From a virus, in the IMG/VR virus record IMGVR_UViG_3300024344_000012, positions 1 to 58,083 of that record: a stretch of DNA of 58,083 nucleotides, one strand, 5' to 3'. Below the pieces are notes generated by a model that saw only the letters and a program-made list of their open reading frames with translations, was not told the origin of the DNA and searched no databases. Both the position numbers and the translations under genes were made by a program. This document shows positions 1 through 58,083 of the stretch, piece after piece; positions within the stretch are counted from its first letter, which is position 1; each line of letters opens with the position of its first letter.

Positions 1-2
1 GG

Positions 3-143
3 ATAGCAGCAAATTGGGAATATGTACTAGTCGTTATTTACGCTTTAGAAAAAATCGTGAAAATGACCCCGACAAAATATGACGATATCTTATTTGATAT
101 GTTACTTAAACCAATTAAAGAGAAATTCTCACCATCAAAATAA
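3..143 (+). CDS. C-terminal end of an unidentified protein (5' partial)
   Basis: An open frame enters from upstream of the window and stops at the TAA at 141-143, leaving 46 codons. The visible tail has a short aromatic/aliphatic stretch (residues like EYVLVVYALEKIV) followed by a charged end (KEKFSPSK). It precedes a baseplate gene on the same strand, so a tail-related role is possible by position only. I do not recognise the family and the start lies outside the window. Confidence 0.55.
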   Translation: MAANWEYVLVVIYALEKIVKMTPTKYDDILFDMLLKPIKEKFSPSK

Positions 144-146
144 ATT

Positions 147-163
147 GTAATTTCAAAAATTAC
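147..163. other. Short AT-rich inverted repeat after the partial gene
   Basis: GTAATTT and AAATTAC form a 7-bp stem with a 3-nt loop just after the stop at 143. There is no clean T-tract behind it, so it may be an mRNA end-protecting hairpin rather than a terminator. The rest of the gap to 223 holds an AT-rich stretch and the gene start signal AGAGGAAAC at about 211-219. Confidence 0.3.
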
Positions 164-222
164 TAATATAGTTATAATAAACAGGTTTTAAATCTTAATG
201 ATAACAATCAGAGGAAACGCTT

Positions 223-978
223 ATGGCGCAATATAAATTTCCAACGGAAGTAGTAAATCTTCCGTCTAAAGGAAAGTTGTATCCAAAATCAAATCCACTT
301 TCAAAAGGTGAGGTTGAATTAAAATATATGACAGCAAAAGAAGAAGATATTCTTACTTCTATAAATCTAATACGTAAAGGTATTGTGTTAGATAAAGTTC
401 TTGAATCAATAATAGTAGATAAAAAAATAAAAGTTGATGATTTATTAGTTGGTGATAAGAATGGATTAATTATTGCTGCAAGAATACTTGGATATGGTAA
501 AAACTATGATGTAACAGCCGCATGTTCAGACTGTGGAGAAACAAGTACTTTAGATGTAGACTGTACTTTATTAAAAGACAAAGAACTTTCAGATGATATA
601 AAAGAAAATAAATTTTCTATAACTTTACCAGCAACTAAAGTAACTTTAGAATTTAAACTTATTTCAAGTGGTGAAGAAAAAAAGGTAGAAAAAGATGTAG
701 AAGCTATGAAAAAAATTCAACCAGATATTGATTATACTAATTCTTTTAAATTTAAAAGAATGATTACTTCAATAGATGGTGATACCACACAATCAGTTAT
801 TAATGATTTTGTTGATAATAAATTTTTAGCACAAGATTCATTAGAATTTAGAAGATATATTAATAAAATATCACCAGATGTAGATATGACTTATCCATTT
901 GAATGCACACATTGTTCTCACACCCAGGAGGTGGTGGTCCCGTTGGGGACAGGGTTTTTTTGGCCTAACGCATCATAA
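223..978 (+). CDS. 26: Baseplate hub assembly protein, T4 gp26-like
   Basis: A 251-residue protein of the T4 gp26/gp51-like baseplate family, which helps assemble the central hub. The N-terminus carries the typical 'PTEVVNLPSKGKLY' and 'KYMTAKEEDILT' blocks seen in marine T4-like phages. Two CxxC pairs (C101/C104 and C228/C231) look like the halves of a zinc site. An AGAGGAAA Shine-Dalgarno precedes the ATG. The frame ends with 'GTGFFWPNAS'. The downstream region continues in another frame with sequence that looks like a natural C-terminal extension (see 899-1171), so the complete product may be longer through frameshifting, or the gene may be broken. Family assignment is strong; the exact role is inferred from T4. 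Confidence 0.8.
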   Translation: MAQYKFPTEVVNLPSKGKLYPKSNPLSKGEVELKYMTAKEEDILTSINLIRKGIVLDKVLESIIVDKKIKVDDLLVGDKNGLIIAARILGYGKNYDVTAACSDCGETSTLDVDCTLLKDKELSDDIKENKFSITLPATKVTLEFKLISSGEEKKVEKDVEAMKKIQPDIDYTNSFKFKRMITSIDGDTTQSVINDFVDNKFLAQDSLEFRRYINKISPDVDMTYPFECTHCSHTQEVVVPLGTGFFWPNAS

Positions 979-1171
979 TAAACTTCAAGTTCACGAAGAA
1001 ATATTCACACTATTAAATTACGGAAATGGTGGTTACACTTTTCAAGAAGTGTACGCTATGCCCGTACATCTCAGAAAATACTATCTAAAAAGATTAGCTA
1101 AAGAGTATTCAGATATCGCCAAAGAGCGACAGAAGATATATGACCAATCTATTGCTAAACGAAAATCATAA
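899..1171 (+). CDS. Second-frame continuation of the gp26-like gene (possible frameshift product)
   Basis: This frame overlaps the end of the gp26-like gene. Its first part only reads gp26 codons out of frame and is probably not translated from the ATG at 899, which lacks a Shine-Dalgarno. The meaningful part starts near 971 and encodes about 66 residues, with 'HEEIFTLLNYGNGGYTF' and 'YAMPVHLRKYYLKRL', then a basic tail. That pattern looks like a conserved helical domain of baseplate or tail-assembly chaperones. No ATG, GTG or TTG with a good ribosome site lies close to it, so a frameshift fusion or translational coupling is the simplest explanation. Confidence 0.55.
   Translation: MNAHIVLTPRRWWSRWGQGFFGLTHHNKLQVHEEIFTLLNYGNGGYTFQEVYAMPVHLRKYYLKRLAKEYSDIAKERQKIYDQSIAKRKS
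952..978 (+). other. Candidate programmed frameshift region at the end of the gp26-like gene
   Basis: The zero frame reads GGG TTT TTT TGG, then AAC GCA TCA TAA. The frame that continues is +1 (equivalently -2). The T7 run at 955-961 lets a Phe tRNA re-pair after either shift, and the TCA-TAA stop context at 973-978 offers another +1 site. A strong Shine-Dalgarno-like CAGGAGG lies upstream at 925-931 inside the coding sequence. A homopolymer sequencing error is the main alternative. Confidence 0.35.
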
Positions 1172-1228
1172 TTTTTGATATTTATTTATAACTAATCCCA
1201 ACAACAAAATTTCAAAATGGAGTATAAA

Positions 1229-1465
1229 ATGTCTAATAGATTAGATGAGGGTATTATAGGAAAAATAGTTCAAAAAGTATTAATGATGTTAATTAGTGGG
1301 AAATCCCGCAAAGCTGTTCAAGCTTTCAAAAAAGACCCACAGATGCAACGTAAATTAATGAACCTAAAAAAATCTACAGAAGATTTTTATACATCATTAG
1401 AAAAAATGAAAAAAGCAGACCCAAAATTTGCAAAGGATTTTGATACACTACGTAATTTGAGGTAA
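1229..1465 (+). CDS. Small helical basic protein, function unknown
   Basis: A 78-residue protein. I chose the ATG at 1229 over the one at 1217 because TGGAG at 1218-1222 sits 6 nt ahead of it. The sequence is lysine-rich and predicted helical, with a hydrophobic early segment ('VQKVLMMLISGKSRKAV') and a later coiled-coil-like part. It lies directly before the probable tape-measure gene, so a role as a small tail chaperone is possible from position alone. No family recognised. Confidence 0.65.
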   Translation: MSNRLDEGIIGKIVQKVLMMLISGKSRKAVQAFKKDPQMQRKLMNLKKSTEDFYTSLEKMKKADPKFAKDFDTLRNLR

Positions 1466-1471
1466 TAAAAC

Positions 1472-3037
1472 ATGCCTGCCATTCCAAATAAACAGGAACA
1501 AAAAGAAGTTAATGATCTTCTCAACCAAGCCGTAGAACTTATGAAAAAAATAAATGGTGCTGTAGATAGTAATGCAGATACATTTACAAAGTTTAAGGGT
1601 AGGGTTGCTGATGCATCAGCAACTGCAACTGCATACTTAAAAAAAGTAACTGATGCTGGTGAATATACTGGTAAGGGACTTGGTAAAGGTGTAGTTGATT
1701 TTGATAAAACTGCAAAGTTCATAAATGAAAATTTTGATGACATAGTTAGTGGTGTCATGGAAATTCCAAAAGGATTACAACTTGGTGCAGCTAGGGCAGG
1801 TAATTTAGCTGGATATGTAGGTCCTGAGGGTGTATTTGATGAGGGTTTAAAAAATGCAGTTGACTCTGTTTATCGTTTACAAGAAGTAATATCAGACCCT
1901 AAAACACACGCAGCTTTTGAAGGAATAGATAATGCAGCTGGTAGTATACAAGGTTCATTAGATAGTATTCCCGGTGGAAAGTCATTACAAAAAGCATTTG
2001 GTATAGATGTTGCTGGTGGAGCTAAAAAACTAAAAAGTAATATGTTAGATGTTGCTACAGGTAAAGGTTCTATTAAAGATTTAATTAAAGGTACTGGACT
2101 TTTAAAAATTGGTATGTTAGCAGCTGCAGCTGCAGTAGTATCGTTTGGATTAGAAGCAAATAAAGTCCAAAAAGATTTAGGTGTTTCTTATTCAGAATCC
2201 GCAAAAATATTAGCTACTTCTAAATCAATAGCATTAGTAAACAAAGCTAATGGAATGACTCAAGAAGATACGTTGAGTATTATGAAAGGTATAGCTTCAG
2301 AGTTTGGTAGTTTTAGTAAAGCAACAGCTGCAACCACATTACAAGCTAGTAACTTAGTAGCAAACTTTGGATTGAGTGCAGATAGTGTTGGATCATTAGC
2401 AAGAAATATACAAACAGTTGGTGGTGGTACATTAGAAGCCTCTTTAAATTCAGCTGAATTATTTGGTAATATGGCGAGAACAGCAGATGTTCCTGTCGGT
2501 GAGGTGATGAACGATATAGCAAAGAGTACAGAAATTTTTGCTAAATTTGGTCAAGATGGTGGAGCAAATATAGCAGCAGCTGCAATATCGGCTAAAAAAT
2601 TAGGTTTAGAATTGTCTAATGTAGCTTCCATAGCAAATAGTCTTTTAAACTTTGAAGATTCTATACAGAAACAAATGGAAGCTGAGGTTTTATTAGGTAA
2701 AGAATTAAATCTTGAAAAAGCAAGGGAAATGGTATTTAATAATGACATAGCAGGAGCTATGGAAGAGATAAGTCAATTGGTTTCACCAGAAGAATTTAAC
2801 GCTATGGATGCAGTTAGAAGAGAAGCGTTAGCTGCAGCAACTGGTTTAGATGCAGCAGCTCTTTCAAGAGCTATCACCGCTGGTGGAGCAGGTGGTGGTG
2901 GAATAACAACTGCTATGAGAACAGGTGGAGCACCATCAGGTGGTGGTGGAACTGATAAAATGGATATGTTGATAACAACAGTTCAAGAGGGTAATGCAAA
3001 TATGGTTAGAGCAGTACAAGGATCAGGAGTAGGTTAA
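1472..3037 (+). CDS. Probable tail tape-measure / baseplate hub protein (gp29-position)
   Basis: A 521-residue, Ala/Gly/Ser-rich and largely helical protein in the place where T4-like phages carry hub and tape-measure genes. An N-terminal coiled-coil-like part (residues 1-60) is followed by a low-complexity helical body, one strongly hydrophobic segment near residues 209-226 ('GMLAAAAAVVSFGLEANK'), and a Gly-rich C-terminus with 'GGAGGGG' and 'GAPSGGGG'. A single hydrophobic segment in a long helical protein is typical of tape measures, which span the tail tube and may enter the host membrane. The length is close to T4 gp29 (about 590). The stop overlaps the next start by one base. No direct similarity was verified. 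Confidence 0.55.
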   Translation: MPAIPNKQEQKEVNDLLNQAVELMKKINGAVDSNADTFTKFKGRVADASATATAYLKKVTDAGEYTGKGLGKGVVDFDKTAKFINENFDDIVSGVMEIPKGLQLGAARAGNLAGYVGPEGVFDEGLKNAVDSVYRLQEVISDPKTHAAFEGIDNAAGSIQGSLDSIPGGKSLQKAFGIDVAGGAKKLKSNMLDVATGKGSIKDLIKGTGLLKIGMLAAAAAVVSFGLEANKVQKDLGVSYSESAKILATSKSIALVNKANGMTQEDTLSIMKGIASEFGSFSKATAATTLQASNLVANFGLSADSVGSLARNIQTVGGGTLEASLNSAELFGNMARTADVPVGEVMNDIAKSTEIFAKFGQDGGANIAAAAISAKKLGLELSNVASIANSLLNFEDSIQKQMEAEVLLGKELNLEKAREMVFNNDIAGAMEEISQLVSPEEFNAMDAVRREALAAATGLDAAALSRAITAGGAGGGGITTAMRTGGAPSGGGGTDKMDMLITTVQEGNANMVRAVQGSGVG

Positions 3038-6000
3038 TGGCACTTAAAGAAATGAAATCAAATTTAGCTATTGGTGTTGGTTCAAAACAAACACCACAAT
3101 CTTTTCAAGATGGTCACTCATCTACTATTGTTACAGGAGCAAAAACATTTGAAACACCACCAAGATTTCAAGTTGAGAAGAGTAAGTTTACTTCTATAAG
3201 TCGTCAAAGTGAAATATTGACTCACGAATTCAATGATAATTTTACACCAATAACTATAGCAGAAATGCAAACACCTGATTTACAGAAGTATTATGATAGA
3301 GCATTTAATAACGCTGATAGATTAGGTGCAAGAAATAATGATAGATTTGGTTTTGATGAACCATTTATTATTAAAGGAATAGGTGATAGATGGGGACCAG
3401 GTAATTTAGGATCGTTTGATGGTGGTATAGTAAGAGCAGGTGCAGTTACATCAGCAGCAAGAACTGCAGCTGACGTTCAAAGAATTGGTAAATTTTTACT
3501 AACACCAAGAGGTGTTGGTTTTATAGCAAAACAACATATATTACAAGGTTTAAATGCAGGTGGTCCTGTTATGAGATCAGATATGCCTCCTGTAGATGGA
3601 AGTTTACAAAAAATAATTAGTGATAGATTAGGACAAAATAACAAGTTTTTACTTGAACCAAAACAACAAAGATTTTCTACAGGAAGAGATATATTTGGTA
3701 GTACACCACCAACAGTAAATGAAATGAAAGGTAGTGATATCAGATCTTGGAGAGAAAGTTCAATTATAGATTCGTTACCTCTTACTGCACATTACGTTAG
3801 ACATAAAATTCCTGCAGGTTCACCAAGTATTCAATTAGTTAAAAATGTTGGTAATTTTGTTATTGATATGGGTGGTGGTACATTATCATTTATGGATGGT
3901 ATTGATGTGGCATTTCCTCACGTTAGTTTGAATCCAAGTTTTCAAGCAGGTGATATATTAACAGGAGCAGGTAGAGCAATTAAAAATGCTGCAAATGGTA
4001 TAGTTGATGTTTTCCCTAATGTTCTTAATGCAGCAGCATCAGCAGGACAAGCAATTGGTGATACAGTTGGTAATTTGATAAGAGGTATAGAAATACCAAG
4101 AATTCAGTTGGGTAATTTAAATGCATTTACATCCTTATTTCCAGATTTAATATCACTTCCTAAAGTACAAACTCCTGATTTTAGTGGTTTGAAAAATATT
4201 TTAGGTGGGTTAGCTAATACTGCGGCATCTCTTATATCTTCTATACCAGTACCAGGAGTAAAATTACCAAATATTAGTTTACCGAAGTTACCAAATATGA
4301 AACTTCCAAAATTACCTAATATAAGTTTACCAGATATTAATATTGGAAATCCATTTGATGGTATACTTAATGCGGTAAAAGGAATAGAATTAAATTTCCC
4401 TAAGTTTAGTGGTAAAGGTGGATTAGGTTTAGGTTCTTTTTCTTTGCCAGATTTGTCAAATGCATTTCCAGCAATTAGATTAGGAGCTGAGATATCTAAA
4501 GGTTCACTTCATTTTGATATGGTTGCTTTTGATGTGGGTAGAGCAAAGTTTCAATCAGCATTAGAAAATTTAATACAACAACCAGCTGCTCTTAATGCAG
4601 TTGGAACTAAATCTTTTGGTAAAGATGAAGTAAATCGTCCTGATTGGATTAACAATGGAATGAGATATGGAGTATATGCAAACATAGCAGGTTCAATTCT
4701 TGGTGATAGAGGAACAAGAGCAAGTGGTACAGAAGATACACCATCACTTTATTATACAACAGCCAATCCAAGTGTAGCTCAAGATAACAAAGGTGGTTTG
4801 ACTAATTTATACAGTAAAGAAAATAGTTATGTAGAGTTAGTCGCTCCTCAAGATGGTGCAGATGTTAATGAAGCTAGACCAAAATTTGGTATAGGTTTTG
4901 ATTCAAAGAAAAAAATGCCTTATGCAGTTCAAGCAGGATTTTTAAGTGGTGAAAGATATGGTGTAGAGGATAAAAACTTCCCATTAAATACGGAGAAAAG
5001 AGCTCCTTTAAATTCAAATATATATCCAAAAGACATACCAAATGTAGTAGAAAAAGCTGGTGATAAAGCAGGAAAAAGATTACAAAAATATCAAATGTTA
5101 AGTTATGGTCAACTTTCTGAAGAAAGTAGATATGAAAATACAATTAGTAAAGCTGCTATAGAAAGAGGTCTTGGAGATTCAGGAGCTCCTGGTAGAACTG
5201 CAGTTGACGAAGCTGGTAATGTAATTCAAGTTGATGCAGGTGGTGGATTAAAAAATACTTTAAATGACCATGTAAATCTACATCCATATGGTGGAACTAC
5301 AGCAGATGAAATTGCAAATGATGAAAATAAAGATTTTATTCCATTTAAATTTAGAGATATGGTGAATGGTAAGTGGATTATATTCAGAGCAATTATTGAA
5401 AGTGTTTCAGACACATCTTCACCTGAATATGCAGAAGAAAGATATATTGGTAGACCAGATAAAGTTTATGTTTATCAAGGTGCTACAAGAAATGTTAATG
5501 TTACATTTAAAGTGATGCCAAAATCAGCTCAAGAATTAATTACACTTTGGGATAAATTAAATTATTTAAGAGGATTAGTATATCCTACAGTACAAAAAAA
5601 TCGTATGATATCACCATTTTTCAGTTTTACATTAGGTGATATGTTTGATAAACAACCAATGATTTTTCAGAGTTTAAATTTCGCAGTAGATAATGCATCA
5701 TTATGGGAAATTAAACCAGGTTTAAGACTACCAAAATTAATTAATGTTTCAGCAGACATGAGAGTTATTGATAAGAGAACTCCACAAACTACAGGTAAAC
5801 ATTATGATTTACCCTGGCTTGATGGTGATCAAGAATTTGGAACATTTGATAGAGATCCTGCATTAGCAGCTTCAATAAGACCTAATAGAAAAGCACATCA
5901 ACAATTATTTGATTCGTTAGGTATTAAAGGAGTTGGTAAAAAAGAGTTTGATAAATTAGTAAAAGGTGATAAAGCAATTATGGCTCAAAAAGCATTGATA

Positions 6001-6072
6001 GAACAATTAAAATCTGAAGGTGTATCTGCAGCAGACATACCAAAAGCAGTAAATATTCCATTTCCAGGGTAG
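3037..6072 (+). CDS. Large baseplate protein with C-terminal tail-tube-cap-like domain (gp48/gp54-like)
   Basis: A 1011-residue structural protein starting at the last base of the previous gene. The C-terminal part (about residues 760-950: 'FIPFKFRDMVNGKWIIFRAI', 'DKVYVYQGATRNVNVTFKV', 'KLNYLRGLVYPTV') resembles the tube-like barrel of T4 gp48/gp54, which joins baseplate to tail tube. The N-terminal 300 residues are Gly/Ala-rich. Between about residues 350 and 470 runs a hydrophobic Pro/Leu/Asn repeat ('LPNISLPKLPN'-type), possibly a solenoid or extended linker. It is far longer than T4 gp48 (about 364 residues), so extra domains have been gained. The assignment rests on pattern and context. 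Confidence 0.55.
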   Translation: MALKEMKSNLAIGVGSKQTPQSFQDGHSSTIVTGAKTFETPPRFQVEKSKFTSISRQSEILTHEFNDNFTPITIAEMQTPDLQKYYDRAFNNADRLGARNNDRFGFDEPFIIKGIGDRWGPGNLGSFDGGIVRAGAVTSAARTAADVQRIGKFLLTPRGVGFIAKQHILQGLNAGGPVMRSDMPPVDGSLQKIISDRLGQNNKFLLEPKQQRFSTGRDIFGSTPPTVNEMKGSDIRSWRESSIIDSLPLTAHYVRHKIPAGSPSIQLVKNVGNFVIDMGGGTLSFMDGIDVAFPHVSLNPSFQAGDILTGAGRAIKNAANGIVDVFPNVLNAAASAGQAIGDTVGNLIRGIEIPRIQLGNLNAFTSLFPDLISLPKVQTPDFSGLKNILGGLANTAASLISSIPVPGVKLPNISLPKLPNMKLPKLPNISLPDINIGNPFDGILNAVKGIELNFPKFSGKGGLGLGSFSLPDLSNAFPAIRLGAEISKGSLHFDMVAFDVGRAKFQSALENLIQQPAALNAVGTKSFGKDEVNRPDWINNGMRYGVYANIAGSILGDRGTRASGTEDTPSLYYTTANPSVAQDNKGGLTNLYSKENSYVELVAPQDGADVNEARPKFGIGFDSKKKMPYAVQAGFLSGERYGVEDKNFPLNTEKRAPLNSNIYPKDIPNVVEKAGDKAGKRLQKYQMLSYGQLSEESRYENTISKAAIERGLGDSGAPGRTAVDEAGNVIQVDAGGGLKNTLNDHVNLHPYGGTTADEIANDENKDFIPFKFRDMVNGKWIIFRAIIESVSDTSSPEYAEERYIGRPDKVYVYQGATRNVNVTFKVMPKSAQELITLWDKLNYLRGLVYPTVQKNRMISPFFSFTLGDMFDKQPMIFQSLNFAVDNASLWEIKPGLRLPKLINVSADMRVIDKRTPQTTGKHYDLPWLDGDQEFGTFDRDPALAASIRPNRKAHQQLFDSLGIKGVGKKEFDKLVKGDKAIMAQKALIEQLKSEGVSAADIPKAVNIPFPG

Positions 6073-6083
6073 GAGTTTAAATT

Positions 6084-6380
6084 ATGGGAAGATATGATGA
6101 TATATTATTAAAATTTAATAAAAAAGGACAGAGAGTTCTTGTTCCTACTATATATCCTACAATACCAATATCAGATAATGATCAATTTGTTTATCCACAA
6201 GATGGTGATAGATTAGATAATTTAGCTTATAAATACTATAATGATGCGTCTTTGTGGTGGGTTATCGCACAAGCAAATGAATTAGGTAAAGGTAGAACCA
6301 TATTAAATCCAAACTTTCAAATAAGAATTCCAGGCAATATTACAACTATAATCGCTAATTTTAACGCACTAAATGAGTAA
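6084..6380 (+). CDS. Small baseplate protein with LysM-like domain (gp53-like)
   Basis: A 98-residue protein with a recognisable LysM-type core: 'DGDRLDNLAYKYYNDASLWW' at about residues 41-60, then 'VIAQANELGKG' and a closing 'NPNFQIRIPGN'. LysM domains of this kind occur in T4 gp53 and related small baseplate proteins of contractile systems, where they bridge hub and wedge rather than bind peptidoglycan. GGAG lies just before the ATG. It sits between two very large baseplate genes. It is much shorter than T4 gp53 (about 196 residues), so it may be only the LysM-bearing equivalent. Confidence 0.65.
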   Translation: MGRYDDILLKFNKKGQRVLVPTIYPTIPISDNDQFVYPQDGDRLDNLAYKYYNDASLWWVIAQANELGKGRTILNPNFQIRIPGNITTIIANFNALNE

Positions 6381-6383
6381 AAA

Positions 6384-9300
6384 ATGATTCAGTTAAAACC
6401 AATTGATTCAGAAGTTCAAAAAACCCTTATTGAAAAGATAAAACAATCTGGAAAAAAAGAACGTCCAGTTGGAGAACCTTTATCAGGTGATAAGGGTAAC
6501 TATATGCAAGCTAGAACTACTTGGGCTAGAATGATTTCATTATCAGTTCCTAAAGATGCACCAGACCAACCCGTAGTGATATCTGCAGGGGAAGAAATGG
6601 TTGATGAATCAAGATTGAGTGCCGGAAAATTAAGTTTTACAGATCAAGTAGAAACAACTAAACAAGTTGGTAATGTATTAAAAACAGTAAATCAAAAAGT
6701 AAGTGGTAAAACCTCAAAAATTAATGGAGCGATTCGTGGTGATTTTTATGATGTATATCAAAAAGATAATTACAATAGACCAATTGCTGGGTTAAAAGGA
6801 ATAAGTACGCGAATACAAGGACAATCAAAAGCTATAAGAAGTGCAGAAATAAAATGGATATGTTGGGATTTTGATACATTAGAGAGATTAACACCATATT
6901 TTCTTTCTCCAGGAGTTTCAGTAGCATTAGAGTTTGGTTGGATGTGGCCTGGTCACACACCAGAAGAATTTATCTATGACAATTGGATGAAAATGGATGC
7001 AAAAAAAATAGGTGATTTGAGTAATGTAGTTAGAAAAAAAGGAAAAGGTAATCAAGAATTAGTATATGGTATAGTTAAAAATTTTACTTGGACTGGTAGA
7101 GATGATGGTGGGTTCGATTGTGTTACAGAAATAGTATCACCATCTTCTAATGTTTTTAAAACACAAATGGGTGATTCTGAAGAAACACCATCATTTGAAA
7201 TCCCAGCTGATATAAGAAATCAAATCAGACAAGAGAGATCTGTTTTAAAAAGTAGAGAGGGTGAAGTTAAAAAAATAAGAGATGATGATCAAATACAAAG
7301 AGCCTTAAAAGAAGAATTTCCTAAAGCAGATAAAGAGGGTATACAAAATATGCCACCAAAAATATTATTTGAAAATTTTAGAGAAATTTTATTAAATATG
7401 AAATATATCTATGAAGATGGTGGAGTTTTAGGTGCAGGTGGAGACGCTGATTGGAAGAATACAATTGAAGGTGAAAATGAAGAGTTTAAGGATACTATAC
7501 TTGTAGAAAAACTTGGACTTTTTACTAGCAATAGTAATATTGATGAAAGATATCTTGGTCCTTATATAACATATGGTTGGTTTGAAGATAATATATTAAG
7601 TCGTTTTATATCAAAAATTCACGATAATAATAAAATAGGTTATCAAATACGTTCTGTAGATAAATTATTTACTGGAGTTGATGGAGCAAATGTTTATGAA
7701 AGTGTTAAAATAAATAATGATGTTGATAATTTATTAACATTAAATGCGAATGAAGTTATCATACCTGGTCAATGGCCAATGGATTTAGATTTTGCAACAA
7801 AAGAAATATCAGGAATGTCCGCACCACCACCCGCAGGTGAACATTTTCAAGGATATTCAACTACAAGAGCGGCTTATGTAAGTTTAATGAATAAAGTTAG
7901 AGAATTAGCACCATTTAATGTAGAACCAATAGATGAAGATTCATTGAGAGCACAAGGTGCGGTAGGTAAATATAAAGAGTTTATGACGGGAACTTCGGAT
8001 AGGATGGGTATGAGTATAGGTGGTGGTTTATTAACAGGTGGAGTTAAAGATACAGTAGGTTCTAATATCCAATTTCGTAAATTACAACAGAGAGATGCTA
8101 ATAAAAAATTAAAAATATCTCAAGCAAAAGATGGAGAAGCACCACCACAAGGAAAAGGTTATTTAAGAAATTTACTTATAAATTCAAAAATTATAGAAGA
8201 AGAAATGAGTAATGCTAATACACTTGAAGATGGTTTAATGAATTTAATGAAAAGAATAAGTGCAGCTTGTGGTAATATTTGGGATTTTAAATTAAGTTCA
8301 GATCCTGATAATGAATTTCAAGTTAAAGTTATTGAAGATAGTACTACTGAACAACCTGTAAGAAATTTATTAAATAATAAGAGTATTGATTTAGCTACGG
8401 GTGATATAACAGAGGGTTATGTTGATGGTAATGGTAATATTGCAAATCCAGGATTAATGGTATTTCCAACTTGGCAAGTTAATTCAATAGTGCATAGACA
8501 GGATATGGTTACTAAATTACCATCTCAGATGGCTACAGCAGCAATTTATGGAAGAAATATAAATAGTACAGAGGCTGCATCAGAAGATTTATCTTTAGAA
8601 CCAGCAGGTAAAGCTATAGGTAAATTATTTAATGCAGGAATGGAAGAACCAAAAAATCCTAAAGATGCAATATTGAAGAGTATGGAAAGAGTATTGGGAA
8701 ATTCAAAATATAAAACTTGGGGTTATAATTTGAATACTACTTTAGTACCAGAGTTAAATGTACAAGCTTCTTATTTTGATGGAAGTGTAACGGGAATTGA
8801 TTTAGATTTTGATAGGATAGTACAAATTTATACTGAAAAGCAAATTATGGAAATTTTAGAAGATGGTGTTCCATCACTAGATGAAGAGGGTGAACCTGAA
8901 ACTTTTACTAATAAACTTAAAAAAGCTTTTAAAACTATTTCTTGGGCTAATCCTGGTCTTTTACTATTGCGAGCTCAGTATGCTATATCACAAAAAGCAC
9001 ACGCTGCTGTTGCAAGTTGGTGGGAAAAAGGGTTAGATTTTAGATTCTTATATACAAACAATGGAAAAATGAAAAAACATTTTAAAACTGCATTGGTATA
9101 TTTTTTAAAACAAGCACCAACTTCTTTAGAAAGAACAAAAGACGTTATGACACCAATAGAATTATCTGTAACTATTGATGGAACGGGTGGTATATTTGCA
9201 GGTGAAGCATTTTCAAGTTCGTATATTCCTAAGAGATATAGAGAAGCTTGTGTGTTTCAGATAATGGATGTAGCTCACGAATTAGATTCAGCAGGATGGA

Positions 9301-9596
9301 AAACAACATTAAGAGGTTTAATGAGAATTGATTATGGATTCGGTGCAAAGAAACCAATAGTTAATGTTTTAAAAGATATGTTAAAAAAACAAGCTGATAT
9401 AGTCAATGATGATGATCCAAATACTGATCCAAACGATCCACCATATCTTACTTTTAGCGATTATTTAACTAAGACTAGAGGAAGGAAATCACCTTATAAA
9501 CAAGGACCACCTGAAAAAGAAGATACTCGAACTGATAAACAGAAGAAAGATGATATGTATCGTAAAAATGAACAAGAGAATAGGAAATCAGACTAA
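6384..9596 (+). CDS. Very large baseplate/hub structural protein
   Basis: A 1070-residue protein beginning 4 nt after the LysM gene. A distinctive stretch at about residues 130-200 ('GLKGISTRIQGQSKAIRSAE', 'ICWDFDTLERLTPYFLSPG', 'VALEFGWMWPG') looks like a structured hub domain of the kind found in gp27/gp5-like hub proteins. A second region around residues 780-820 ('NLNTTLVPELNVQASYFDGS') is beta-rich, and the C-terminal 60 residues are charged and low complexity. Length, position and lack of enzymatic motifs fit a virion structural role. A precise T4 equivalent could not be assigned. The stop overlaps the next ATG. Confidence 0.5.
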   Translation: MIQLKPIDSEVQKTLIEKIKQSGKKERPVGEPLSGDKGNYMQARTTWARMISLSVPKDAPDQPVVISAGEEMVDESRLSAGKLSFTDQVETTKQVGNVLKTVNQKVSGKTSKINGAIRGDFYDVYQKDNYNRPIAGLKGISTRIQGQSKAIRSAEIKWICWDFDTLERLTPYFLSPGVSVALEFGWMWPGHTPEEFIYDNWMKMDAKKIGDLSNVVRKKGKGNQELVYGIVKNFTWTGRDDGGFDCVTEIVSPSSNVFKTQMGDSEETPSFEIPADIRNQIRQERSVLKSREGEVKKIRDDDQIQRALKEEFPKADKEGIQNMPPKILFENFREILLNMKYIYEDGGVLGAGGDADWKNTIEGENEEFKDTILVEKLGLFTSNSNIDERYLGPYITYGWFEDNILSRFISKIHDNNKIGYQIRSVDKLFTGVDGANVYESVKINNDVDNLLTLNANEVIIPGQWPMDLDFATKEISGMSAPPPAGEHFQGYSTTRAAYVSLMNKVRELAPFNVEPIDEDSLRAQGAVGKYKEFMTGTSDRMGMSIGGGLLTGGVKDTVGSNIQFRKLQQRDANKKLKISQAKDGEAPPQGKGYLRNLLINSKIIEEEMSNANTLEDGLMNLMKRISAACGNIWDFKLSSDPDNEFQVKVIEDSTTEQPVRNLLNNKSIDLATGDITEGYVDGNGNIANPGLMVFPTWQVNSIVHRQDMVTKLPSQMATAAIYGRNINSTEAASEDLSLEPAGKAIGKLFNAGMEEPKNPKDAILKSMERVLGNSKYKTWGYNLNTTLVPELNVQASYFDGSVTGIDLDFDRIVQIYTEKQIMEILEDGVPSLDEEGEPETFTNKLKKAFKTISWANPGLLLLRAQYAISQKAHAAVASWWEKGLDFRFLYTNNGKMKKHFKTALVYFLKQAPTSLERTKDVMTPIELSVTIDGTGGIFAGEAFSSSYIPKRYREACVFQIMDVAHELDSAGWKTTLRGLMRIDYGFGAKKPIVNVLKDMLKKQADIVNDDDPNTDPNDPPYLTFSDYLTKTRGRKSPYKQGPPEKEDTRTDKQKKDDMYRKNEQENRKSD

Positions 9597-10159
9597 TGGT
9601 TATTTTAGAAAATGATTTAATAATAGAACAATTAGAACCATCAAGTGGATTTACAGAGTATGAAGAGTTTGTTTATGCTTATAATAAATCTATATATGTA
9701 CCAACTGGAATAGAATACCATAAAATTATAACAAAAACTAAAAGACTTGTTTATCAAACAGGAAATAGACCACAACAACATTCACAAGAATTGATAAGAG
9801 TAAAAAACATATCTGCTTTTGAGGGTTATTTGGAAGCTAAAAGTCATAATGCAAAAAGATCAAAATATTTTAAAAATACAATGGTAAAACCAAAGAAAGA
9901 AGATTATAAAAAAGGATTTTTTATAAGACATTTTATGCAGTTAGCTTCTGATGATAAAGCACCAGTTATAGAAGTACGTAAGAGTAGTTATGAACAAGCA
10001 GATGGATTATATGCTAAAGTAAAAATTAAATGGTCTTTAAATAAAGATGAGATAAAGCAAGAAGAATTGAATATACACAATATCATGGAGGCAGAAAAAA
10101 CATTTCCACAAATTAGAATGAAGATATATAATTTTGTTGAATTTGGGAAAGAAAGTTGA
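9596..10159 (+). CDS. Putative virion-associated protein, function unknown
   Basis: A 187-residue protein coupled to the preceding hub-like gene (stop and start share one base). It is rich in Lys/Tyr/Glu, without signal peptide or membrane segments. A recognisable block is 'KKEDYKKGFFIRHFMQLASD' (about residues 100-119), followed by a beta-rich half with 'LYAKVKIKWSLNKDE'. By co-transcription it should belong to the tail/baseplate set. I do not recognise a family. Confidence 0.55.
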   Translation: MVILENDLIIEQLEPSSGFTEYEEFVYAYNKSIYVPTGIEYHKIITKTKRLVYQTGNRPQQHSQELIRVKNISAFEGYLEAKSHNAKRSKYFKNTMVKPKKEDYKKGFFIRHFMQLASDDKAPVIEVRKSSYEQADGLYAKVKIKWSLNKDEIKQEELNIHNIMEAEKTFPQIRMKIYNFVEFGKES

Positions 10160-10185
10160 TATTTATAACCAAATTAAGGTTATAA

Positions 10186-11469
10186 GTGAAATTCATAGAG
10201 AATAGTTCGGAATTTAATGCTTTTTTGTACGAATATGAAGAAGCAAATGAAATTATCGCAATCCCCATTCCTACCGATCATAAAAAACATCCAGTAGAAA
10301 CAAAGTTATCCTTTCTTTTTTTATTAGTTGATGGTAGTGCATTTCTATTACCATACAATCATACCGATGCTATGTGTCTACAATTTGGTGATTTGAGGAT
10401 ACTCAATAATAAAAATAAATCATTATATACTCTTGATAAAAAACACACATATCATCTCACAAAATTAAACAATCTTATTGATGTAAATCTACTTAATTAT
10501 TGGAATACAGGTGAGAAAACTGATTTCGATTTGTATTCTGATGATATAATTCGCCATTATCATATGAAGCATCATGAGAAAAAAGATATAAATGCGTCTA
10601 TTCCTATAATGAGATTTACCTCACACCTGTACAAGATAGCAACAGGAATGCAGGTTATCGTCTCAAAATACGACACTCCTGACATCTTGACATACAATGA
10701 TGATATGTTTGACAACTTTACATACATTGAAAAAAATGGTTTACAAACAACCGATGGAGTGGTATATTCAGAGTACAATCCATTCACATCTACAGGTCGT
10801 CCATCCAATAGATTTGGTGGAATTAACTTTGCGGCACTAAATAAGAATGATGGTAGTAGAGAAAAATTCATTAGTAGATTTGGTGGTGAGGGTAAATTAG
10901 TTGAGTTTGATTATGATGCATATCACTTGAGATTGATTGCAGAGAAAGTGGATTATAAATTTTCAGATGAATCAGTTCACCAACATTTTGCGGACAGATT
11001 TGATATAAGTTATAAGGAAGCAAAAGGTCTTTCATTTCAATATTTATATGGTTTTATTCCTGATGATATAGCAGAGAGTATAGATTACTTTGGTAAGGTA
11101 AAGGACTTCACTAATAAACTATGGCAACTCTATAAGCAAGAGAATTTTATCAAATCAGATATTTATAGTAGACAAATAAGAGGAAATGATTTTAACGCAA
11201 ATAAGTTATTTAACTATTATATTCAGTTACTTGAGACAGAATCGAATGCATTAGTTATAAAGGATGTAAGAAAAATAATGGAAAAATATAAGAGTAAGTT
11301 TGTATTATATAGTTATGATTCGTTTCTGTTTGATATGCACATTGACGATGGATTACCACTTCTTACAGAAATAAAAGAAGTTTTAGAGAGAGGTAAGTAT
11401 CCAGTTAAAGCTGCGTGGGGAAATAATTATGATGAACTTATTGATATAACGGAGAAGTTTGTTGATTAA
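10186..11469 (+). CDS. Divergent family A (PolA-type) DNA polymerase domain protein
   Basis: A 427-residue protein starting at GTG, with AAGG about 8 nt upstream. The C-terminal half aligns by eye with the polymerase domain of DNA polymerase I: 'TSTGRPSN' at 201-208, motif A 'FDYDAYHLRL' with Asp242 (E. coli D705 position), 'SVHQHFADRF', an O-helix-like 'EAKGLSFQYLYG' keeping Lys280, Phe284 and Tyr288-Gly289, and motif C 'YSYDSFLFDM' with Asp378. Differences: the Glu after motif C is Ser, the O-helix Arg is replaced, and the motif A Glu is His. The first 180 residues could be a degenerate exonuclease fold, without clear DEDD residues. It lies among late genes, apart from the gp43 polymerase. 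Fold is confident; activity is uncertain. Confidence 0.7.
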   Translation: MKFIENSSEFNAFLYEYEEANEIIAIPIPTDHKKHPVETKLSFLFLLVDGSAFLLPYNHTDAMCLQFGDLRILNNKNKSLYTLDKKHTYHLTKLNNLIDVNLLNYWNTGEKTDFDLYSDDIIRHYHMKHHEKKDINASIPIMRFTSHLYKIATGMQVIVSKYDTPDILTYNDDMFDNFTYIEKNGLQTTDGVVYSEYNPFTSTGRPSNRFGGINFAALNKNDGSREKFISRFGGEGKLVEFDYDAYHLRLIAEKVDYKFSDESVHQHFADRFDISYKEAKGLSFQYLYGFIPDDIAESIDYFGKVKDFTNKLWQLYKQENFIKSDIYSRQIRGNDFNANKLFNYYIQLLETESNALVIKDVRKIMEKYKSKFVLYSYDSFLFDMHIDDGLPLLTEIKEVLERGKYPVKAAWGNNYDELIDITEKFVD

Positions 11470-12406
11470 ACTTAAAAATTTATTGATGGAATCCACTTAT
11501 GCACCCTCTAAACAAGCTGGGCCGAGTTGGATAGATAATAAGTGGTATCCTGCTCATACAAAATCCGTATTAAATTGGGTACGTAGAAAAGAATATATAC
11601 CTCTTACACCTGCAGTTGTGGAGAAAGCACTTGGTAAAAAGATACCTGTAAAATCATTTCACATTACAGGACCAGATGGAATAAGACAACTCAAAAATGT
11701 TCTTGGAAGAAAAAAATCCATATCTACGTTTACAGCAACTCACGAATCTGAAGCATTAGCTAAAGGTCGTGGTGTTCAAACAGGTATGGGTGGTGTTATT
11801 TGTTTTGTAGAGGGACATTTATTAGCACAAAGAAGTATGGATTTTGATACCGTACCTGATAAACAAGGTCGTAGATGGGTAAGTTCTTTTCACGTGTTTG
11901 ATAAGGATAAGATGATATGGACAAATGCTTTGAAAGCTGCAAAAATTGATTATGATTCTATTGATTCTAAATTGTTTAAAATAGAAAGAGAATATCACGA
12001 TAGATGGATGGACTTACCCCGAACTGATCCTAATCATCTTACATGGGAAGAGTATAAAAAAGAATCTAAAAAGGCACAAGGGCCTGTAGTTGCAAAATAT
12101 GTAAAAGATTTTATTGATGTGGCAAACAAAACTCTAATCAAACATAAAAAAATATTCAGAAAGAGTTTGATTGATTCTGATGTTAATAAAAAAAGTGCTT
12201 GGTGGAATGAAATTCTTGTTTATGATACAAAGATAATAGATATATTTGTAATGCAAAGAGTATTGGATAATAGTGTATTGGCTAAAGTTGAAATAGAAAG
12301 ATTATTATCAACAGCAAGTGGTAACAAACCAATAACTATTGGTTCACCTGCTCAGTTTAGAAAATGGTTCAAAGAACGAAAGGGTAAAATTCACAAGGGA
12401 CAATAA
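11459..12406 (+). CDS. Unknown protein with weak ADP-ribosyltransferase-like features
   Basis: A 315-residue protein starting at TTG inside the end of the polymerase-like gene (11-nt overlap). The block 'LKNVLGRKKSISTFTA' (about residues 76-91), followed by 'GVQTGMGGVICFVEGHLL' and, near residue 255, 'WWNEILVYDTKIIDIFVM', resembles the order of the beta-strand, S-[TS]-x-S and E-x-E-type elements of ADP-ribosyltransferases. The key glutamate motif is not exact. T4-like phages package and inject such enzymes (Alt), so a virion-carried host-modifying role is conceivable. Treat it as a hypothesis; a structural role is equally open. An alternative ATG lies at residue 9. Confidence 0.4.
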   Translation: MLIKLKNLLMESTYAPSKQAGPSWIDNKWYPAHTKSVLNWVRRKEYIPLTPAVVEKALGKKIPVKSFHITGPDGIRQLKNVLGRKKSISTFTATHESEALAKGRGVQTGMGGVICFVEGHLLAQRSMDFDTVPDKQGRRWVSSFHVFDKDKMIWTNALKAAKIDYDSIDSKLFKIEREYHDRWMDLPRTDPNHLTWEEYKKESKKAQGPVVAKYVKDFIDVANKTLIKHKKIFRKSLIDSDVNKKSAWWNEILVYDTKIIDIFVMQRVLDNSVLAKVEIERLLSTASGNKPITIGSPAQFRKWFKERKGKIHKGQ

Positions 12407-14571
12407 TGGATTGGAATAAATTTTTTAACGATTTCGCAGATAAGTACTATTCAGTACCCGACTTCACTAATGAAGAACACGTGTATGCCCTACAAAACTA
12501 TCTAATAGAACAAGGTATGTTAATAGAGGATGTTGACTATGCTATCAAAACTCTTTTGTTTGAAGCACCAAATAAACCTGTGGATGATAAGGTTAAACAA
12601 CAAGCTAAAAAATTAGGATTAGTATGGAAAAGAGTTGGTTATGGTAAAGAGGGTGAAAAAGGAATTACTCATAAAGTAAAAGATGGTAAACTTGAACCTG
12701 TAGGTGATGAAGAACCTAAAGATGATAAAGAGAAAAAGGATAAAGAGGATGATGACAGACCTATAAATCTTGCTAAAGGTGGTAAGGTAGATGCACAATT
12801 AGGTGGTGATAGAGATGCAGCTGCTATGGATATGATGGATAAGGATGATGTTGGTAAAACTATACAAGACGAAAAGACACATAAAAATGTATCCGCTTCA
12901 AAAAAGAAATATGAAGAAAGAAGAGATAATTTATCTGAAAAGCAACAAAACTTGATGGATGAAGCTTTCAAAGTTATGTCAGTATTATATAATGAAGACT
13001 CCAGTAGAGGAAAAAAGAGAAGAGCAGCAAAGTGGTTGGTAAAGAATTTAAAAATGTCTACCAATGCTAATGGTAAAAAAGCTTATTTTAATACGCTTGG
13101 TGGAAATAGAAAAATTATTTCTGGAACTGCTGGAACAAAAGCATCTGAAGATTTAGTTAATCAAGTTAGAAAGTATACAAGTTTAGATGAATTTGATTCA
13201 AAAGGAATAACTACAAAATTATCTTCAGCTGCAAAACCTGATTTAGGAAAAGAAAATGTAATATTACCTAAAAATAGTAAAGTAGTTGATAACTTTTTTA
13301 GAAATCATCCAGTTACAAGTAGAGTTCGTGATGGTTTGTGGGGTGTTTTTGGTGTAAAAGATGTTGATGGTAGTATAAAAATGCCAAGTAGTGATCATAG
13401 TAAAGAATATTTAGAACAAAGTTTTAATAATCCAGCATTACAAAATACCATAAATGCAGCATCAGAGTATGTTAAAAATGGTAATGTAGATAAGGGAGTT
13501 GTAAAAGCTTTACAGAGACATCAGAAAAGACTTAGTAGAATTACATCTAAATATGATATACCAAGTGATGAGGCATCTGAAGCAGTAGGTAAAAGTTATA
13601 ATGAAATGATGGTAGGATTGCACGAATCAGATAGTGAAGTTGCTTCAGCTATTATGAAACAATTAGCAGAAAATAGATTATATGAAGAAGAATTAGCTAA
13701 AGGTGAAGAAGTTTATTTACCATCAAACGGTTCTTTTCCTGGTGGGGATAAAATTAAAGTTGATGGTTTAGAGAGAGTTACTTTGGTTAGTGTTAAATGG
13801 GGAAAAGCAGGAAGAACATATGGTTGTCCAGCAAATGCTAAAGCAGTAACTTCATTACATCCTGATGAGAAAAAGAGATTTAATCAAGGACAATATGTTG
13901 GTGAAGATGGACATACATTATTAATAACTGATGATTTAATCAAAGGTGATAGTAAAGAAGAAACTATAAAAAAGACAGACGATTTTATAAACAGTACATT
14001 AGGTGAAGTTGCTTTGGGTAGTGTATTGGATGAAAATGAAAGAAAAACAGTAGCATCCACTTGTTCAGATTATATGGATGAAATAGATAGAATAAAGAAA
14101 GAAGTAAAAGATACTAATCCAGCAGACGCTACTGATTATTGGAAAAGATTTAATGTTAAATTAAAAGAAATTGAACAAGACTATAAAGATAAAATGAGAG
14201 ATGTTTTTGATGATGATAAAATAGCAGCTCTTGTTGGTGAAAATAATGTAGTTAACTTTAAAAATCATACAAGTCCAGATGTAATATTAGGTATAATAGA
14301 AATCGCTAATAACATAAGGACATCACAAGGTTATGGTTTATCACACAATAAACAATATTATGACAAGGAAGGAAATCCACAATCTAAAACAGATGTAGGA
14401 ACAACCGATCCAAATGATTATGCGTTAAGACCAAGAAATAAAAGAACTGCAGGTAGAGCTGGTGGTGGAATACAATTATCATTTACAGGTGATGGAAAAT
14501 CAGCAGATGTAGAATTAACAGATAATGGTTCAAGAGTAGATGCTAAAACTGGAAAAATAAACGAGATTTAA
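12406..14571 (+). CDS. Large charged phage protein, possibly virion-associated, function unknown
   Basis: A 721-residue protein coupled by a one-base overlap. The N-terminus (residues 1-90) is compact and acidic. A highly charged Lys/Asp/Glu linker follows (about 100-120), then a long mostly helical body with several Lys-rich stretches. Near residues 460-500 there is a conserved-looking block, 'SVKWGKAGRTYGCPANAKAV', and near the C-terminus a Gly-rich beta stretch ('RAGGGIQLSFTGDGK'). No enzyme motif, signal peptide or membrane segment was seen. Its location between tail genes and gp32 and its size suggest an internal or structural virion protein, but this is context only. Confidence 0.5.
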   Translation: MDWNKFFNDFADKYYSVPDFTNEEHVYALQNYLIEQGMLIEDVDYAIKTLLFEAPNKPVDDKVKQQAKKLGLVWKRVGYGKEGEKGITHKVKDGKLEPVGDEEPKDDKEKKDKEDDDRPINLAKGGKVDAQLGGDRDAAAMDMMDKDDVGKTIQDEKTHKNVSASKKKYEERRDNLSEKQQNLMDEAFKVMSVLYNEDSSRGKKRRAAKWLVKNLKMSTNANGKKAYFNTLGGNRKIISGTAGTKASEDLVNQVRKYTSLDEFDSKGITTKLSSAAKPDLGKENVILPKNSKVVDNFFRNHPVTSRVRDGLWGVFGVKDVDGSIKMPSSDHSKEYLEQSFNNPALQNTINAASEYVKNGNVDKGVVKALQRHQKRLSRITSKYDIPSDEASEAVGKSYNEMMVGLHESDSEVASAIMKQLAENRLYEEELAKGEEVYLPSNGSFPGGDKIKVDGLERVTLVSVKWGKAGRTYGCPANAKAVTSLHPDEKKRFNQGQYVGEDGHTLLITDDLIKGDSKEETIKKTDDFINSTLGEVALGSVLDENERKTVASTCSDYMDEIDRIKKEVKDTNPADATDYWKRFNVKLKEIEQDYKDKMRDVFDDDKIAALVGENNVVNFKNHTSPDVILGIIEIANNIRTSQGYGLSHNKQYYDKEGNPQSKTDVGTTDPNDYALRPRNKRTAGRAGGGIQLSFTGDGKSADVELTDNGSRVDAKTGKINEI

Positions 14572-14572
14572 T

Positions 14573-14995
14573 ATGAAAACACAACTATTAGCAACATTTT
14601 GCAAAAGAAATAGATTATACGAAACAATAGATTTGATTATAGCTTGTAACGATATAGTATTCGACAAGATATATGTATTTCAGAACGAAAACGATTATCA
14701 TCAATTGATATGTACATACAATGTAGAAGCAACTGATGACTATGTTGAAAGTTCAGTAGATACTATTTCCATACATAGAAAGAAACAATCAAATTCTTTA
14801 TACACAATTAATGCACTTAATGAGTTAGTTAAGAAACTAAACAATGGTGTATTAGATAATTCATTTCCAATACCCTGGGAGAACTACAGAAATCGCATGT
14901 TATTGACAAATGAAGAGGGACTATATGAAATACCAACAAGGGTATATTCAATAATCCACACAAAAACATGGAAATCTGATTTAGATGAAAAATAA
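14573..14995 (+). CDS. Conserved-looking small phage protein, function unknown
   Basis: A 140-residue protein starting one base after the previous stop. It is Asn/Tyr/Ile-rich, with two cysteines near the N-terminus (C10, C25) and a central 'LYTINALNELVKKLNNGVL' helix. It is the last gene before the gp32 promoter region, so it ends the late-gene block. I recognise no domain. Confidence 0.6.
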   Translation: MKTQLLATFCKRNRLYETIDLIIACNDIVFDKIYVFQNENDYHQLICTYNVEATDDYVESSVDTISIHRKKQSNSLYTINALNELVKKLNNGVLDNSFPIPWENYRNRMLLTNEEGLYEIPTRVYSIIHTKTWKSDLDEK

Positions 14996-15020
14996 ATTAC
15001 ATTTTGGGAAATATATATAA

Positions 15021-15050
15021 TACTTATATATGTATGAAAACGGTTACAAA
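15021..15050 (+). promoter_or_regulatory. AT-rich shared element upstream of gp32
   Basis: The gap 14996-15100 contains TACTTATATATGTATG, followed by GTTACAAA at 15043-15050. A near copy (ACTTATATATATATGTATA, then GTTACAAA) precedes the gp45 clamp gene at 24321-24354, and a looser copy precedes the small gene at 31833. The shared layout suggests a phage promoter or leader element for early or middle replication genes. The gp32 ribosome site TAGGAGATAT lies further on, near 15089-15098. Confidence 0.4.
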
Positions 15051-15100
15051 TAAATTAGTAACAATTAAACAATTAATGAATAACAAATAGGAGATATCTA

Positions 15101-15856
15101 ATGGATATTAACGCATTGAAGAAGCGTCTAGGTCAACTTCAAATCACAAACAATCGCACATCAAATCTTTGGAAGCCATCCCCTGGCACAACTCAAGTAA
15201 GAATCGTACCTTATAAATTTAATAAGGACAATCCTTTCATTGAATTGTTTTTCCATTATGATTTGGGTAGAAAATCTTATCTTTCACCAATGTCATTTGG
15301 TCGTCCAGACCCAATCGAAGAGTTTTCTCAAAAACTTAAAGCTTCGGGTAACAAGGAAGACTATCGTTTAGCTCGTAAAATCGAGTCTAAGATGAGAACT
15401 TTTGCTCCAGTAATCATTCGTGGTGAAGAAAGTCAAGGTGTGAAGTTTTGGGGTTTTGGCAAAACAGTTTATCAAGAACTGCTTTCCATTATCGCTGATC
15501 CTGATTATGGTGATATTACCGATCAAATGAATGGTCGTGATATTACTGTAGAGTTCAAGACAGCAGAAGAAGTTGGAGCTTCGTTTCCAAAAACAACAAT
15601 CAGGGTTAAACCAAATCAAACCCCGATTACAGAAGATGCAACTCTTCTTGAGAATCTAATGGACAACCAAAAGGATATTACTGAAATATATCAGGAACAA
15701 ACTTATGAGGAACTTACTGAAGTTCTGAATAATTGGTTAAATCCAGATGAATCTGAAGAATCGCAAGAAGAATCTGTAACTGAATCTAAAGCTTCACCTA
15801 AAGAAGAAGTTAAAGAGGATGTATCAGCAGCATTTGACGATCTGTTTAATAACTAA
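15101..15856 (+). CDS. 32: Single-stranded DNA-binding protein gp32
   Basis: A 251-residue T4 gp32 homologue. It coats single-stranded DNA during replication and recombination and contacts the polymerase, helicase loader and UvsX machinery. The N-terminal basic 'INALKKRLGQLQ' region fits the cooperativity domain. The core contains 'FFHYDLGRKSYLSPMSFGRP' and 'FAPVIIRGEE'. The C-terminal 40 residues are strongly acidic and end in 'DVSAAFDDLFNN', the usual protein-interaction tail. No cysteine is present, so the zinc site of T4 gp32 is missing. It is preceded by a good Shine-Dalgarno (AGGAGATATCT) and its own promoter-like block. Confidence 0.93.
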   Translation: MDINALKKRLGQLQITNNRTSNLWKPSPGTTQVRIVPYKFNKDNPFIELFFHYDLGRKSYLSPMSFGRPDPIEEFSQKLKASGNKEDYRLARKIESKMRTFAPVIIRGEESQGVKFWGFGKTVYQELLSIIADPDYGDITDQMNGRDITVEFKTAEEVGASFPKTTIRVKPNQTPITEDATLLENLMDNQKDITEIYQEQTYEELTEVLNNWLNPDESEESQEESVTESKASPKEEVKEDVSAAFDDLFNN

Positions 15857-15870
15857 TAAAAAACAAGTAA

Positions 15871-15905
15871 GTTGGGGGGTGGGAGTTCCGACTTTCGCTC
15901 CCCTA
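15871..15905 (+). other. GC-rich hairpin between gp32 and uvsX
   Basis: A very G-rich stretch (GTTGGGGGGTGGGAG) is followed 12 nt later by CTCCCC. GGGAG at 15881-15885 pairs with CTCCC at 15898-15902, and other registers are possible. It stands out in an AT-rich genome. There is no U-tract after it, so full rho-independent termination is unlikely. It may attenuate read-through from abundant gp32 mRNA, protect its 3' end, or act as an operator. The uvsX ribosome site TTTAGGAGAAG follows. Confidence 0.5.
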
Positions 15906-15930
15906 AGTTATACAAATTTAGGAGAAGTTT

Positions 15931-17028
15931 ATGTCAACAAGAGACGATTTGGCAGGGCAACTTGCCGCTAGTCTAAATAAAACTTTTAAAGATACCAAAG
16001 TTGCATACTTTCTTGATGGTAGTGATACAACACCTACAGATATAAAAGAATTTATTTCTACGGGATCTACATTATTGGATTTAGCCATTTCAAATAGACC
16101 AAATGGTGGAATAGCAGTAGGTAGGATATCAGAACTTAATGGATTAGAATCAAGTGGTAAATCTTTAGTTGGTGCACATCTTTTAGCTGAAACTCAGAAA
16201 AAAGGTGGTGTAGCAGTCTATATTGATACTGAAACTGCAGTAAGTCAAGACTTTTTAAAAGTTATTGGTGTCGATATTAATAATATGTTGTATCTACATT
16301 TAGAAACTGTCGAAGATATATTCGCAGCAGTAGAAGAGATTGTGGCAAAAGTTAGAGAATCAGATAAAGATAGGTTAGTAACTATTCTTGTAGATTCACT
16401 TGCAGCTGCATCAACAAATGTAGAGATGGAAGCTGACTTTGATAAAGATGGTTGGGCTACATCAAAAGCAATTATTATTTCAAAAGCATTAAGAAAAATA
16501 ACTCAAATGATTGGTAGACAAAGGGTAGCTCTTGTGTTTACAAATCAGTTAAGACAAAAATTAGGTGTGATGTTTGGTGATCCTTGGACTACAAGTGGTG
16601 GTAAAGCATTACCATTCCACGCATCTACAAGAGTTAGATTGAAAAACAAAGGTCAAATCAAAGATAAAAAGAATCACGTTATTGGTATGACTATACTTGC
16701 ACAAGTTGTCAAGAATAGATTAGGTCCACCTTTGAGAAGTTGTGAGTTTCCTTTATACTTTGAGAGTGGTATTGATGATGTAGGTAGTTGGTTAAAAGTA
16801 ATGAAAGACCATAAGATTGTAAAACAAGCTGGTGCATGGTACACACTTACAGACCATTTAGGACAAGAACACAAATTTCAATCAAAAGAATTCGGTGATA
16901 AACTATCAGATCCAGATTTCAAATCATTCGTTTACGAACAAATATGTGATAAAGTTATACTAAAATATGATATGAAAGATTTGGGAATTGATGATGTAGT
17001 TGAAACGGAAGAGGTAGTTGGTGAGTGA
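15931..17028 (+). CDS. uvsX: UvsX recombinase (RecA-like strand-exchange protein)
   Basis: A 365-residue RecA/UvsX-family ATPase. It forms filaments on single-stranded DNA and drives strand invasion for recombination-dependent replication. The Walker A motif is GLESSGKS at residues 71-78, and the Walker B region is 'RLVTILVDSLAA' near 150. 'LVFTNQLRQKLGVMFGDPW' matches the RecA loop 2 region. The C-terminus is acidic. It follows gp32 as a co-regulated pair, with a strong AGGAGAAG ribosome site. Confidence 0.93.
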   Translation: MSTRDDLAGQLAASLNKTFKDTKVAYFLDGSDTTPTDIKEFISTGSTLLDLAISNRPNGGIAVGRISELNGLESSGKSLVGAHLLAETQKKGGVAVYIDTETAVSQDFLKVIGVDINNMLYLHLETVEDIFAAVEEIVAKVRESDKDRLVTILVDSLAAASTNVEMEADFDKDGWATSKAIIISKALRKITQMIGRQRVALVFTNQLRQKLGVMFGDPWTTSGGKALPFHASTRVRLKNKGQIKDKKNHVIGMTILAQVVKNRLGPPLRSCEFPLYFESGIDDVGSWLKVMKDHKIVKQAGAWYTLTDHLGQEHKFQSKEFGDKLSDPDFKSFVYEQICDKVILKYDMKDLGIDDVVETEEVVGE

Positions 17029-18089
17029 TGTCGAATGCCAGATACCTTTCCATCCTGAATGAGATAAAGAAAAAAGGTGGTTCTGTTAACTTTCAGAACA
17101 CAAACAAAAAAGTGCTAATAGTTGACGGCTTGAATACTTTTATAAGAGTGTTCAGCGTAATGCCAACTCTAAACGAAAACGGCGTTCATGTTGGTGGCAT
17201 TGTTGGTTTCCTTAAAAGCATAGGATTTGCCATTAATATGTTTAATCCCACCCGTACTATCATCGTGTTTGACGGTAAGGGTGGGAGCAATCGCCGCCGT
17301 AAATTATATTCCGATTATAAAAATAAACGTAGAACGTCTTATAGAGTTAATAGAGTAGCTGGATTAGAAAATGTAGAAGACGAAAGACGAAATATGTTAA
17401 TGCAACTTAGAAGAGTTGCAGACTATCTTGAATTATTACCACTAACTACTATATCTGTAGATGGTATCGAAGCAGATGATGCTATAGCTTATATCGCAAA
17501 GAGTGTAATACCTGATGGTGAAAAAGTAATTATGTCAACCGACAAAGATTTCCTACAATTAGTATCAGACGATATCAAAGTTTGGTCTCCCACTAAGAAA
17601 AAATTATACGACAAAGAAGCAGTTTTAGAAGAGTATTGTGTAACTGCAGAGAACTTTATTATGGCTAAAATATTTGAGGGTGATAAATCTGATAATATAG
17701 ATGGTGTAAAAGGAATAGCTACTAAAACATTAGTAAAAAATATACCAACTTTGGGAGAAGAGAATAATAATTATAGTTTACAGGAGATATATAAATACGC
17801 ACATAAACACAAAGATGATGATGGTAATTTCTTTGTCAAAATATTACAGAACAAAAAATTACTTGAACGAAATTATAAGTTGATGCAGTTAGAAGATGTA
17901 AACATAAGTGCTTCAACTAAAACTAAATTAATTGACACAATCAGAGGTCCTATCAGAAGATTAGTTAAATATAAATTCGAATCCATGTTCATGGAAGACA
18001 GATTATTTCAAAATCTACCTAATGTCAGTAGTTGGTTAGCTCAAACATTTACCACTATGGATAAATACGCGGAGCAAACTGATGGGTAG
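17028..18089 (+). CDS. rnh: RNase H / 5'-3' exonuclease (FEN family)
   Basis: A 353-residue 5' nuclease of the FEN/T4 RNase H family, which removes RNA primers and flaps from lagging-strand fragments. Metal-binding aspartates are visible in 'VLIVDGLNTFIR', 'IIVFDGKGGSNRRRKLYSDY', 'GIEADDAIAYIA' and 'VIMSTDKDFLQLV'. The helix-hairpin-helix-like region starts at 'GDKSDNIDGVKGI'. I place the start at the ATG at 17028, which overlaps the uvsX stop (TGATG). A GTG directly before it at 17025 is the alternative. The gene is translationally coupled to uvsX. Confidence 0.88.
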   Translation: MSNARYLSILNEIKKKGGSVNFQNTNKKVLIVDGLNTFIRVFSVMPTLNENGVHVGGIVGFLKSIGFAINMFNPTRTIIVFDGKGGSNRRRKLYSDYKNKRRTSYRVNRVAGLENVEDERRNMLMQLRRVADYLELLPLTTISVDGIEADDAIAYIAKSVIPDGEKVIMSTDKDFLQLVSDDIKVWSPTKKKLYDKEAVLEEYCVTAENFIMAKIFEGDKSDNIDGVKGIATKTLVKNIPTLGEENNNYSLQEIYKYAHKHKDDDGNFFVKILQNKKLLERNYKLMQLEDVNISASTKTKLIDTIRGPIRRLVKYKFESMFMEDRLFQNLPNVSSWLAQTFTTMDKYAEQTDG

Positions 18090-18264
18090 AAAAAAAATGT
18101 ATTTTACAGCAAAAGAGAAGAAAGAAGCTCAGAGAAAATGGCAAATGGATTACTACTACAGAAATAAAGATACCATTTTGAAGAAGATGAAAGATAAGTA
18201 TAGACAGAAGAAATTAAATTTATCCAAAACACAACTTACGAAAGACATATATGGAGAACAATAG
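18082..18264 (+). CDS. Small basic protein, possible nucleic-acid binder
   Basis: A 60-residue, very Lys/Arg/Tyr-rich protein overlapping both neighbours (8 nt with the nuclease, 14 nt with the helicase gene). The segment 'WQMDYYYRNKDTILKKMKDK' resembles short basic motifs often found beside HNH-type domains, but no HNH residues are present. Placement between nuclease and helicase genes suggests a replication accessory role, by context only. Confidence 0.6.
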   Translation: MGRKKMYFTAKEKKEAQRKWQMDYYYRNKDTILKKMKDKYRQKKLNLSKTQLTKDIYGEQ

Positions 18265-19627
18265 CTCTTTAGTTGAATTTGGAACATCATTCCAATCTAA
18301 AGTTATAGCATCATGTTTAATTGATTCTACATTCCTACAGACTATTATGGAAGTTCTTCAGCCAGAGTATTTTGAATCGGATTCAAATAAATGGTTAGTT
18401 CAAGAAATAAATAAGTATTTTCTAAAATATAAAACTACACCTACATTGGAAGCTATTAAGATAGCAGTTGATGATGTTGAGAATGATGTACTAAAAATAT
18501 CTGTTATAGAAGCACTTAAAGATGCTTGGAGACATAGAGAAGCAAATGATCTACAATTTGTTCAAGAAAAAACATTAGATTTCTGTAAAAATCAGGTTTT
18601 AAAATCTGCTATTATGGAATCTGTAACTCTATTAGAAAATCAAAACTATGATGGTATAAAAACAGTTATAGATACAGCTATGAAAGCTGGAACTGCTGTA
18701 GATATCGGTCATGATTATAATGTGGGTATTGAAGAGAGATTAACTAAGTCTACAAGAGTTACGATAAAAACGCCTTGGGATATCACAAATGAGATTATGG
18801 ATGGTGGTCTTGGTGAGGGTGAGTTAGGTGTTGTAGTTGCGCCAGCAGGTGTTGGTAAGACTTGGTTACTTCAGAGTATCGCTGCAGGTGCTTTGAAAAG
18901 AGGATTTACTGTAGTTCATTATACATTAGAATTGAATGAAACATATGTTGGTTTGAGATATGATACTGTTTTTAGTGGTATAACTACACAAAATATTAAG
19001 TTTCAAAAAGATGAAGTGAAGAAAATCATCGACTCTATTGAGGGTAAGATGATTATTAAATACTACCCAACAAGAGCAGCAACTGTCAATACACTTTCAG
19101 CACATCTAAAACAATTAGAACTAAAGAATATAAAACCTGATATGGTTATTGTTGATTACGCTGATATCTTGAGAGATAATAGTGGTATGAGAGAGGTAAG
19201 ACATCAGTTAGGTGCTGTATATGAAGATTTGAGAGGATTAGCTGGTGAGTTTAAAGTTCCAATATGGACTGCATCACAAGCAAATCGTTCAGCGTTAGAA
19301 GAAGAGGTGATAGAAGCAACAAAGATTGCAGAGGCATATAGTAAGATCATGATAGCTGATTTTGTATTGAGTATCAGTAGAAAAGCTGAAGATAAGTTAA
19401 GTCATACTGCAAGATGTCATATCATTAAGAATAGATTTGGTATTGATGGTATAACTTATCCAATGAGTATGAATACCAATCTTGGTAAGATAGAAATCTA
19501 TGAATCCACAACTGCACCAGGTAAAGAACAACAAGGTAAGATGGATAATAGTGAAGAATTTAAGAGAAAATTATTGGCAAGTAAGTATAATGATATGAAA
19601 AATAGTGAAGTCGAGGGCTTCGAATAA
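18251..19627 (+). CDS. 41: Replicative DNA helicase gp41 (DnaB family)
   Basis: A 458-residue hexameric DnaB-type helicase that unwinds the fork 5' to 3' and works with the primase. The N-terminal domain (1-150) is helical. The RecA-like domain has Walker A 'APAGVGKT' at residues 197-204, 'VVHYTLELNETYVGLRYD' as the H1a-like region, and Walker B 'DMVIVDYADIL' near 300. 'WTASQANRSALEEE' provides the sensor region. The start ATG lies inside the small basic gene, with TATGGAGAACA around it. The next gene is separated by a 120-nt gap with a hairpin. Confidence 0.9.
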   Translation: MENNSSLVEFGTSFQSKVIASCLIDSTFLQTIMEVLQPEYFESDSNKWLVQEINKYFLKYKTTPTLEAIKIAVDDVENDVLKISVIEALKDAWRHREANDLQFVQEKTLDFCKNQVLKSAIMESVTLLENQNYDGIKTVIDTAMKAGTAVDIGHDYNVGIEERLTKSTRVTIKTPWDITNEIMDGGLGEGELGVVVAPAGVGKTWLLQSIAAGALKRGFTVVHYTLELNETYVGLRYDTVFSGITTQNIKFQKDEVKKIIDSIEGKMIIKYYPTRAATVNTLSAHLKQLELKNIKPDMVIVDYADILRDNSGMREVRHQLGAVYEDLRGLAGEFKVPIWTASQANRSALEEEVIEATKIAEAYSKIMIADFVLSISRKAEDKLSHTARCHIIKNRFGIDGITYPMSMNTNLGKIEIYESTTAPGKEQQGKMDNSEEFKRKLLASKYNDMKNSEVEGFE

Positions 19628-19640
19628 AACTAAAAAGAAA

Positions 19641-19682
19641 AAATTATTTAAATATCATAAAAATTTTAAATAGTTTGTTTTT
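19641..19682 (+). terminator. AT-only hairpin followed by T-run after gp41
   Basis: AAATTATTTAAA (19641-19652) can pair with TTTAAATAGTTT (19665-19676), with one G-U pair and a 12-nt loop, and GTTTTT follows. This has the form of a weak rho-independent terminator. The stem has almost no GC pairs, so stability is doubtful. The remainder of the gap leads to the RNR ribosome site AGGAGGAGCC near 19730-19739. Confidence 0.35.
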
Positions 19683-19748
19683 AATCTGATATATATTATA
19701 GTTATCATTGTATAAAGTTTATAGGAAATAGGAGGAGCCAGAAAGTAG

Positions 19749-21734
19749 ATGGAAAAGTTTAAGTTATCGGAAAATTTCGTCAATAAGTATAAGAGAAAGA
19801 AAGCACCTTTCGGTTTTAATGGATTAGGAGAATTGGTTTATATGAGGACTTATTCTCGCATTAAAGACGATGGTAAGAACGAAAGGTGGTGGGAAACAGT
19901 TCAGCGAGTTGTAGAGGGAACTTACTCTATGCAAAAAAACCATATCGACAACTATCAGTTGGGTTGGAATGCATGGCAAGCTCAAAAATCAGCACAAGAA
20001 ATGTACGACAGAATTTTTAATATGAAGTTCCTACCACCTGGTCGTGGTTTATGGGCTATGGGAACACCAATCACCGAAGATAAAGGGTTATATGCAGCAC
20101 TAAACAATTGTGCATTCGTATCTACTTCCACACTTAAAGAAGACTATTCAAAACCATTCTGTTTCCTTATGGATGCCTCTATGTTAGGTGTTGGTGTCGG
20201 CTTTGACACTAAAGGTGCTGGTGAAATAGTAGTAAAGGGTATAAATAAGAGTAGAAATAAAGAAGTATTCGAAATACCCGATACAAGAGAGGGTTGGGTA
20301 GAATCACTTAGACTATTATTAGAAAGTTACTTTCATGGTACATCAGCTATAGATTTTGATTATAGTAAAATAAGAATAGCAGGAGAACCAATCAAAGGTT
20401 TTGGTGGTGTCTCAAGTGGTCCTGAACCATTGAAAGAAGTTCACGATGATATCAGAAAAGTATTAGAGGGTAATTCAAGTGAACCAATTACAGTAACTAC
20501 GATCGTAGACATAATGAATCTTATAGGTAAATGTGTTGTAGCGGGAAATGTTCGTAGAACTGCTGAAATAGTTTTTGGTGATCCAAACTCAGAAGAATAC
20601 TTAGATTTGAAAAATTATAAGGTAAATCCACATAGAGAAATGTATGGGTGGACATCTAACAACTCTATCTTTGCAGAACTTGGTATGGATTATACAGAAG
20701 CAGCAAAACGTATTGTAGATAATGGTGAGCCAGGTTTTGCTTGGTTAGAAAATATGAGACACTACTCAAGAATGAAGAATGGTGGTGATAATAAAGATCA
20801 TAGAGTAGCTGGTGGTAATCCTTGTCTTGAACAATCACTTGAATCATATGAGTTATGTTGTTTAGTAGAGACATTTCCAAATAATCACGATTCGTTAGAG
20901 GATTATCAGAGGACACTTAAATATGCTTATCTGTATGCCAAATCGGTAACACTTGGTAGAACACATTGGTCAGATACTAACAGAGTTATGTTAAGAAATC
21001 GTAGAATTGGATGTTCAGTAAGTGGTGTTGCTCAGTTTGTTACTAATCGTGGATTAGATGAGTTTAAAAATTGGTTGGAGAATGGATATGATACAATACA
21101 AGAGTGGGATAAAATGTATTCAGATTGGTTTGCAATACCACGTTCCATCAAAACTACTTCAGTTAAACCAAGTGGTACAGTCTCATTATTGGCTGGTGCT
21201 ACTCCAGGCTTACATTATCCCGAAAGTAGGTTCTATATTAGGAGAGTAAGACTTTCAAATCATTCAGAGTTATTAGAACCTTTGAAAAAAGCAGGATATA
21301 AGTTAGAACCTGCATTTGGTTCGGAAGATACAACAATGGTTGTAGAAGTTCCAGTTGATGTCGGAGAGGGCATTAGAACTGCAGCTGAATTATCTATTTG
21401 GGAACAATTCAGTTTAGCAGCATTTATGCAACGACATTGGGCAGATAACCAAGTAAGTTGTACAGTAACGTTCGATCCTGAAACAGAAGCTAATGAAATA
21501 GCACCTGCTTTAAATTACTTTCAATATCACTTAAAAGGTATTTCTTTATTACCAAGACATGATTATGGTGCTTACAAACAGATGCCATATGAATCTATTA
21601 ATGAAAAAGAATACAACAAACAAGTAAAGAAACTTAAAAACTTAACATTTGGTGTCATCAAAAACGAAGAAGCAGAAATAGACAAATTCTGTAATAATGA
21701 CACTTGTGAAATACCAGGCGAAGAAATAAAATAA
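19749..21734 (+). CDS. nrdJ: Class II (B12-dependent) ribonucleoside-triphosphate reductase
   Basis: A 661-residue monomeric, adenosylcobalamin-dependent reductase of the Lactobacillus RTPR type. It makes dNTPs from NTPs. The cysteine set matches the family: C121 ('NNCAF'), radical Cys C359 with E361 in 'GGNPCLEQS', C370 eleven residues later, and the C-terminal shuttle pair C648/C653. 'KPSGTVSLLAGATPGLHYP' is the phosphate/substrate loop. The first 100 residues contain 'LPPGRGLWAMG', as in RTPR. Class II enzymes need no oxygen but need host B12. Preceded by a strong AGGAGGAG site and followed by the gp43 promoter. Confidence 0.92.
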   Translation: MEKFKLSENFVNKYKRKKAPFGFNGLGELVYMRTYSRIKDDGKNERWWETVQRVVEGTYSMQKNHIDNYQLGWNAWQAQKSAQEMYDRIFNMKFLPPGRGLWAMGTPITEDKGLYAALNNCAFVSTSTLKEDYSKPFCFLMDASMLGVGVGFDTKGAGEIVVKGINKSRNKEVFEIPDTREGWVESLRLLLESYFHGTSAIDFDYSKIRIAGEPIKGFGGVSSGPEPLKEVHDDIRKVLEGNSSEPITVTTIVDIMNLIGKCVVAGNVRRTAEIVFGDPNSEEYLDLKNYKVNPHREMYGWTSNNSIFAELGMDYTEAAKRIVDNGEPGFAWLENMRHYSRMKNGGDNKDHRVAGGNPCLEQSLESYELCCLVETFPNNHDSLEDYQRTLKYAYLYAKSVTLGRTHWSDTNRVMLRNRRIGCSVSGVAQFVTNRGLDEFKNWLENGYDTIQEWDKMYSDWFAIPRSIKTTSVKPSGTVSLLAGATPGLHYPESRFYIRRVRLSNHSELLEPLKKAGYKLEPAFGSEDTTMVVEVPVDVGEGIRTAAELSIWEQFSLAAFMQRHWADNQVSCTVTFDPETEANEIAPALNYFQYHLKGISLLPRHDYGAYKQMPYESINEKEYNKQVKKLKNLTFGVIKNEEAEIDKFCNNDTCEIPGEEIK

Positions 21735-21738
21735 AGCT

Positions 21739-21768
21739 TGACAAGTATACCTTTTTATTCGTATATTC
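21739..21768 (+). promoter_or_regulatory. Sigma70-like promoter for gp43
   Basis: TTGACA at 21739-21744, an 18-bp spacer and TATATT at 21763-21768, within GCTTGAC...TTTTTATTCGTATATTC. The same arrangement occurs at 26878, 30059 and 56623. The leader between it and the gp43 ATG holds GGGAAATTACAACC, resembling the leader downstream of the 26878 copy. Confidence 0.7.
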
Positions 21769-21799
21769 TAACATAGAAAATAGGGAAATTACAACCTAA

Positions 21800-24301
21800 A
21801 TGTATCAAAACATCTTTTATCAGTTTAAGAGACGAAGAATCCATATATGGGATGACAAGACTGGTTATTCAGTTCATCCATTCAGTCAATACGCCTATGT
21901 AAAAGATGGTAAGGGAACTCACACATCATTATATGGTGATAAGTTACGTAAATTACCTATCAGTAGAATAGATGAAACTGATACACCTTTTGAATCGGAT
22001 GTTGCACCAGAAATTAGGTTTTTGGTTGACAAATATACAGATTCAGATGAGGTATCTGAGGGTCATCGTGTTATGTTCTTTGATATTGAGGTTGAAGTTA
22101 CACAAGGTTTTCCTGATGTAAATAAAGCTGAAAATACAATTACATCTATCGCATTTTATGATGCACTAACAAGACAATACTATTGTTATGTTCTTGATGT
22201 AGAGAATAAGGTTAGTGCAAATCAGTTTGGTGAAACAACTGTCATTAAGTTCAAAGATGAAAGAGATTTACTAAAAGCATTCTATACAAAATATCTTGAG
22301 ATATCACCAACAATCATTAGTGGTTGGAATAGTGATAGATTTGACGTTCCATATCTATATAATAGAACTATAAGATTATTAGGACAAGAAGCTGCTAATT
22401 GTCTTTCACCAATTGGTATAGTAGAATTTCAAAAACATAGGGGAACATACAAGATTGCAGGTGTATCTTCACTTGATTATCTTGAATTATATAAGAAACT
22501 TACATTTGGTGAAAGGTCTTCATATCGTTTAGATGATGTTGGTGAGTTAGAAGTTGGATTGAAAAAAGTAGCTTATGACGGAACACTTAATGATTTATAT
22601 GATGGTGATAGAAACAAATTTGTAGAATATAATATAAATGACGTTATTATTCTTGAGAAACTTGATGCAAAGTTAGATTTTATTGGTATTGCTAGAGCTA
22701 TATGTCATTTGGGACACGTTCCTTATGAAGATGTTTATTACTCATCAAGATTTCTTGAGGGTGCTATTCTTGTTTATCTTAAAAAGGTTGGTATTGTAGC
22801 ACCAAATAAAGTTAGAGCAAACAGAGATTTGATGGGTGGTAATGATAAGTTTGCAGGTGCATATGTACAGGATCCACAAAAAGGTAAACACGAATGGGTG
22901 TATGACTTGGATATTACAAGTATGTATCCATCTATTATTATGAGTTTGAATATATCTCCTGAAACTAAATTAGGTAAGTTAGATAGCTGGGATGTAGAAC
23001 CATTTCTCAAAGGTGTTGACAGAACATATACTATTAAAGATAAGAATGGTAAAGAGAGTGCTAAACTAACTACAGGTGAGTTTCAAAACTTTTTGAAAGA
23101 CAATAATGTATCCATATCTTCTAATGGTGTATTATACACACAAGATAGAAAAGGTCTTATACCGACATTGTTAGAAAAGTGGTTTGACGATAGAGTTCAG
23201 TTTAGAAAGTTAGCTAAGAAGTTTGCTGATGAGGGTGATAAAGAGAAATATTCATACTTTGATAGACGACAATACATTCAAAAGGTTGTTCTAAACTCAT
23301 TGTATGGTGTGTTGGGATTACCTATATTTCGTTTTTATGATTTGGATAATGCAGAAGCAACCACAACAACGGGTGTAGAATTGATTAAATATACCAAGAG
23401 AATGTCTAATCATTATTATAATTCTACATTAGATGACAAAGAAGATTATTGTATTTACATTGATACAGATTCAGTTTTCTATTCTGCTATTCCTATCATT
23501 GAGAAGAAATATCCACACATAGATATTAAAGATGAAACTCTGATGACAAATAAAATCTTAGAGATTGCATCGGATGTTCAAAAGTATCTTAATGATTCAT
23601 ATGATCTATTCGCTCAAAAGTTTTGTAATGTAAATGAACATAGGTTTGAGATTAAGCAGGAATTAATTGCTAAAAGTGGATTATTTGTTACAAAGAAACG
23701 ATATGGTATGAAGATTATTAATGATAATGGTGTTAAGGTAAATAAACTTCATGTAAAAGGTTTGGATATTGTTCGTTCAAGTTTTCCTGTAGCATTTAAA
23801 GAGTGTTTAACTAAGGTATTGGAAGATATATTAGCAGATGTTCCTAACGAAAAGATTAGTGAATACATTCTTAACTTTAAGAAATCTATGAAACTGAAAA
23901 AATATGATACAATTGCTATGCCAACTTCAGTTAAAAATGTAAAGAAATTTATATCGATGGGTGAGGGTATTCTTATTGCTAAAAAGGGAGCTCCAGTTCA
24001 TGTTAAATCAGCAATCAATTACAATAACTTTTTGTTGATTAATAAATTGAATAGGAAATACCCATCAGTTGGTAATGGTGAAAAGATTAAGTGGACTTAT
24101 TTAAAAGATAATCCATTTAAGTTTGACACTATATGTTATAAAGGACATGAGGATCCACCACAAGTATTAAATTACATAAAACAATATATTGATACAGATA
24201 AGATTTACAAACAAGCACTTGCTAAGAAAGTCAAGATGTTGTATGAAGCATTAAAATGGGAAGAACCAAATGATGATTTTGGTTTTAATAAATTCTTTTA
24301 A
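21800..24301 (+). CDS. 43: DNA polymerase gp43 (family B)
   Basis: An 833-residue family B replicative polymerase with proofreading exonuclease. Exo I 'FFDIEVEV' is at 93-100, and an exo II-like 'GWNSDRFDVPYLYNR' is at 175-189. Polymerase motif A 'DITSMYPSII' is at 371-380, motif B 'KVVLNSLYGVLG' at 495-506, and motif C 'YIDTDSVF' at 553-560 with both catalytic aspartates. 'KKRYGMKI' follows near 635. It is slightly shorter than T4 gp43 (898). The extreme C-terminus ends in 'FGFNKFF', consistent with a clamp-binding peptide. Expressed from its own promoter at 21739. Confidence 0.96.
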   Translation: MYQNIFYQFKRRRIHIWDDKTGYSVHPFSQYAYVKDGKGTHTSLYGDKLRKLPISRIDETDTPFESDVAPEIRFLVDKYTDSDEVSEGHRVMFFDIEVEVTQGFPDVNKAENTITSIAFYDALTRQYYCYVLDVENKVSANQFGETTVIKFKDERDLLKAFYTKYLEISPTIISGWNSDRFDVPYLYNRTIRLLGQEAANCLSPIGIVEFQKHRGTYKIAGVSSLDYLELYKKLTFGERSSYRLDDVGELEVGLKKVAYDGTLNDLYDGDRNKFVEYNINDVIILEKLDAKLDFIGIARAICHLGHVPYEDVYYSSRFLEGAILVYLKKVGIVAPNKVRANRDLMGGNDKFAGAYVQDPQKGKHEWVYDLDITSMYPSIIMSLNISPETKLGKLDSWDVEPFLKGVDRTYTIKDKNGKESAKLTTGEFQNFLKDNNVSISSNGVLYTQDRKGLIPTLLEKWFDDRVQFRKLAKKFADEGDKEKYSYFDRRQYIQKVVLNSLYGVLGLPIFRFYDLDNAEATTTTGVELIKYTKRMSNHYYNSTLDDKEDYCIYIDTDSVFYSAIPIIEKKYPHIDIKDETLMTNKILEIASDVQKYLNDSYDLFAQKFCNVNEHRFEIKQELIAKSGLFVTKKRYGMKIINDNGVKVNKLHVKGLDIVRSSFPVAFKECLTKVLEDILADVPNEKISEYILNFKKSMKLKKYDTIAMPTSVKNVKKFISMGEGILIAKKGAPVHVKSAINYNNFLLINKLNRKYPSVGNGEKIKWTYLKDNPFKFDTICYKGHEDPPQVLNYIKQYIDTDKIYKQALAKKVKMLYEALKWEEPNDDFGFNKFF

Positions 24302-24320
24302 TTTGGAGAAATAACATGAT

Positions 24321-24354
24321 ACTTATATATATATGTATATAAAGGAGTTACAAA
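24321..24354 (+). promoter_or_regulatory. AT-rich shared element upstream of gp45
   Basis: ACTTATATATATATGTATA, followed by the AAAGGAG ribosome site and GTTACAAA, ends immediately before the gp45 ATG. The arrangement repeats the block upstream of gp32 (15021-15050). It could be a phage-specific promoter that gives the clamp extra transcripts beyond read-through from gp43. Confidence 0.4.
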
Positions 24355-25086
24355 ATGGATAAACAAACGTTGATGGGATTTGTCAACAGGTTTTACTTGG
24401 GTGGTCAGACACAATCTGCACCTGTAGTTTCAACAAAGGACACACTTAGTTGTTCATTCATCAATTCAGCAAAGAGTTGTGTTGGTGATATTGTTCTGGC
24501 TAAGAATGGTTTCGGTGATTATGAAATGGGTCTCTATGAGATTCAAGACTTAATCAAGTTACTTAATGTCGTAGATGGTGAGTTGGTTGTTGAAGCTAAT
24601 GAAGTTGGTGATGTAGTGTCTCAATTGGTCATCAAACAAAAAAGCAATAACACTAAAGTTAATTATGGGTTAGCCCGTCTTGATGTGGTTTCCAAGAAGC
24701 CAGATTTGACGAATGTTCCTGATTTTGATTTAGAATTAAAATTAGATAAACCATTCATCAGTTCTTTTATATCAGGTAAAGGCGCTTTAAGTGATGTTTC
24801 TACTTTCGCAGTCTTATCAGATGGTGTAGAAGCAAAGGTTGTTATTGGTTATAGTTCAACTACTCAATCAAACAAGGTAACTATTCCTGTAGAAGCCAAA
24901 AAAATGTCTTCTCTTGATGATGCTATCTTTTTTGATGCAGATACTTTCAAAGAAGTTCTAACTGCAAATAAAGATTGTGAATCAGCAACTCTTTATGTTT
25001 CAAGTCAAGGTTTGGCTAAAGTCAGTTTTAAGGTGGATGATTTCGATTCAAGTTACGTGTTGGTAGCTAAAACTACTGTAGACTAA
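24355..25086 (+). CDS. 45: Sliding clamp gp45
   Basis: A 243-residue trimeric processivity clamp of the T4 gp45 family. It tethers gp43 to DNA and, in T4, also activates late transcription. Recognised from the overall pattern (length close to T4's 228, beta-rich, 'LSCSFINSAKSCVGDIVLA' near the start, and 'YGLARLDVVSKKP' in the middle) and from its position between gp43 and the clamp-loader genes. The AAAGGAG Shine-Dalgarno is 7 nt from the ATG. The stop TAA overlaps the next ATG by one base. Confidence 0.85.
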   Translation: MDKQTLMGFVNRFYLGGQTQSAPVVSTKDTLSCSFINSAKSCVGDIVLAKNGFGDYEMGLYEIQDLIKLLNVVDGELVVEANEVGDVVSQLVIKQKSNNTKVNYGLARLDVVSKKPDLTNVPDFDLELKLDKPFISSFISGKGALSDVSTFAVLSDGVEAKVVIGYSSTTQSNKVTIPVEAKKMSSLDDAIFFDADTFKEVLTANKDCESATLYVSSQGLAKVSFKVDDFDSSYVLVAKTTVD

Positions 25087-25850
25087 TGGAAAACTATGTA
25101 GATAAATCAAAAGTTTATCTGCAGGAAATAGATAAAAAAACTGCTAAGAGAATAATAGAAAAAAATCATTATTCTCATAAATTTTCTTCTTGTAGATATG
25201 CCATAGGTATATTTCACAAGTCAGATAATCCACATCCTTTTTTTAAGGATATGAGTGAAGAAAAACTTGTTGGTTGTATGACTTATGGCTATCCTGTAGG
25301 AAGATCAGTAATGGGTTCTATTTTTAAAGATGAAAATATCTTGCAGACAAAGAATATTTTGGAGTTGACAAGATTATTCATACATGATGGTTATGGAAAG
25401 AATATAGAATCTTATTCTATATCACAATCATTCAAGTGGTTGAAAAAGTATGATGAGGATGTTAAGGTACTAATCAGTTATGCAGATCCTGATAGATTAC
25501 ATTTGGGTGGTATTTACAAAGCTACCAATTGGTTATATCAAGGTGCAGGATTGAATTTGATGCCAAATCATTCGATATCGTTGACTAATCCATATGAGTG
25601 GATACATAGTAGAACTGTATCAGCTACTTGGGGAAGTCATAATGTAGATAAGTTGAAAGCAGCTATAGGACACACATTTTGGAGAAGAAAAGAACCTGAA
25701 AAACATCGTTACATTTATTTCATAGGAAATAAAAAAGAAAATAAAAAATTTATGAAGAACTTAAAATATGAATCTAAACCATATCCTACAGATCCAGAAC
25801 AATATGTTCCACCTGTAGAGGAGATTGTAGTTGATACAAAATTTAAATAA
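25086..25850 (+). CDS. Mom-like GNAT protein, copy 1 (putative adenine modification)
   Basis: A 254-residue protein coupled to gp45. It has the hallmarks of Mom-like GNAT-fold proteins: 'EKNHYSHK' near residue 27, 'KLVGCMTYGYPVG', 'ELTRLFIHDGYGKNIES' and 'VLISYADPDRLHLGGIYKA'. Mu Mom converts adenine to N6-methylcarbamoyl-adenine and so protects DNA from restriction. It aligns along its whole length with the protein at 29430-30062, so these are two divergent paralogues in one phage. Modification of phage DNA is inferred from the family. An RNA or protein acyltransferase remains possible. Confidence 0.65.
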   Translation: MENYVDKSKVYLQEIDKKTAKRIIEKNHYSHKFSSCRYAIGIFHKSDNPHPFFKDMSEEKLVGCMTYGYPVGRSVMGSIFKDENILQTKNILELTRLFIHDGYGKNIESYSISQSFKWLKKYDEDVKVLISYADPDRLHLGGIYKATNWLYQGAGLNLMPNHSISLTNPYEWIHSRTVSATWGSHNVDKLKAAIGHTFWRRKEPEKHRYIYFIGNKKENKKFMKNLKYESKPYPTDPEQYVPPVEEIVVDTKFK

Positions 25851-26535
25851 TAATGATAAAAAACAATTGTTTGACAATGGTTATTTGGTATTTGAAGCAA
25901 GTGATGATTTCAAAAAAGAATTATTATCATTTAAAAATGAATTAGACTATAAATCATTGTTATATAAAAAATACACACGTGCAGTTGCAGGTGAATTATG
26001 TATTAATGGAATGAAAGCATCTGGAGATTTAAGAGAACTTAAAAAATTAAGGCAATCAGTAATGAAAGCTGGTCATGATATATCTCAAATGTGGTATACT
26101 ATTGAAAAAGATGAGGAATTAAACACTTCTTCTTGTTTGAATTATCTGAATAAAGAATTACAAGAAACTGTTAATTTTTTTTATAAAGACATAAAATTTC
26201 CAGGAATAAGTGAAAATAATTATTTGATGTATGATAGAGGTTGTAGGTTTGGATTTCATAAAGATGGTGGGTATATTAATGTAGGTGGTGTAAACAAAGC
26301 TACTTCAATTTGTACTATTTTGATTTATATGGATGAAGAAGAATATGAGACTAGTGGTGGAGAAATAGTTGTAAAAACAACTGAAAATGAATTAATTACA
26401 GCACCAACATCACTTGGAACTTGTGTTATTTTGGAGTTAACTAAAAATGATTTAGAGCATAGAGTTAATGAAGTTAAGAAACAAAAATATATTAGAGAAA
26501 ATTTAAGATTTACTTTGACAAAAAGTGGAGGATAA
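25831..26535 (+). CDS. 2-oxoglutarate/Fe(II)-dependent oxygenase
   Basis: A 234-residue dioxygenase of the prolyl-4-hydroxylase-like superfamily. The iron ligands are visible as H143-x-D145 in 'FGFHKDGG' and H210 in 'DLEHRV'. R226 in 'ENLRFTL' fits the 2-oxoglutarate-binding arginine. 'TILIYMDEEEYETSGGEIV' is the typical jelly-roll stretch. The start is TTG at 25831, preceded by GAGGAG 8 nt upstream and lying inside the Mom-like gene (20-nt overlap). No in-frame ATG is near. The substrate is unknown. Lying beside a Mom-like gene, it could act on a base or on a protein. Confidence 0.8.
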   Translation: MIQNLNNNDKKQLFDNGYLVFEASDDFKKELLSFKNELDYKSLLYKKYTRAVAGELCINGMKASGDLRELKKLRQSVMKAGHDISQMWYTIEKDEELNTSSCLNYLNKELQETVNFFYKDIKFPGISENNYLMYDRGCRFGFHKDGGYINVGGVNKATSICTILIYMDEEEYETSGGEIVVKTTENELITAPTSLGTCVILELTKNDLEHRVNEVKKQKYIRENLRFTLTKSGG

Positions 26536-26540
26536 TCATA

Positions 26541-26876
26541 ATGAGTAAATTAGTTGGAGCACTTTGTCTTAGTATTTTAGGACATATAATAGCATTTTTT
26601 CACATGAATGGGCAATTTAAGTGGGATTTTATGAAATCTCAATGGTGGATAATATTAGCAGGATTACCTATAAGTTATCTGTTTTATTATTCAACACGAC
26701 TTTCATATGAACACTTTGGTTATGTGTGGAATATTAGATTAATAGGATTTGGTCTTGGTAACTTGATATTTGCAGTAATGACTTGGGGTATATTAGGTGA
26801 GATACCTAATTGGAAGACAGGTATTTGCTTAGTTTTGGCATTTACAATAATTTTAATACAACTTGTGAATAAATAG
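26541..26876 (+). CDS. Small multi-pass membrane protein
   Basis: A 111-residue protein with about four hydrophobic segments (residues roughly 3-20, 35-50, 65-82, 92-109). The final segment 'ILGEIPNWKTGICLVLAFTI' has the look of DMT/SMR small transporter helices ('LGE...G'), but the length and charged residues do not give a clear match. It ends the gp45-Mom-oxygenase transcription block just before a promoter. Function unknown; likely inner membrane. Confidence 0.65.
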   Translation: MSKLVGALCLSILGHIIAFFHMNGQFKWDFMKSQWWIILAGLPISYLFYYSTRLSYEHFGYVWNIRLIGFGLGNLIFAVMTWGILGEIPNWKTGICLVLAFTIILIQLVNK

Positions 26877-26877
26877 C

Positions 26878-26907
26878 TTGACTTATACTGGTTTTTATTC
26901 GTATATT
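26878..26907 (+). promoter_or_regulatory. Sigma70-like promoter for the nucleotidase-clamp loader operon
   Basis: TTGACT at 26878-26883, an 18-bp spacer and TATATT at 26902-26907, in the context GCTTGACTTATAC...TTTTTATTCGTATATTC. It is a near copy of the gp43 promoter. The leader GGAGAAATATAAGCCTT resembles the gp43 leader. Confidence 0.7.
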
Positions 26908-26939
26908 CTGGTATATTAAATTGGAGAAATATAAGCCTT

Positions 26940-27503
26940 ATGGTAATAGGAATTGATGTAGATGGAGTGTTGAGGGATTTTTGTGATGGACTTATTAAAG
27001 TGGTTCGTAAACAGTATCCTCAATACCTTAAAAAAGATTTTGTGAGAATAGAAAATTGGAATTTTAAAAACGATTTCAATTGTTCTCACGATGATATAAA
27101 ACAGATATATCGACATAATCACGCTGAAGAGATTATGGGTAATGGTATTCCAATATATGGTGCTATAGAACAAATGTATGACTTATTTGATTGGGCTGAT
27201 GAAAAAGGTCATAGTCTTGTTTGTGTAACATCACAACAACCACATATAAGACATTACACTTTGTCTTGGTTAGGTAAGTATGGGTTAAATTTTGATACTG
27301 TATACTTTACAAGAGGTAGACATAAATGGAGAACTCCTGTAGATTATCTTGTAGATGATTCACCAGAAAACTTTGATAATTGGGTTAGAGGTCGTGGTAT
27401 GCAAGAGGGATATATACTTATGGATCACATCTATAACCAACACACTAAATCAAGTTATAGAATTAAAGAACTAAAACAAGTAAAGGAAATAATAGATGGC
27501 TGA
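26940..27503 (+). CDS. HAD-family 5'(3')-deoxyribonucleotidase-like phosphatase
   Basis: A 187-residue HAD-superfamily protein. Motif I 'GIDVDGVLRDF' with the nucleophile/acid aspartates is at the N-terminus. 'VCVTSQQPHIR' provides the motif II Thr/Ser, and 'DYLVDDSPENF' the motif IV acidic pair. The size and the DVDGVL form fit 5'(3')-deoxyribonucleotidases, which trim nucleotide monophosphate pools. It is the first gene after a promoter and overlaps gp44 by 8 nt. Confidence 0.78.
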   Translation: MVIGIDVDGVLRDFCDGLIKVVRKQYPQYLKKDFVRIENWNFKNDFNCSHDDIKQIYRHNHAEEIMGNGIPIYGAIEQMYDLFDWADEKGHSLVCVTSQQPHIRHYTLSWLGKYGLNFDTVYFTRGRHKWRTPVDYLVDDSPENFDNWVRGRGMQEGYILMDHIYNQHTKSSYRIKELKQVKEIIDG

Positions 27504-28413
27504 ACATTCTTTATGGGTAGAAAAATACAGACCGACAAGGTTAGAAAACTATGTTGGTAATGAACATTTAAAAGCAAAGGTAGAAAGGTATATCAAATCA
27601 AATGATGTTCCACATTTACTTTTGTTTGGTAGAGCTGGTACAGGTAAAACCACACTTGCTAAATTGATTGTCAAGAATATTGAGTGTGATTATCTATATA
27701 TTAACGCATCTGATGAGAATAGTGTAGATACAGTTCGTAATAAGGTGAGACAATTCGCATCTACGATTGGTTTCAAAGATATGAAAGTGATTGTCTTAGA
27801 TGAGTGTGATTATATTACACCTAACGCACAAGCGGCTTTACGTAATCTTATGGAGACTTTTAGTAAACATTGTAGATTTATATTGACTTGTAACTTTGTA
27901 GAAAGAATAATCGATCCAATACAAAGTCGTTGTCAAGTATTTGAGATTATACCACCAAGTAAGAAAGATGTAGCTCTTCATCTTACTAAGGTTATGGATA
28001 AGGAAAAGATAACTTATGGTAATGAAGACTTAAAAGTTTTGATTGATAGTAGTTATCCTGATGTTAGAAAGATTATCAATGCAACTCAAAGAAGTGTTGT
28101 TGATAATAAGGTTGTTATGGATAGACAAGCAACCATACAGAATGATTATAAACTGAAAGTATTAGATATTCTTAAAACACAAGATAAGAAAACTGCTTTC
28201 GCAAACTTACGACAACTACTTGCTGATAATGCTATCAGAGATTATTCAGATTGTTTCAGATTATTGTATGATAATGTGGATGAATTTGCAGAGGGTAATA
28301 TGGCAGCTGTTATATTGATATTAGCCAGATATGAACAGTCCGATATGCAAGTTGTCGATAAAGAAATAAACTTTATGGCTATGTTAATTGAATTATTAGG
28401 AGTAATAAAATGA
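27496..28413 (+). CDS. 44: Clamp loader large subunit gp44 (AAA+ ATPase)
   Basis: A 305-residue AAA+ protein of the RFC/gp44 family, which opens and loads the gp45 clamp with gp62. 'LWVEKYRPTRLENYVGN' opens the protein. Walker A 'GRAGTGKT' is at 45-52, Walker B 'VLDECD' around 100-105, 'AALRNLMETF' follows, and the SRC motif 'PIQSRC' is present. It is close to the T4 length (319). The next gene begins with an ATGA overlap. Confidence 0.94.
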   Translation: MAEHSLWVEKYRPTRLENYVGNEHLKAKVERYIKSNDVPHLLLFGRAGTGKTTLAKLIVKNIECDYLYINASDENSVDTVRNKVRQFASTIGFKDMKVIVLDECDYITPNAQAALRNLMETFSKHCRFILTCNFVERIIDPIQSRCQVFEIIPPSKKDVALHLTKVMDKEKITYGNEDLKVLIDSSYPDVRKIINATQRSVVDNKVVMDRQATIQNDYKLKVLDILKTQDKKTAFANLRQLLADNAIRDYSDCFRLLYDNVDEFAEGNMAAVILILARYEQSDMQVVDKEINFMAMLIELLGVIK

Positions 28414-28673
28414 CTTCACCAGAAAGTATTGTAGAATTATTTCATTCTTTGTATTTTATGTTGTTTACAATTATTACTTTTGAAACTGTTAACCATTTAA
28501 ATCCATATCCTTGTAATGAGGGAATAGTTACACCAGCTTGGGTTGAGGTATATGAATTTGAAAGTGATTCTACTTATGTCAAAAATTTTAGAAAGATAGT
28601 CAAAGAAGAAAATTGGCAAGATAAATATGAAATAATGAGTAAAGATTGCTCATTTATAAAGGAGGAAGAATAA
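28410..28673 (+). CDS. Small unknown protein between gp44 and the zinc-ribbon gene
   Basis: An 87-residue protein translated from an ATG that overlaps the gp44 stop (ATGA), with AGGAG upstream. It has a hydrophobic aromatic stretch near the N-terminus ('SLYFMLFTIITF'), which could be a buried helix or a marginal membrane segment, then an acidic C-terminus. No family recognised. Its place in the clamp-loader operon suggests it is expressed with replication genes. Confidence 0.6.
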   Translation: MTSPESIVELFHSLYFMLFTIITFETVNHLNPYPCNEGIVTPAWVEVYEFESDSTYVKNFRKIVKEENWQDKYEIMSKDCSFIKEEE

Positions 28674-28674
28674 A

Positions 28675-28956
28675 ATGAGTATGCACCCAAAAGGTAGAAT
28701 ACAAAAACCAAAACAGCAAGTTAAAGTTGATTTAGGACAAGCAGAGACTTTACAATGTGAAAAATGTACAAATTATTTGTTCATCACATCGTTTGTCTTG
28801 AAGAAAATATCAGCACTTATGTCTCCAAATGGACAAGAGGGAATAGTACCTATTCAGGTCTATAGTTGTGGTAATTGTGGACACGTTCCAGCAAAACTAC
28901 TTGAAGGAACTGATATTACAGGTAAAGAACTTGGCGAAGAAGAAACAGACAGTTAA
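28675..28956 (+). CDS. Zinc-ribbon protein
   Basis: A 93-residue protein with two CxxC knuckles, C28/C31 and C65/C68 ('CEKC' and 'CGNC'), predicted to bind one zinc. The N-terminus is Lys/Gln-rich and the C-terminus acidic. An AGGAGGAAG ribosome site precedes it. Between gp44 and gp62, it could be a transcription- or replication-linked adaptor. T4-like phages often carry small zinc proteins here. The specific role is unknown. Confidence 0.7.
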   Translation: MSMHPKGRIQKPKQQVKVDLGQAETLQCEKCTNYLFITSFVLKKISALMSPNGQEGIVPIQVYSCGNCGHVPAKLLEGTDITGKELGEEETDS

Positions 28957-29437
28957 ACGAAAAGGTGTATTTGATTATTTAAATCAAATCACAAAATATC
29001 AAAAGAGAGGATTTTGGGAATCACTTTCTGATGAAGATAAAAAGGGTTGGTCTACATTTCTTGTAAACCGATTCTTATCAATGAGATCAGATTTCCTACC
29101 CATAGTGAATGAGGTTCAGAAATATAATTTGAAGCCTGAATTGATATACAAAACGTATATGGATATCATTCCAAAAGGAAATTACTACTTGAGGTACATC
29201 AAGGGAAAGAAGAAGAAAAATATGGATCACCCACAATGGATGATAAATGTAGTTCGTAATGACTTAGAGGTTAGTGTTAGAGAAGCAGTTGATGCTATTG
29301 AAATGTATATGCTAACTGAAGCTGGTCAGATGGAACTATCAGATATGTTACAAAAATATGGTGTAGAAACAAAACAACTTAAATCAGTTGGTTTGTATTT
29401 CGAATCAGACGGTACAGACATAAGAACAATTGCCTGA
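28931..29437 (+). CDS. 62: Clamp loader small subunit gp62
   Basis: A protein of about 168 residues that matches marine T4-like gp62, the partner of gp44 in loading the clamp. Visible blocks are 'GVFDYLNQITKYQKRGFWES', 'WSTFLVNRFLSM' and 'DIIPKGNYYLRYIKGKKKKN', the last resembling the 'VPRGK' loop of T4 gp62. I prefer the TTG at 28931 as start because the protein then begins 'MAKKKQTVKRKG'. The ATG at 28868 would overlap the zinc-ribbon gene by 89 nt. Position after gp44 supports the call. Confidence 0.78.
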   Translation: MAKKKQTVKRKGVFDYLNQITKYQKRGFWESLSDEDKKGWSTFLVNRFLSMRSDFLPIVNEVQKYNLKPELIYKTYMDIIPKGNYYLRYIKGKKKKNMDHPQWMINVVRNDLEVSVREAVDAIEMYMLTEAGQMELSDMLQKYGVETKQLKSVGLYFESDGTDIRTIA

Positions 29438-30062
29438 TTTTAAAGACTATACAGTTGAGGTAGTTCCTCGTATGGCTATACAAGAGTTTATACATAAACA
29501 TCACTATAGTCATAACACCAATGGAATACAAGGTTTGGAGTGTTTTGCATTATTTGCTCCAGGTCATTTTGGTATTCCAAAAATGGTAGGTGCTATGATG
29601 TATGCCATACCATCTATGCCAAATACTGCAAAAGCATACAATCCCATAAATCCAGATAGATGTGTAGAATTAAGAAGATTAGTTTGTATTGATGATACAC
29701 CAAAGAATGCAGAAAGTTTTTTCATAGGTAAAACTATAAGATGGTTAAAACAAAATACAAATTATGAAGTTATAATTTCATTTGCAGATAAAGAACATGG
29801 GCATACAGGAGTTATTTATAGAGCTAGTAATTTTGAGTTTATTGGTGAAACTGGTGCAGGTAGAGTTTTGATGGTAGATGGTAAGGAATATCATAGTAGG
29901 TCTCTAAGTCAACCAATCAAACCATATAGTAGAAGAATTCGTGCAAGATGGGAAGCTAAGGATCCTGATGTATTTTTCAGAAAAAGGAAGAGTAAAAACA
30001 GATATGTTTATTACTTGAATAAAGGTATTAAAAAGAAGATAGAAAGATTAAAAAAGGCTTGA
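29430..30062 (+). CDS. Mom-like GNAT protein, copy 2 (putative adenine modification)
   Basis: A 210-residue Mom-like protein beginning at TTG inside the end of gp62. 'HKHHYSHNT' (residues 22-30), 'MVGAMMYAIP', 'ELRRLVCIDDTPKNAESFFI' and 'VIISFADKEHGHTGVIYRAS' match Mom-like GNAT proteins. The copy at 25086 has the same motif order. The ATG at residue 15 would remove a segment shared with that copy, so TTG is preferred. The C-terminus is strongly basic, consistent with nucleic-acid contact. The stop codon lies within the -35 box of the next promoter. Confidence 0.68.
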   Translation: MPDFKDYTVEVVPRMAIQEFIHKHHYSHNTNGIQGLECFALFAPGHFGIPKMVGAMMYAIPSMPNTAKAYNPINPDRCVELRRLVCIDDTPKNAESFFIGKTIRWLKQNTNYEVIISFADKEHGHTGVIYRASNFEFIGETGAGRVLMVDGKEYHSRSLSQPIKPYSRRIRARWEAKDPDVFFRKRKSKNRYVYYLNKGIKKKIERLKKA

Positions 30063-30088
30063 CTTATAATGAAAAAAAGTTGTATATT
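30059..30088 (+). promoter_or_regulatory. Sigma70-like promoter immediately before the PD-(D/E)XK gene
   Basis: TTGACT at 30059-30064, an 18-bp spacer and TATATT at 30083-30088. Only 5 nt separate the -10-like box from the ATG at 30094, so transcripts started here would be almost leaderless. The spacer differs from the other three copies (it lacks ATTCG). Confidence 0.55.
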
Positions 30089-30093
30089 TAGAT

Positions 30094-30957
30094 ATGAAAA
30101 AGATTAGTTACAGTCAATATTCACAATGGGCTGTATGTCCACATAAGTGGAAACTAAATTATATAGATGAGTTAAGAACATTCAAGGGTAACATACATAC
30201 CTTGTTTGGTTCTGCTATGCATGATGTATTACAGACATATTTAACTGTAATGTATAATGATACTATTAAGATGGCAGATTCATTACCATTAGCAAGTATG
30301 TTATTACATAGAATGAAAAAATACTACAAAGAGATAGTAGAAGATTTACATGGTGAAGAAGTATCATCTCAAGAGGAGATGCAAGAGTTCTATGAGCATG
30401 GTTTAGCTATAATAGAGTGGTTTGTTAAGAAACGTGGTATGTATTTCAATAAGAAAGGTTATGAGTTAGTTGGTATAGAAGTTCCTATTGAATATGATTT
30501 ACCAAACAAGATTAAGTTTGTTGGTTATATTGATGTTCTAATGTATGATACTGTAAGAGAAAAGTATAAGATTATAGATATTAAGACTTCTACGATGGGT
30601 TGGAATAAGTGGGCTAAAGCTGACAAGACTAAGACAGACCAATTATTATTATACAAACAATTCTATGGTGCTCAACACGATATACCATTAGATAAGATAG
30701 ACGTAGAATATTTTATTGTAAAACGTAAATTATATGACAAAGTAGACTGGCCACAAAGAAGAGTTCAGACATTCACACCAGCAAATGGAACACCAAGTAT
30801 TAATAAAGTTACTAATAATATACAGAGTTTCATTGATGAATGTTTTGTTGATGGAAAGTATAACCAAGAACATATTTATAGGAAAGAAGCTTCAAAAAAG
30901 AACTGTCGTTTCTGTGAGTTTAATCAAACTGAATATTGTGATGCAGGAGTCAAATAA
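30094..30957 (+). CDS. PD-(D/E)XK nuclease with Fe-S cysteines (Cas4/RecB-like)
   Basis: A 287-residue nuclease of the RecB/Cas4 (PDDEXK_1) family. 'SYSQYSQWAVCPHKW' opens the domain with C15. His43 lies in 'GSAMHDVL'. The catalytic set is D147 in 'GYIDVLM' with D162-x-K164 in 'IIDIKTST', and Q183 follows in 'DQLLLYK'. C271, C274 and C282 complete a four-cysteine Fe-S cluster site. Such enzymes cut or resect DNA ends and are common in phages for recombination. Its own promoter lies directly upstream and there is no Shine-Dalgarno. Confidence 0.85.
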   Translation: MKKISYSQYSQWAVCPHKWKLNYIDELRTFKGNIHTLFGSAMHDVLQTYLTVMYNDTIKMADSLPLASMLLHRMKKYYKEIVEDLHGEEVSSQEEMQEFYEHGLAIIEWFVKKRGMYFNKKGYELVGIEVPIEYDLPNKIKFVGYIDVLMYDTVREKYKIIDIKTSTMGWNKWAKADKTKTDQLLLYKQFYGAQHDIPLDKIDVEYFIVKRKLYDKVDWPQRRVQTFTPANGTPSINKVTNNIQSFIDECFVDGKYNQEHIYRKEASKKNCRFCEFNQTEYCDAGVK

Positions 30958-30959
30958 AT

Positions 30960-31403
30960 ATGTACGAAAGATTTAACATAAGTCTAAGATTACCATTACA
31001 TCTATTTATGGAACAAGATTCTGAACAAATAGTTGTAGATAAAATAAAAGAGTGTTATTCTAAGATTACTTCTTCTTGGACATTAAAATTTTGGATGGAT
31101 TCTGACATTATCAATGCAAAAAATGTAGTAGAATTCTCAAAAAGACACGAAGATGCTTTTAAACATAGGGTTTCATTTAAACCAAAAGAAAACATAAATG
31201 TCAATGATTATGTTTTGTTTGAAGTAGAAGATCCTAATAATCCACTACCAAGCTCTGATAGTTTTATCAGAAGTAGATATACCTACAAAACTCAAGTCGG
31301 AGAATTGATACCAAAAGGATTAGATGATTATATAAAAATATCTAATTTTATTTTAAGTGTTAACCAAAGAAAGACAACAGAAATATCGAGACAATCAAGA
31401 TAG
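30960..31403 (+). CDS. Unknown protein, 147 residues
   Basis: It begins 2 nt after the nuclease stop. It is rich in Ser, Lys and aromatic residues, with no membrane segment and no clear domain. A central block 'VSFKPKENINVNDYVLFEVE' looks beta-rich. It is co-transcribed with the nuclease and overlaps the SLOG-like gene at its 3' end. Confidence 0.55.
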   Translation: MYERFNISLRLPLHLFMEQDSEQIVVDKIKECYSKITSSWTLKFWMDSDIINAKNVVEFSKRHEDAFKHRVSFKPKENINVNDYVLFEVEDPNNPLPSSDSFIRSRYTYKTQVGELIPKGLDDYIKISNFILSVNQRKTTEISRQSR

Positions 31404-31795
31404 CAATAATTGGTTCAAGAACATATACTAATAAATTAAAGATTAAAGAGTTTGTTTACAAACTAAAAAAAGAACATGGCGATTTAATCGAAGTTGTTAG
31501 TGGTGGAGCTAAGTTTGGTGCAGATTATTATGCAAAAGAATATGCACTTGACTTTGGTATAAAATATACCGAATTTCCACCATATCACGAACCACACAAT
31601 TCTTACTGTATAGAAAATCAATTTAAATATGGTAAAGAATACAATGTTAAACATTTCTTTATCAGAAATGAAGCTATTATCAAATATTCAGATGGAGTTG
31701 TTGCTTTTGTTAAAGATGGAGAGATAACATCAGGAACAGAAAACGCAGTTGGTCATGCCAAAAGACATGGCAAAAAAGTTGTGTTTATTTCTTGA
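31394..31795 (+). CDS. SLOG/Rossmann-fold protein (DUF2493/YspA-like), apparent ATC start
   Basis: A 133-codon open frame, readable from 31364 with no ATG, GTG or TTG in it before the conserved region. The encoded sequence K-I-A-I-I-G-S-R at the N-terminus, 'VVSGGAKFGADYYAKEYA' and 'SDGVVAFVKDGEITSGTENA' match SLOG-superfamily proteins of the DUF2493/YspA type, thought to bind nucleotide-derived ligands. Family members usually start 'MKIAIIGSR', which places the start exactly at ATC 31394. So it is a rare-start gene, a gene inactivated by an ATG to ATC change, or a sequence error. The frame is otherwise intact. Confidence 0.75.
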   Translation: MKIAIIGSRTYTNKLKIKEFVYKLKKEHGDLIEVVSGGAKFGADYYAKEYALDFGIKYTEFPPYHEPHNSYCIENQFKYGKEYNVKHFFIRNEAIIKYSDGVVAFVKDGEITSGTENAVGHAKRHGKKVVFIS

Positions 31796-31800
31796 TATAT

Positions 31801-31832
31801 TTATATTTATATATATATGAATGGAGTTACAT
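31801..31832 (+). promoter_or_regulatory. AT-rich shared element before the small RHH-like gene
   Basis: TTATATTTATATATATATGAATGGAGTTACAT precedes the ATG at 31833. The GGAGTTACA tail and the TATATAT(A)TG core repeat the elements upstream of gp45 and, more loosely, gp32. Confidence 0.35.
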
Positions 31833-32024
31833 ATGGAAAGTAAACTAACATCGGTTAAAGTATTAACCGATCTATATAAGAAATTCAAAGGATTAAGCAT
31901 TGAAGAGGAATTTACTCTTCAAAAATTAGTCAATCGTTCAATGGATTTATATTGTACGGATTTGAAATTTCAAGAAAAAATAATGACCTACAGCAACTTA
32001 ACACAAAGTGGTAGTAGGTATTAG
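31833..32024 (+). CDS. Small ribbon-helix-helix-like protein
   Basis: A 63-residue protein. The ATG at 31833 is chosen over 31821 because GGAG at 31823-31826 sits 6 nt ahead. 'SKLTSVKVLTDLYKKFKG' followed by 'FTLQKLVNRSMDLYCTD' has the strand-helix-helix pattern of Arc/MetJ-type DNA-binding proteins. It may be a regulator at the head of the glycan locus. This is inferred from pattern only; no partner operator was identified. Confidence 0.55.
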   Translation: MESKLTSVKVLTDLYKKFKGLSIEEEFTLQKLVNRSMDLYCTDLKFQEKIMTYSNLTQSGSRY

Positions 32025-32025
32025 G

Positions 32026-33411
32026 ATGGCAAAGAAGAAAAAAATAATGTTACTGTCAGACGACTTGAGAATGTCAAGTGGTGTCGGTACAATGTCAAGA
32101 GAATTTGTTCTTGGTACAATAGATAAATATGATTGGGTTCAATTAGGGGGAGCAATTAATCATCCTGAAGAGGGAAATGTTGTAGATATATCAGAGTCGG
32201 TTCAAAAAGAGCAAAATGTAGAAGATGCATATCTAAAGATATATCCAATAAGTGGTTATGGTAATGATGAAGTATTGAGAAGTGTTATGGGAATGGAAAA
32301 ACCTGATGCAATTTTACACTACACCGATCCAAGATTTTGGAATTGGTTGTATCAAATGGAACATGAAATAAGACAAAATATTCCTATTTTTTATTACAAT
32401 ATTTGGGATGATTTACCTTATCCACATTGGAACGAACCTTTTTATGAAAGTTGTGATTTGATTATGAATATATCACGACAAACAGTTAATATTGTAGATA
32501 ATGTATGTCAGAATAAACCAAGAACTGATTGGGATAACACTTATATTCCACATGGTATAAATCATAAGACATTTTTTCCAATAGACACTTTACATAAGGA
32601 TTATGATAAAGTTCAAAAGTACAGAAGACATATATTTGGTGGTAAAAAATATGATTTTGTAATTTTTTGGAACAACAGAAATATTCGTAGAAAATTACCT
32701 GGTGATGTTATAATGGCATTTAAAACATTTTGTGAATCTGTCGGTAAAGAAAAAGCACAGAATTTTGCATTAGTGATGCATACACAAAAAGTTGATGAGA
32801 ATGGAACTGATTTGCCAGAAGTAGTAAAAAAATTATTGCCAGATTGGATGAATGTGATTTTTTCAGATGAAAAGTTAGACAATAATCAAATGTGTTGGAT
32901 GTATAATATAGCAGATGTTACAATCAACATAGCATCCAATGAGGGCTTTGGATTAGGAACTTGCGAATCATTGATGTGTGGCAAACCAATTGTAGTTAAC
33001 GTTACAGGTGGTTTACAAGATCAATGTGGTTTTAAGAAAGATGACGGTTTATATTTAACGGTAGATGATTACAATGATGAGTTTCAATCCAATCATAGAG
33101 GGAAATATAAGGAGTGCGGTGAATGGGCGTTCCCAGTATTTCCCTCTAACATTTCATTACAAGGTTCACCACCAACACCATATATCTTTGATGACAGACC
33201 AAGTTATGAAGATGCTGCAGAGGGATTAAAGCATTTTTATGACATGGGTGAAGAGAAGAGAAAAGAGTGTGGTGAAAAAGGAGTTGAGTTTGTTCAGACA
33301 GAAGAGATAGGTATGACAGCAGAAAATATGAGCAAACGATTTATCAAAGATATGGACACTGCATTCGAAAAGTGGACACCAAGAAAACGATACACCTTAT
33401 TTAAGGCATAG
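32026..33411 (+). CDS. GT-B glycosyltransferase (GT4-like)
   Basis: A 461-residue protein with the two-Rossmann GT-B layout. 'IMLLSDDLRMSSGVGTMSRE' is the N-terminal glycine loop typical of GT4 enzymes. 'YIPHGINHKTFFPI' marks the domain junction. 'IASNEGFGLGTCESLMCGKP' is the donor-binding E-x7-E region with both glutamates. The start is the ATG at 32026 right after the previous stop. A GTG at 32008 would add six residues without a ribosome site. First of a long series of sugar-handling genes. Confidence 0.85.
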   Translation: MAKKKKIMLLSDDLRMSSGVGTMSREFVLGTIDKYDWVQLGGAINHPEEGNVVDISESVQKEQNVEDAYLKIYPISGYGNDEVLRSVMGMEKPDAILHYTDPRFWNWLYQMEHEIRQNIPIFYYNIWDDLPYPHWNEPFYESCDLIMNISRQTVNIVDNVCQNKPRTDWDNTYIPHGINHKTFFPIDTLHKDYDKVQKYRRHIFGGKKYDFVIFWNNRNIRRKLPGDVIMAFKTFCESVGKEKAQNFALVMHTQKVDENGTDLPEVVKKLLPDWMNVIFSDEKLDNNQMCWMYNIADVTINIASNEGFGLGTCESLMCGKPIVVNVTGGLQDQCGFKKDDGLYLTVDDYNDEFQSNHRGKYKECGEWAFPVFPSNISLQGSPPTPYIFDDRPSYEDAAEGLKHFYDMGEEKRKECGEKGVEFVQTEEIGMTAENMSKRFIKDMDTAFEKWTPRKRYTLFKA

Positions 33412-33419
33412 GAGTTATA

Positions 33420-34787
33420 ATGACGAAACCTTTTATTTTGTTTCAAGGTCCAGTAGCTACAAGAAGTGGTTACGGAGCTCACGCAAGAGATTTAGCTTTA
33501 GAGTTAATAAAATCTGACAAATATGATTTAAGAATAGCATCACTTCGTTGGGGAAATACACCAATGAATGCGTTAAATGAAAAAAATCCTGATCACAAAC
33601 TTATATTAGATAGAATGATATATGATGGTAAGTTAGAAAAACAACCTGATTTACACATTCAAGTTACAGTACCAAATGAGTTTCAACAAATTGGTAAAAA
33701 GAATATCGGTATTACTGCAGGATTAGAAGCAACAGCAATTCCAAAAGATTGGATTGATGGTTTGAATAGAATGGATTTGAACATAGTACCTGCAGAGTTT
33801 GTAAAAGAAATGATTGAACAAACAAAATATGAGGAAAAACAGGGTAAAGAAGTAGTTGGTGTTCATGGTGTTAATAAACCAATTGAAGTTTTATTTGAGG
33901 GTTATGATGAAAAAATATATGGTAAGACAAACAAGTTTAGTGAAGATTTAGTTGAAGAGTTTAAAAAAATCAGAGAACCATTTTGTTTTTTATTTACAGG
34001 ACATTGGTTAGCTGGAAATCTTACTCAAGACAGAAAAGATGTTGGTATGTTAATTAAGACGTTTTTAGAAACTTTTAAGAATAAAGGTAAGAAAAAAAGA
34101 CCAGCATTGATTCTAAAGACAAGTAGTGCTACGTTTTCAGTAATAGATAGAGAAGAGATATTAAATAAAATACAAGCAATTAGAAATACTGTAGATGCAA
34201 GGATATATCCGAATATTTATCTATTACATGGTGATTTTGAGGATGAAGAAATGAATGAGTTATATAATCATCCTAAAGTAAAAGCACACGTTACTTTCAC
34301 ACATGGTGAGGGATTTGGTAGACCATTACTTGAAGCATCATTAACAGGTAAGCCAATTATATTTTCATCATGGAGTGGACATTTAGATTTTTTACCACCA
34401 AGTTTGAGTACTGCACTTGAGGGTAGTTTAGTTAAAGTTCCTAAAAACTCATTTCCAAAGAATATGTTTGTTGATGGTATGGCTTGGTTTGGTGTAAATT
34501 ACAGTAAGGCTTCAACAAAATTAAAAGATGTATTTTTAAATTATAAAAAATATACACCTATATTTAATCAATTAGCAAAAACAAATAAAGCTAAGTTTAC
34601 AAGAGCTAAAATGGGTGAGAAGTTTGTTGAGACGATTGACAGAATTGTTGGTGATGTCCCACAAGCAGTGAGTCTTAAATTACCTACGTTGAAAAAGATT
34701 GACGGTGGACAAACAGGTGCAATTAAACCACCACAAAAACAAAAAACAAAAGATGTAATCAAACTACCTAAGTTGAGGAAAATGTAA
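33420..34787 (+). CDS. GT-B glycosyltransferase (GT4-like), second copy
   Basis: A 455-residue GT-B enzyme. 'LFQGPVATRSGYGAHARDLA' is the acceptor-side loop, and 'FTHGEGFGRPLLEASLTGKP' is the donor-binding EGFG...E motif. The C-terminal 60 residues are Lys/Pro-rich ('IKPPQKQKTKDVIKLPKLRK') and look like a flexible tail. An AGGAG site sits just before the ATG. It is related to the preceding gene by fold, not by obvious duplication. Confidence 0.83.
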   Translation: MTKPFILFQGPVATRSGYGAHARDLALELIKSDKYDLRIASLRWGNTPMNALNEKNPDHKLILDRMIYDGKLEKQPDLHIQVTVPNEFQQIGKKNIGITAGLEATAIPKDWIDGLNRMDLNIVPAEFVKEMIEQTKYEEKQGKEVVGVHGVNKPIEVLFEGYDEKIYGKTNKFSEDLVEEFKKIREPFCFLFTGHWLAGNLTQDRKDVGMLIKTFLETFKNKGKKKRPALILKTSSATFSVIDREEILNKIQAIRNTVDARIYPNIYLLHGDFEDEEMNELYNHPKVKAHVTFTHGEGFGRPLLEASLTGKPIIFSSWSGHLDFLPPSLSTALEGSLVKVPKNSFPKNMFVDGMAWFGVNYSKASTKLKDVFLNYKKYTPIFNQLAKTNKAKFTRAKMGEKFVETIDRIVGDVPQAVSLKLPTLKKIDGGQTGAIKPPQKQKTKDVIKLPKLRKM

Positions 34788-34789
34788 TA

Positions 34790-35566
34790 GTGTTTAAATA
34801 TATTGTTAGTGGTGGATGTAGTTTTTTAGAAGGTATTGGTTGTCATACAACAAATAATAGTGTAGTTCATTCATTTAAAAAAAAATTTAATGGAGAGTTA
34901 GTTCAGTTAGCTAAATCAGGTGCAAGTAATGATAGAACGATAAGAAAGATAATTGATTGGTCAGTGGTAAATGAAAATCAGTTAAAGAATACATTATTTT
35001 TAATAGGAATAACAGCAATACATAGATATGAAAGTTGGGATGAACTTTTACAGGGATATGCACAAGGATCTAGTCAGCACGGAGGACCATATAAAGATAA
35101 TCAACCTTATGAACACCACAATATAGATTATCCACACGCCAGAGGTAGTGAACTTGATTTACATCGTGGTGCTGAAGATCAATTGTTAACAAAAGTACAA
35201 AGAATGTATTACAAATATCTACAAAATAATAAAGTAGATTTGGATAAAACGTTACGAAATATAATTTTACTTAGATCGTTTTTTGAAAAACATGGTTCTA
35301 AATATTTAATCTTTAACAGTATGGGTAATTTAAAAAAAATGTCTAAAGGACATCGATTTTTTAACGAAGTGTTTAATAATAAAAATTATTATTCGGATGA
35401 AGGTTGGTATGAGTCTTTATTTCCAAAAGGAAGAGGAATGTTTGCAGCAGAAGATGAGAGATTTGGTGGTTCTAATGACTGGGGTCATCCTAGTGAAAAA
35501 TCACATAAGTTGTGGTTTGAAAAATTATATAAACATGGAGAGGAAATAGGTTTATGGAAAGAGTAA
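34790..35566 (+). CDS. SGNH-like protein, copy 1
   Basis: A 258-residue protein starting at GTG. 'VSGGCSFLEG' near the N-terminus, 'AKSGASNDRTIRKI' and a late 'NDWGHPSEKSHKLWFEKL' correspond to the GxS, G-x-[SN] and H-P blocks of SGNH/GDSL-like proteins. The same three blocks occur at 47263 and 54343. If active it could esterify or de-acylate glycans. The nucleophile Ser and the C-terminal Asn/Asp-His are plausible but unproven. Confidence 0.6.
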   Translation: MFKYIVSGGCSFLEGIGCHTTNNSVVHSFKKKFNGELVQLAKSGASNDRTIRKIIDWSVVNENQLKNTLFLIGITAIHRYESWDELLQGYAQGSSQHGGPYKDNQPYEHHNIDYPHARGSELDLHRGAEDQLLTKVQRMYYKYLQNNKVDLDKTLRNIILLRSFFEKHGSKYLIFNSMGNLKKMSKGHRFFNEVFNNKNYYSDEGWYESLFPKGRGMFAAEDERFGGSNDWGHPSEKSHKLWFEKLYKHGEEIGLWKE

Positions 35567-36039
35567 TAGTTTGTCCAGTATGTAAAGATGTTGATTCTTG
35601 TTTTGAAGAGATGCAAGAAAATTTCAGTAGTTTTATGTGTTTCAATTGTGGTTATATGAGTGATACAAGATATAGGGCTGGTAGTGTTGAATTAGTAGAT
35701 AATATGAATAACAGTCCACAATTAGTTCAAGATTTACAATACCACGATGAAAGTAAAGGTATTGTTTGGTTTCCTTGTGTTATTAATATGGGTGAGAGGG
35801 GTATAATTTATCCCGATGAAGATCCACAAGATAAAGCAGCATTTAAAGCTGAACAAAAGAAAAATTATGTTTGGAAATATGCAAAAGTTGTTGAAATACC
35901 TGAAGATATGAGAGGACTATATGATAATTATGATAAGAGACTTGATGTGGAAAATGCAAAGACTTATGGTAAGCATGAATTTTTCAAAGCATGTCAAGAT
36001 ATGGGTATAATTCAAGACTTAAATAAAAAGGAAGAATAG
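35554..36039 (+). CDS. Zinc-ribbon protein, 161 residues
   Basis: N-terminal zinc ribbon with C7/C10 and C29/C32 ('CPVC' and 'CFNCGYMSDTRY'), followed by an acidic-aromatic domain with 'IVWFPCVINMGERGIIYPD'. It overlaps the SGNH-like gene by 13 nt and the next GTG start by one base. Similar proteins occur in marine T4-like phages, but I cannot assign a role. It is probably not a sugar enzyme itself. Confidence 0.6.
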   Translation: MERVIVCPVCKDVDSCFEEMQENFSSFMCFNCGYMSDTRYRAGSVELVDNMNNSPQLVQDLQYHDESKGIVWFPCVINMGERGIIYPDEDPQDKAAFKAEQKKNYVWKYAKVVEIPEDMRGLYDNYDKRLDVENAKTYGKHEFFKACQDMGIIQDLNKKEE

Positions 36040-36512
36040 TGGGATTTATAGCTTTACATAAATCAAGAGTATCAGCTCGTAAGACTATAGCGAGAACCAA
36101 AATTGAATCAGGTCAAATGTTACAATTTAGATATAAAAAAGTAGCTAAATCTGGAGATGCTCAACCAAACCAAGAAGTTTTAGCAATAGTTACAGGAATC
36201 TATCCATATGGTGGAAGTTTAAGTGTTAGAAAAGTTCATGGTTTAAGTATGGATATGGTTTCGGATCAACATTTACGGAGATTAGCAAACATTGTTGGCG
36301 TAGGTGCTATAAATGAGAGTCAATGGGAATTAGGAGAACGTAGAGGAGATCCACTTAAATTTTATGATGTAAAATTAACAAAGGTTGCAGGATTAGTAGA
36401 TGAGGCTTATAGAACATACAAAATGGCAAATATGAGTCAAGTTAGACTTTTAGCATATGATTATGGAAAAATACTTGCACCAAGATATTTAGGTAAATTA
36501 GATGAAGATTAG
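36039..36512 (+). CDS. Unknown basic protein, 157 residues
   Basis: Starts at GTG on the last base of the zinc-ribbon stop. It is basic and beta-rich at the N-terminus ('GQMLQFRYKKVAKSGDAQPN', then 'VTGIYPYGGSLSVRKVHGL'), like a small SH3-type or KOW-type barrel, with a helical C-terminus ('YRTYKMANMSQVRLLAYDYG'). A nucleic-acid-binding role is possible. It pairs with the preceding zinc-ribbon gene, and the two interrupt the sugar genes. Confidence 0.5.
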   Translation: MGFIALHKSRVSARKTIARTKIESGQMLQFRYKKVAKSGDAQPNQEVLAIVTGIYPYGGSLSVRKVHGLSMDMVSDQHLRRLANIVGVGAINESQWELGERRGDPLKFYDVKLTKVAGLVDEAYRTYKMANMSQVRLLAYDYGKILAPRYLGKLDED

Positions 36513-37161
36513 TTATGGTATCACAGTCCACAATGAGGCTGATGAACTAAACAGGTTATTAGAAATATTAATCCACAAAACAGATCCTGAAGATGAAATA
36601 GTTATTTGTGTTGATGGTGAAGATGATGGAGTAAGATTTGTCTTGGATAGTTGGTGTCAACAATATGGACACGATGATATGAAAGTTATTAAGGTTTACC
36701 AAAGAAAACTTGAAGGTGATTTTTCAGCACAAAAGAATTCAGTTATAGAAAACTCAACAGGTGATTATATCTTTCATATAGATGCTGATGAATATCCAAA
36801 TGAAATATTACTTCAACAAATAAAACAAATATTAGAAATGAATGATGTTGATTTGGTGTGGATACCACGTGTAAATACAATTGAGGATATGAAAGAAGAA
36901 CACATTCAAAAATGGGGTTGGAGAGTATCAGAAAAAGGTTGGGTTAATTATCCTGATTATCAAGCAAGAGTATTTCGTAACGATAAGAATATAAGATGGA
37001 CACGACCACTTCACGAATATATAACTGGATCTAAAACATATGCACACTTACCACCACACGAAGAGTTAAGTTTGTATCATCCTAAAACAATAAAAAAACA
37101 AGAAAAGCAGAATTTATTCTACAATGAAAACTTTAGCAGAGAGATGAACGTCAGAAACTAA
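36502..37161 (+). CDS. GT2-family glycosyltransferase
   Basis: A 219-residue GT-A enzyme. 'ISYGITVHNEADELNRLLE' is the standard GT2 start. 'FSAQKNSVIENSTGDYIFHI' leads into the metal-binding D-A-D of 'IDADEYP'. 'GWVNYPDYQARVFRND' resembles the acceptor region of small inverting GT2 enzymes. It overlaps the previous gene by 11 nt and the next by one base. Confidence 0.85.
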   Translation: MKISYGITVHNEADELNRLLEILIHKTDPEDEIVICVDGEDDGVRFVLDSWCQQYGHDDMKVIKVYQRKLEGDFSAQKNSVIENSTGDYIFHIDADEYPNEILLQQIKQILEMNDVDLVWIPRVNTIEDMKEEHIQKWGWRVSEKGWVNYPDYQARVFRNDKNIRWTRPLHEYITGSKTYAHLPPHEELSLYHPKTIKKQEKQNLFYNENFSREMNVRN

Positions 37162-38801
37162 TGAATTTTACAAAGATATTTGAGTTTGAATCTTTGATTG
37201 GAGATGTTTATGATATTTTCAAATATGAAGATTTAGAATTCAATAGTTACAAAAAAGTCAAACACAAAGATAGTCGTTGGGGCAGTGAAAACCACAACAG
37301 AACTATCTATCAAACAGATGAATACTTTGTTAAAGTGTGGGATGAAGATTATATCAGAGCAAATACATTACCAACTGCATTCGCAAGTGGTTTCTATGAT
37401 AGCACAATCGTACCAAATTTTGTTGGATTAATTTATGATGAAAATAATATTTGTAGAGGTTACATAACCAAAGAGTGTCAGCAATTATTTACAAAAGAAG
37501 ATAGTCTTAAACAAAATTTAGTTAGACTTACAGATAAATCTCAAACATATTTTGACGAAATATTAATCAAAATAAAAATGAAAACTATTGAGAGTAAACA
37601 TTTTTCTTATGATTTTTGTGAATATCATACATATGAATTTGAGGGTAAACCAACATTGATAGATTTAGAGGGTATATATTCAGTTGAAGAGTATTATGAT
37701 TTAAAGCAACATCATTATAATACATATACAAGAGAAAATGCTGGTGATAGAGTAGATGGAGATTATTTAGAATCACCAAAATTCTTTAGCGATTTTATGG
37801 CACATAAAAATTATCAACAATTTCTACAAAATTTCTTACTTACAGTACCTATTAATTTAGAATATTTTTTAGATATGGAATTACAACATGGTAGTGGTGG
37901 TAAAGAAATAATTCATAATGACAAAAAGATTAAAACTGTAAGAGAAGCAGTTAAATACTTTTCAAATATGAAAAATATGAAAGAGGCAGCAAAGAAACTA
38001 ACTGGTAAGAATCATCAGTATTGGAACTGTATGTGGGCTGAGTTTAGAAGAAAAGTTGAAGGTCATCATCAAAGAGGTTGGGAAAACATGACTAAGGAAT
38101 ATTATGATTCTTTAGAGATGATGACGGATGAAGAGATACAAGTATCTTTGATTGATGATCCTGTTAATTTTTTTGGTGGTTTTCTTAAACATGGATATCA
38201 TAGAGCAGTCGCTATGATTGGTAGATTACTTAATGGTAAAGAATACATACCATTCTATATGCCATCACGAGAAATATTTAAAGGAAATGCTGAAAATCCA
38301 CTAAGGTATGTAAACTATATTGAATTGATGGATGTGATGGGTTTTCCAAAAGAAGAGTATGCAATTTGTAATAGTGCTATGTTAGCAGTTATGGGTATAG
38401 ATGCAAGAAAGAACAAGAATGGTGATTTAGATTTAGTATTTAGTAGTAAATTAAGAAAGATGATAGAAGAACAAAATATAGAGTTACCAAAAGAGATACA
38501 TCCATTTCCACCAAATAGTGATAAGTTCAGATTCTTTGGTTGTAAAGATGATGATGATTTGGTTTATAACTATAGTGTAGATATACATGGTTATAACTTT
38601 GCAGAACCAAGATTTTATTTCAGTAGAATGCATATGTTAAAACAATCAGCACATAGAAATTTAGAAGACAATAGGAAGATAAAAGAAGAGGGTAAAAGAG
38701 GTGTTGAAGAATTTATCAAAATGAGAGGATATAAAGGTTATCCATTTAACAAGATTACCCAAGAACAATGGGGATTTGATTTGATACAGGAGGTTGGTTA
38801 G
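37161..38801 (+). CDS. Kinase-like / nucleotidyltransferase-like fusion protein
   Basis: A 546-residue multidomain protein. The N-terminal 180 residues look like a degenerate sugar-kinase or APH-type kinase fold ('TIYQTDEYFVKVWDEDYI', a hinge-like stretch, then 'KPTLIDLEGIYSVEEYY' in place of the metal-binding loop). The middle has 'FLKHGYHRAVAMIGRLLNGK', resembling the ParB/sulfiredoxin G-x-H-R-x-x-A element. The C-terminal part has 'AICNSAMLAVMGI' followed by 'GDLDLVFSSKLRK', a nucleotidyltransferase-like D-x-D. It may activate or phosphorylate a sugar. All three domain calls are by eye. Confidence 0.45.
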   Translation: MNFTKIFEFESLIGDVYDIFKYEDLEFNSYKKVKHKDSRWGSENHNRTIYQTDEYFVKVWDEDYIRANTLPTAFASGFYDSTIVPNFVGLIYDENNICRGYITKECQQLFTKEDSLKQNLVRLTDKSQTYFDEILIKIKMKTIESKHFSYDFCEYHTYEFEGKPTLIDLEGIYSVEEYYDLKQHHYNTYTRENAGDRVDGDYLESPKFFSDFMAHKNYQQFLQNFLLTVPINLEYFLDMELQHGSGGKEIIHNDKKIKTVREAVKYFSNMKNMKEAAKKLTGKNHQYWNCMWAEFRRKVEGHHQRGWENMTKEYYDSLEMMTDEEIQVSLIDDPVNFFGGFLKHGYHRAVAMIGRLLNGKEYIPFYMPSREIFKGNAENPLRYVNYIELMDVMGFPKEEYAICNSAMLAVMGIDARKNKNGDLDLVFSSKLRKMIEEQNIELPKEIHPFPPNSDKFRFFGCKDDDDLVYNYSVDIHGYNFAEPRFYFSRMHMLKQSAHRNLEDNRKIKEEGKRGVEEFIKMRGYKGYPFNKITQEQWGFDLIQEVG

Positions 38802-39964
38802 TGTTATATATACTTACATTACATTTAGGTGATAAGTGGATTGATATACAAAAAAGACAAATAGAAAGATTTATTTCAGAACCATATAAGGTTTATGCAA
38901 GATTAGGAGACCAACCTGGATTAGATGGGTGGAAATATGAAAAAGATGTTCCGAGTGGTAAGTATACTGACACCACAGTAGTTTATGATAAACACAAAGA
39001 TAAGTTTGATGGTGCTATACCAGGTGCACAACATTGGGTACATTCAATGGGTAAACTTATAGATTATCTTGTGATGAATCAAGAATTAAAACCAACAGAC
39101 CAAATATTATTATTAGATTCAGATGCTTTTCCAATAGCACCTATATCAGATTTTTTAACTGAAAGGTTAAAAGAGTATCCATTTATATCAGCACAAGAAC
39201 CAATGCATGAATGGGATAGAGATCCATTGTATTATATACCACATCCAATGTTTATGATGTTTGAAGCTAAACATATATTAGAAGATAATTTAACTGATTA
39301 TCTTAGACAATTTATTCAAGATAAAAATAATAATTGGTGGGGTGGAGTCATACAATGGTTATCAGAACGTAAATACAAATATTATGCATTGACAAGAACT
39401 AATAAGGTTAATTTACATCCATTATATTTTGCAATTTATGATAATCTGGTTTATCATCATTGGGCAGGTTCAAGAAATATGATTACCAGACCAGATAGAC
39501 TTAGAGTTGGACAAAAGAGTGAAGAGAAACCGTCAAAAAATCAAAAGGAACAACTTGATAAAATAGCACTGGAAAATTCTAAGATGTCAGACGCGGTTTT
39601 TGAAAAAATAGAAGATGAAAAAGAAATTGATAAAATGATGGAGTATTTTAAAGGTGCATATGGTACTCCTGAACAACAAGCTACTCGATCAGGTAGTGAA
39701 TTAGGATGGTCTCAAACACCTAAAGAAAAAGAGAAAAAGACTATGAAGAATCTTGAGTCAAGTGTAACTAAACAAGGGAAGTACGTAACTCAGATTATAC
39801 ACTTTAAGGGTGGTTATAGAAAAACAATTAGAAACATAGATACAGATACTATTGAACAAGGACAATTTACTAAGTTCTTTACTAAAGAGGGTCGTATGAT
39901 ATTGATACACGATCCTAATGTATTAATGCTTGAAGTATTTCAGGAGGAAGAAAATGAAGATTAG
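38801..39964 (+). CDS. GT-A glycosyltransferase with extra C-terminal domain
   Basis: A 387-residue protein from GTG. Residues 1-235 form a GT-A-like domain with 'ILLLDSDAFPI' (D-S-D metal motif), 'WWGGVIQWLSERKYKYYALT' and 'YHHWAGSRNM'. Residues 250-310 are a charged linker and the last 70 residues a small beta-rich domain ('KGGYRKTIRNIDTDT', then 'GRMILIHDPNVLMLEVF'). The extra domain could bind a partner. A 'GGxS/H'-type acceptor is not evident. Confidence 0.7.
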   Translation: MLYILTLHLGDKWIDIQKRQIERFISEPYKVYARLGDQPGLDGWKYEKDVPSGKYTDTTVVYDKHKDKFDGAIPGAQHWVHSMGKLIDYLVMNQELKPTDQILLLDSDAFPIAPISDFLTERLKEYPFISAQEPMHEWDRDPLYYIPHPMFMMFEAKHILEDNLTDYLRQFIQDKNNNWWGGVIQWLSERKYKYYALTRTNKVNLHPLYFAIYDNLVYHHWAGSRNMITRPDRLRVGQKSEEKPSKNQKEQLDKIALENSKMSDAVFEKIEDEKEIDKMMEYFKGAYGTPEQQATRSGSELGWSQTPKEKEKKTMKNLESSVTKQGKYVTQIIHFKGGYRKTIRNIDTDTIEQGQFTKFFTKEGRMILIHDPNVLMLEVFQEEENED

Positions 39965-41099
39965 AGATACAATGTTACCTGTATTAAGACCTCTTGGTGG
40001 AGAAGAAGAAGTACAAGCACTTAGAGAAGTGATTGAAAGTGGTTGGTGGGGAAAAGGTCCTAAAGTAGCAGAGTTTGAAGAAAAGTTTGCTGAGATGGTT
40101 GGTGCTAAATATGCAGTAGCTGTAACATCGGCTTCACATGGACAAGACTTAGTTATGAAAGCTAAGGGATTTAAGGGAATAGATGTCATCAATCCTACTA
40201 TGTCGTTTATAGCAACTGCACAAATTCCACTATGGAATGATTGTACAACTAATATTGTTGATGTTCAAGAGTGGGATTTGAATATTGATCCTCAAGATGT
40301 TAAAGATAGATTAAAAAGAAATTCAGATTGTTTAATAGCAGTTAACATGGCTGGTATTCCTGCACCTATAGATGAGATTAGAGAGTTCTATGATGGTTTC
40401 ATTATAGAAGATACTGCTCATAGTTGTTATACAGAGGGAGCTGGTAAGAAAGGTGATTGTGCAGTTTGGTCATTTCAAGCAGTAAAGACAATGCCTTGTG
40501 GTGATGGTGGTATGATTACAACTGATGACTATGACTTATATTGTAAAGTAAAAGATATGACTTGGTTTGGTGTATCTTCTACTTGGAGTAGAGCTCAAGG
40601 TCAAAGTGGTAAGCCAGGTTATGCATGGGATTATCAAGTAGAGATTCTTGGTTACAAATATTATATGATTGATATTATGGCAGCTATATGTTTAGAACAA
40701 ATGAAGAAACTACCTGGTCACTTAGATAAACGTCAACATATTCAAAATCAATACAATGAAAGATTGTTTAGTGAAATCAAGAGACCACCACATTCAGATA
40801 CAGTTCAGTATTATATTGCTAGAGTGCCAGAATATAGAAGTTATGCTCCTGATATGAGTGGTGGTATAACTGCAAGTAGAGACGGTTTAATTGATTATTT
40901 AGCTGATAAGAATATTCATACTTCAGTTCATTTTAAACCATTACATAAGTATGGTATTTTAAGACAGTCCAATTACAGAGATTATCCTGTAGCAGATAGT
41001 ATTTGGGAGTCTTTAATCAGTCTACCTTGTCATCCTGCTATGACAGATGAAGACATAGACTATGTTATATATTGGGTTAACAAATACTTTGAGGATTAA
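39954..41099 (+). CDS. DegT/DnrJ/EryC1/StrS-type sugar aminotransferase
   Basis: A 381-residue PLP enzyme that adds an amino group to a keto-sugar nucleotide. 'LRPLGGEEEVQALREVIESG' and 'GWWGKGPKVAEFEEKFA' are the standard N-terminus. 'IIEDTAHSC' carries the cofactor aspartate. The internal aldimine lysine lies in 'WSFQAVKTMPCGDGGM'. The C-terminal 'HFKPLHKYG' is also typical. The start is the ATG at 39954 behind AGGAGG, not the upstream TTG. This is the clearest evidence for amino-sugar synthesis in the locus. Confidence 0.92.
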   Translation: MKIRDTMLPVLRPLGGEEEVQALREVIESGWWGKGPKVAEFEEKFAEMVGAKYAVAVTSASHGQDLVMKAKGFKGIDVINPTMSFIATAQIPLWNDCTTNIVDVQEWDLNIDPQDVKDRLKRNSDCLIAVNMAGIPAPIDEIREFYDGFIIEDTAHSCYTEGAGKKGDCAVWSFQAVKTMPCGDGGMITTDDYDLYCKVKDMTWFGVSSTWSRAQGQSGKPGYAWDYQVEILGYKYYMIDIMAAICLEQMKKLPGHLDKRQHIQNQYNERLFSEIKRPPHSDTVQYYIARVPEYRSYAPDMSGGITASRDGLIDYLADKNIHTSVHFKPLHKYGILRQSNYRDYPVADSIWESLISLPCHPAMTDEDIDYVIYWVNKYFED

Positions 41100-41504
41100 A
41101 TGAGACTATCTAACATAGATACGTTATCAGCATATTTCGATAGACTGATAACAGAGAATATTAAGTTGTATTTCTTCAAGAAAGAGAAAGACTTACAGAA
41201 GATACATCATCAAGAAGTAGCTATTGATATGATAAAAGAGAAGATATCACAATTGTTACAAGAATCCTTTGAATCAGGTGAATATCAATACGTTGGTGAG
41301 AAGAGAACTTTTGATTCAAGTTCTATCGTAGAAGAGTTGGAAGATTTGATAACCAATGATATTCATATTGGTGAATCAGATAGAGCTAGACTAAAAGTTG
41401 TACTGATGGAAGAGAAAAGATTAAGAAAATCAAATGAGGGTAGAGCTAACAATAAGAATAAGATAGATATTTTATTTAAGGATATGGTTGAGGTAAAAAA
41501 ATGA
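41100..41504 (+). CDS. Small helical protein, unknown (type A)
   Basis: A 134-residue, almost wholly helical, charged protein directly after the aminotransferase. 'SNIDTLSAYFDRLITENIKL' at the N-terminus resembles the opening of the protein at 45165 ('TLGELIDRLSIHQLKE'), suggesting a shared small-helical family found in sugar loci. It might act as a chaperone or subunit for a neighbouring transferase. Function not recognised. Confidence 0.5.
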   Translation: MRLSNIDTLSAYFDRLITENIKLYFFKKEKDLQKIHHQEVAIDMIKEKISQLLQESFESGEYQYVGEKRTFDSSSIVEELEDLITNDIHIGESDRARLKVVLMEEKRLRKSNEGRANNKNKIDILFKDMVEVKK

Positions 41505-42520
41505 ATGTTTTAATAACAGGAGTAGCAGGATTACTTGGTTCAAGACTAGCAGATTGGATATTAAAGAATACTGATTTTAATGTCATTGGTATTGATGATT
41601 TAAGTGGTGGTTACAAAGAGAATATTCCAAGTGAAGTAAAATGTTATTATCAAAATTTATCAACTGCTAACTTAGATAGTATCTTTGAAGAACACAAGAT
41701 AGATATCATCTATCACTTTGCAGCATACGCTGCTGAGGGTTTGAGTCCATTCATTCGAAAATACAACTATCAGAATAATTTATTAGCATCTACAAATTTA
41801 ATCAATCACGCAATCAAACATGATGTTCAGAGATTTGTATTTGCAAGTTCAATGTCAGTATATGGTAACATATATAATCCACCATTTTCAGAAGAGTTGA
41901 CACCACGACCAATCGATCCTTATGGTATAGCAAAGTATGCAGTTGAACAAGATTTAAGAGTAGCATACGAACAACATAAACTACCTTACACAATAGTTAG
42001 ACCACATAACTTCTATGGTAAAAATCAAAACATATGGGATAAGTACAGAAATGTATTAGGTATTTGGATGTGGCAAATAATCAATGGTTATTCACCAACA
42101 ATATTTGGTAATGGTTCTCAAGTCAGAGCATTTAGTTATGTAGATGATTCTTTAGTTCCATTTTGGAATGCAAGTCAAAAGGATGAGTGTGTTGGTGAGA
42201 TAATAAACTTAGGTGGTATTCATGAAGTCAGTATTCAAGAAGCATGTGATACTCTACTAAAGGTTACAGAAACAGACTTACAACCCGATTACCACGAAAT
42301 GAGACACGAAGCACATTATGCATATTCCACTTGGGATAAGTCAGTAAGAATGTTAGGGTTTGAACATAAGACAAGTCTTGAAGATGGATTAGCAAAGATG
42401 TGGAAATGGGCACAGAAACAACCAAACAGAGATAGATTTGTTTGGAAAGAATATGAATTAGAAAAAGGGATTTATTCCTATTGGAAAAATGAAGAAGATA
42501 GTAATAGCACCAATCTTTAA
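41501..42520 (+). CDS. NAD-dependent sugar epimerase/dehydratase (extended SDR)
   Basis: A 339-residue extended SDR of the UDP-glucose 4-epimerase/dehydratase type. The nucleotide loop is 'GVAGLLGSRLADW', 'IIYHFAAYAAEG' follows, and the catalytic Ser is in 'FASSMSVYG' with Tyr/Lys in 'DPYGIAKYAVE'. 'VRPHNFYGKNQNIWDKYRNV' is the substrate region. It is coupled to the small helical gene by ATGA overlap. The exact sugar is not readable. Confidence 0.9.
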   Translation: MNVLITGVAGLLGSRLADWILKNTDFNVIGIDDLSGGYKENIPSEVKCYYQNLSTANLDSIFEEHKIDIIYHFAAYAAEGLSPFIRKYNYQNNLLASTNLINHAIKHDVQRFVFASSMSVYGNIYNPPFSEELTPRPIDPYGIAKYAVEQDLRVAYEQHKLPYTIVRPHNFYGKNQNIWDKYRNVLGIWMWQIINGYSPTIFGNGSQVRAFSYVDDSLVPFWNASQKDECVGEIINLGGIHEVSIQEACDTLLKVTETDLQPDYHEMRHEAHYAYSTWDKSVRMLGFEHKTSLEDGLAKMWKWAQKQPNRDRFVWKEYELEKGIYSYWKNEEDSNSTNL

Positions 42521-43439
42521 CGATACACATCTTGTAAAGTTACAGATACCAAACATAATTAAATCAATTAATCCTGATTATATCTTATATAATGAGGGTA
42601 TGTTTCCAAGTGGTCCTGAAAGTACTACTAACGTAGATAATGATTTTGTAAACAAATATACTTTAGATGGTAAACGTGGTTTTGATTATGAAGAACTACA
42701 AGATGTTATTTCAGATGCACAAAAGAAATACAAAGATACAAAGATAATGTTGAATACTATGGATTACCAATCTACAGATGCACCAACTAACTATTATCAT
42801 GGTTGTAGTAATTTTAGTGATTTTGGTATAGAGATAGAAGAGGGTGATTTGATATTCCCGTATGAGGGAGATGTATTTCATCACGAAGATGATGCTGATA
42901 CAATAGAAGAAGCTTGTAATAAGTTAGAACCAAATCAAGGGTTGAAAACTATTTGGGTTGACTTCATAGCAAATCAATACTATGCAGAGGAGAAGACATT
43001 AAAACCATTCTTCAAAGCTGAGACAGGTAGACAAAGAAGATTTGTTATCAAATATGGAACTGATGATTATTATAAAGATGTGTTATTGAATTTTATGACA
43101 CAAAAGTATCCTATGTTAGAAGACTTAGAAATGATAACCTATCATTATGCATGGTTCAGACCTGGTAAGTACGCTGAGATGAGACTTGCACAACTAAATA
43201 GAAATCCAGAATATTGGAACTTCTTCTTGAGTTCAATGTCAAAAGTTCCTGAGTTTAAGTATAAGAGAATAAGAGTTAGACCTAATCCACCATTAGATCC
43301 TAACTTAACTCATGCTTGGATAAGGTTTTGTGATTTCGATCATCCCGAAGATATTAAATCACATCCAAATTATATAGAACCATTGGATGAATACCAAATA
43401 GATAAAATATTGGTAGAGAGTGAAGAACACTTTGGCTAA
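42489..43439 (+). CDS. Probable glycosyltransferase (GT-A-like)
   Basis: A 316-residue protein overlapping the epimerase by 32 nt. 'VIAPIFNDTHLVKLQIPNII' at the N-terminus resembles GT2-like enzymes, and 'EGDLIFPYEGDVFHHEDDA' near residues 118-136 has an acidic cluster suitable for metal/donor binding. A late 'THAWIRFCDFDHPEDI' stretch also occurs in transferases of this kind. No textbook DxD is certain, so the class is tentative. Confidence 0.5.
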   Translation: MKKIVIAPIFNDTHLVKLQIPNIIKSINPDYILYNEGMFPSGPESTTNVDNDFVNKYTLDGKRGFDYEELQDVISDAQKKYKDTKIMLNTMDYQSTDAPTNYYHGCSNFSDFGIEIEEGDLIFPYEGDVFHHEDDADTIEEACNKLEPNQGLKTIWVDFIANQYYAEEKTLKPFFKAETGRQRRFVIKYGTDDYYKDVLLNFMTQKYPMLEDLEMITYHYAWFRPGKYAEMRLAQLNRNPEYWNFFLSSMSKVPEFKYKRIRVRPNPPLDPNLTHAWIRFCDFDHPEDIKSHPNYIEPLDEYQIDKILVESEEHFG

Positions 43440-44184
43440 AAATATTATATTCATTCCTTGTGTACCATCAAAACACTTATCAGACGTAGACAATTATAAA
43501 GAGTTATCTTTAAGTACTTGGAGACATTATGCAAATAGGATAGGTGCTGAGTTGATGGTAATGGATACACCACTAAGAAACCCTGATGAAATGAAAATTA
43601 CTTGGCAGAGATGGTATGTTCACGATATATTAGAAAGTAATAATGTAGAATACGATAACATTTTTATGGTTGATGTAGATACAATGATACATTGGAACGC
43701 ACCAAACATATTTGAAGAGTGTGCAAATGGTAAGTTCAGAGCTTGTGTTGATAATGATAACTTAGGTTGGTTGAAAGAGAGTATAGAGGGATATCAACAT
43801 ATGTTTCCTGATACAAAGGTTGATTGGGAAACTTACTTTAATTGTGGTATTATACTGATGAACAAAGGACACAAAGATTTATGTAAAACTATAACATCAT
43901 TTTATGAGACAAATGAAAAACACATATTAGATCTACAACACAAGACACTAAAGAAAGGTTCAGACCAAACACCTGTAAACTACATGGTAAATAGAGATGT
44001 GGAGTTTGAGTTGATGTCAAAGAGATGGAATCTAACTCATATGATGAGAAAAGAAATATTGAATTACTTTATGTTTGTAGATACTGCTTGGTTGTGGCAT
44101 TTCAATGGATTTGAAAAGACTATGAGAACACAAGTGATGCAAGCATATTGGGAACACTTTGGAAAGAACTATGAAATTAAATAA
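43432..44184 (+). CDS. GT-A glycosyltransferase (GT8-like), copy 1
   Basis: A 250-residue transferase. 'IIFIPCVPSKHLSDVDNYKE' leads in, 'WQRWYVHDILESNNVEYDNI' precedes the D-V-D motif of 'FMVDVDTMIHWNAP', and 'TYFNCGIILMNKGHKD' is the acceptor-side loop. It is paralogous to 48138-48926. The TTG at 43432 is preferred because the product then aligns with that copy. GTG at 43420 is the alternative. It overlaps the preceding gene. Confidence 0.75.
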   Translation: MAKNIIFIPCVPSKHLSDVDNYKELSLSTWRHYANRIGAELMVMDTPLRNPDEMKITWQRWYVHDILESNNVEYDNIFMVDVDTMIHWNAPNIFEECANGKFRACVDNDNLGWLKESIEGYQHMFPDTKVDWETYFNCGIILMNKGHKDLCKTITSFYETNEKHILDLQHKTLKKGSDQTPVNYMVNRDVEFELMSKRWNLTHMMRKEILNYFMFVDTAWLWHFNGFEKTMRTQVMQAYWEHFGKNYEIK

Positions 44185-45172
44185 AAAATATATAATCGGA
44201 ACACACGTAATGTTCTATGAAATTGATATGGTTGGGGAGTTCGTAGATAGTTGTGTAAATTCATTAGAGGTTATAGACAATAAAGAGAATGTTAAGTTTC
44301 ACTTCTGTCTTAATCTATCTGAGTATTTTGAGAAGTTTGATAACCCTACAAGAAAAGATGAGATTGTGGATAAGTGGATAGCTATACAAAAACACTTAAA
44401 AGCTTATGGTGTAGAAGTAGAGACAGAATATTATGAAGATAACGACAAACCATATTTTATCGGTGATTATCGTAGAGACTTGAACTATAATAACTGTATG
44501 GATTATGACTTAATCATATGGGGTGAGTCAGATTGTTTGATGCCAAGAGAATTATTCCCATCATTAGAACAAGTCAGTCAGTATGCTGAATCACAAAACA
44601 TAAACAAGTATGTTGCAACTTATGGTGTTAGAAAGATGTGGGATGACAGTTGGAAGATACTACAACATCCTAAGTTTGATAACTCTACCTATCACGAAAT
44701 GCACCATAACACTTGGCAAGACGATCCTTCAAGTATATGGTACACTATGAACGTAGATGAAATGAATGCAATAAATGATGAGACTGAAGCAGTAGATTTA
44801 AGAATGATTAGATATCCAAGATTCGATGGTAGTGGATTAGTTATATCTACAGACTTGATTAAAAATGGTTGTAATGTTCCACATGGTGTTTGGTCGTGTG
44901 GTGAAGATACAGGTTTTCAGAATGTAACTCAGCAGATAATGGGACCTGCATTTGTTCAGTTTATAATTAGAAACTTATTAAAGGTTCACAACAGAAATCA
45001 TCCACTAAAAAGAGAATATGTAAAGGGTGAAAAAGATATGAAGACTAACAAGGAAAAGAGAAAATCCAATAGCAAATGGATGAGTAATCACGAAACTTGT
45101 CAGTATAATTTAGATAATGTATTAGGACAAAATCAAAACAAATTTAAAAAATTAGGAGAAGACAATGGCTAA
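44171..45172 (+). CDS. Putative GT-A glycosyltransferase
   Basis: A 333-residue protein starting inside the previous gene with GGAAAG upstream of ATG 44171. 'YIIGTHVMFYEIDMVGEFVD', then 'DYDLIIWGESDCLMPRELF' (E-S-D in the metal-motif position) and 'DGSGLVISTDLIKNGCNVP' suggest a GT-A fold. The C-terminal 60 residues are Lys/Asn-rich and probably disordered. Donor and acceptor are unknown. Confidence 0.6.
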   Translation: MKLNKKYIIGTHVMFYEIDMVGEFVDSCVNSLEVIDNKENVKFHFCLNLSEYFEKFDNPTRKDEIVDKWIAIQKHLKAYGVEVETEYYEDNDKPYFIGDYRRDLNYNNCMDYDLIIWGESDCLMPRELFPSLEQVSQYAESQNINKYVATYGVRKMWDDSWKILQHPKFDNSTYHEMHHNTWQDDPSSIWYTMNVDEMNAINDETEAVDLRMIRYPRFDGSGLVISTDLIKNGCNVPHGVWSCGEDTGFQNVTQQIMGPAFVQFIIRNLLKVHNRNHPLKREYVKGEKDMKTNKEKRKSNSKWMSNHETCQYNLDNVLGQNQNKFKKLGEDNG

Positions 45173-45572
45173 ACAGAGAAAGTTCTTACCAACATTAGGT
45201 GAACTAATAGATAGACTTAGCATACATCAGTTAAAGGAAGTTTTCATACCAGAGAACAAAAAGAACTATGCTAAAGAGATGAGTGATATGGTTCATGATA
45301 TAGATATGTTATTGAAAGAACACAAAGGTAAATTGACAGGTGATGTTATCAGAGCTATAGTTGTTCTATCACAAATGAATGCACACATTTGGTATAATGA
45401 ATCACAAGTTCGTAAGGGTGAAAAGGGTTCAGATAATCTTATGTTAACTCATGGATTGAATGGTATTAGAAATACTGCTATAAATAAAATTATGGAAGTA
45501 GTTGGTGGTAGAAAAGATTACAAAGTAGATTGTATAGCATCAGAATTTAAAGATTGGGATGTAAGTTGGTAA
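45165..45572 (+). CDS. Small helical protein, unknown (type B)
   Basis: A 135-residue helical protein with 'TLGELIDRLSIHQLKE' near the N-terminus, 'IRAIVVLSQMNAHIWYNESQ' in the middle, and a Trp/Asp end. The opening recalls the protein at 41100. It is tucked between a transferase and the oxidoreductase fusion with short overlaps on both sides. I have seen similar small proteins beside sugar genes but cannot name a function. Confidence 0.5.
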   Translation: MAKQRKFLPTLGELIDRLSIHQLKEVFIPENKKNYAKEMSDMVHDIDMLLKEHKGKLTGDVIRAIVVLSQMNAHIWYNESQVRKGEKGSDNLMLTHGLNGIRNTAINKIMEVVGGRKDYKVDCIASEFKDWDVSW

Positions 45573-47263
45573 AAGTTTCCATAATAGGAAAAGGTTATTG
45601 GGGATCAGTTATTGATAAAAATATCAATGATATGGTGGAGTACGTAGAACCAAACGATGCAGATTGGATTATCATATCTACACCAAATGATTTACATAAC
45701 GAACAAGTGGAGTATTGGTTAAGTCAAAGAAAGAACGTATTCTGTGAAAAACCATTGACTTTGACTAAACGAAGTGCTGAATCATTATTCTCTCTTGCTG
45801 ATTTCTTTGGTGTTAAACTGTACGTTGATGATGTGTTTAGTTGGAGAAAAGAAGATGAATTTATAATTGAAGATACCAACAAATTTATTTGGAAGAAACC
45901 AAATCAAAAAGATAAAAATTATATTGATAGATTAGCATACCACCATTTTTATATGTGGGTTGGTGATGATGATATTGATGTAAAAAGTATTACAGGTGAT
46001 TTAAATAACTTTGAGATAGAATTAGAAGATGGTAGAGTTGCAGAGTTTTCTTATGGTAATAGTAGAGCAGTAACACATACTATTAATAAACACGACATGA
46101 CGTATAGTGCTGATAGTCCACTAAGAACAATGTTTGAGTTTGTATTTTCAAATGCAGGTGATTATGAATTGAACAGAAAGATGACACTAAACGCAATCAA
46201 ACTATCTGAAATAGTTAAGAAAGAGTTTTATCCAAAAGTGTTAGTAGTAGGTGGTGGGATATTTGGAACTACAGCTAGTATAGCATTAGCAACATCAGGT
46301 TTCAATGTAACTTTGCACGAAGAGTTAAACCATCTAATAATGGCAGCATCCGATATAAATCAATACAGGTTACATAGAGGATACCACTATCCAAGAAGTA
46401 AACAGACTGCACAAGAATGTTTAGATGGATTGAAATCGTTTAAGAGAAAGTATGGAGATAGTGTAGTCAACGGAGATGGTGTAAATCATTTTTATGCTAT
46501 ATCATCTCGTGATTCATTGGTATCAAGTGAAGATTATATAAAGTTTGTAAAAGAAATGGGATTAGATTATAATATATGTGAACCATTTCTTGGAACAGAT
46601 TTAACTGTTGAAGTAAATGAAGAATTATTTGATAGTGATAAACTTAGAGTGCAAGTTATACAAAAGATAAAAGGTGCTGGTGTAAAAGTAGTTCGTGGTA
46701 AGAAGACTACAGAAGAAGATTTCAAAGATTTTGATTATATCGTGATTGCTGCATATGCAAAGATTAATGATTTAGTAGATGAACCAATACAATATCAGTA
46801 TGAAGTGGTTGAGAAGCCTGTAGTTAAATTGCCAGAACAATATAAGAATAAAAGTGTAGTTGTAATGGATGGACCTTTTATGTGTCTCGATCCATATAAA
46901 GATGGATATCACGTTTTAGGACACGTTGAACACGCAATACATTCTACTAATGTAGGACATTATCCGATGGTGTTAAATAAATATATTGCTGCTTATATCA
47001 ATACTGGTATTGTTCATGAACCACACGTTACTAAGATAAATAAGTTCATAGAAGCTGGTATGGAATTCTTTGAAGACTTCGATAAGTTAGAACACATTGG
47101 TTCTATGTTTACTATCAGAACTGTATTACCATATAGAGATGAAGATGATGCAAGACCAACTATTGTTAATCAAGTAGCTCACAATGTTTATACTATATTT
47201 TCAGGTAAGATAGGAACTTGTGTTGAAGCAGCTAATAAATTAGTAGAAAGATTACAAGCTTGA
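45566..47263 (+). CDS. Fusion of Gfo/Idh/MocA-like dehydrogenase and FAD-dependent oxidoreductase
   Basis: A 565-residue two-domain protein. Residues 1-200 are a Gfo/Idh/MocA-type NAD(P) Rossmann domain ('VSIIGKGYWGSV', 'DWIIISTPNDLHNEQVEYWL', 'NVFCEKPLTLTKRSAESL' with the EKP motif). From about 222 a second Rossmann fold starts with 'VLVVGGGIFGTTASIALA', then 'YRLHRGYHYPRSKQTAQECL', as in DAO-family FAD enzymes. A start at TTG 45566 gives 'MVKVSIIGKGYWG'; TTG 45554 is possible. It may carry out two successive redox steps on one sugar. Confidence 0.75.
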   Translation: MVKVSIIGKGYWGSVIDKNINDMVEYVEPNDADWIIISTPNDLHNEQVEYWLSQRKNVFCEKPLTLTKRSAESLFSLADFFGVKLYVDDVFSWRKEDEFIIEDTNKFIWKKPNQKDKNYIDRLAYHHFYMWVGDDDIDVKSITGDLNNFEIELEDGRVAEFSYGNSRAVTHTINKHDMTYSADSPLRTMFEFVFSNAGDYELNRKMTLNAIKLSEIVKKEFYPKVLVVGGGIFGTTASIALATSGFNVTLHEELNHLIMAASDINQYRLHRGYHYPRSKQTAQECLDGLKSFKRKYGDSVVNGDGVNHFYAISSRDSLVSSEDYIKFVKEMGLDYNICEPFLGTDLTVEVNEELFDSDKLRVQVIQKIKGAGVKVVRGKKTTEEDFKDFDYIVIAAYAKINDLVDEPIQYQYEVVEKPVVKLPEQYKNKSVVVMDGPFMCLDPYKDGYHVLGHVEHAIHSTNVGHYPMVLNKYIAAYINTGIVHEPHVTKINKFIEAGMEFFEDFDKLEHIGSMFTIRTVLPYRDEDDARPTIVNQVAHNVYTIFSGKIGTCVEAANKLVERLQA

Positions 47264-48141
47264 TGGAAAAAGTTTTCTTATGTGGTTGTAGTTATGTTTG
47301 GAATATGTATGATTACATACAACATCATACTTGTTCTGAAAAACCTGATCCTTTATCAGGAGATAATCCATATCAAAATATTGGTTGTACTTGCAATAGA
47401 GTGAAAAATATTAGTTCTATTACTGTACCATCACATGCTTATCACGAACATGGTTATAAACAATATCCAACGAGTCAGTTAGATACTATAAAATATACTA
47501 ACATGGCGGATACAGGAACAAGTAATGAAAATATGGTTAGAAAAATTATAGAAGTTGTTTCAGAGATAGGATTAGATAATTTTGATGATACTGTTTTTTA
47601 TGTGGGATGGACTGATTTTGTTAGATTTGAAGTATATAATAATCTTAAAGAGAAATATATGAGAATGGGTCTTGAAAAACAAGCTTGGTCTGATACTAAA
47701 CATTGGAGATATCATATGAAATATTATCTAAATCAAAGTGATATGTTTAGGAAATATTTAGAACAAATTATTTTTTTACAATCATTTTTTAATGACAATG
47801 ATATAAAATATGTATTTTTTGATTCGTTGGATAATTTATTAAGTTCATATGCTAAAAAATATAGAGAAAAATATAAAAAAATATTTTCGATGATAGATTT
47901 AGATAAATGGGCAATAGGAGATACTCGTCGTTTATCATCACGTGCAAAGTTTGATGGAAAAACACGTTATAGTGTAGAGAGTTGGAAAGAAGATAAAAAT
48001 TATTATTCTTTTCAAAGTTATTTAAATAGTATTGAAAAGTATGTAAGAGGAAACAAACATAAATATTGGAAAGATGATGGACACCCAAACAGTTTAGGAT
48101 GTAAGGAGTGGTTTAAAGTTTTAAACAGGATAGCTCAATGA
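47263..48141 (+). CDS. SGNH-like protein, copy 2
   Basis: A 292-residue protein whose ATG overlaps the previous stop (TGATG). 'VFLCGCSYVWNMYDYI' (block I), 'MADTGTSNENMVRKII' (block II), 'VFYVGWTDFVRFEV' (block III) and 'WKDDGHPNSLGCKEWFKVL' (block V) match the copies at 34790 and 54343. A Cys-rich insertion (residues 25-55) is unique to this copy. Hydrolase or acyltransferase activity on a glycan is inferred from the fold only. Confidence 0.6.
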   Translation: MEKVFLCGCSYVWNMYDYIQHHTCSEKPDPLSGDNPYQNIGCTCNRVKNISSITVPSHAYHEHGYKQYPTSQLDTIKYTNMADTGTSNENMVRKIIEVVSEIGLDNFDDTVFYVGWTDFVRFEVYNNLKEKYMRMGLEKQAWSDTKHWRYHMKYYLNQSDMFRKYLEQIIFLQSFFNDNDIKYVFFDSLDNLLSSYAKKYREKYKKIFSMIDLDKWAIGDTRRLSSRAKFDGKTRYSVESWKEDKNYYSFQSYLNSIEKYVRGNKHKYWKDDGHPNSLGCKEWFKVLNRIAQ

Positions 48142-48926
48142 AGAATGTAGTATTTATACCAAATATTGATTTAGGAAATGGTAGGTCGACACCTTATCAT
48201 TACTCAGTAAAGAGTTGGCAGACATGGTGTGATAAACACGATGTTAAGTTAGTTGAGTGGACTGAACCTATTATGGATCACAATAACTTTCCAATTATAT
48301 ATCAGAGAGAATGGGTGTTTGATATATTAGAACATAACGATGTAGATTATAATCAAGTGTTAATCATAGATGCAGATACTATAGTTCATCCTGATTGTCC
48401 TAACTTCTTTGAAAGAACTAACCACGAATATACTGCTGTAGTTAATAATGGTTGCTTTGAATGGGTTACAAGAAGTATAAATGCATGGGGACATTATATG
48501 TTTCCTGATGTAGAGAAGCCAAAGGTATGGGAGTATTTCAATACAGGTTTTATCATAGCTAACAAGGAACACAAATCATTTTTCAAAACAATACAAGAGT
48601 TCTATTTAGAAAATGTAGATAGATTGTATGAAATCAGAAACAAAGAAAAGTATGATGGATTACCCATACCTGGAGTAGGACAGACTTGTGTAAACTTCTT
48701 AGTAAAACAACACGATATAAAAGTAAACTATCTACCAGAGAGATTTAACTTAACAGATTTATTTAGAAAGAATATGTTACATATACCAGGTCACAATGAT
48801 TGGTCTAAAGATGAGTTAATATACAAAGATACAGGTTATATATTTCATTTCAATGCTATACCGAAGAATGAAAGACACGCAGAGTATTGGATGAAGAGAA
48901 CTTATGAGGAATGGTATGATGGTTAA
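48138..48926 (+). CDS. GT-A glycosyltransferase (GT8-like), copy 2
   Basis: A 262-residue paralogue of 43432-44184: 'VVFIPNIDLGNG', 'YQREWVFDILEHNDVDYNQV', the D-A-D metal motif in 'LIIDADTIVHPDCPNFF', and 'EYFNTGFIIANKEHKSFF'. It overlaps the SGNH-like gene by the ATGA quartet. Sequence divergence suggests an old duplication with a changed donor or acceptor. Confidence 0.78.
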   Translation: MKNVVFIPNIDLGNGRSTPYHYSVKSWQTWCDKHDVKLVEWTEPIMDHNNFPIIYQREWVFDILEHNDVDYNQVLIIDADTIVHPDCPNFFERTNHEYTAVVNNGCFEWVTRSINAWGHYMFPDVEKPKVWEYFNTGFIIANKEHKSFFKTIQEFYLENVDRLYEIRNKEKYDGLPIPGVGQTCVNFLVKQHDIKVNYLPERFNLTDLFRKNMLHIPGHNDWSKDELIYKDTGYIFHFNAIPKNERHAEYWMKRTYEEWYDG

Positions 48927-49743
48927 ATATAATGTTTTAGGTGATGGTAAATATAATTTTATATTACAGAATAAATTAGGTTCTACTACATTAAGAAATT
49001 ATATAGGAGATTTAAAAGAATATGAAATTGAATTTTATAATAATGATTTACCAATTATAGTTCCATTTAGAATGCCCTGGAATAGATTTCTTTCAGGACA
49101 AGTTCAAGATTTTATGGATTTAATAGTTGAAGATAATGATATATATGCTATTGGAGCTGACGATAGTAAAATACATATTTTAAGTATAAATAAAAAAGAA
49201 TCAAAATATTTTAAATTATTTCTTGAAAAGTTACATGAAGGATCTTATGTTAATGAAGTAAAAGTTAATGATATAACGGATGTTGGTTTTTCAATATGCT
49301 CACAAATGTTTAATGAATCTTCCAATCACGAATGGTGGTTTGATGGTCATACTTGGCCGAATGACTTATTAGTAAGACAATATAATGAAGCAAAAAGAAC
49401 AGGTAAGATACGTTTTGTACTTTTAAGAGATTTATCAGAAGTAATTAAAGCTCTTTTTGGTATAGAAATACCACCCTCAGATATCCGTTTTCGAAGACTT
49501 CGTGATCGTCAAAAAATTATTATAGATCATACGAATACTAAGAAATATATTAGACTTCAACTACTCAATATAAATAAAACTTATGGTAATAAAATAAAAG
49601 GTGGTTTTTTATTTGCAGACAATATTAATGAGATGAGTCTTAAACCAAGTGAAAAAATAATATTTCGTGAAATTATTAGATTAGAAGAATATTATTATGA
49701 GAAGATTATAGAAGACGGTGTAAAGTGGTGGGAAAATGTTTGA
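48919..49743 (+). CDS. Sulfotransferase-like protein
   Basis: A 274-residue protein. 'YNFILQNKLGSTTLRNYIGD' looks like a 5'-phosphosulfate (PAPS) loop with the K-x-G-S-T-T core, and 'IIVPFRMPWNRFLSGQVQDF' resembles the 3'-phosphate motif R-x-P-x-x-R-x-x-S. 'NHEWWFDGHTWPNDLLV' follows. Among three stacked ATGs I chose 48919, 8 nt after GAGGA. If correct it would sulfate a glycan. No PAPS synthesis genes are in the window, so host PAPS would be used. Confidence 0.5.
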   Translation: MVKYNVLGDGKYNFILQNKLGSTTLRNYIGDLKEYEIEFYNNDLPIIVPFRMPWNRFLSGQVQDFMDLIVEDNDIYAIGADDSKIHILSINKKESKYFKLFLEKLHEGSYVNEVKVNDITDVGFSICSQMFNESSNHEWWFDGHTWPNDLLVRQYNEAKRTGKIRFVLLRDLSEVIKALFGIEIPPSDIRFRRLRDRQKIIIDHTNTKKYIRLQLLNINKTYGNKIKGGFLFADNINEMSLKPSEKIIFREIIRLEEYYYEKIIEDGVKWWENV

Positions 49744-50815
49744 ACATCCACAAAGATTAGAATATCAAATGTACTGGGTAACACCTAAACTTAAAAAAGT
49801 TTTTGATAGAGTTTGTAAAAATTCTATTTTTATATTAGATTCTGGTAACCCAGTAGAATATGATATAGATTATTACAGAAGTTTAATTAGTGGTGGGCAT
49901 GTTAATGACAATAATTTATGGGTTTTTTGGATGAAACATGAAGCATATTTACCCTTTGAATCTGATATAAGAAATTTACATGAAATGTGTAAGGAATTAG
50001 ATTTAGATGAAAGCAAAATTGTTTTTGTTAATTCTGATTTAAATTTGCATAACAATTATACTGAGTGGTTTGGGGAGACTGATTTTGAAAAACCAATTAA
50101 CTGTATTGGATTTTCTTGGTATTTTTTACATGACAGAGAAAATTTAATTGATGGGTTAGGTAATAATCCTTATGAGTTTATGAGATATAGAGATAGAGAA
50201 AAATTACCAAGTAAAAAATTTATTTGTTTAAATGGAACTAAAAATAGACCAAGACAATATATAATAAATAAACTTGAAAAATATAAAGATGATGGATATT
50301 TGAGTGATTTAAGTAGAGGAATAAAGATAGATAATATATCTATGAATAAATTAGTTGGCACTCAAAGAAGTGATGAACCATCCGTTTTTCGATTAGAGGA
50401 TTTTCATAAAGATTCTTATTTCAGTATAGTTAATGAAGCTGGTGGTGGTTGGGAAGCTAGCAATAATGATAAGATATTATCCTTTTTTAGTGAAAAGATA
50501 ACCAAACCATTATATTATGGTCATCCATTTATTTTAATTGGTTTTAAAAATTCTTTAAAAGTTTTAAGAGATATGGGATTTAAAACTTATGATGATGTAT
50601 TTGATGAATCGTATGATGAATTGGAAACTTGGAAAGAAAGAACAAAGCATGTACATTATCAAGTTGAAAGACTGTTAAAACTTTCAAAGAAAGAGTTGAA
50701 AAAAATATTTGAAAAAGTAGAAGACAAGATACTATTTAATCAAGAGAGGTTTTTTGGTTATGATGGTTATGTTGATGATTTTATAACAGAACTTGAGGAA
50801 TTATATAATGATTAG
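49736..50815 (+). CDS. Putative glycosyltransferase, fucosyltransferase-like C-terminus
   Basis: A 359-residue protein. The C-terminal half has 'YFSIVNEAGGG' and 'FFSEKITKPLYYGHPFILIG', followed by 'LRDMGFKTYDDVFDESYDE', a pattern like the donor-binding end of GT10-type enzymes and of uncharacterised phage transferases ('SEK...P...G.PFI'). 'FICLNGTKNRPRQYIINKLE' in the middle is also characteristic of this group. The start overlaps the sulfotransferase-like gene by 8 nt. Confidence 0.55.
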   Translation: MFEHPQRLEYQMYWVTPKLKKVFDRVCKNSIFILDSGNPVEYDIDYYRSLISGGHVNDNNLWVFWMKHEAYLPFESDIRNLHEMCKELDLDESKIVFVNSDLNLHNNYTEWFGETDFEKPINCIGFSWYFLHDRENLIDGLGNNPYEFMRYRDREKLPSKKFICLNGTKNRPRQYIINKLEKYKDDGYLSDLSRGIKIDNISMNKLVGTQRSDEPSVFRLEDFHKDSYFSIVNEAGGGWEASNNDKILSFFSEKITKPLYYGHPFILIGFKNSLKVLRDMGFKTYDDVFDESYDELETWKERTKHVHYQVERLLKLSKKELKKIFEKVEDKILFNQERFFGYDGYVDDFITELEELYND

Positions 50816-51689
50816 ATTTATAGTTTGTGGTTGGCATATGAATCAATCAAGCTTAATTGATGGTTTACACGAATTACAAAGACTTAACCCTGATATGGTT
50901 CATGTGTTTTGGTCTTGTCATAGAGAACCGATAGATGAAATCAAAGAGAAGTTTGATTATAAAGTATTCCCAAATGGTGGAGAAGAGTATGGTGCATATG
51001 AACAAGCTATTAATCATCTTGATATAGATGATAATGATGTGTGCTTTTTTATGCATGACGATCTGATTGTCAAGTATTGGGATTTTGTTGAAATGTGTAA
51101 GAAATCTCTTGAAGCAGAAGAAGTTGAAACTACTCAAGGGATGCAAAAGGTAAAAATTATAGGAAATGGTACTAACTATCTTGTGGAAAATTATGATTAC
51201 AATAAAGTTTTAGATATTGGTATTAAGAAAGAATTTGATGGAATGAGGTTAATTGATTATGTTAAACCTGAGAATAGACATATATTCGATAAACCAATTG
51301 ATAAACTTTGTAGTGTTAGACCAAGTTTTATGGTTATGTTATATAAAACTGTTAAGGAGATAGGTGGATTTGAACCAAGACACGATGCATATGTTGCACC
51401 AAAGAAAGTTGGAGAGAAAGAAGATGGTAGAGGTATATATGAATACAGAGGTGGTAAAAAAATGAGTAGTTGGGGAAATGACTTTCCAAATTTAAACAAT
51501 TACAAATACAATAGGTTGTTTCATTATAATCAGATTTGTTTTTTAGGATTACATTATTTGAATTCAGATTGGATACACGAATGTGCTAGAGGGAAGTCTA
51601 TGTTAGATGAATGGGAAAGTTCTGAGGAATCAACAGCTGTAGCACATACAGGTGAAGCACTAACTAAAATAATGGAAAGAGACGAATGA
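50808..51689 (+). CDS. GT2-like glycosyltransferase
   Basis: A 293-residue protein starting at ATG 50808, 8 nt after GAGGA. 'RFIVCGWHMNQSSLIDGLHE' leads in, 'EEYGAYEQAINHLDIDDNDV' follows, and 'CFFMHDDLIVKYWDF' holds the D-D of a GT-A fold ('HDD' as in rhamnosyl- and galactofuranosyl-type phage transferases). The C-terminal 'HYLNSDWIHECARGKSML' is unassigned. Confidence 0.65.
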   Translation: MIRFIVCGWHMNQSSLIDGLHELQRLNPDMVHVFWSCHREPIDEIKEKFDYKVFPNGGEEYGAYEQAINHLDIDDNDVCFFMHDDLIVKYWDFVEMCKKSLEAEEVETTQGMQKVKIIGNGTNYLVENYDYNKVLDIGIKKEFDGMRLIDYVKPENRHIFDKPIDKLCSVRPSFMVMLYKTVKEIGGFEPRHDAYVAPKKVGEKEDGRGIYEYRGGKKMSSWGNDFPNLNNYKYNRLFHYNQICFLGLHYLNSDWIHECARGKSMLDEWESSEESTAVAHTGEALTKIMERDE

Positions 51690-52528
51690 AAATAGGAATA
51701 ATAGGACAAGGTTATGTGGGAACTGCAATCAAGGTTGGATTCAAACCACATTACGATTTAGAGACATATGATAAGTACGATGAGGATAAAAGCACTTGTG
51801 ATTTGACTGAGTTGGTTGAAACTTGTAATGTTATATTTGTATGTGTTCCAACACCAATGAATGAAGATGGTAGTTGTCATACAGATATAGTTGAGAGTGT
51901 GGTTAAGGATATAGATGATAGGGTTGACTCAGCTAATATCCCAAAACCAACTGTAGTAATTAAATCTACAGTTCCACCAGGAACTACAGATAGATTACAT
52001 AAGAAATATAAGGGTGTTGACGTTATATTCAATCCAGAGTTTCTTACAGAGATGAATTTCATTGAAGACTTTAAGAATCAGAGTAGAATTATATTAGGTG
52101 GTATTCGTAGAGGTACAAGTTTCTTGAGACAAGTTTACAGTAAAGTATTTCCTCATGCTACTATCGTTAAGACAAATGCTATGTATGCAGAAATGGTTAA
52201 GTATTTCATCAATTGTTTCTTAGCAACTAAAGTTTCATTTGCTAATGAGATGAAAATGTTTTGTGATACATTGAAGATAGACTATGATAAAGTAGTAGAG
52301 TATGCAACATATGATGAGAGACTTGGTAAATCACATTGGGCTGTTCCAGGTCCTGATGGTGATTTAGGATTTGGTGGACATTGTTTACCAAAGGATTTGT
52401 CAGCAATCATAAGTCTTTCAGGTAAGTTAGGTGGACATACTGTAGTATTAGAAGCAGTTAGAAATCTCAATCTTTGGATTAGAAAACATAAGGATTGGGA
52501 AGAAATGAAAGGAAGAGCAGTAGTATGA
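51686..52528 (+). CDS. UDP-sugar 6-dehydrogenase-like protein, C-terminally short
   Basis: A 280-residue protein of the UDP-glucose/GDP-mannose dehydrogenase family. 'KIGIIGQGYVGTAI' is the NAD loop. 'VIFVCVPTPMNEDGSCHTD', 'TVVIKSTVPPGTTDRL' and 'DVIFNPEFLTEMNFIEDF' are diagnostic. The catalytic Cys lies in 'LGFGGHCLPKDLSAI'. The usual C-terminal UDP-binding Rossmann domain (about 120 residues) is missing. It could still form an active dimer through the central helix, or depend on another protein. Confidence 0.85.
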   Translation: MKIGIIGQGYVGTAIKVGFKPHYDLETYDKYDEDKSTCDLTELVETCNVIFVCVPTPMNEDGSCHTDIVESVVKDIDDRVDSANIPKPTVVIKSTVPPGTTDRLHKKYKGVDVIFNPEFLTEMNFIEDFKNQSRIILGGIRRGTSFLRQVYSKVFPHATIVKTNAMYAEMVKYFINCFLATKVSFANEMKMFCDTLKIDYDKVVEYATYDERLGKSHWAVPGPDGDLGFGGHCLPKDLSAIISLSGKLGGHTVVLEAVRNLNLWIRKHKDWEEMKGRAVV

Positions 52529-53457
52529 AAATAGCATATTTTACAGAAATGGGATGGGAAGGTAAAGTAGATAGAACAAATCATAACAATATGAGAACAG
52601 AGTTTGCATGGATGAGTGCATTAGACGCTGACCATTATAATGTTCATGCACCAAAGTTAAAACAAGACTATGACTTGGGTATTGTTATAGTTCCTAAATC
52701 TAATCCAGAAATAAACCTAAAACCCTTAAAACAACATTGTGATAAGATAGCAATACAACAAGAAGGTCCTCATTGGTATTTTCAAGACTATCCATTGACA
52801 CATCAATTTCATTTTCATAATCATTTGATGGAAGCTGATTATATCTTCGCACACAATGAAAGTGATAAAAAATATTACAGAGGTATTACAAGTAAGCCAG
52901 TATTTGTGATGAGAAGTCTGATGATCACCGATGGTATGACACCAAAGAGTCAAGGTGGAACTGGCAAAGTAATCATGGGTGGAAACTTCGTTAGTTGGTA
53001 TGGTGGATTTGATTCGTATATGGTTGCTAGTGTATTTCAACCCGAGTGTGAGATATATGCACCATCAATGGGTAGAAAACAAAAGATGGAAAATCAGATA
53101 GATGATATAAATTATCTAAACTATCAGTTATGGAAAGAATGGATAGGAACACTAAAACAATTTGAGGTAGGTATACATTTAATGAGGACACACGCTGCTG
53201 GAACATTTGCTATGAATTGTGCTTGGCATAGTATTCCTTGTATTGGTTATAGAGGATTAGACACACAAGAGATATGTCATCCTAATTTGACTGTAGACTT
53301 GGGTGATTTACATAAAGCTCGTGAGTTAGCAGTCAGACTAAAAGAAGAGCCGGGTTTCTACGATGAATGTTCCACTTTAGCTAGAGTTAGGTGGGAAGAG
53401 GAATATTCAGAGGAACACTATCTCAGTCGTTGGAATAAGTTTTGGAGTAAACAATGA
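52525..53457 (+). CDS. GT-B-like glycosyltransferase
   Basis: A 310-residue protein, starting at ATG 52525 in an ATGA overlap with the dehydrogenase. 'KIAYFTEMGWEGKVDRTNHN' begins a GT-B-like N-domain. 'GGTGKVIMGGNFVSWYGGFD' marks the linker and the start of the C-domain. 'EVGIHLMRTHAAGTFAMNCA' followed by 'IPCIGYRGLDTQEICHP' is the donor-binding segment, although the usual EGFG loop is altered. Confidence 0.65.
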   Translation: MKIAYFTEMGWEGKVDRTNHNNMRTEFAWMSALDADHYNVHAPKLKQDYDLGIVIVPKSNPEINLKPLKQHCDKIAIQQEGPHWYFQDYPLTHQFHFHNHLMEADYIFAHNESDKKYYRGITSKPVFVMRSLMITDGMTPKSQGGTGKVIMGGNFVSWYGGFDSYMVASVFQPECEIYAPSMGRKQKMENQIDDINYLNYQLWKEWIGTLKQFEVGIHLMRTHAAGTFAMNCAWHSIPCIGYRGLDTQEICHPNLTVDLGDLHKARELAVRLKEEPGFYDECSTLARVRWEEEYSEEHYLSRWNKFWSKQ

Positions 53458-54350
53458 GAGCATTAGTAACAGGTGGTGCCGGCTTTGTTGGTACTAATTT
53501 AATAAAAAGATTATTAGAAGATGGACATGGTGTAGTTTCAGTTGATAACTATTCTACAGGTAAAAAAGAAAACCACCAAGAGGGTTGTCAGTATTTTGAT
53601 TATGATATATCAAGTAAACATACACTTGGGATATATGTAGATGTTGCAACATATCCAAGTTGGAGAGATAGTGAATATGATGTAATATTCCATTTGGCAG
53701 CACTACCAAGAATACAACCATCGTTTGAAACACCCATAGAATCTTTTCAAAGTAATGTTGTTGGAACTATGAATATTTTAGAGTTGGCTAGAAAGAATGG
53801 AAATATTCCTGTAGTATATGCAGGATCGTCATCAAAACATGGAGACTTATATTCTAATCCATATAGTTTTACAAAGTGGCAAGGTGAACAATTATGTGAA
53901 ATGTATTCTAACATATATGATTTACCTGTTACGATATGTAGATTTTACAATGTTTACGGACCACACCAACTTACAGAGGGTGAGTATTGTACAGTTCTTG
54001 GTATATTTGAAAATTTATATAAAAATAATAAACCATTAACAATTACAGGTGATGGAGAACAAAGAAGAGACTTTACGCATGTTGAAGATATAGTAGATGG
54101 TTTAGTTAGAGCATTTGAACTTGATCCAAGATACGTTTTTGAAGAGTTTGAATTTGGTAGAGGTAAAAACTATTCTATTAATGAAATAGCTGATGCCTTT
54201 GGTGAGTATCCAAAAGAATATATAGAAGAGTTGCCAGGTGAAATGAGAGAAACATTATGTCAAGAGCGAGCATTAACTCATGCTGAAAGTGTGTTAGGTT
54301 GGATTCCTAAAAAAGATATAATAGAATACATCAAGGAAACTAATGAATAA
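53454..54350 (+). CDS. NAD-dependent nucleotide-sugar epimerase (extended SDR), second copy
   Basis: A 298-residue extended SDR. 'RALVTGGAGFVGTNLIKRLL' is the NAD loop, 'VIFHLAALPRIQPSFETP' follows, the catalytic Ser lies in 'VYAGSSSKHG', and Tyr/Lys are in 'NPYSFTKWQGE'. 'VTICRFYNVYGPHQL' is the substrate region. The 'LPRIQPSFETP' wording resembles UDP-GlcNAc/UDP-GalNAc C4-epimerases. It is coupled to the preceding transferase by ATGA. Confidence 0.9.
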   Translation: MRALVTGGAGFVGTNLIKRLLEDGHGVVSVDNYSTGKKENHQEGCQYFDYDISSKHTLGIYVDVATYPSWRDSEYDVIFHLAALPRIQPSFETPIESFQSNVVGTMNILELARKNGNIPVVYAGSSSKHGDLYSNPYSFTKWQGEQLCEMYSNIYDLPVTICRFYNVYGPHQLTEGEYCTVLGIFENLYKNNKPLTITGDGEQRRDFTHVEDIVDGLVRAFELDPRYVFEEFEFGRGKNYSINEIADAFGEYPKEYIEELPGEMRETLCQERALTHAESVLGWIPKKDIIEYIKETNE

Positions 54351-55185
54351 GAAGATGTTAGTAACAAATGGATGTAGTTGGGTTTATGGAGATACGTTAA
54401 AGAATCCAAGAATGGATAACTTTGCAACAACACTAGCTACAAGTGGTGGGTTTAATGGAGTACAAAATTTATCAATCAAGAAGGGTTCTAATGCTAGAAT
54501 ATCAAGAGTAACAATTCATTGGTTGTTAGAACATCAGAGTGAATGGGATGATATATTTGTTTTAATTGGTTGGACTGGAGCTGTAGATAGACCAGAATTC
54601 TACAGTCCTATGCAACAGAAATGGATACCAATAAATAATTGGAATATCAAAGAGGATCACCATTTGAAATCAACTGAAGAGGAACAAGATAGAGATATGG
54701 CTAAAGCATATTATGAACTTCATTGGTCTGAGTTAGGTTCTTTCCAAGATTATTTTAATAATGTAATACTTTTACAGAACTTCCTAAAGTCTAATAATAT
54801 TGATTATTACTTCTTTAGGTCTTTTGCTTTTGAGGATCCATATAATCAAAGTCATTATGGTTATAGTAGACTTTTAGAATCTGGATTGAATGCACTAAAG
54901 GGTAAATTAGGTATACCAACTAATCCTAAGAAAGCTAAACATTCAGATGAAGAGGTTTGGAAAGCATATGTAGGTTCTGGTTGGTTTCCTCAACATTGGA
55001 AAAAAGCTATTGATTTAGAATTGTTTCCATCATTTGTTAATTACGATAGAACGTTTCAGTATCACATTCAAGATAATGTAAGAGAAGACGGTAGAACATT
55101 CAGAGAACATTATCCAATTCATCCTAACAAAGATGAACATGATATGTGGGCTAAACAAATACAAAAAGAAATAGAGGCATTGTAA
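54343..55185 (+). CDS. SGNH-like protein, copy 3
   Basis: A 280-residue protein with 'KMLVTNGCSWVYGDTLKNPR' (block I), 'LSIKKGSNARISR' (block II), 'IFVLIGWTGAVDRPEF' (block III) and 'YPIHPNKDEHDMWAKQIQKE' (block V). The block order and spacing match the copies at 34790 and 47263. It overlaps the epimerase by 8 nt and the following GT2 by one base. Confidence 0.62.
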   Translation: MNKKMLVTNGCSWVYGDTLKNPRMDNFATTLATSGGFNGVQNLSIKKGSNARISRVTIHWLLEHQSEWDDIFVLIGWTGAVDRPEFYSPMQQKWIPINNWNIKEDHHLKSTEEEQDRDMAKAYYELHWSELGSFQDYFNNVILLQNFLKSNNIDYYFFRSFAFEDPYNQSHYGYSRLLESGLNALKGKLGIPTNPKKAKHSDEEVWKAYVGSGWFPQHWKKAIDLELFPSFVNYDRTFQYHIQDNVREDGRTFREHYPIHPNKDEHDMWAKQIQKEIEAL

Positions 55186-56408
55186 TGGAGAAGATTAGTT
55201 TCATAATCCCATCAAGAGATAACCTAAAATATCTCAAGTGGGCATATGAGGGATTGAGAAAGAACTGTAGTCAAGAACATCAGATTTGTATGGCTGATGA
55301 TGCATCAACTGATGGGACTTGGGAGTGGATGGTTGAAGAAAAGAAGAAGAACAAGAACCTATCCATCTACAGAAATGAAGGGCCAGATAGATTAGGTTTG
55401 ACTGTATTGTATGATTACTTAGCAGAAGAGTTAGCAACTAACGATGTGATTATGTTCTTTCATGCTGATATGTATCCATCTAAAGATATGGATAAGAAGA
55501 TACTAAGTAAGTTAGAAAAGGGAACTGTAGTTAGTGCTACAAGAATAGAACCACCACTACATCCAGACGGACCAGAGAAGATAATATCACCATTAGGATT
55601 TGAACCCGAAGAGTTTGACGAAGAGAAGTTTGACAAAGATGTAGAATTATACACAAAAGAACATTTTACTGAGGGTGTGTTTGCGCCATGGGCACTATAC
55701 AAAGATGATTACTTTGATGTGAACGGACACGATCAACTATTCATTCCACAATCAAGAGAAGATTCAGATATCTTTAATAGGTTTTATCTAAATGGATATC
55801 AGTTCAGACAAATATGGGATGGTTTCGTATATCACTTGACAAGTCGTGGTAGTAGATTCAGAGATGGTGTCGGTAAGGATAGTGATGAATGGAAATATTC
55901 GAATAGTCGGAATATGAGGAATTTTATTCGTAAGTGGGGAACTACACCAATGCATGATTCCATGATGAAACCAATAGTGTTTCCTAAGTATGATATTGGA
56001 TTGGTAGTAACTAATTGTAATGTAGAACTATTGAGAGCATTAGAACCCTGGTGTAGTCATATCTATGGTGATTGGGTAGGACATAATGAAAGGCCTTCTA
56101 ATGCAACAGGGCTTGGTGTGAATAAATATATAATAGAAGAACAAGAGAAAACTGAATATGATTTAAGAGAGAAGATACATACACTTACTCTTGAACCAGA
56201 GAATGATGTGATAGTTAGGTTTGATGGTACACAAATTACAAATGAAAATATAAACTTTATATCTCAAATGCCTATGATATTACAAGAACATGATGAAGTA
56301 GGTAGTTTTGCTCATGATATATTTCAAGTTGAGATAAAAACATTAGAACATAAGACAAATGAATTAATCAAATCAAAACCACTAAAAAGTTACGATTTCA
56401 AATTATGA
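55185..56408 (+). CDS. GT2-family glycosyltransferase with C-terminal extension
   Basis: A 407-residue protein. Residues 1-255 are a GT2 domain ('ISFIIPSRDNLKYLKWAYEG', 'CMADDASTDGTWEWM', metal motif in 'MFFHADMYPSKDM', acceptor loop 'FIPQSREDSDIFNRF'). Residues 270-407 contain 'VFPKYDIGLVVTNCNVELLR' and an acidic end of unknown function. It is the last transferase of the locus; the next gene starts in an ATGA overlap. Confidence 0.83.
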   Translation: MEKISFIIPSRDNLKYLKWAYEGLRKNCSQEHQICMADDASTDGTWEWMVEEKKKNKNLSIYRNEGPDRLGLTVLYDYLAEELATNDVIMFFHADMYPSKDMDKKILSKLEKGTVVSATRIEPPLHPDGPEKIISPLGFEPEEFDEEKFDKDVELYTKEHFTEGVFAPWALYKDDYFDVNGHDQLFIPQSREDSDIFNRFYLNGYQFRQIWDGFVYHLTSRGSRFRDGVGKDSDEWKYSNSRNMRNFIRKWGTTPMHDSMMKPIVFPKYDIGLVVTNCNVELLRALEPWCSHIYGDWVGHNERPSNATGLGVNKYIIEEQEKTEYDLREKIHTLTLEPENDVIVRFDGTQITNENINFISQMPMILQEHDEVGSFAHDIFQVEIKTLEHKTNELIKSKPLKSYDFKL

Positions 56409-56626
56409 CTTACTATTTATTATTGAACGGTTCTCATGTGGAAATCGGTGAAGAGAGCTTTGGTAAATTTTGGCCTAGTGAGGGATTAAAAGCGTTGTAT
56501 AAAATTATAAATGAAAAACCAGAGATGTTATCAGAAATCACAATCAAAACAGATCAGAACGTAGACTTAACAATAACAGAATTTATAGACACAATCGAAG
56601 CCTTAAAAATGGAAAAAAAGGCTTGA
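56405..56626 (+). CDS. Small unknown protein, 73 residues
   Basis: Starts in an ATGA overlap with the GT2 gene and ends at TGA 56624-56626, which lies inside the -35 box of the next promoter. 'SFGKFWPSEGLKALYKIINE' is a helical, mixed-charge core. No domain recognised. It is the final gene of the sugar-locus transcription unit. Confidence 0.6.
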   Translation: MTYYLLLNGSHVEIGEESFGKFWPSEGLKALYKIINEKPEMLSEITIKTDQNVDLTITEFIDTIEALKMEKKA

Positions 56627-56652
56627 CAAGTATATGATTTTATTCGTATATT
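56623..56652 (+). promoter_or_regulatory. Sigma70-like promoter before the small-gene cluster
   Basis: TTGACA at 56623-56628, an 18-bp spacer and TATATT at 56647-56652, in GCTTGACAAGTATA...TTTTATTCGTATATTC. This matches the gp43 promoter (21739) closely, including AAGTATA after the -35 and ATTCG before the -10. TGGAGAAGGAC provides the ribosome site of the gene at 56672. Confidence 0.7.
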
Positions 56653-56671
56653 CAACTAAATGGAGAAGGAC

Positions 56672-56836
56672 ATGCCAAAAGTAGATAACTGGGAAGATTG
56701 GGATGAGATGGAAGAGCAATACGCTGAACAGGAAGTTCGTAGTAAAATTAAACATAAGTTACAAAAAGAAAGTAAGGTTAAACAGAATGTTAAACATAAA
56801 AAAGAGTCTAACAAAAATAGTTCTAACAGTAGTTAG
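56672..56836 (+). CDS. Small charged protein, 54 residues
   Basis: An ATG at 56672 follows GGAGAAGGA by 3-5 nt and the promoter at 56623. The product begins 'MPKVDNWEDWDEMEEQYAEQ', then becomes Lys/Asn/Ser-rich. The acidic, Trp-containing first half and the basic second half suggest a small host-interaction or adaptor protein typical of early T4-like genes. The lipoprotein gene starts inside it in another frame. Confidence 0.7.
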   Translation: MPKVDNWEDWDEMEEQYAEQEVRSKIKHKLQKESKVKQNVKHKKESNKNSSNSS

Positions 56837-57320
56837 TATATTTCTAATAGGTTGTGAACTTGAACCTCAACCTGTAGAATATGACTTTGAGTTATATGGT
56901 GAATCACTATCGTTGGATGAGAATGGATTCTATCACTTTGATTTGAGTGATGGTATAGTATACAATAACATAACAAGTAGAACAAAGTTTGTAGCAAATA
57001 CAAACAATCCAAATATACAAAAGGTTGGATTTGTGGCATCACATTATTGGTATGTAGGTGATACATTGGGTTATGTTATAAGTCGTGGGTTAACTGATGA
57101 TTTAGTATATGTTAGTTATGATACAAGTTATGTAACGTGGTTCAACGGATTTGAAGTGCCAGTAATAAATGGTGCAAGTTACACTAAAGATGCATTGGCA
57201 TACTCTTGGGCTGCAATCCCATTCAGTATGGTTGGTGATACTATTTATTTTAAAGCATCATACTTTGATGAAGCTGAGTGGTTAAAGTATGAAGAAACCA
57301 TAGGAGTAATCATGGAATGA
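56787..57320 (+). CDS. Phage lipoprotein, function unknown
   Basis: A 177-residue protein. The ATG at 56787 gives a type II signal peptide: 'MLNIKKSLTKIVLTVVSIFL', then the lipobox L-I-G-C, with the mature protein starting 'CELEPQPVEYDFELYGE'. An upstream in-frame ATG at 56703 would bury the signal behind a basic leader, so 56787 is preferred. The mature part is Tyr/Asp-rich and beta-like, and would be anchored in the cell envelope. Envelope lipoproteins in phages can serve superinfection exclusion or lysis (o-spanin), but this one is too long for a typical o-spanin. Confidence 0.75.
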   Translation: MLNIKKSLTKIVLTVVSIFLIGCELEPQPVEYDFELYGESLSLDENGFYHFDLSDGIVYNNITSRTKFVANTNNPNIQKVGFVASHYWYVGDTLGYVISRGLTDDLVYVSYDTSYVTWFNGFEVPVINGASYTKDALAYSWAAIPFSMVGDTIYFKASYFDEAEWLKYEETIGVIME

Positions 57321-57547
57321 AGTTTGAATTATGGAGCAATAGAGCTCAAGAAGTAGTTGACACTATAGATTTTACAGAAGGTCCGACACCCACTGCTAAT
57401 ATTCAGGGTGCAAAGTCGTATTTTATGGCTAGGAAAATGTTAAAAGAAAAGGATTTTGATAATTTATTTACAGTAAAACCTAAACCATATGTTGTTAGAG
57501 AATATAAATGGTGGAAAGAGGAGTCAACAGATTTAGACGATTTTTAG
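57317..57547 (+). CDS. Small unknown protein, 76 residues
   Basis: Coupled to the lipoprotein by ATGA. 'FELWSNRAQEVVDTIDFTEG' at the start, then a basic-aromatic part ('VVREYKWWKEES') and an acidic end. No signal peptide or membrane segment. Function unknown. Confidence 0.6.
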   Translation: MKFELWSNRAQEVVDTIDFTEGPTPTANIQGAKSYFMARKMLKEKDFDNLFTVKPKPYVVREYKWWKEESTDLDDF

Positions 57548-57561
57548 ATTAGGAGAATGTT

Positions 57562-57753
57562 ATGATAGAAATTATATGTTATGTTATGATTGGTTCAATG
57601 TTAGGATTGATGTTTTCAGCATTGATAAGTGCTAATAAATTTAGTAGATATAACCAAAGAATTCATGAGTTAGAACATGAAATAAAAACATTAAGACAAA
57701 GAGGTAGAAAACCTCAACCAAAGAAGAAACCTGTAAGGAGACGTAATGCCTAA
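57562..57753 (+). CDS. Single-pass membrane protein with basic tail
   Basis: A 63-residue protein. One N-terminal transmembrane helix ('IICYVMIGSMLGLMFSALIS') is followed by a short coiled-coil-like segment ('RYNQRIHELEHEIKTLRQRG') and a strongly basic Lys/Arg/Pro tail. The arrangement recalls small inner-membrane lysis or regulatory proteins (i-spanin-like), especially near a lipoprotein gene, but the tail is unusually basic and short for a spanin. AGGAGAATG precedes the start. Confidence 0.65.
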   Translation: MIEIICYVMIGSMLGLMFSALISANKFSRYNQRIHELEHEIKTLRQRGRKPQPKKKPVRRRNA

Positions 57754-58083
57754 ACAGGGTGTCCATCCATTCGGTAAGAAACCACTACCAAAAAGTAGAG
57801 TTGAATGGGCAATATCAGAAACCAAGTCATTGATGGCTGCTGCTCGGTTATTACAAGTATCGTATAACACGTTCAAGAAGTATGCAAAACTATATGATGT
57901 ATTCCATCAGAATAAGAATCAGACAGGGCTTGGTATATCTAAAGGTCCTAAAGGTTCAAGTCAAGTAACAATGGATAGGATCTTTAGTGGTCATCATCCA
58001 AACTATCCACACTACAGATTACAAGAGCGCTTAATAAAAGATGGCTTCCTGGCTGAGGAGTGTAGTAATTGTGGTTTTGATGA
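57746..58083 (+). CDS. HNH-like / DNA-binding protein (3' partial)
   Basis: Starts at ATG 57746 behind AAGGAG and runs off the window after 112 codons. The N-terminal part has a helix-turn-helix-like 'MAAARLLQVSYNTFKKYAKL', then a Gly/Lys stretch, 'IFSGHHPNYPHYRLQERLIK' and the beginning of a cysteine knuckle 'EECSNCGFD'. That order is common in phage HNH endonuclease-like proteins, but the His-Asn-His part lies beyond the window. Confidence 0.6.
   Translation, partial: MPKQGVHPFGKKPLPKSRVEWAISETKSLMAAARLLQVSYNTFKKYAKLYDVFHQNKNQTGLGISKGPKGSSQVTMDRIFSGHHPNYPHYRLQERLIKDGFLAEECSNCGFD

Follow-up and report, generated by a model that had tools for sequence, protein, structure and literature searches.

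To our knowledge, a single DNA polymerase suffices in the textbook replisome of phage T4; the question raised by the present locus is what a second, short polymerase does in a T4-like phage. The window, which is the entire record of a marine virus (58,083 bases) and probably a fragment, encodes a gp43-type family B DNA polymerase, the replicase, at positions 21800–24301 (plus strand; Pfam DNA_pol_B E 4e-36, exo1 E 4e-21). It also encodes a 427-residue protein at 10186–11469 (plus strand), whose ORF begins with a GTG codon preceded by AAGG and which is annotated here as a short, divPolA1-like family A DNA polymerase from its ORF, structural model, match to Bst Pol I, hhalign comparison, active-site residues and dN/dS. 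Bulk replication is an unlikely role for this protein, as the original prediction had argued.

Taken alone, the 427-residue protein has no match in Pfam, and neither a single-sequence phmmer search nor the A1 profile gave a match among PDB sequences; a match to PHROG 2573 (E 0.034) is too weak by itself. Membership of family A follows from three independent lines of evidence. First, an hhalign comparison between a profile of 37 relatives and one combining E. coli Klenow fragment, T7 gp5 and two phage PolAs returns a probability of 97% (E 1e-10), against 0.2% for an unrelated control profile; Pfam DNA_pol_A (PF00476) is moreover matched by 7 of the 37 relatives (best E 3e-11), and the member from Flavobacterium phage immuto scores above the curated cut-off of that family. 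Second, the top PDB matches of an AlphaFold2 model of the protein (pLDDT 88) are all family A DNA polymerases, with Pol theta and Pol nu among the best; the closest is the large fragment of Bst Pol I (Z 27.1, rmsd 3.5, 383 of 427 residues), on whose residues 301–875 the model superposes from position 1 to 418. Third, the motifs pair one to one with those of Klenow in the alignment, for which the MAFFT register (DYDAYHLR matched to DYSQIELR) was used, since hhalign introduces a gap that puts motif A one column out of register. Judged from sequence and predicted fold, the ORF product is a divergent family A polymerase. The prediction of a second, short polymerase of this family beside gp43 is thereby borne out, both by the profile search and by the near whole-length structural match to Klenow-type enzymes, the comparisons that had been proposed for checking it.

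The match to Klenow begins at the first strand of its exonuclease and ends at the last strand of its palm, and the domain plan of the protein is, on alignment and model, that of a minimised Klenow fragment: an apparently inactive, vestigial exonuclease (residues ~1–160) precedes a palm and shortened fingers (~188–420), and the thumb is missing after residue ~187. Where Klenow reads ERNGV, about 100 residues and then GRVHTSY, the window protein has EKNGLQTTDGVVYSEY. No conserved residue of the relatives aligns with the catalytic acids of the exonuclease. An N-terminus too short and divergent for a normal exonuclease domain had been expected; it is indeed degenerate and inactive, but the region does correspond to the exonuclease domain of Klenow, and the part that is missing is the thumb. 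With the large fragments of E. coli and Bst Pol I the protein shares its whole-chain fold and the equivalents of D705, D882, K758, F762, Y766, R668 and Q849. In contrast to Klenow, it is without a thumb and an active 3′–5′ exonuclease, the 5′ nuclease is a separate gene, and five residues are exchanged: His stands for E710, Tyr for both R754 and H881, Ser or Ala for E883 and Asp for S707.

Conservation of these sites was scored over 166 distinct related sequences, with per-site totals of 160–165. Arg205 of the TGR motif (codon 10798–10800, plus strand; Klenow R668) is arginine in all 160 relatives that have a residue there, and the motif A metal ligand Asp242 (10909–10911, plus strand; D705) is found in 161 of 161. 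Motif C, at 11317–11322 (plus strand), pairs Asp378 (D882; 165/165) with Ser379 at the position of E883, which is serine in 138 and alanine in 27 of 165 relatives. Within the O helix, encoded at 11011–11052 (plus strand), Lys280 (K758), Phe284 (F762) and Tyr288-Gly289 (Y766-G767) are invariant or nearly so; with Gln347 (Q849) present in 164 of 165 sequences, both the TGR motif and the Q849 equivalent, minor-groove residues of DNA-type family A members, are in place. Asp242, Asp378 and the O-helix Lys, Phe and Tyr-Gly are the residues that had been singled out from the window sequence, and the whole-chain superposition suggests that the two aspartates converge. The departures from Klenow are no less uniform. 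Tyr276 stands for R754, a tyrosine in 161 of 162 relatives, and turns the start of the otherwise retained RxxxKxxxFxxxYG motif into YxxxK; His247 (10924–10926, plus strand) occupies the ribonucleotide-gate position of E710 in 161 of 161; tyrosine replaces H881 in 165 of 165; and Asp244 (10915–10917, plus strand; S707), an extra motif A carboxylate, is shared by 160 of 161. The loss of the O-helix arginine and of two acidic residues, also foreseen, corresponds to Tyr276, His247 and Ser379, respectively.

Together with a dN/dS of 0.07–0.17 between close relatives, these fixed departures point to a functional protein whose active site has been remodelled, and not to one in decay. As alternate residues of a strand face the same side, Asp244 may sit beside Asp242; most speculatively, it could replace the lost third carboxylate (E883), and, just as speculatively, His247 could alter selection against ribonucleotides. 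A different product altogether is conceivable but highly improbable, namely RNA made by a family A-derived RNA polymerase: motif C, YDS or YDA, is similar to the HDS of T7-type RNA polymerases, and the E710 gate is replaced. An RNA polymerase was also an option considered by Yutin et al. for the divPolA2 proteins (PMC11348598). The window protein, however, retains the TGR motif and the equivalents of Q849 and F762 as in DNA polymerases, a promoter-binding domain is absent, and the listed top structural matches are all DNA polymerases.

The gene does lie at the border of the baseplate genes, as originally described, with tail and baseplate genes on its 5′ side (T4_baseplate domain at 223–978) and a gene of this block ending 26 bp before its start; its conserved linkage, however, is with the replication genes downstream, in distant phages such as immuto as well. 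It is followed by genes for a 315-residue and a 721-residue protein and then by that of a 140-residue protein (14573–14995, plus strand), a candidate partner that always accompanies the short polymerase. Beyond it are encoded a gp32-type single-stranded DNA-binding protein (15101–15856, plus strand; Pfam gp32 E 6e-14), a UvsX/RecA recombinase (15931–17028, plus strand), a Pol I-type 5′–3′ exonuclease that is the counterpart of T4 RNase H (17025–18089, plus strand; Pfam 5_3_exonuc_N E 5e-32) and a gp41/DnaB-type replicative helicase (18251–19627, plus strand); a B12-type ribonucleotide reductase also belongs to this downstream block. The polymerase gene is the head of the replication block and is not inside the structural block. 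A count of TATAAATA as T4 late promoters gave no signal (16 occurrences, 13.6 expected). The 5′ nuclease is closer to that of E. coli Pol I (77.5 bits) than to T4 rnh (40 bits), so that the two halves of a Pol I are encoded in the block by separate genes. Elsewhere in the window, a Mom-type DNA-modification protein is encoded at 25086–25850 (plus strand; Pfam Mom E 6e-47) and a second protein, Mom-like by eye, about 4 kb downstream at 29430–30062 (plus strand), giving one phage two Mom-like genes.

Relatives of the short polymerase occur in at least 580 virus contigs. Six GenBank phage records contain relatives that are 29–32% identical to the protein across no less than 89% of its length, namely four of Flavobacterium phage immuto, Microcystis phage Mel-JY01 and the 484-kb record LR756508, and the 140-residue protein is encoded in the same six; a seventh record, of Roseobacter phage CRP-3, matches weakly and through its ordinary polymerase. 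Cellular genome contigs yielded a single match, on a contig of a metagenome-assembled genome labelled Flammeovirgaceae (CAJXAT010000086.1, L085; 36% identity), which may in fact be phage DNA that was binned with a bacterium. A cellular origin, for which this possibly viral contig is the sole support, was rejected.

The gene order short polymerase, 140-residue protein, gp32, UvsX, 5′ nuclease and gp41 is recurrent and extends to immuto and Mel-JY01; in immuto, the short polymerase lies two genes 5′ of those for SSB, RecA, 5′ nuclease and helicase. The 140-residue protein is encoded in 105 of 105 short-polymerase loci with at least 6.5 kb of downstream sequence and, conversely, the short polymerase in 24 of 24 loci seeded on the 140-residue protein with at least 4 kb upstream. 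Of the 25 gp41-seeded loci whose contigs extend 6.5 kb or more upstream, 21 contain the short polymerase, the other four contigs starting too close to show it, and UvsX and the 5′ nuclease are found in 51 of 51 gp41-seeded loci. These counts make the short polymerase a core gene of its clade; as a single clade is concerned, co-occurrence demonstrates a shared core and not by itself a shared reaction. The replicase is a separate protein, a PolB being detected in 13 of 16 records (the T4 control among them) and a full-length PolA in immuto.

That the protein is instead carried in the virion and injected, or is a catalytically dead structural domain, had been entertained on account of its position 26 bp 3′ of a baseplate-side gene, beyond which nothing speaks for it. 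Both versions are very unlikely and we do not retain them: linkage to replication genes is fixed (105/105 and 51/51), catalytic residues are invariant, purifying selection is strong, and the short polymerase is without the N-terminal KLKxLL tag, itself a candidate packaging signal.

The tag is an observation in its own right. The pattern [IVLAM]KLKxLLx[ED] (for example MIKLKDLLTE) has 39 distinct N-terminal occurrences in 11 unrelated protein families, is never internal in the loci examined, and may, by analogy with T4 internal proteins, be a capsid-targeting signal. The ORF of the tagged window protein (11459–12406, plus strand) overlaps the stop codon of the polymerase gene; the tag was also seen at loci L177, L262, L318, L043, L359, L360, L081 and L395.

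The 140-residue companion, immediately 5′ of gp32, is highly conserved and carries the motif HRKK...N.LYT.NALN. Its predicted model (pLDDT 90) has the pattern beta-alpha-beta-beta-beta-alpha-beta-beta and no significant match among solved structures (best Foldseek E 0.18; VIA Z 5.8, ACT/ferredoxin-like), values too weak for the fold to be named. An OB-fold single-stranded DNA-binding protein was considered and rejected, the predicted model being not OB.

Proteins of this kind have been described before. Yutin et al. (2024; PMC11348598) reported divPolA1 from 14 phages, including immuto, as a polymerase with conserved palm, truncated thumb and inactivated exonuclease that is encoded beside a regular polymerase and followed by replication genes, and suggested that it takes part in replication and keeps polymerase activity; in a full-text literature search, the name divPolA1 did not turn up outside that paper and the corresponding preprint. 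The window protein is 29% identical to immuto divPolA1 (tblastn E 3e-46, 89% of the query), and has in common with it the dead exonuclease, the truncated thumb, the catalytic residues of the palm, the downstream replication genes and its status as second polymerase. From this resemblance in sequence, the window gene is a new and divergent relative of divPolA1, and the family as such is already published. In contrast to divPolA1, the thumb is wholly gone in the clade of the window, which is known here from uncultivated virus contigs only, and Mel-JY01 and LR756508 are outside the list of 14 divPolA1 genomes (PMC11348598). What the present analysis adds is the size of the family and its universality in marine T4-like phages, the Mel-JY01 and LR756508 members, the fixed active-site changes, the complete absence of a thumb from this clade, the 140-residue companion that is always linked and an examination of a possible primase role; as far as we could find, the fixed substitutions, the companion and the primase question have not been described for divPolA1.

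Other reduced family A polymerases offer more distant comparisons. The divPolA2 of barbaviruses is likewise a second divergent PolA beside a PolB, without exonuclease domain or usual thumb, but has an unrelated N-terminal domain and a variable gene neighbourhood, unlike the family of the window (PMC11348598). The TV-Pols (Iyer et al. 2008) are also minimal family A polymerases of mobile elements and viruses; they differ in possessing a thumb module, D5-type helicases and RxxxK in the fingers, whereas the window family is thumbless, reads YxxxK there and is linked to a helicase of DnaB/gp41 type.

A functional precedent to be weighed comes from SCC elements, whose CcPol-MP, a reduced family A polymerase paired with a single-stranded DNA-binding protein, acts as a primase (Bebel et al. 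2020, Rice 2023; PMC7581432, PMC10061031). CcPol has a short thumb and inactive exonuclease, and an SSB-type protein and a helicase are encoded alongside; the short polymerase is similarly encoded 5′ of gp32 and gp41 and could, by this parallel, make primers and start strands de novo with its SSB partner. Absence of DnaG would be expected if it were the primase, and a 216-kb record (G001) initially appeared to be such a case. DnaG-type primases were found, however, in immuto, Mel-JY01, LR756508 and record G004, and relatives of DnaG in at least 580 virus contigs; no Prim-Pol was found in the primase search. CcPol also keeps E710, where the short-polymerase family has histidine, and its partner MP, encoded directly downstream, is a predicted OB fold, whereas in the window block the SSB is gp32 and the linked 140-residue protein is not OB in its model. 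Relatives that encode a short polymerase, in contrast to the CcPol-MP system, have a DnaG of their own. In related contigs, the DnaG slot follows the baseplate and fibre genes and precedes a gene of ~1053 codons; G001 stops at the fibre genes and lacks DnaG as well as any match to the latter gene, so that its lack of a primase is best explained by the end of the contig. Most of the other virus records examined do not extend as far upstream as the DnaG slot, and DnaG negatives there mean little. Because relatives encode their own DnaG, the short polymerase need not be the sole primase, a role that was rejected; a primer-making function in the manner of CcPol-MP is unlikely, although an additional priming activity is conceivable.

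Some observations were made in passing on these genomes. The ~1053-residue protein encoded after DnaG resembles SbcD/gp47 by eye. The T4-like record G001 (IMGVR_UViG_3300009104_001210) breaks at the fibre/DnaG slot; its lack of primase and recombination-nuclease genes seems to be an assembly artefact that might mislead surveys of gene content. The DnaG-type primases of LR756508, Mel-JY01 and G004 (L349, L351, L352) are without the zinc-binding cysteines of the immuto and T4 enzymes (compared with L164:42402-43319).

On balance, and with slightly better than even confidence, we favour a catalytically competent, exonuclease-dead and thumbless enzyme of the divPolA1 kind that is accessory to phage replication and recombination, being neither replicase nor primase. 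The genome would be copied by gp43 and primed by DnaG, and the short polymerase would add short patches on gp32-coated DNA with low processivity and no proofreading, for instance by filling gaps once the linked Pol I-type 5′ nuclease has removed primers, or, alternatively, by extending recombination intermediates or ends on such DNA; the grip on DNA that normally comes from the thumb could be supplied by the 140-residue protein, by gp32 or by both. The restriction to short patches follows from the lack of thumb and proofreading, which should make the polymerase distributive; a truncated thumb makes Pol I less processive and less accurate (work cited by Rice 2023). A caveat to this accessory role is that the losses of R754 and E883 might leave very weak synthesis.

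The leading rival, ahead of primase-like activity and RNA polymerase, is a translesion or repair polymerase whose remodelled, non-proofreading site copies past damage or mismatched recombination ends, and we give it a modest chance. The dead exonuclease, the replacement of the O-helix arginine and of E710, the proximity of UvsX and the high rank of Pol theta and Pol nu in the structural comparison are all compatible with it; the theta/nu match is nevertheless unspecific, since every family A polymerase matches the model, the sequence has no sign of lesion recognition, and strict presence throughout the clade exceeds what would be expected of an accessory repair gene. A more elaborate form of the favoured accessory role, which we regard as doubtful, would be a split Pol I, in which the short polymerase, the 5′ nuclease and the 140-residue companion work on gp32-coated DNA as a dedicated complex for primer removal and replacement beside gp43, the companion replacing the thumb and the active site combining a metal site of Asp242, Asp244 and Asp378 with a histidine gate. 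The pairing with the 5′ nuclease is a circumstantial one, as it derives from co-occurrence within one viral clade. In T4, gp43 and the 5′ nuclease carry out primer replacement alone, and the same could hold in these phages.

In summary, a large group of marine T4-like phages retains a second polymerase, a stripped-down enzyme of family A, as a constant element of the replication block, and the main interest of the protein lies in its function and in its unusual, strictly fixed active site. Knowledge of its role would reveal where in phage replication an enzyme without thumb or proofreading is required, and would also test how far a family A polymerase can be reduced and whether histidine can serve as the gate in place of E710.
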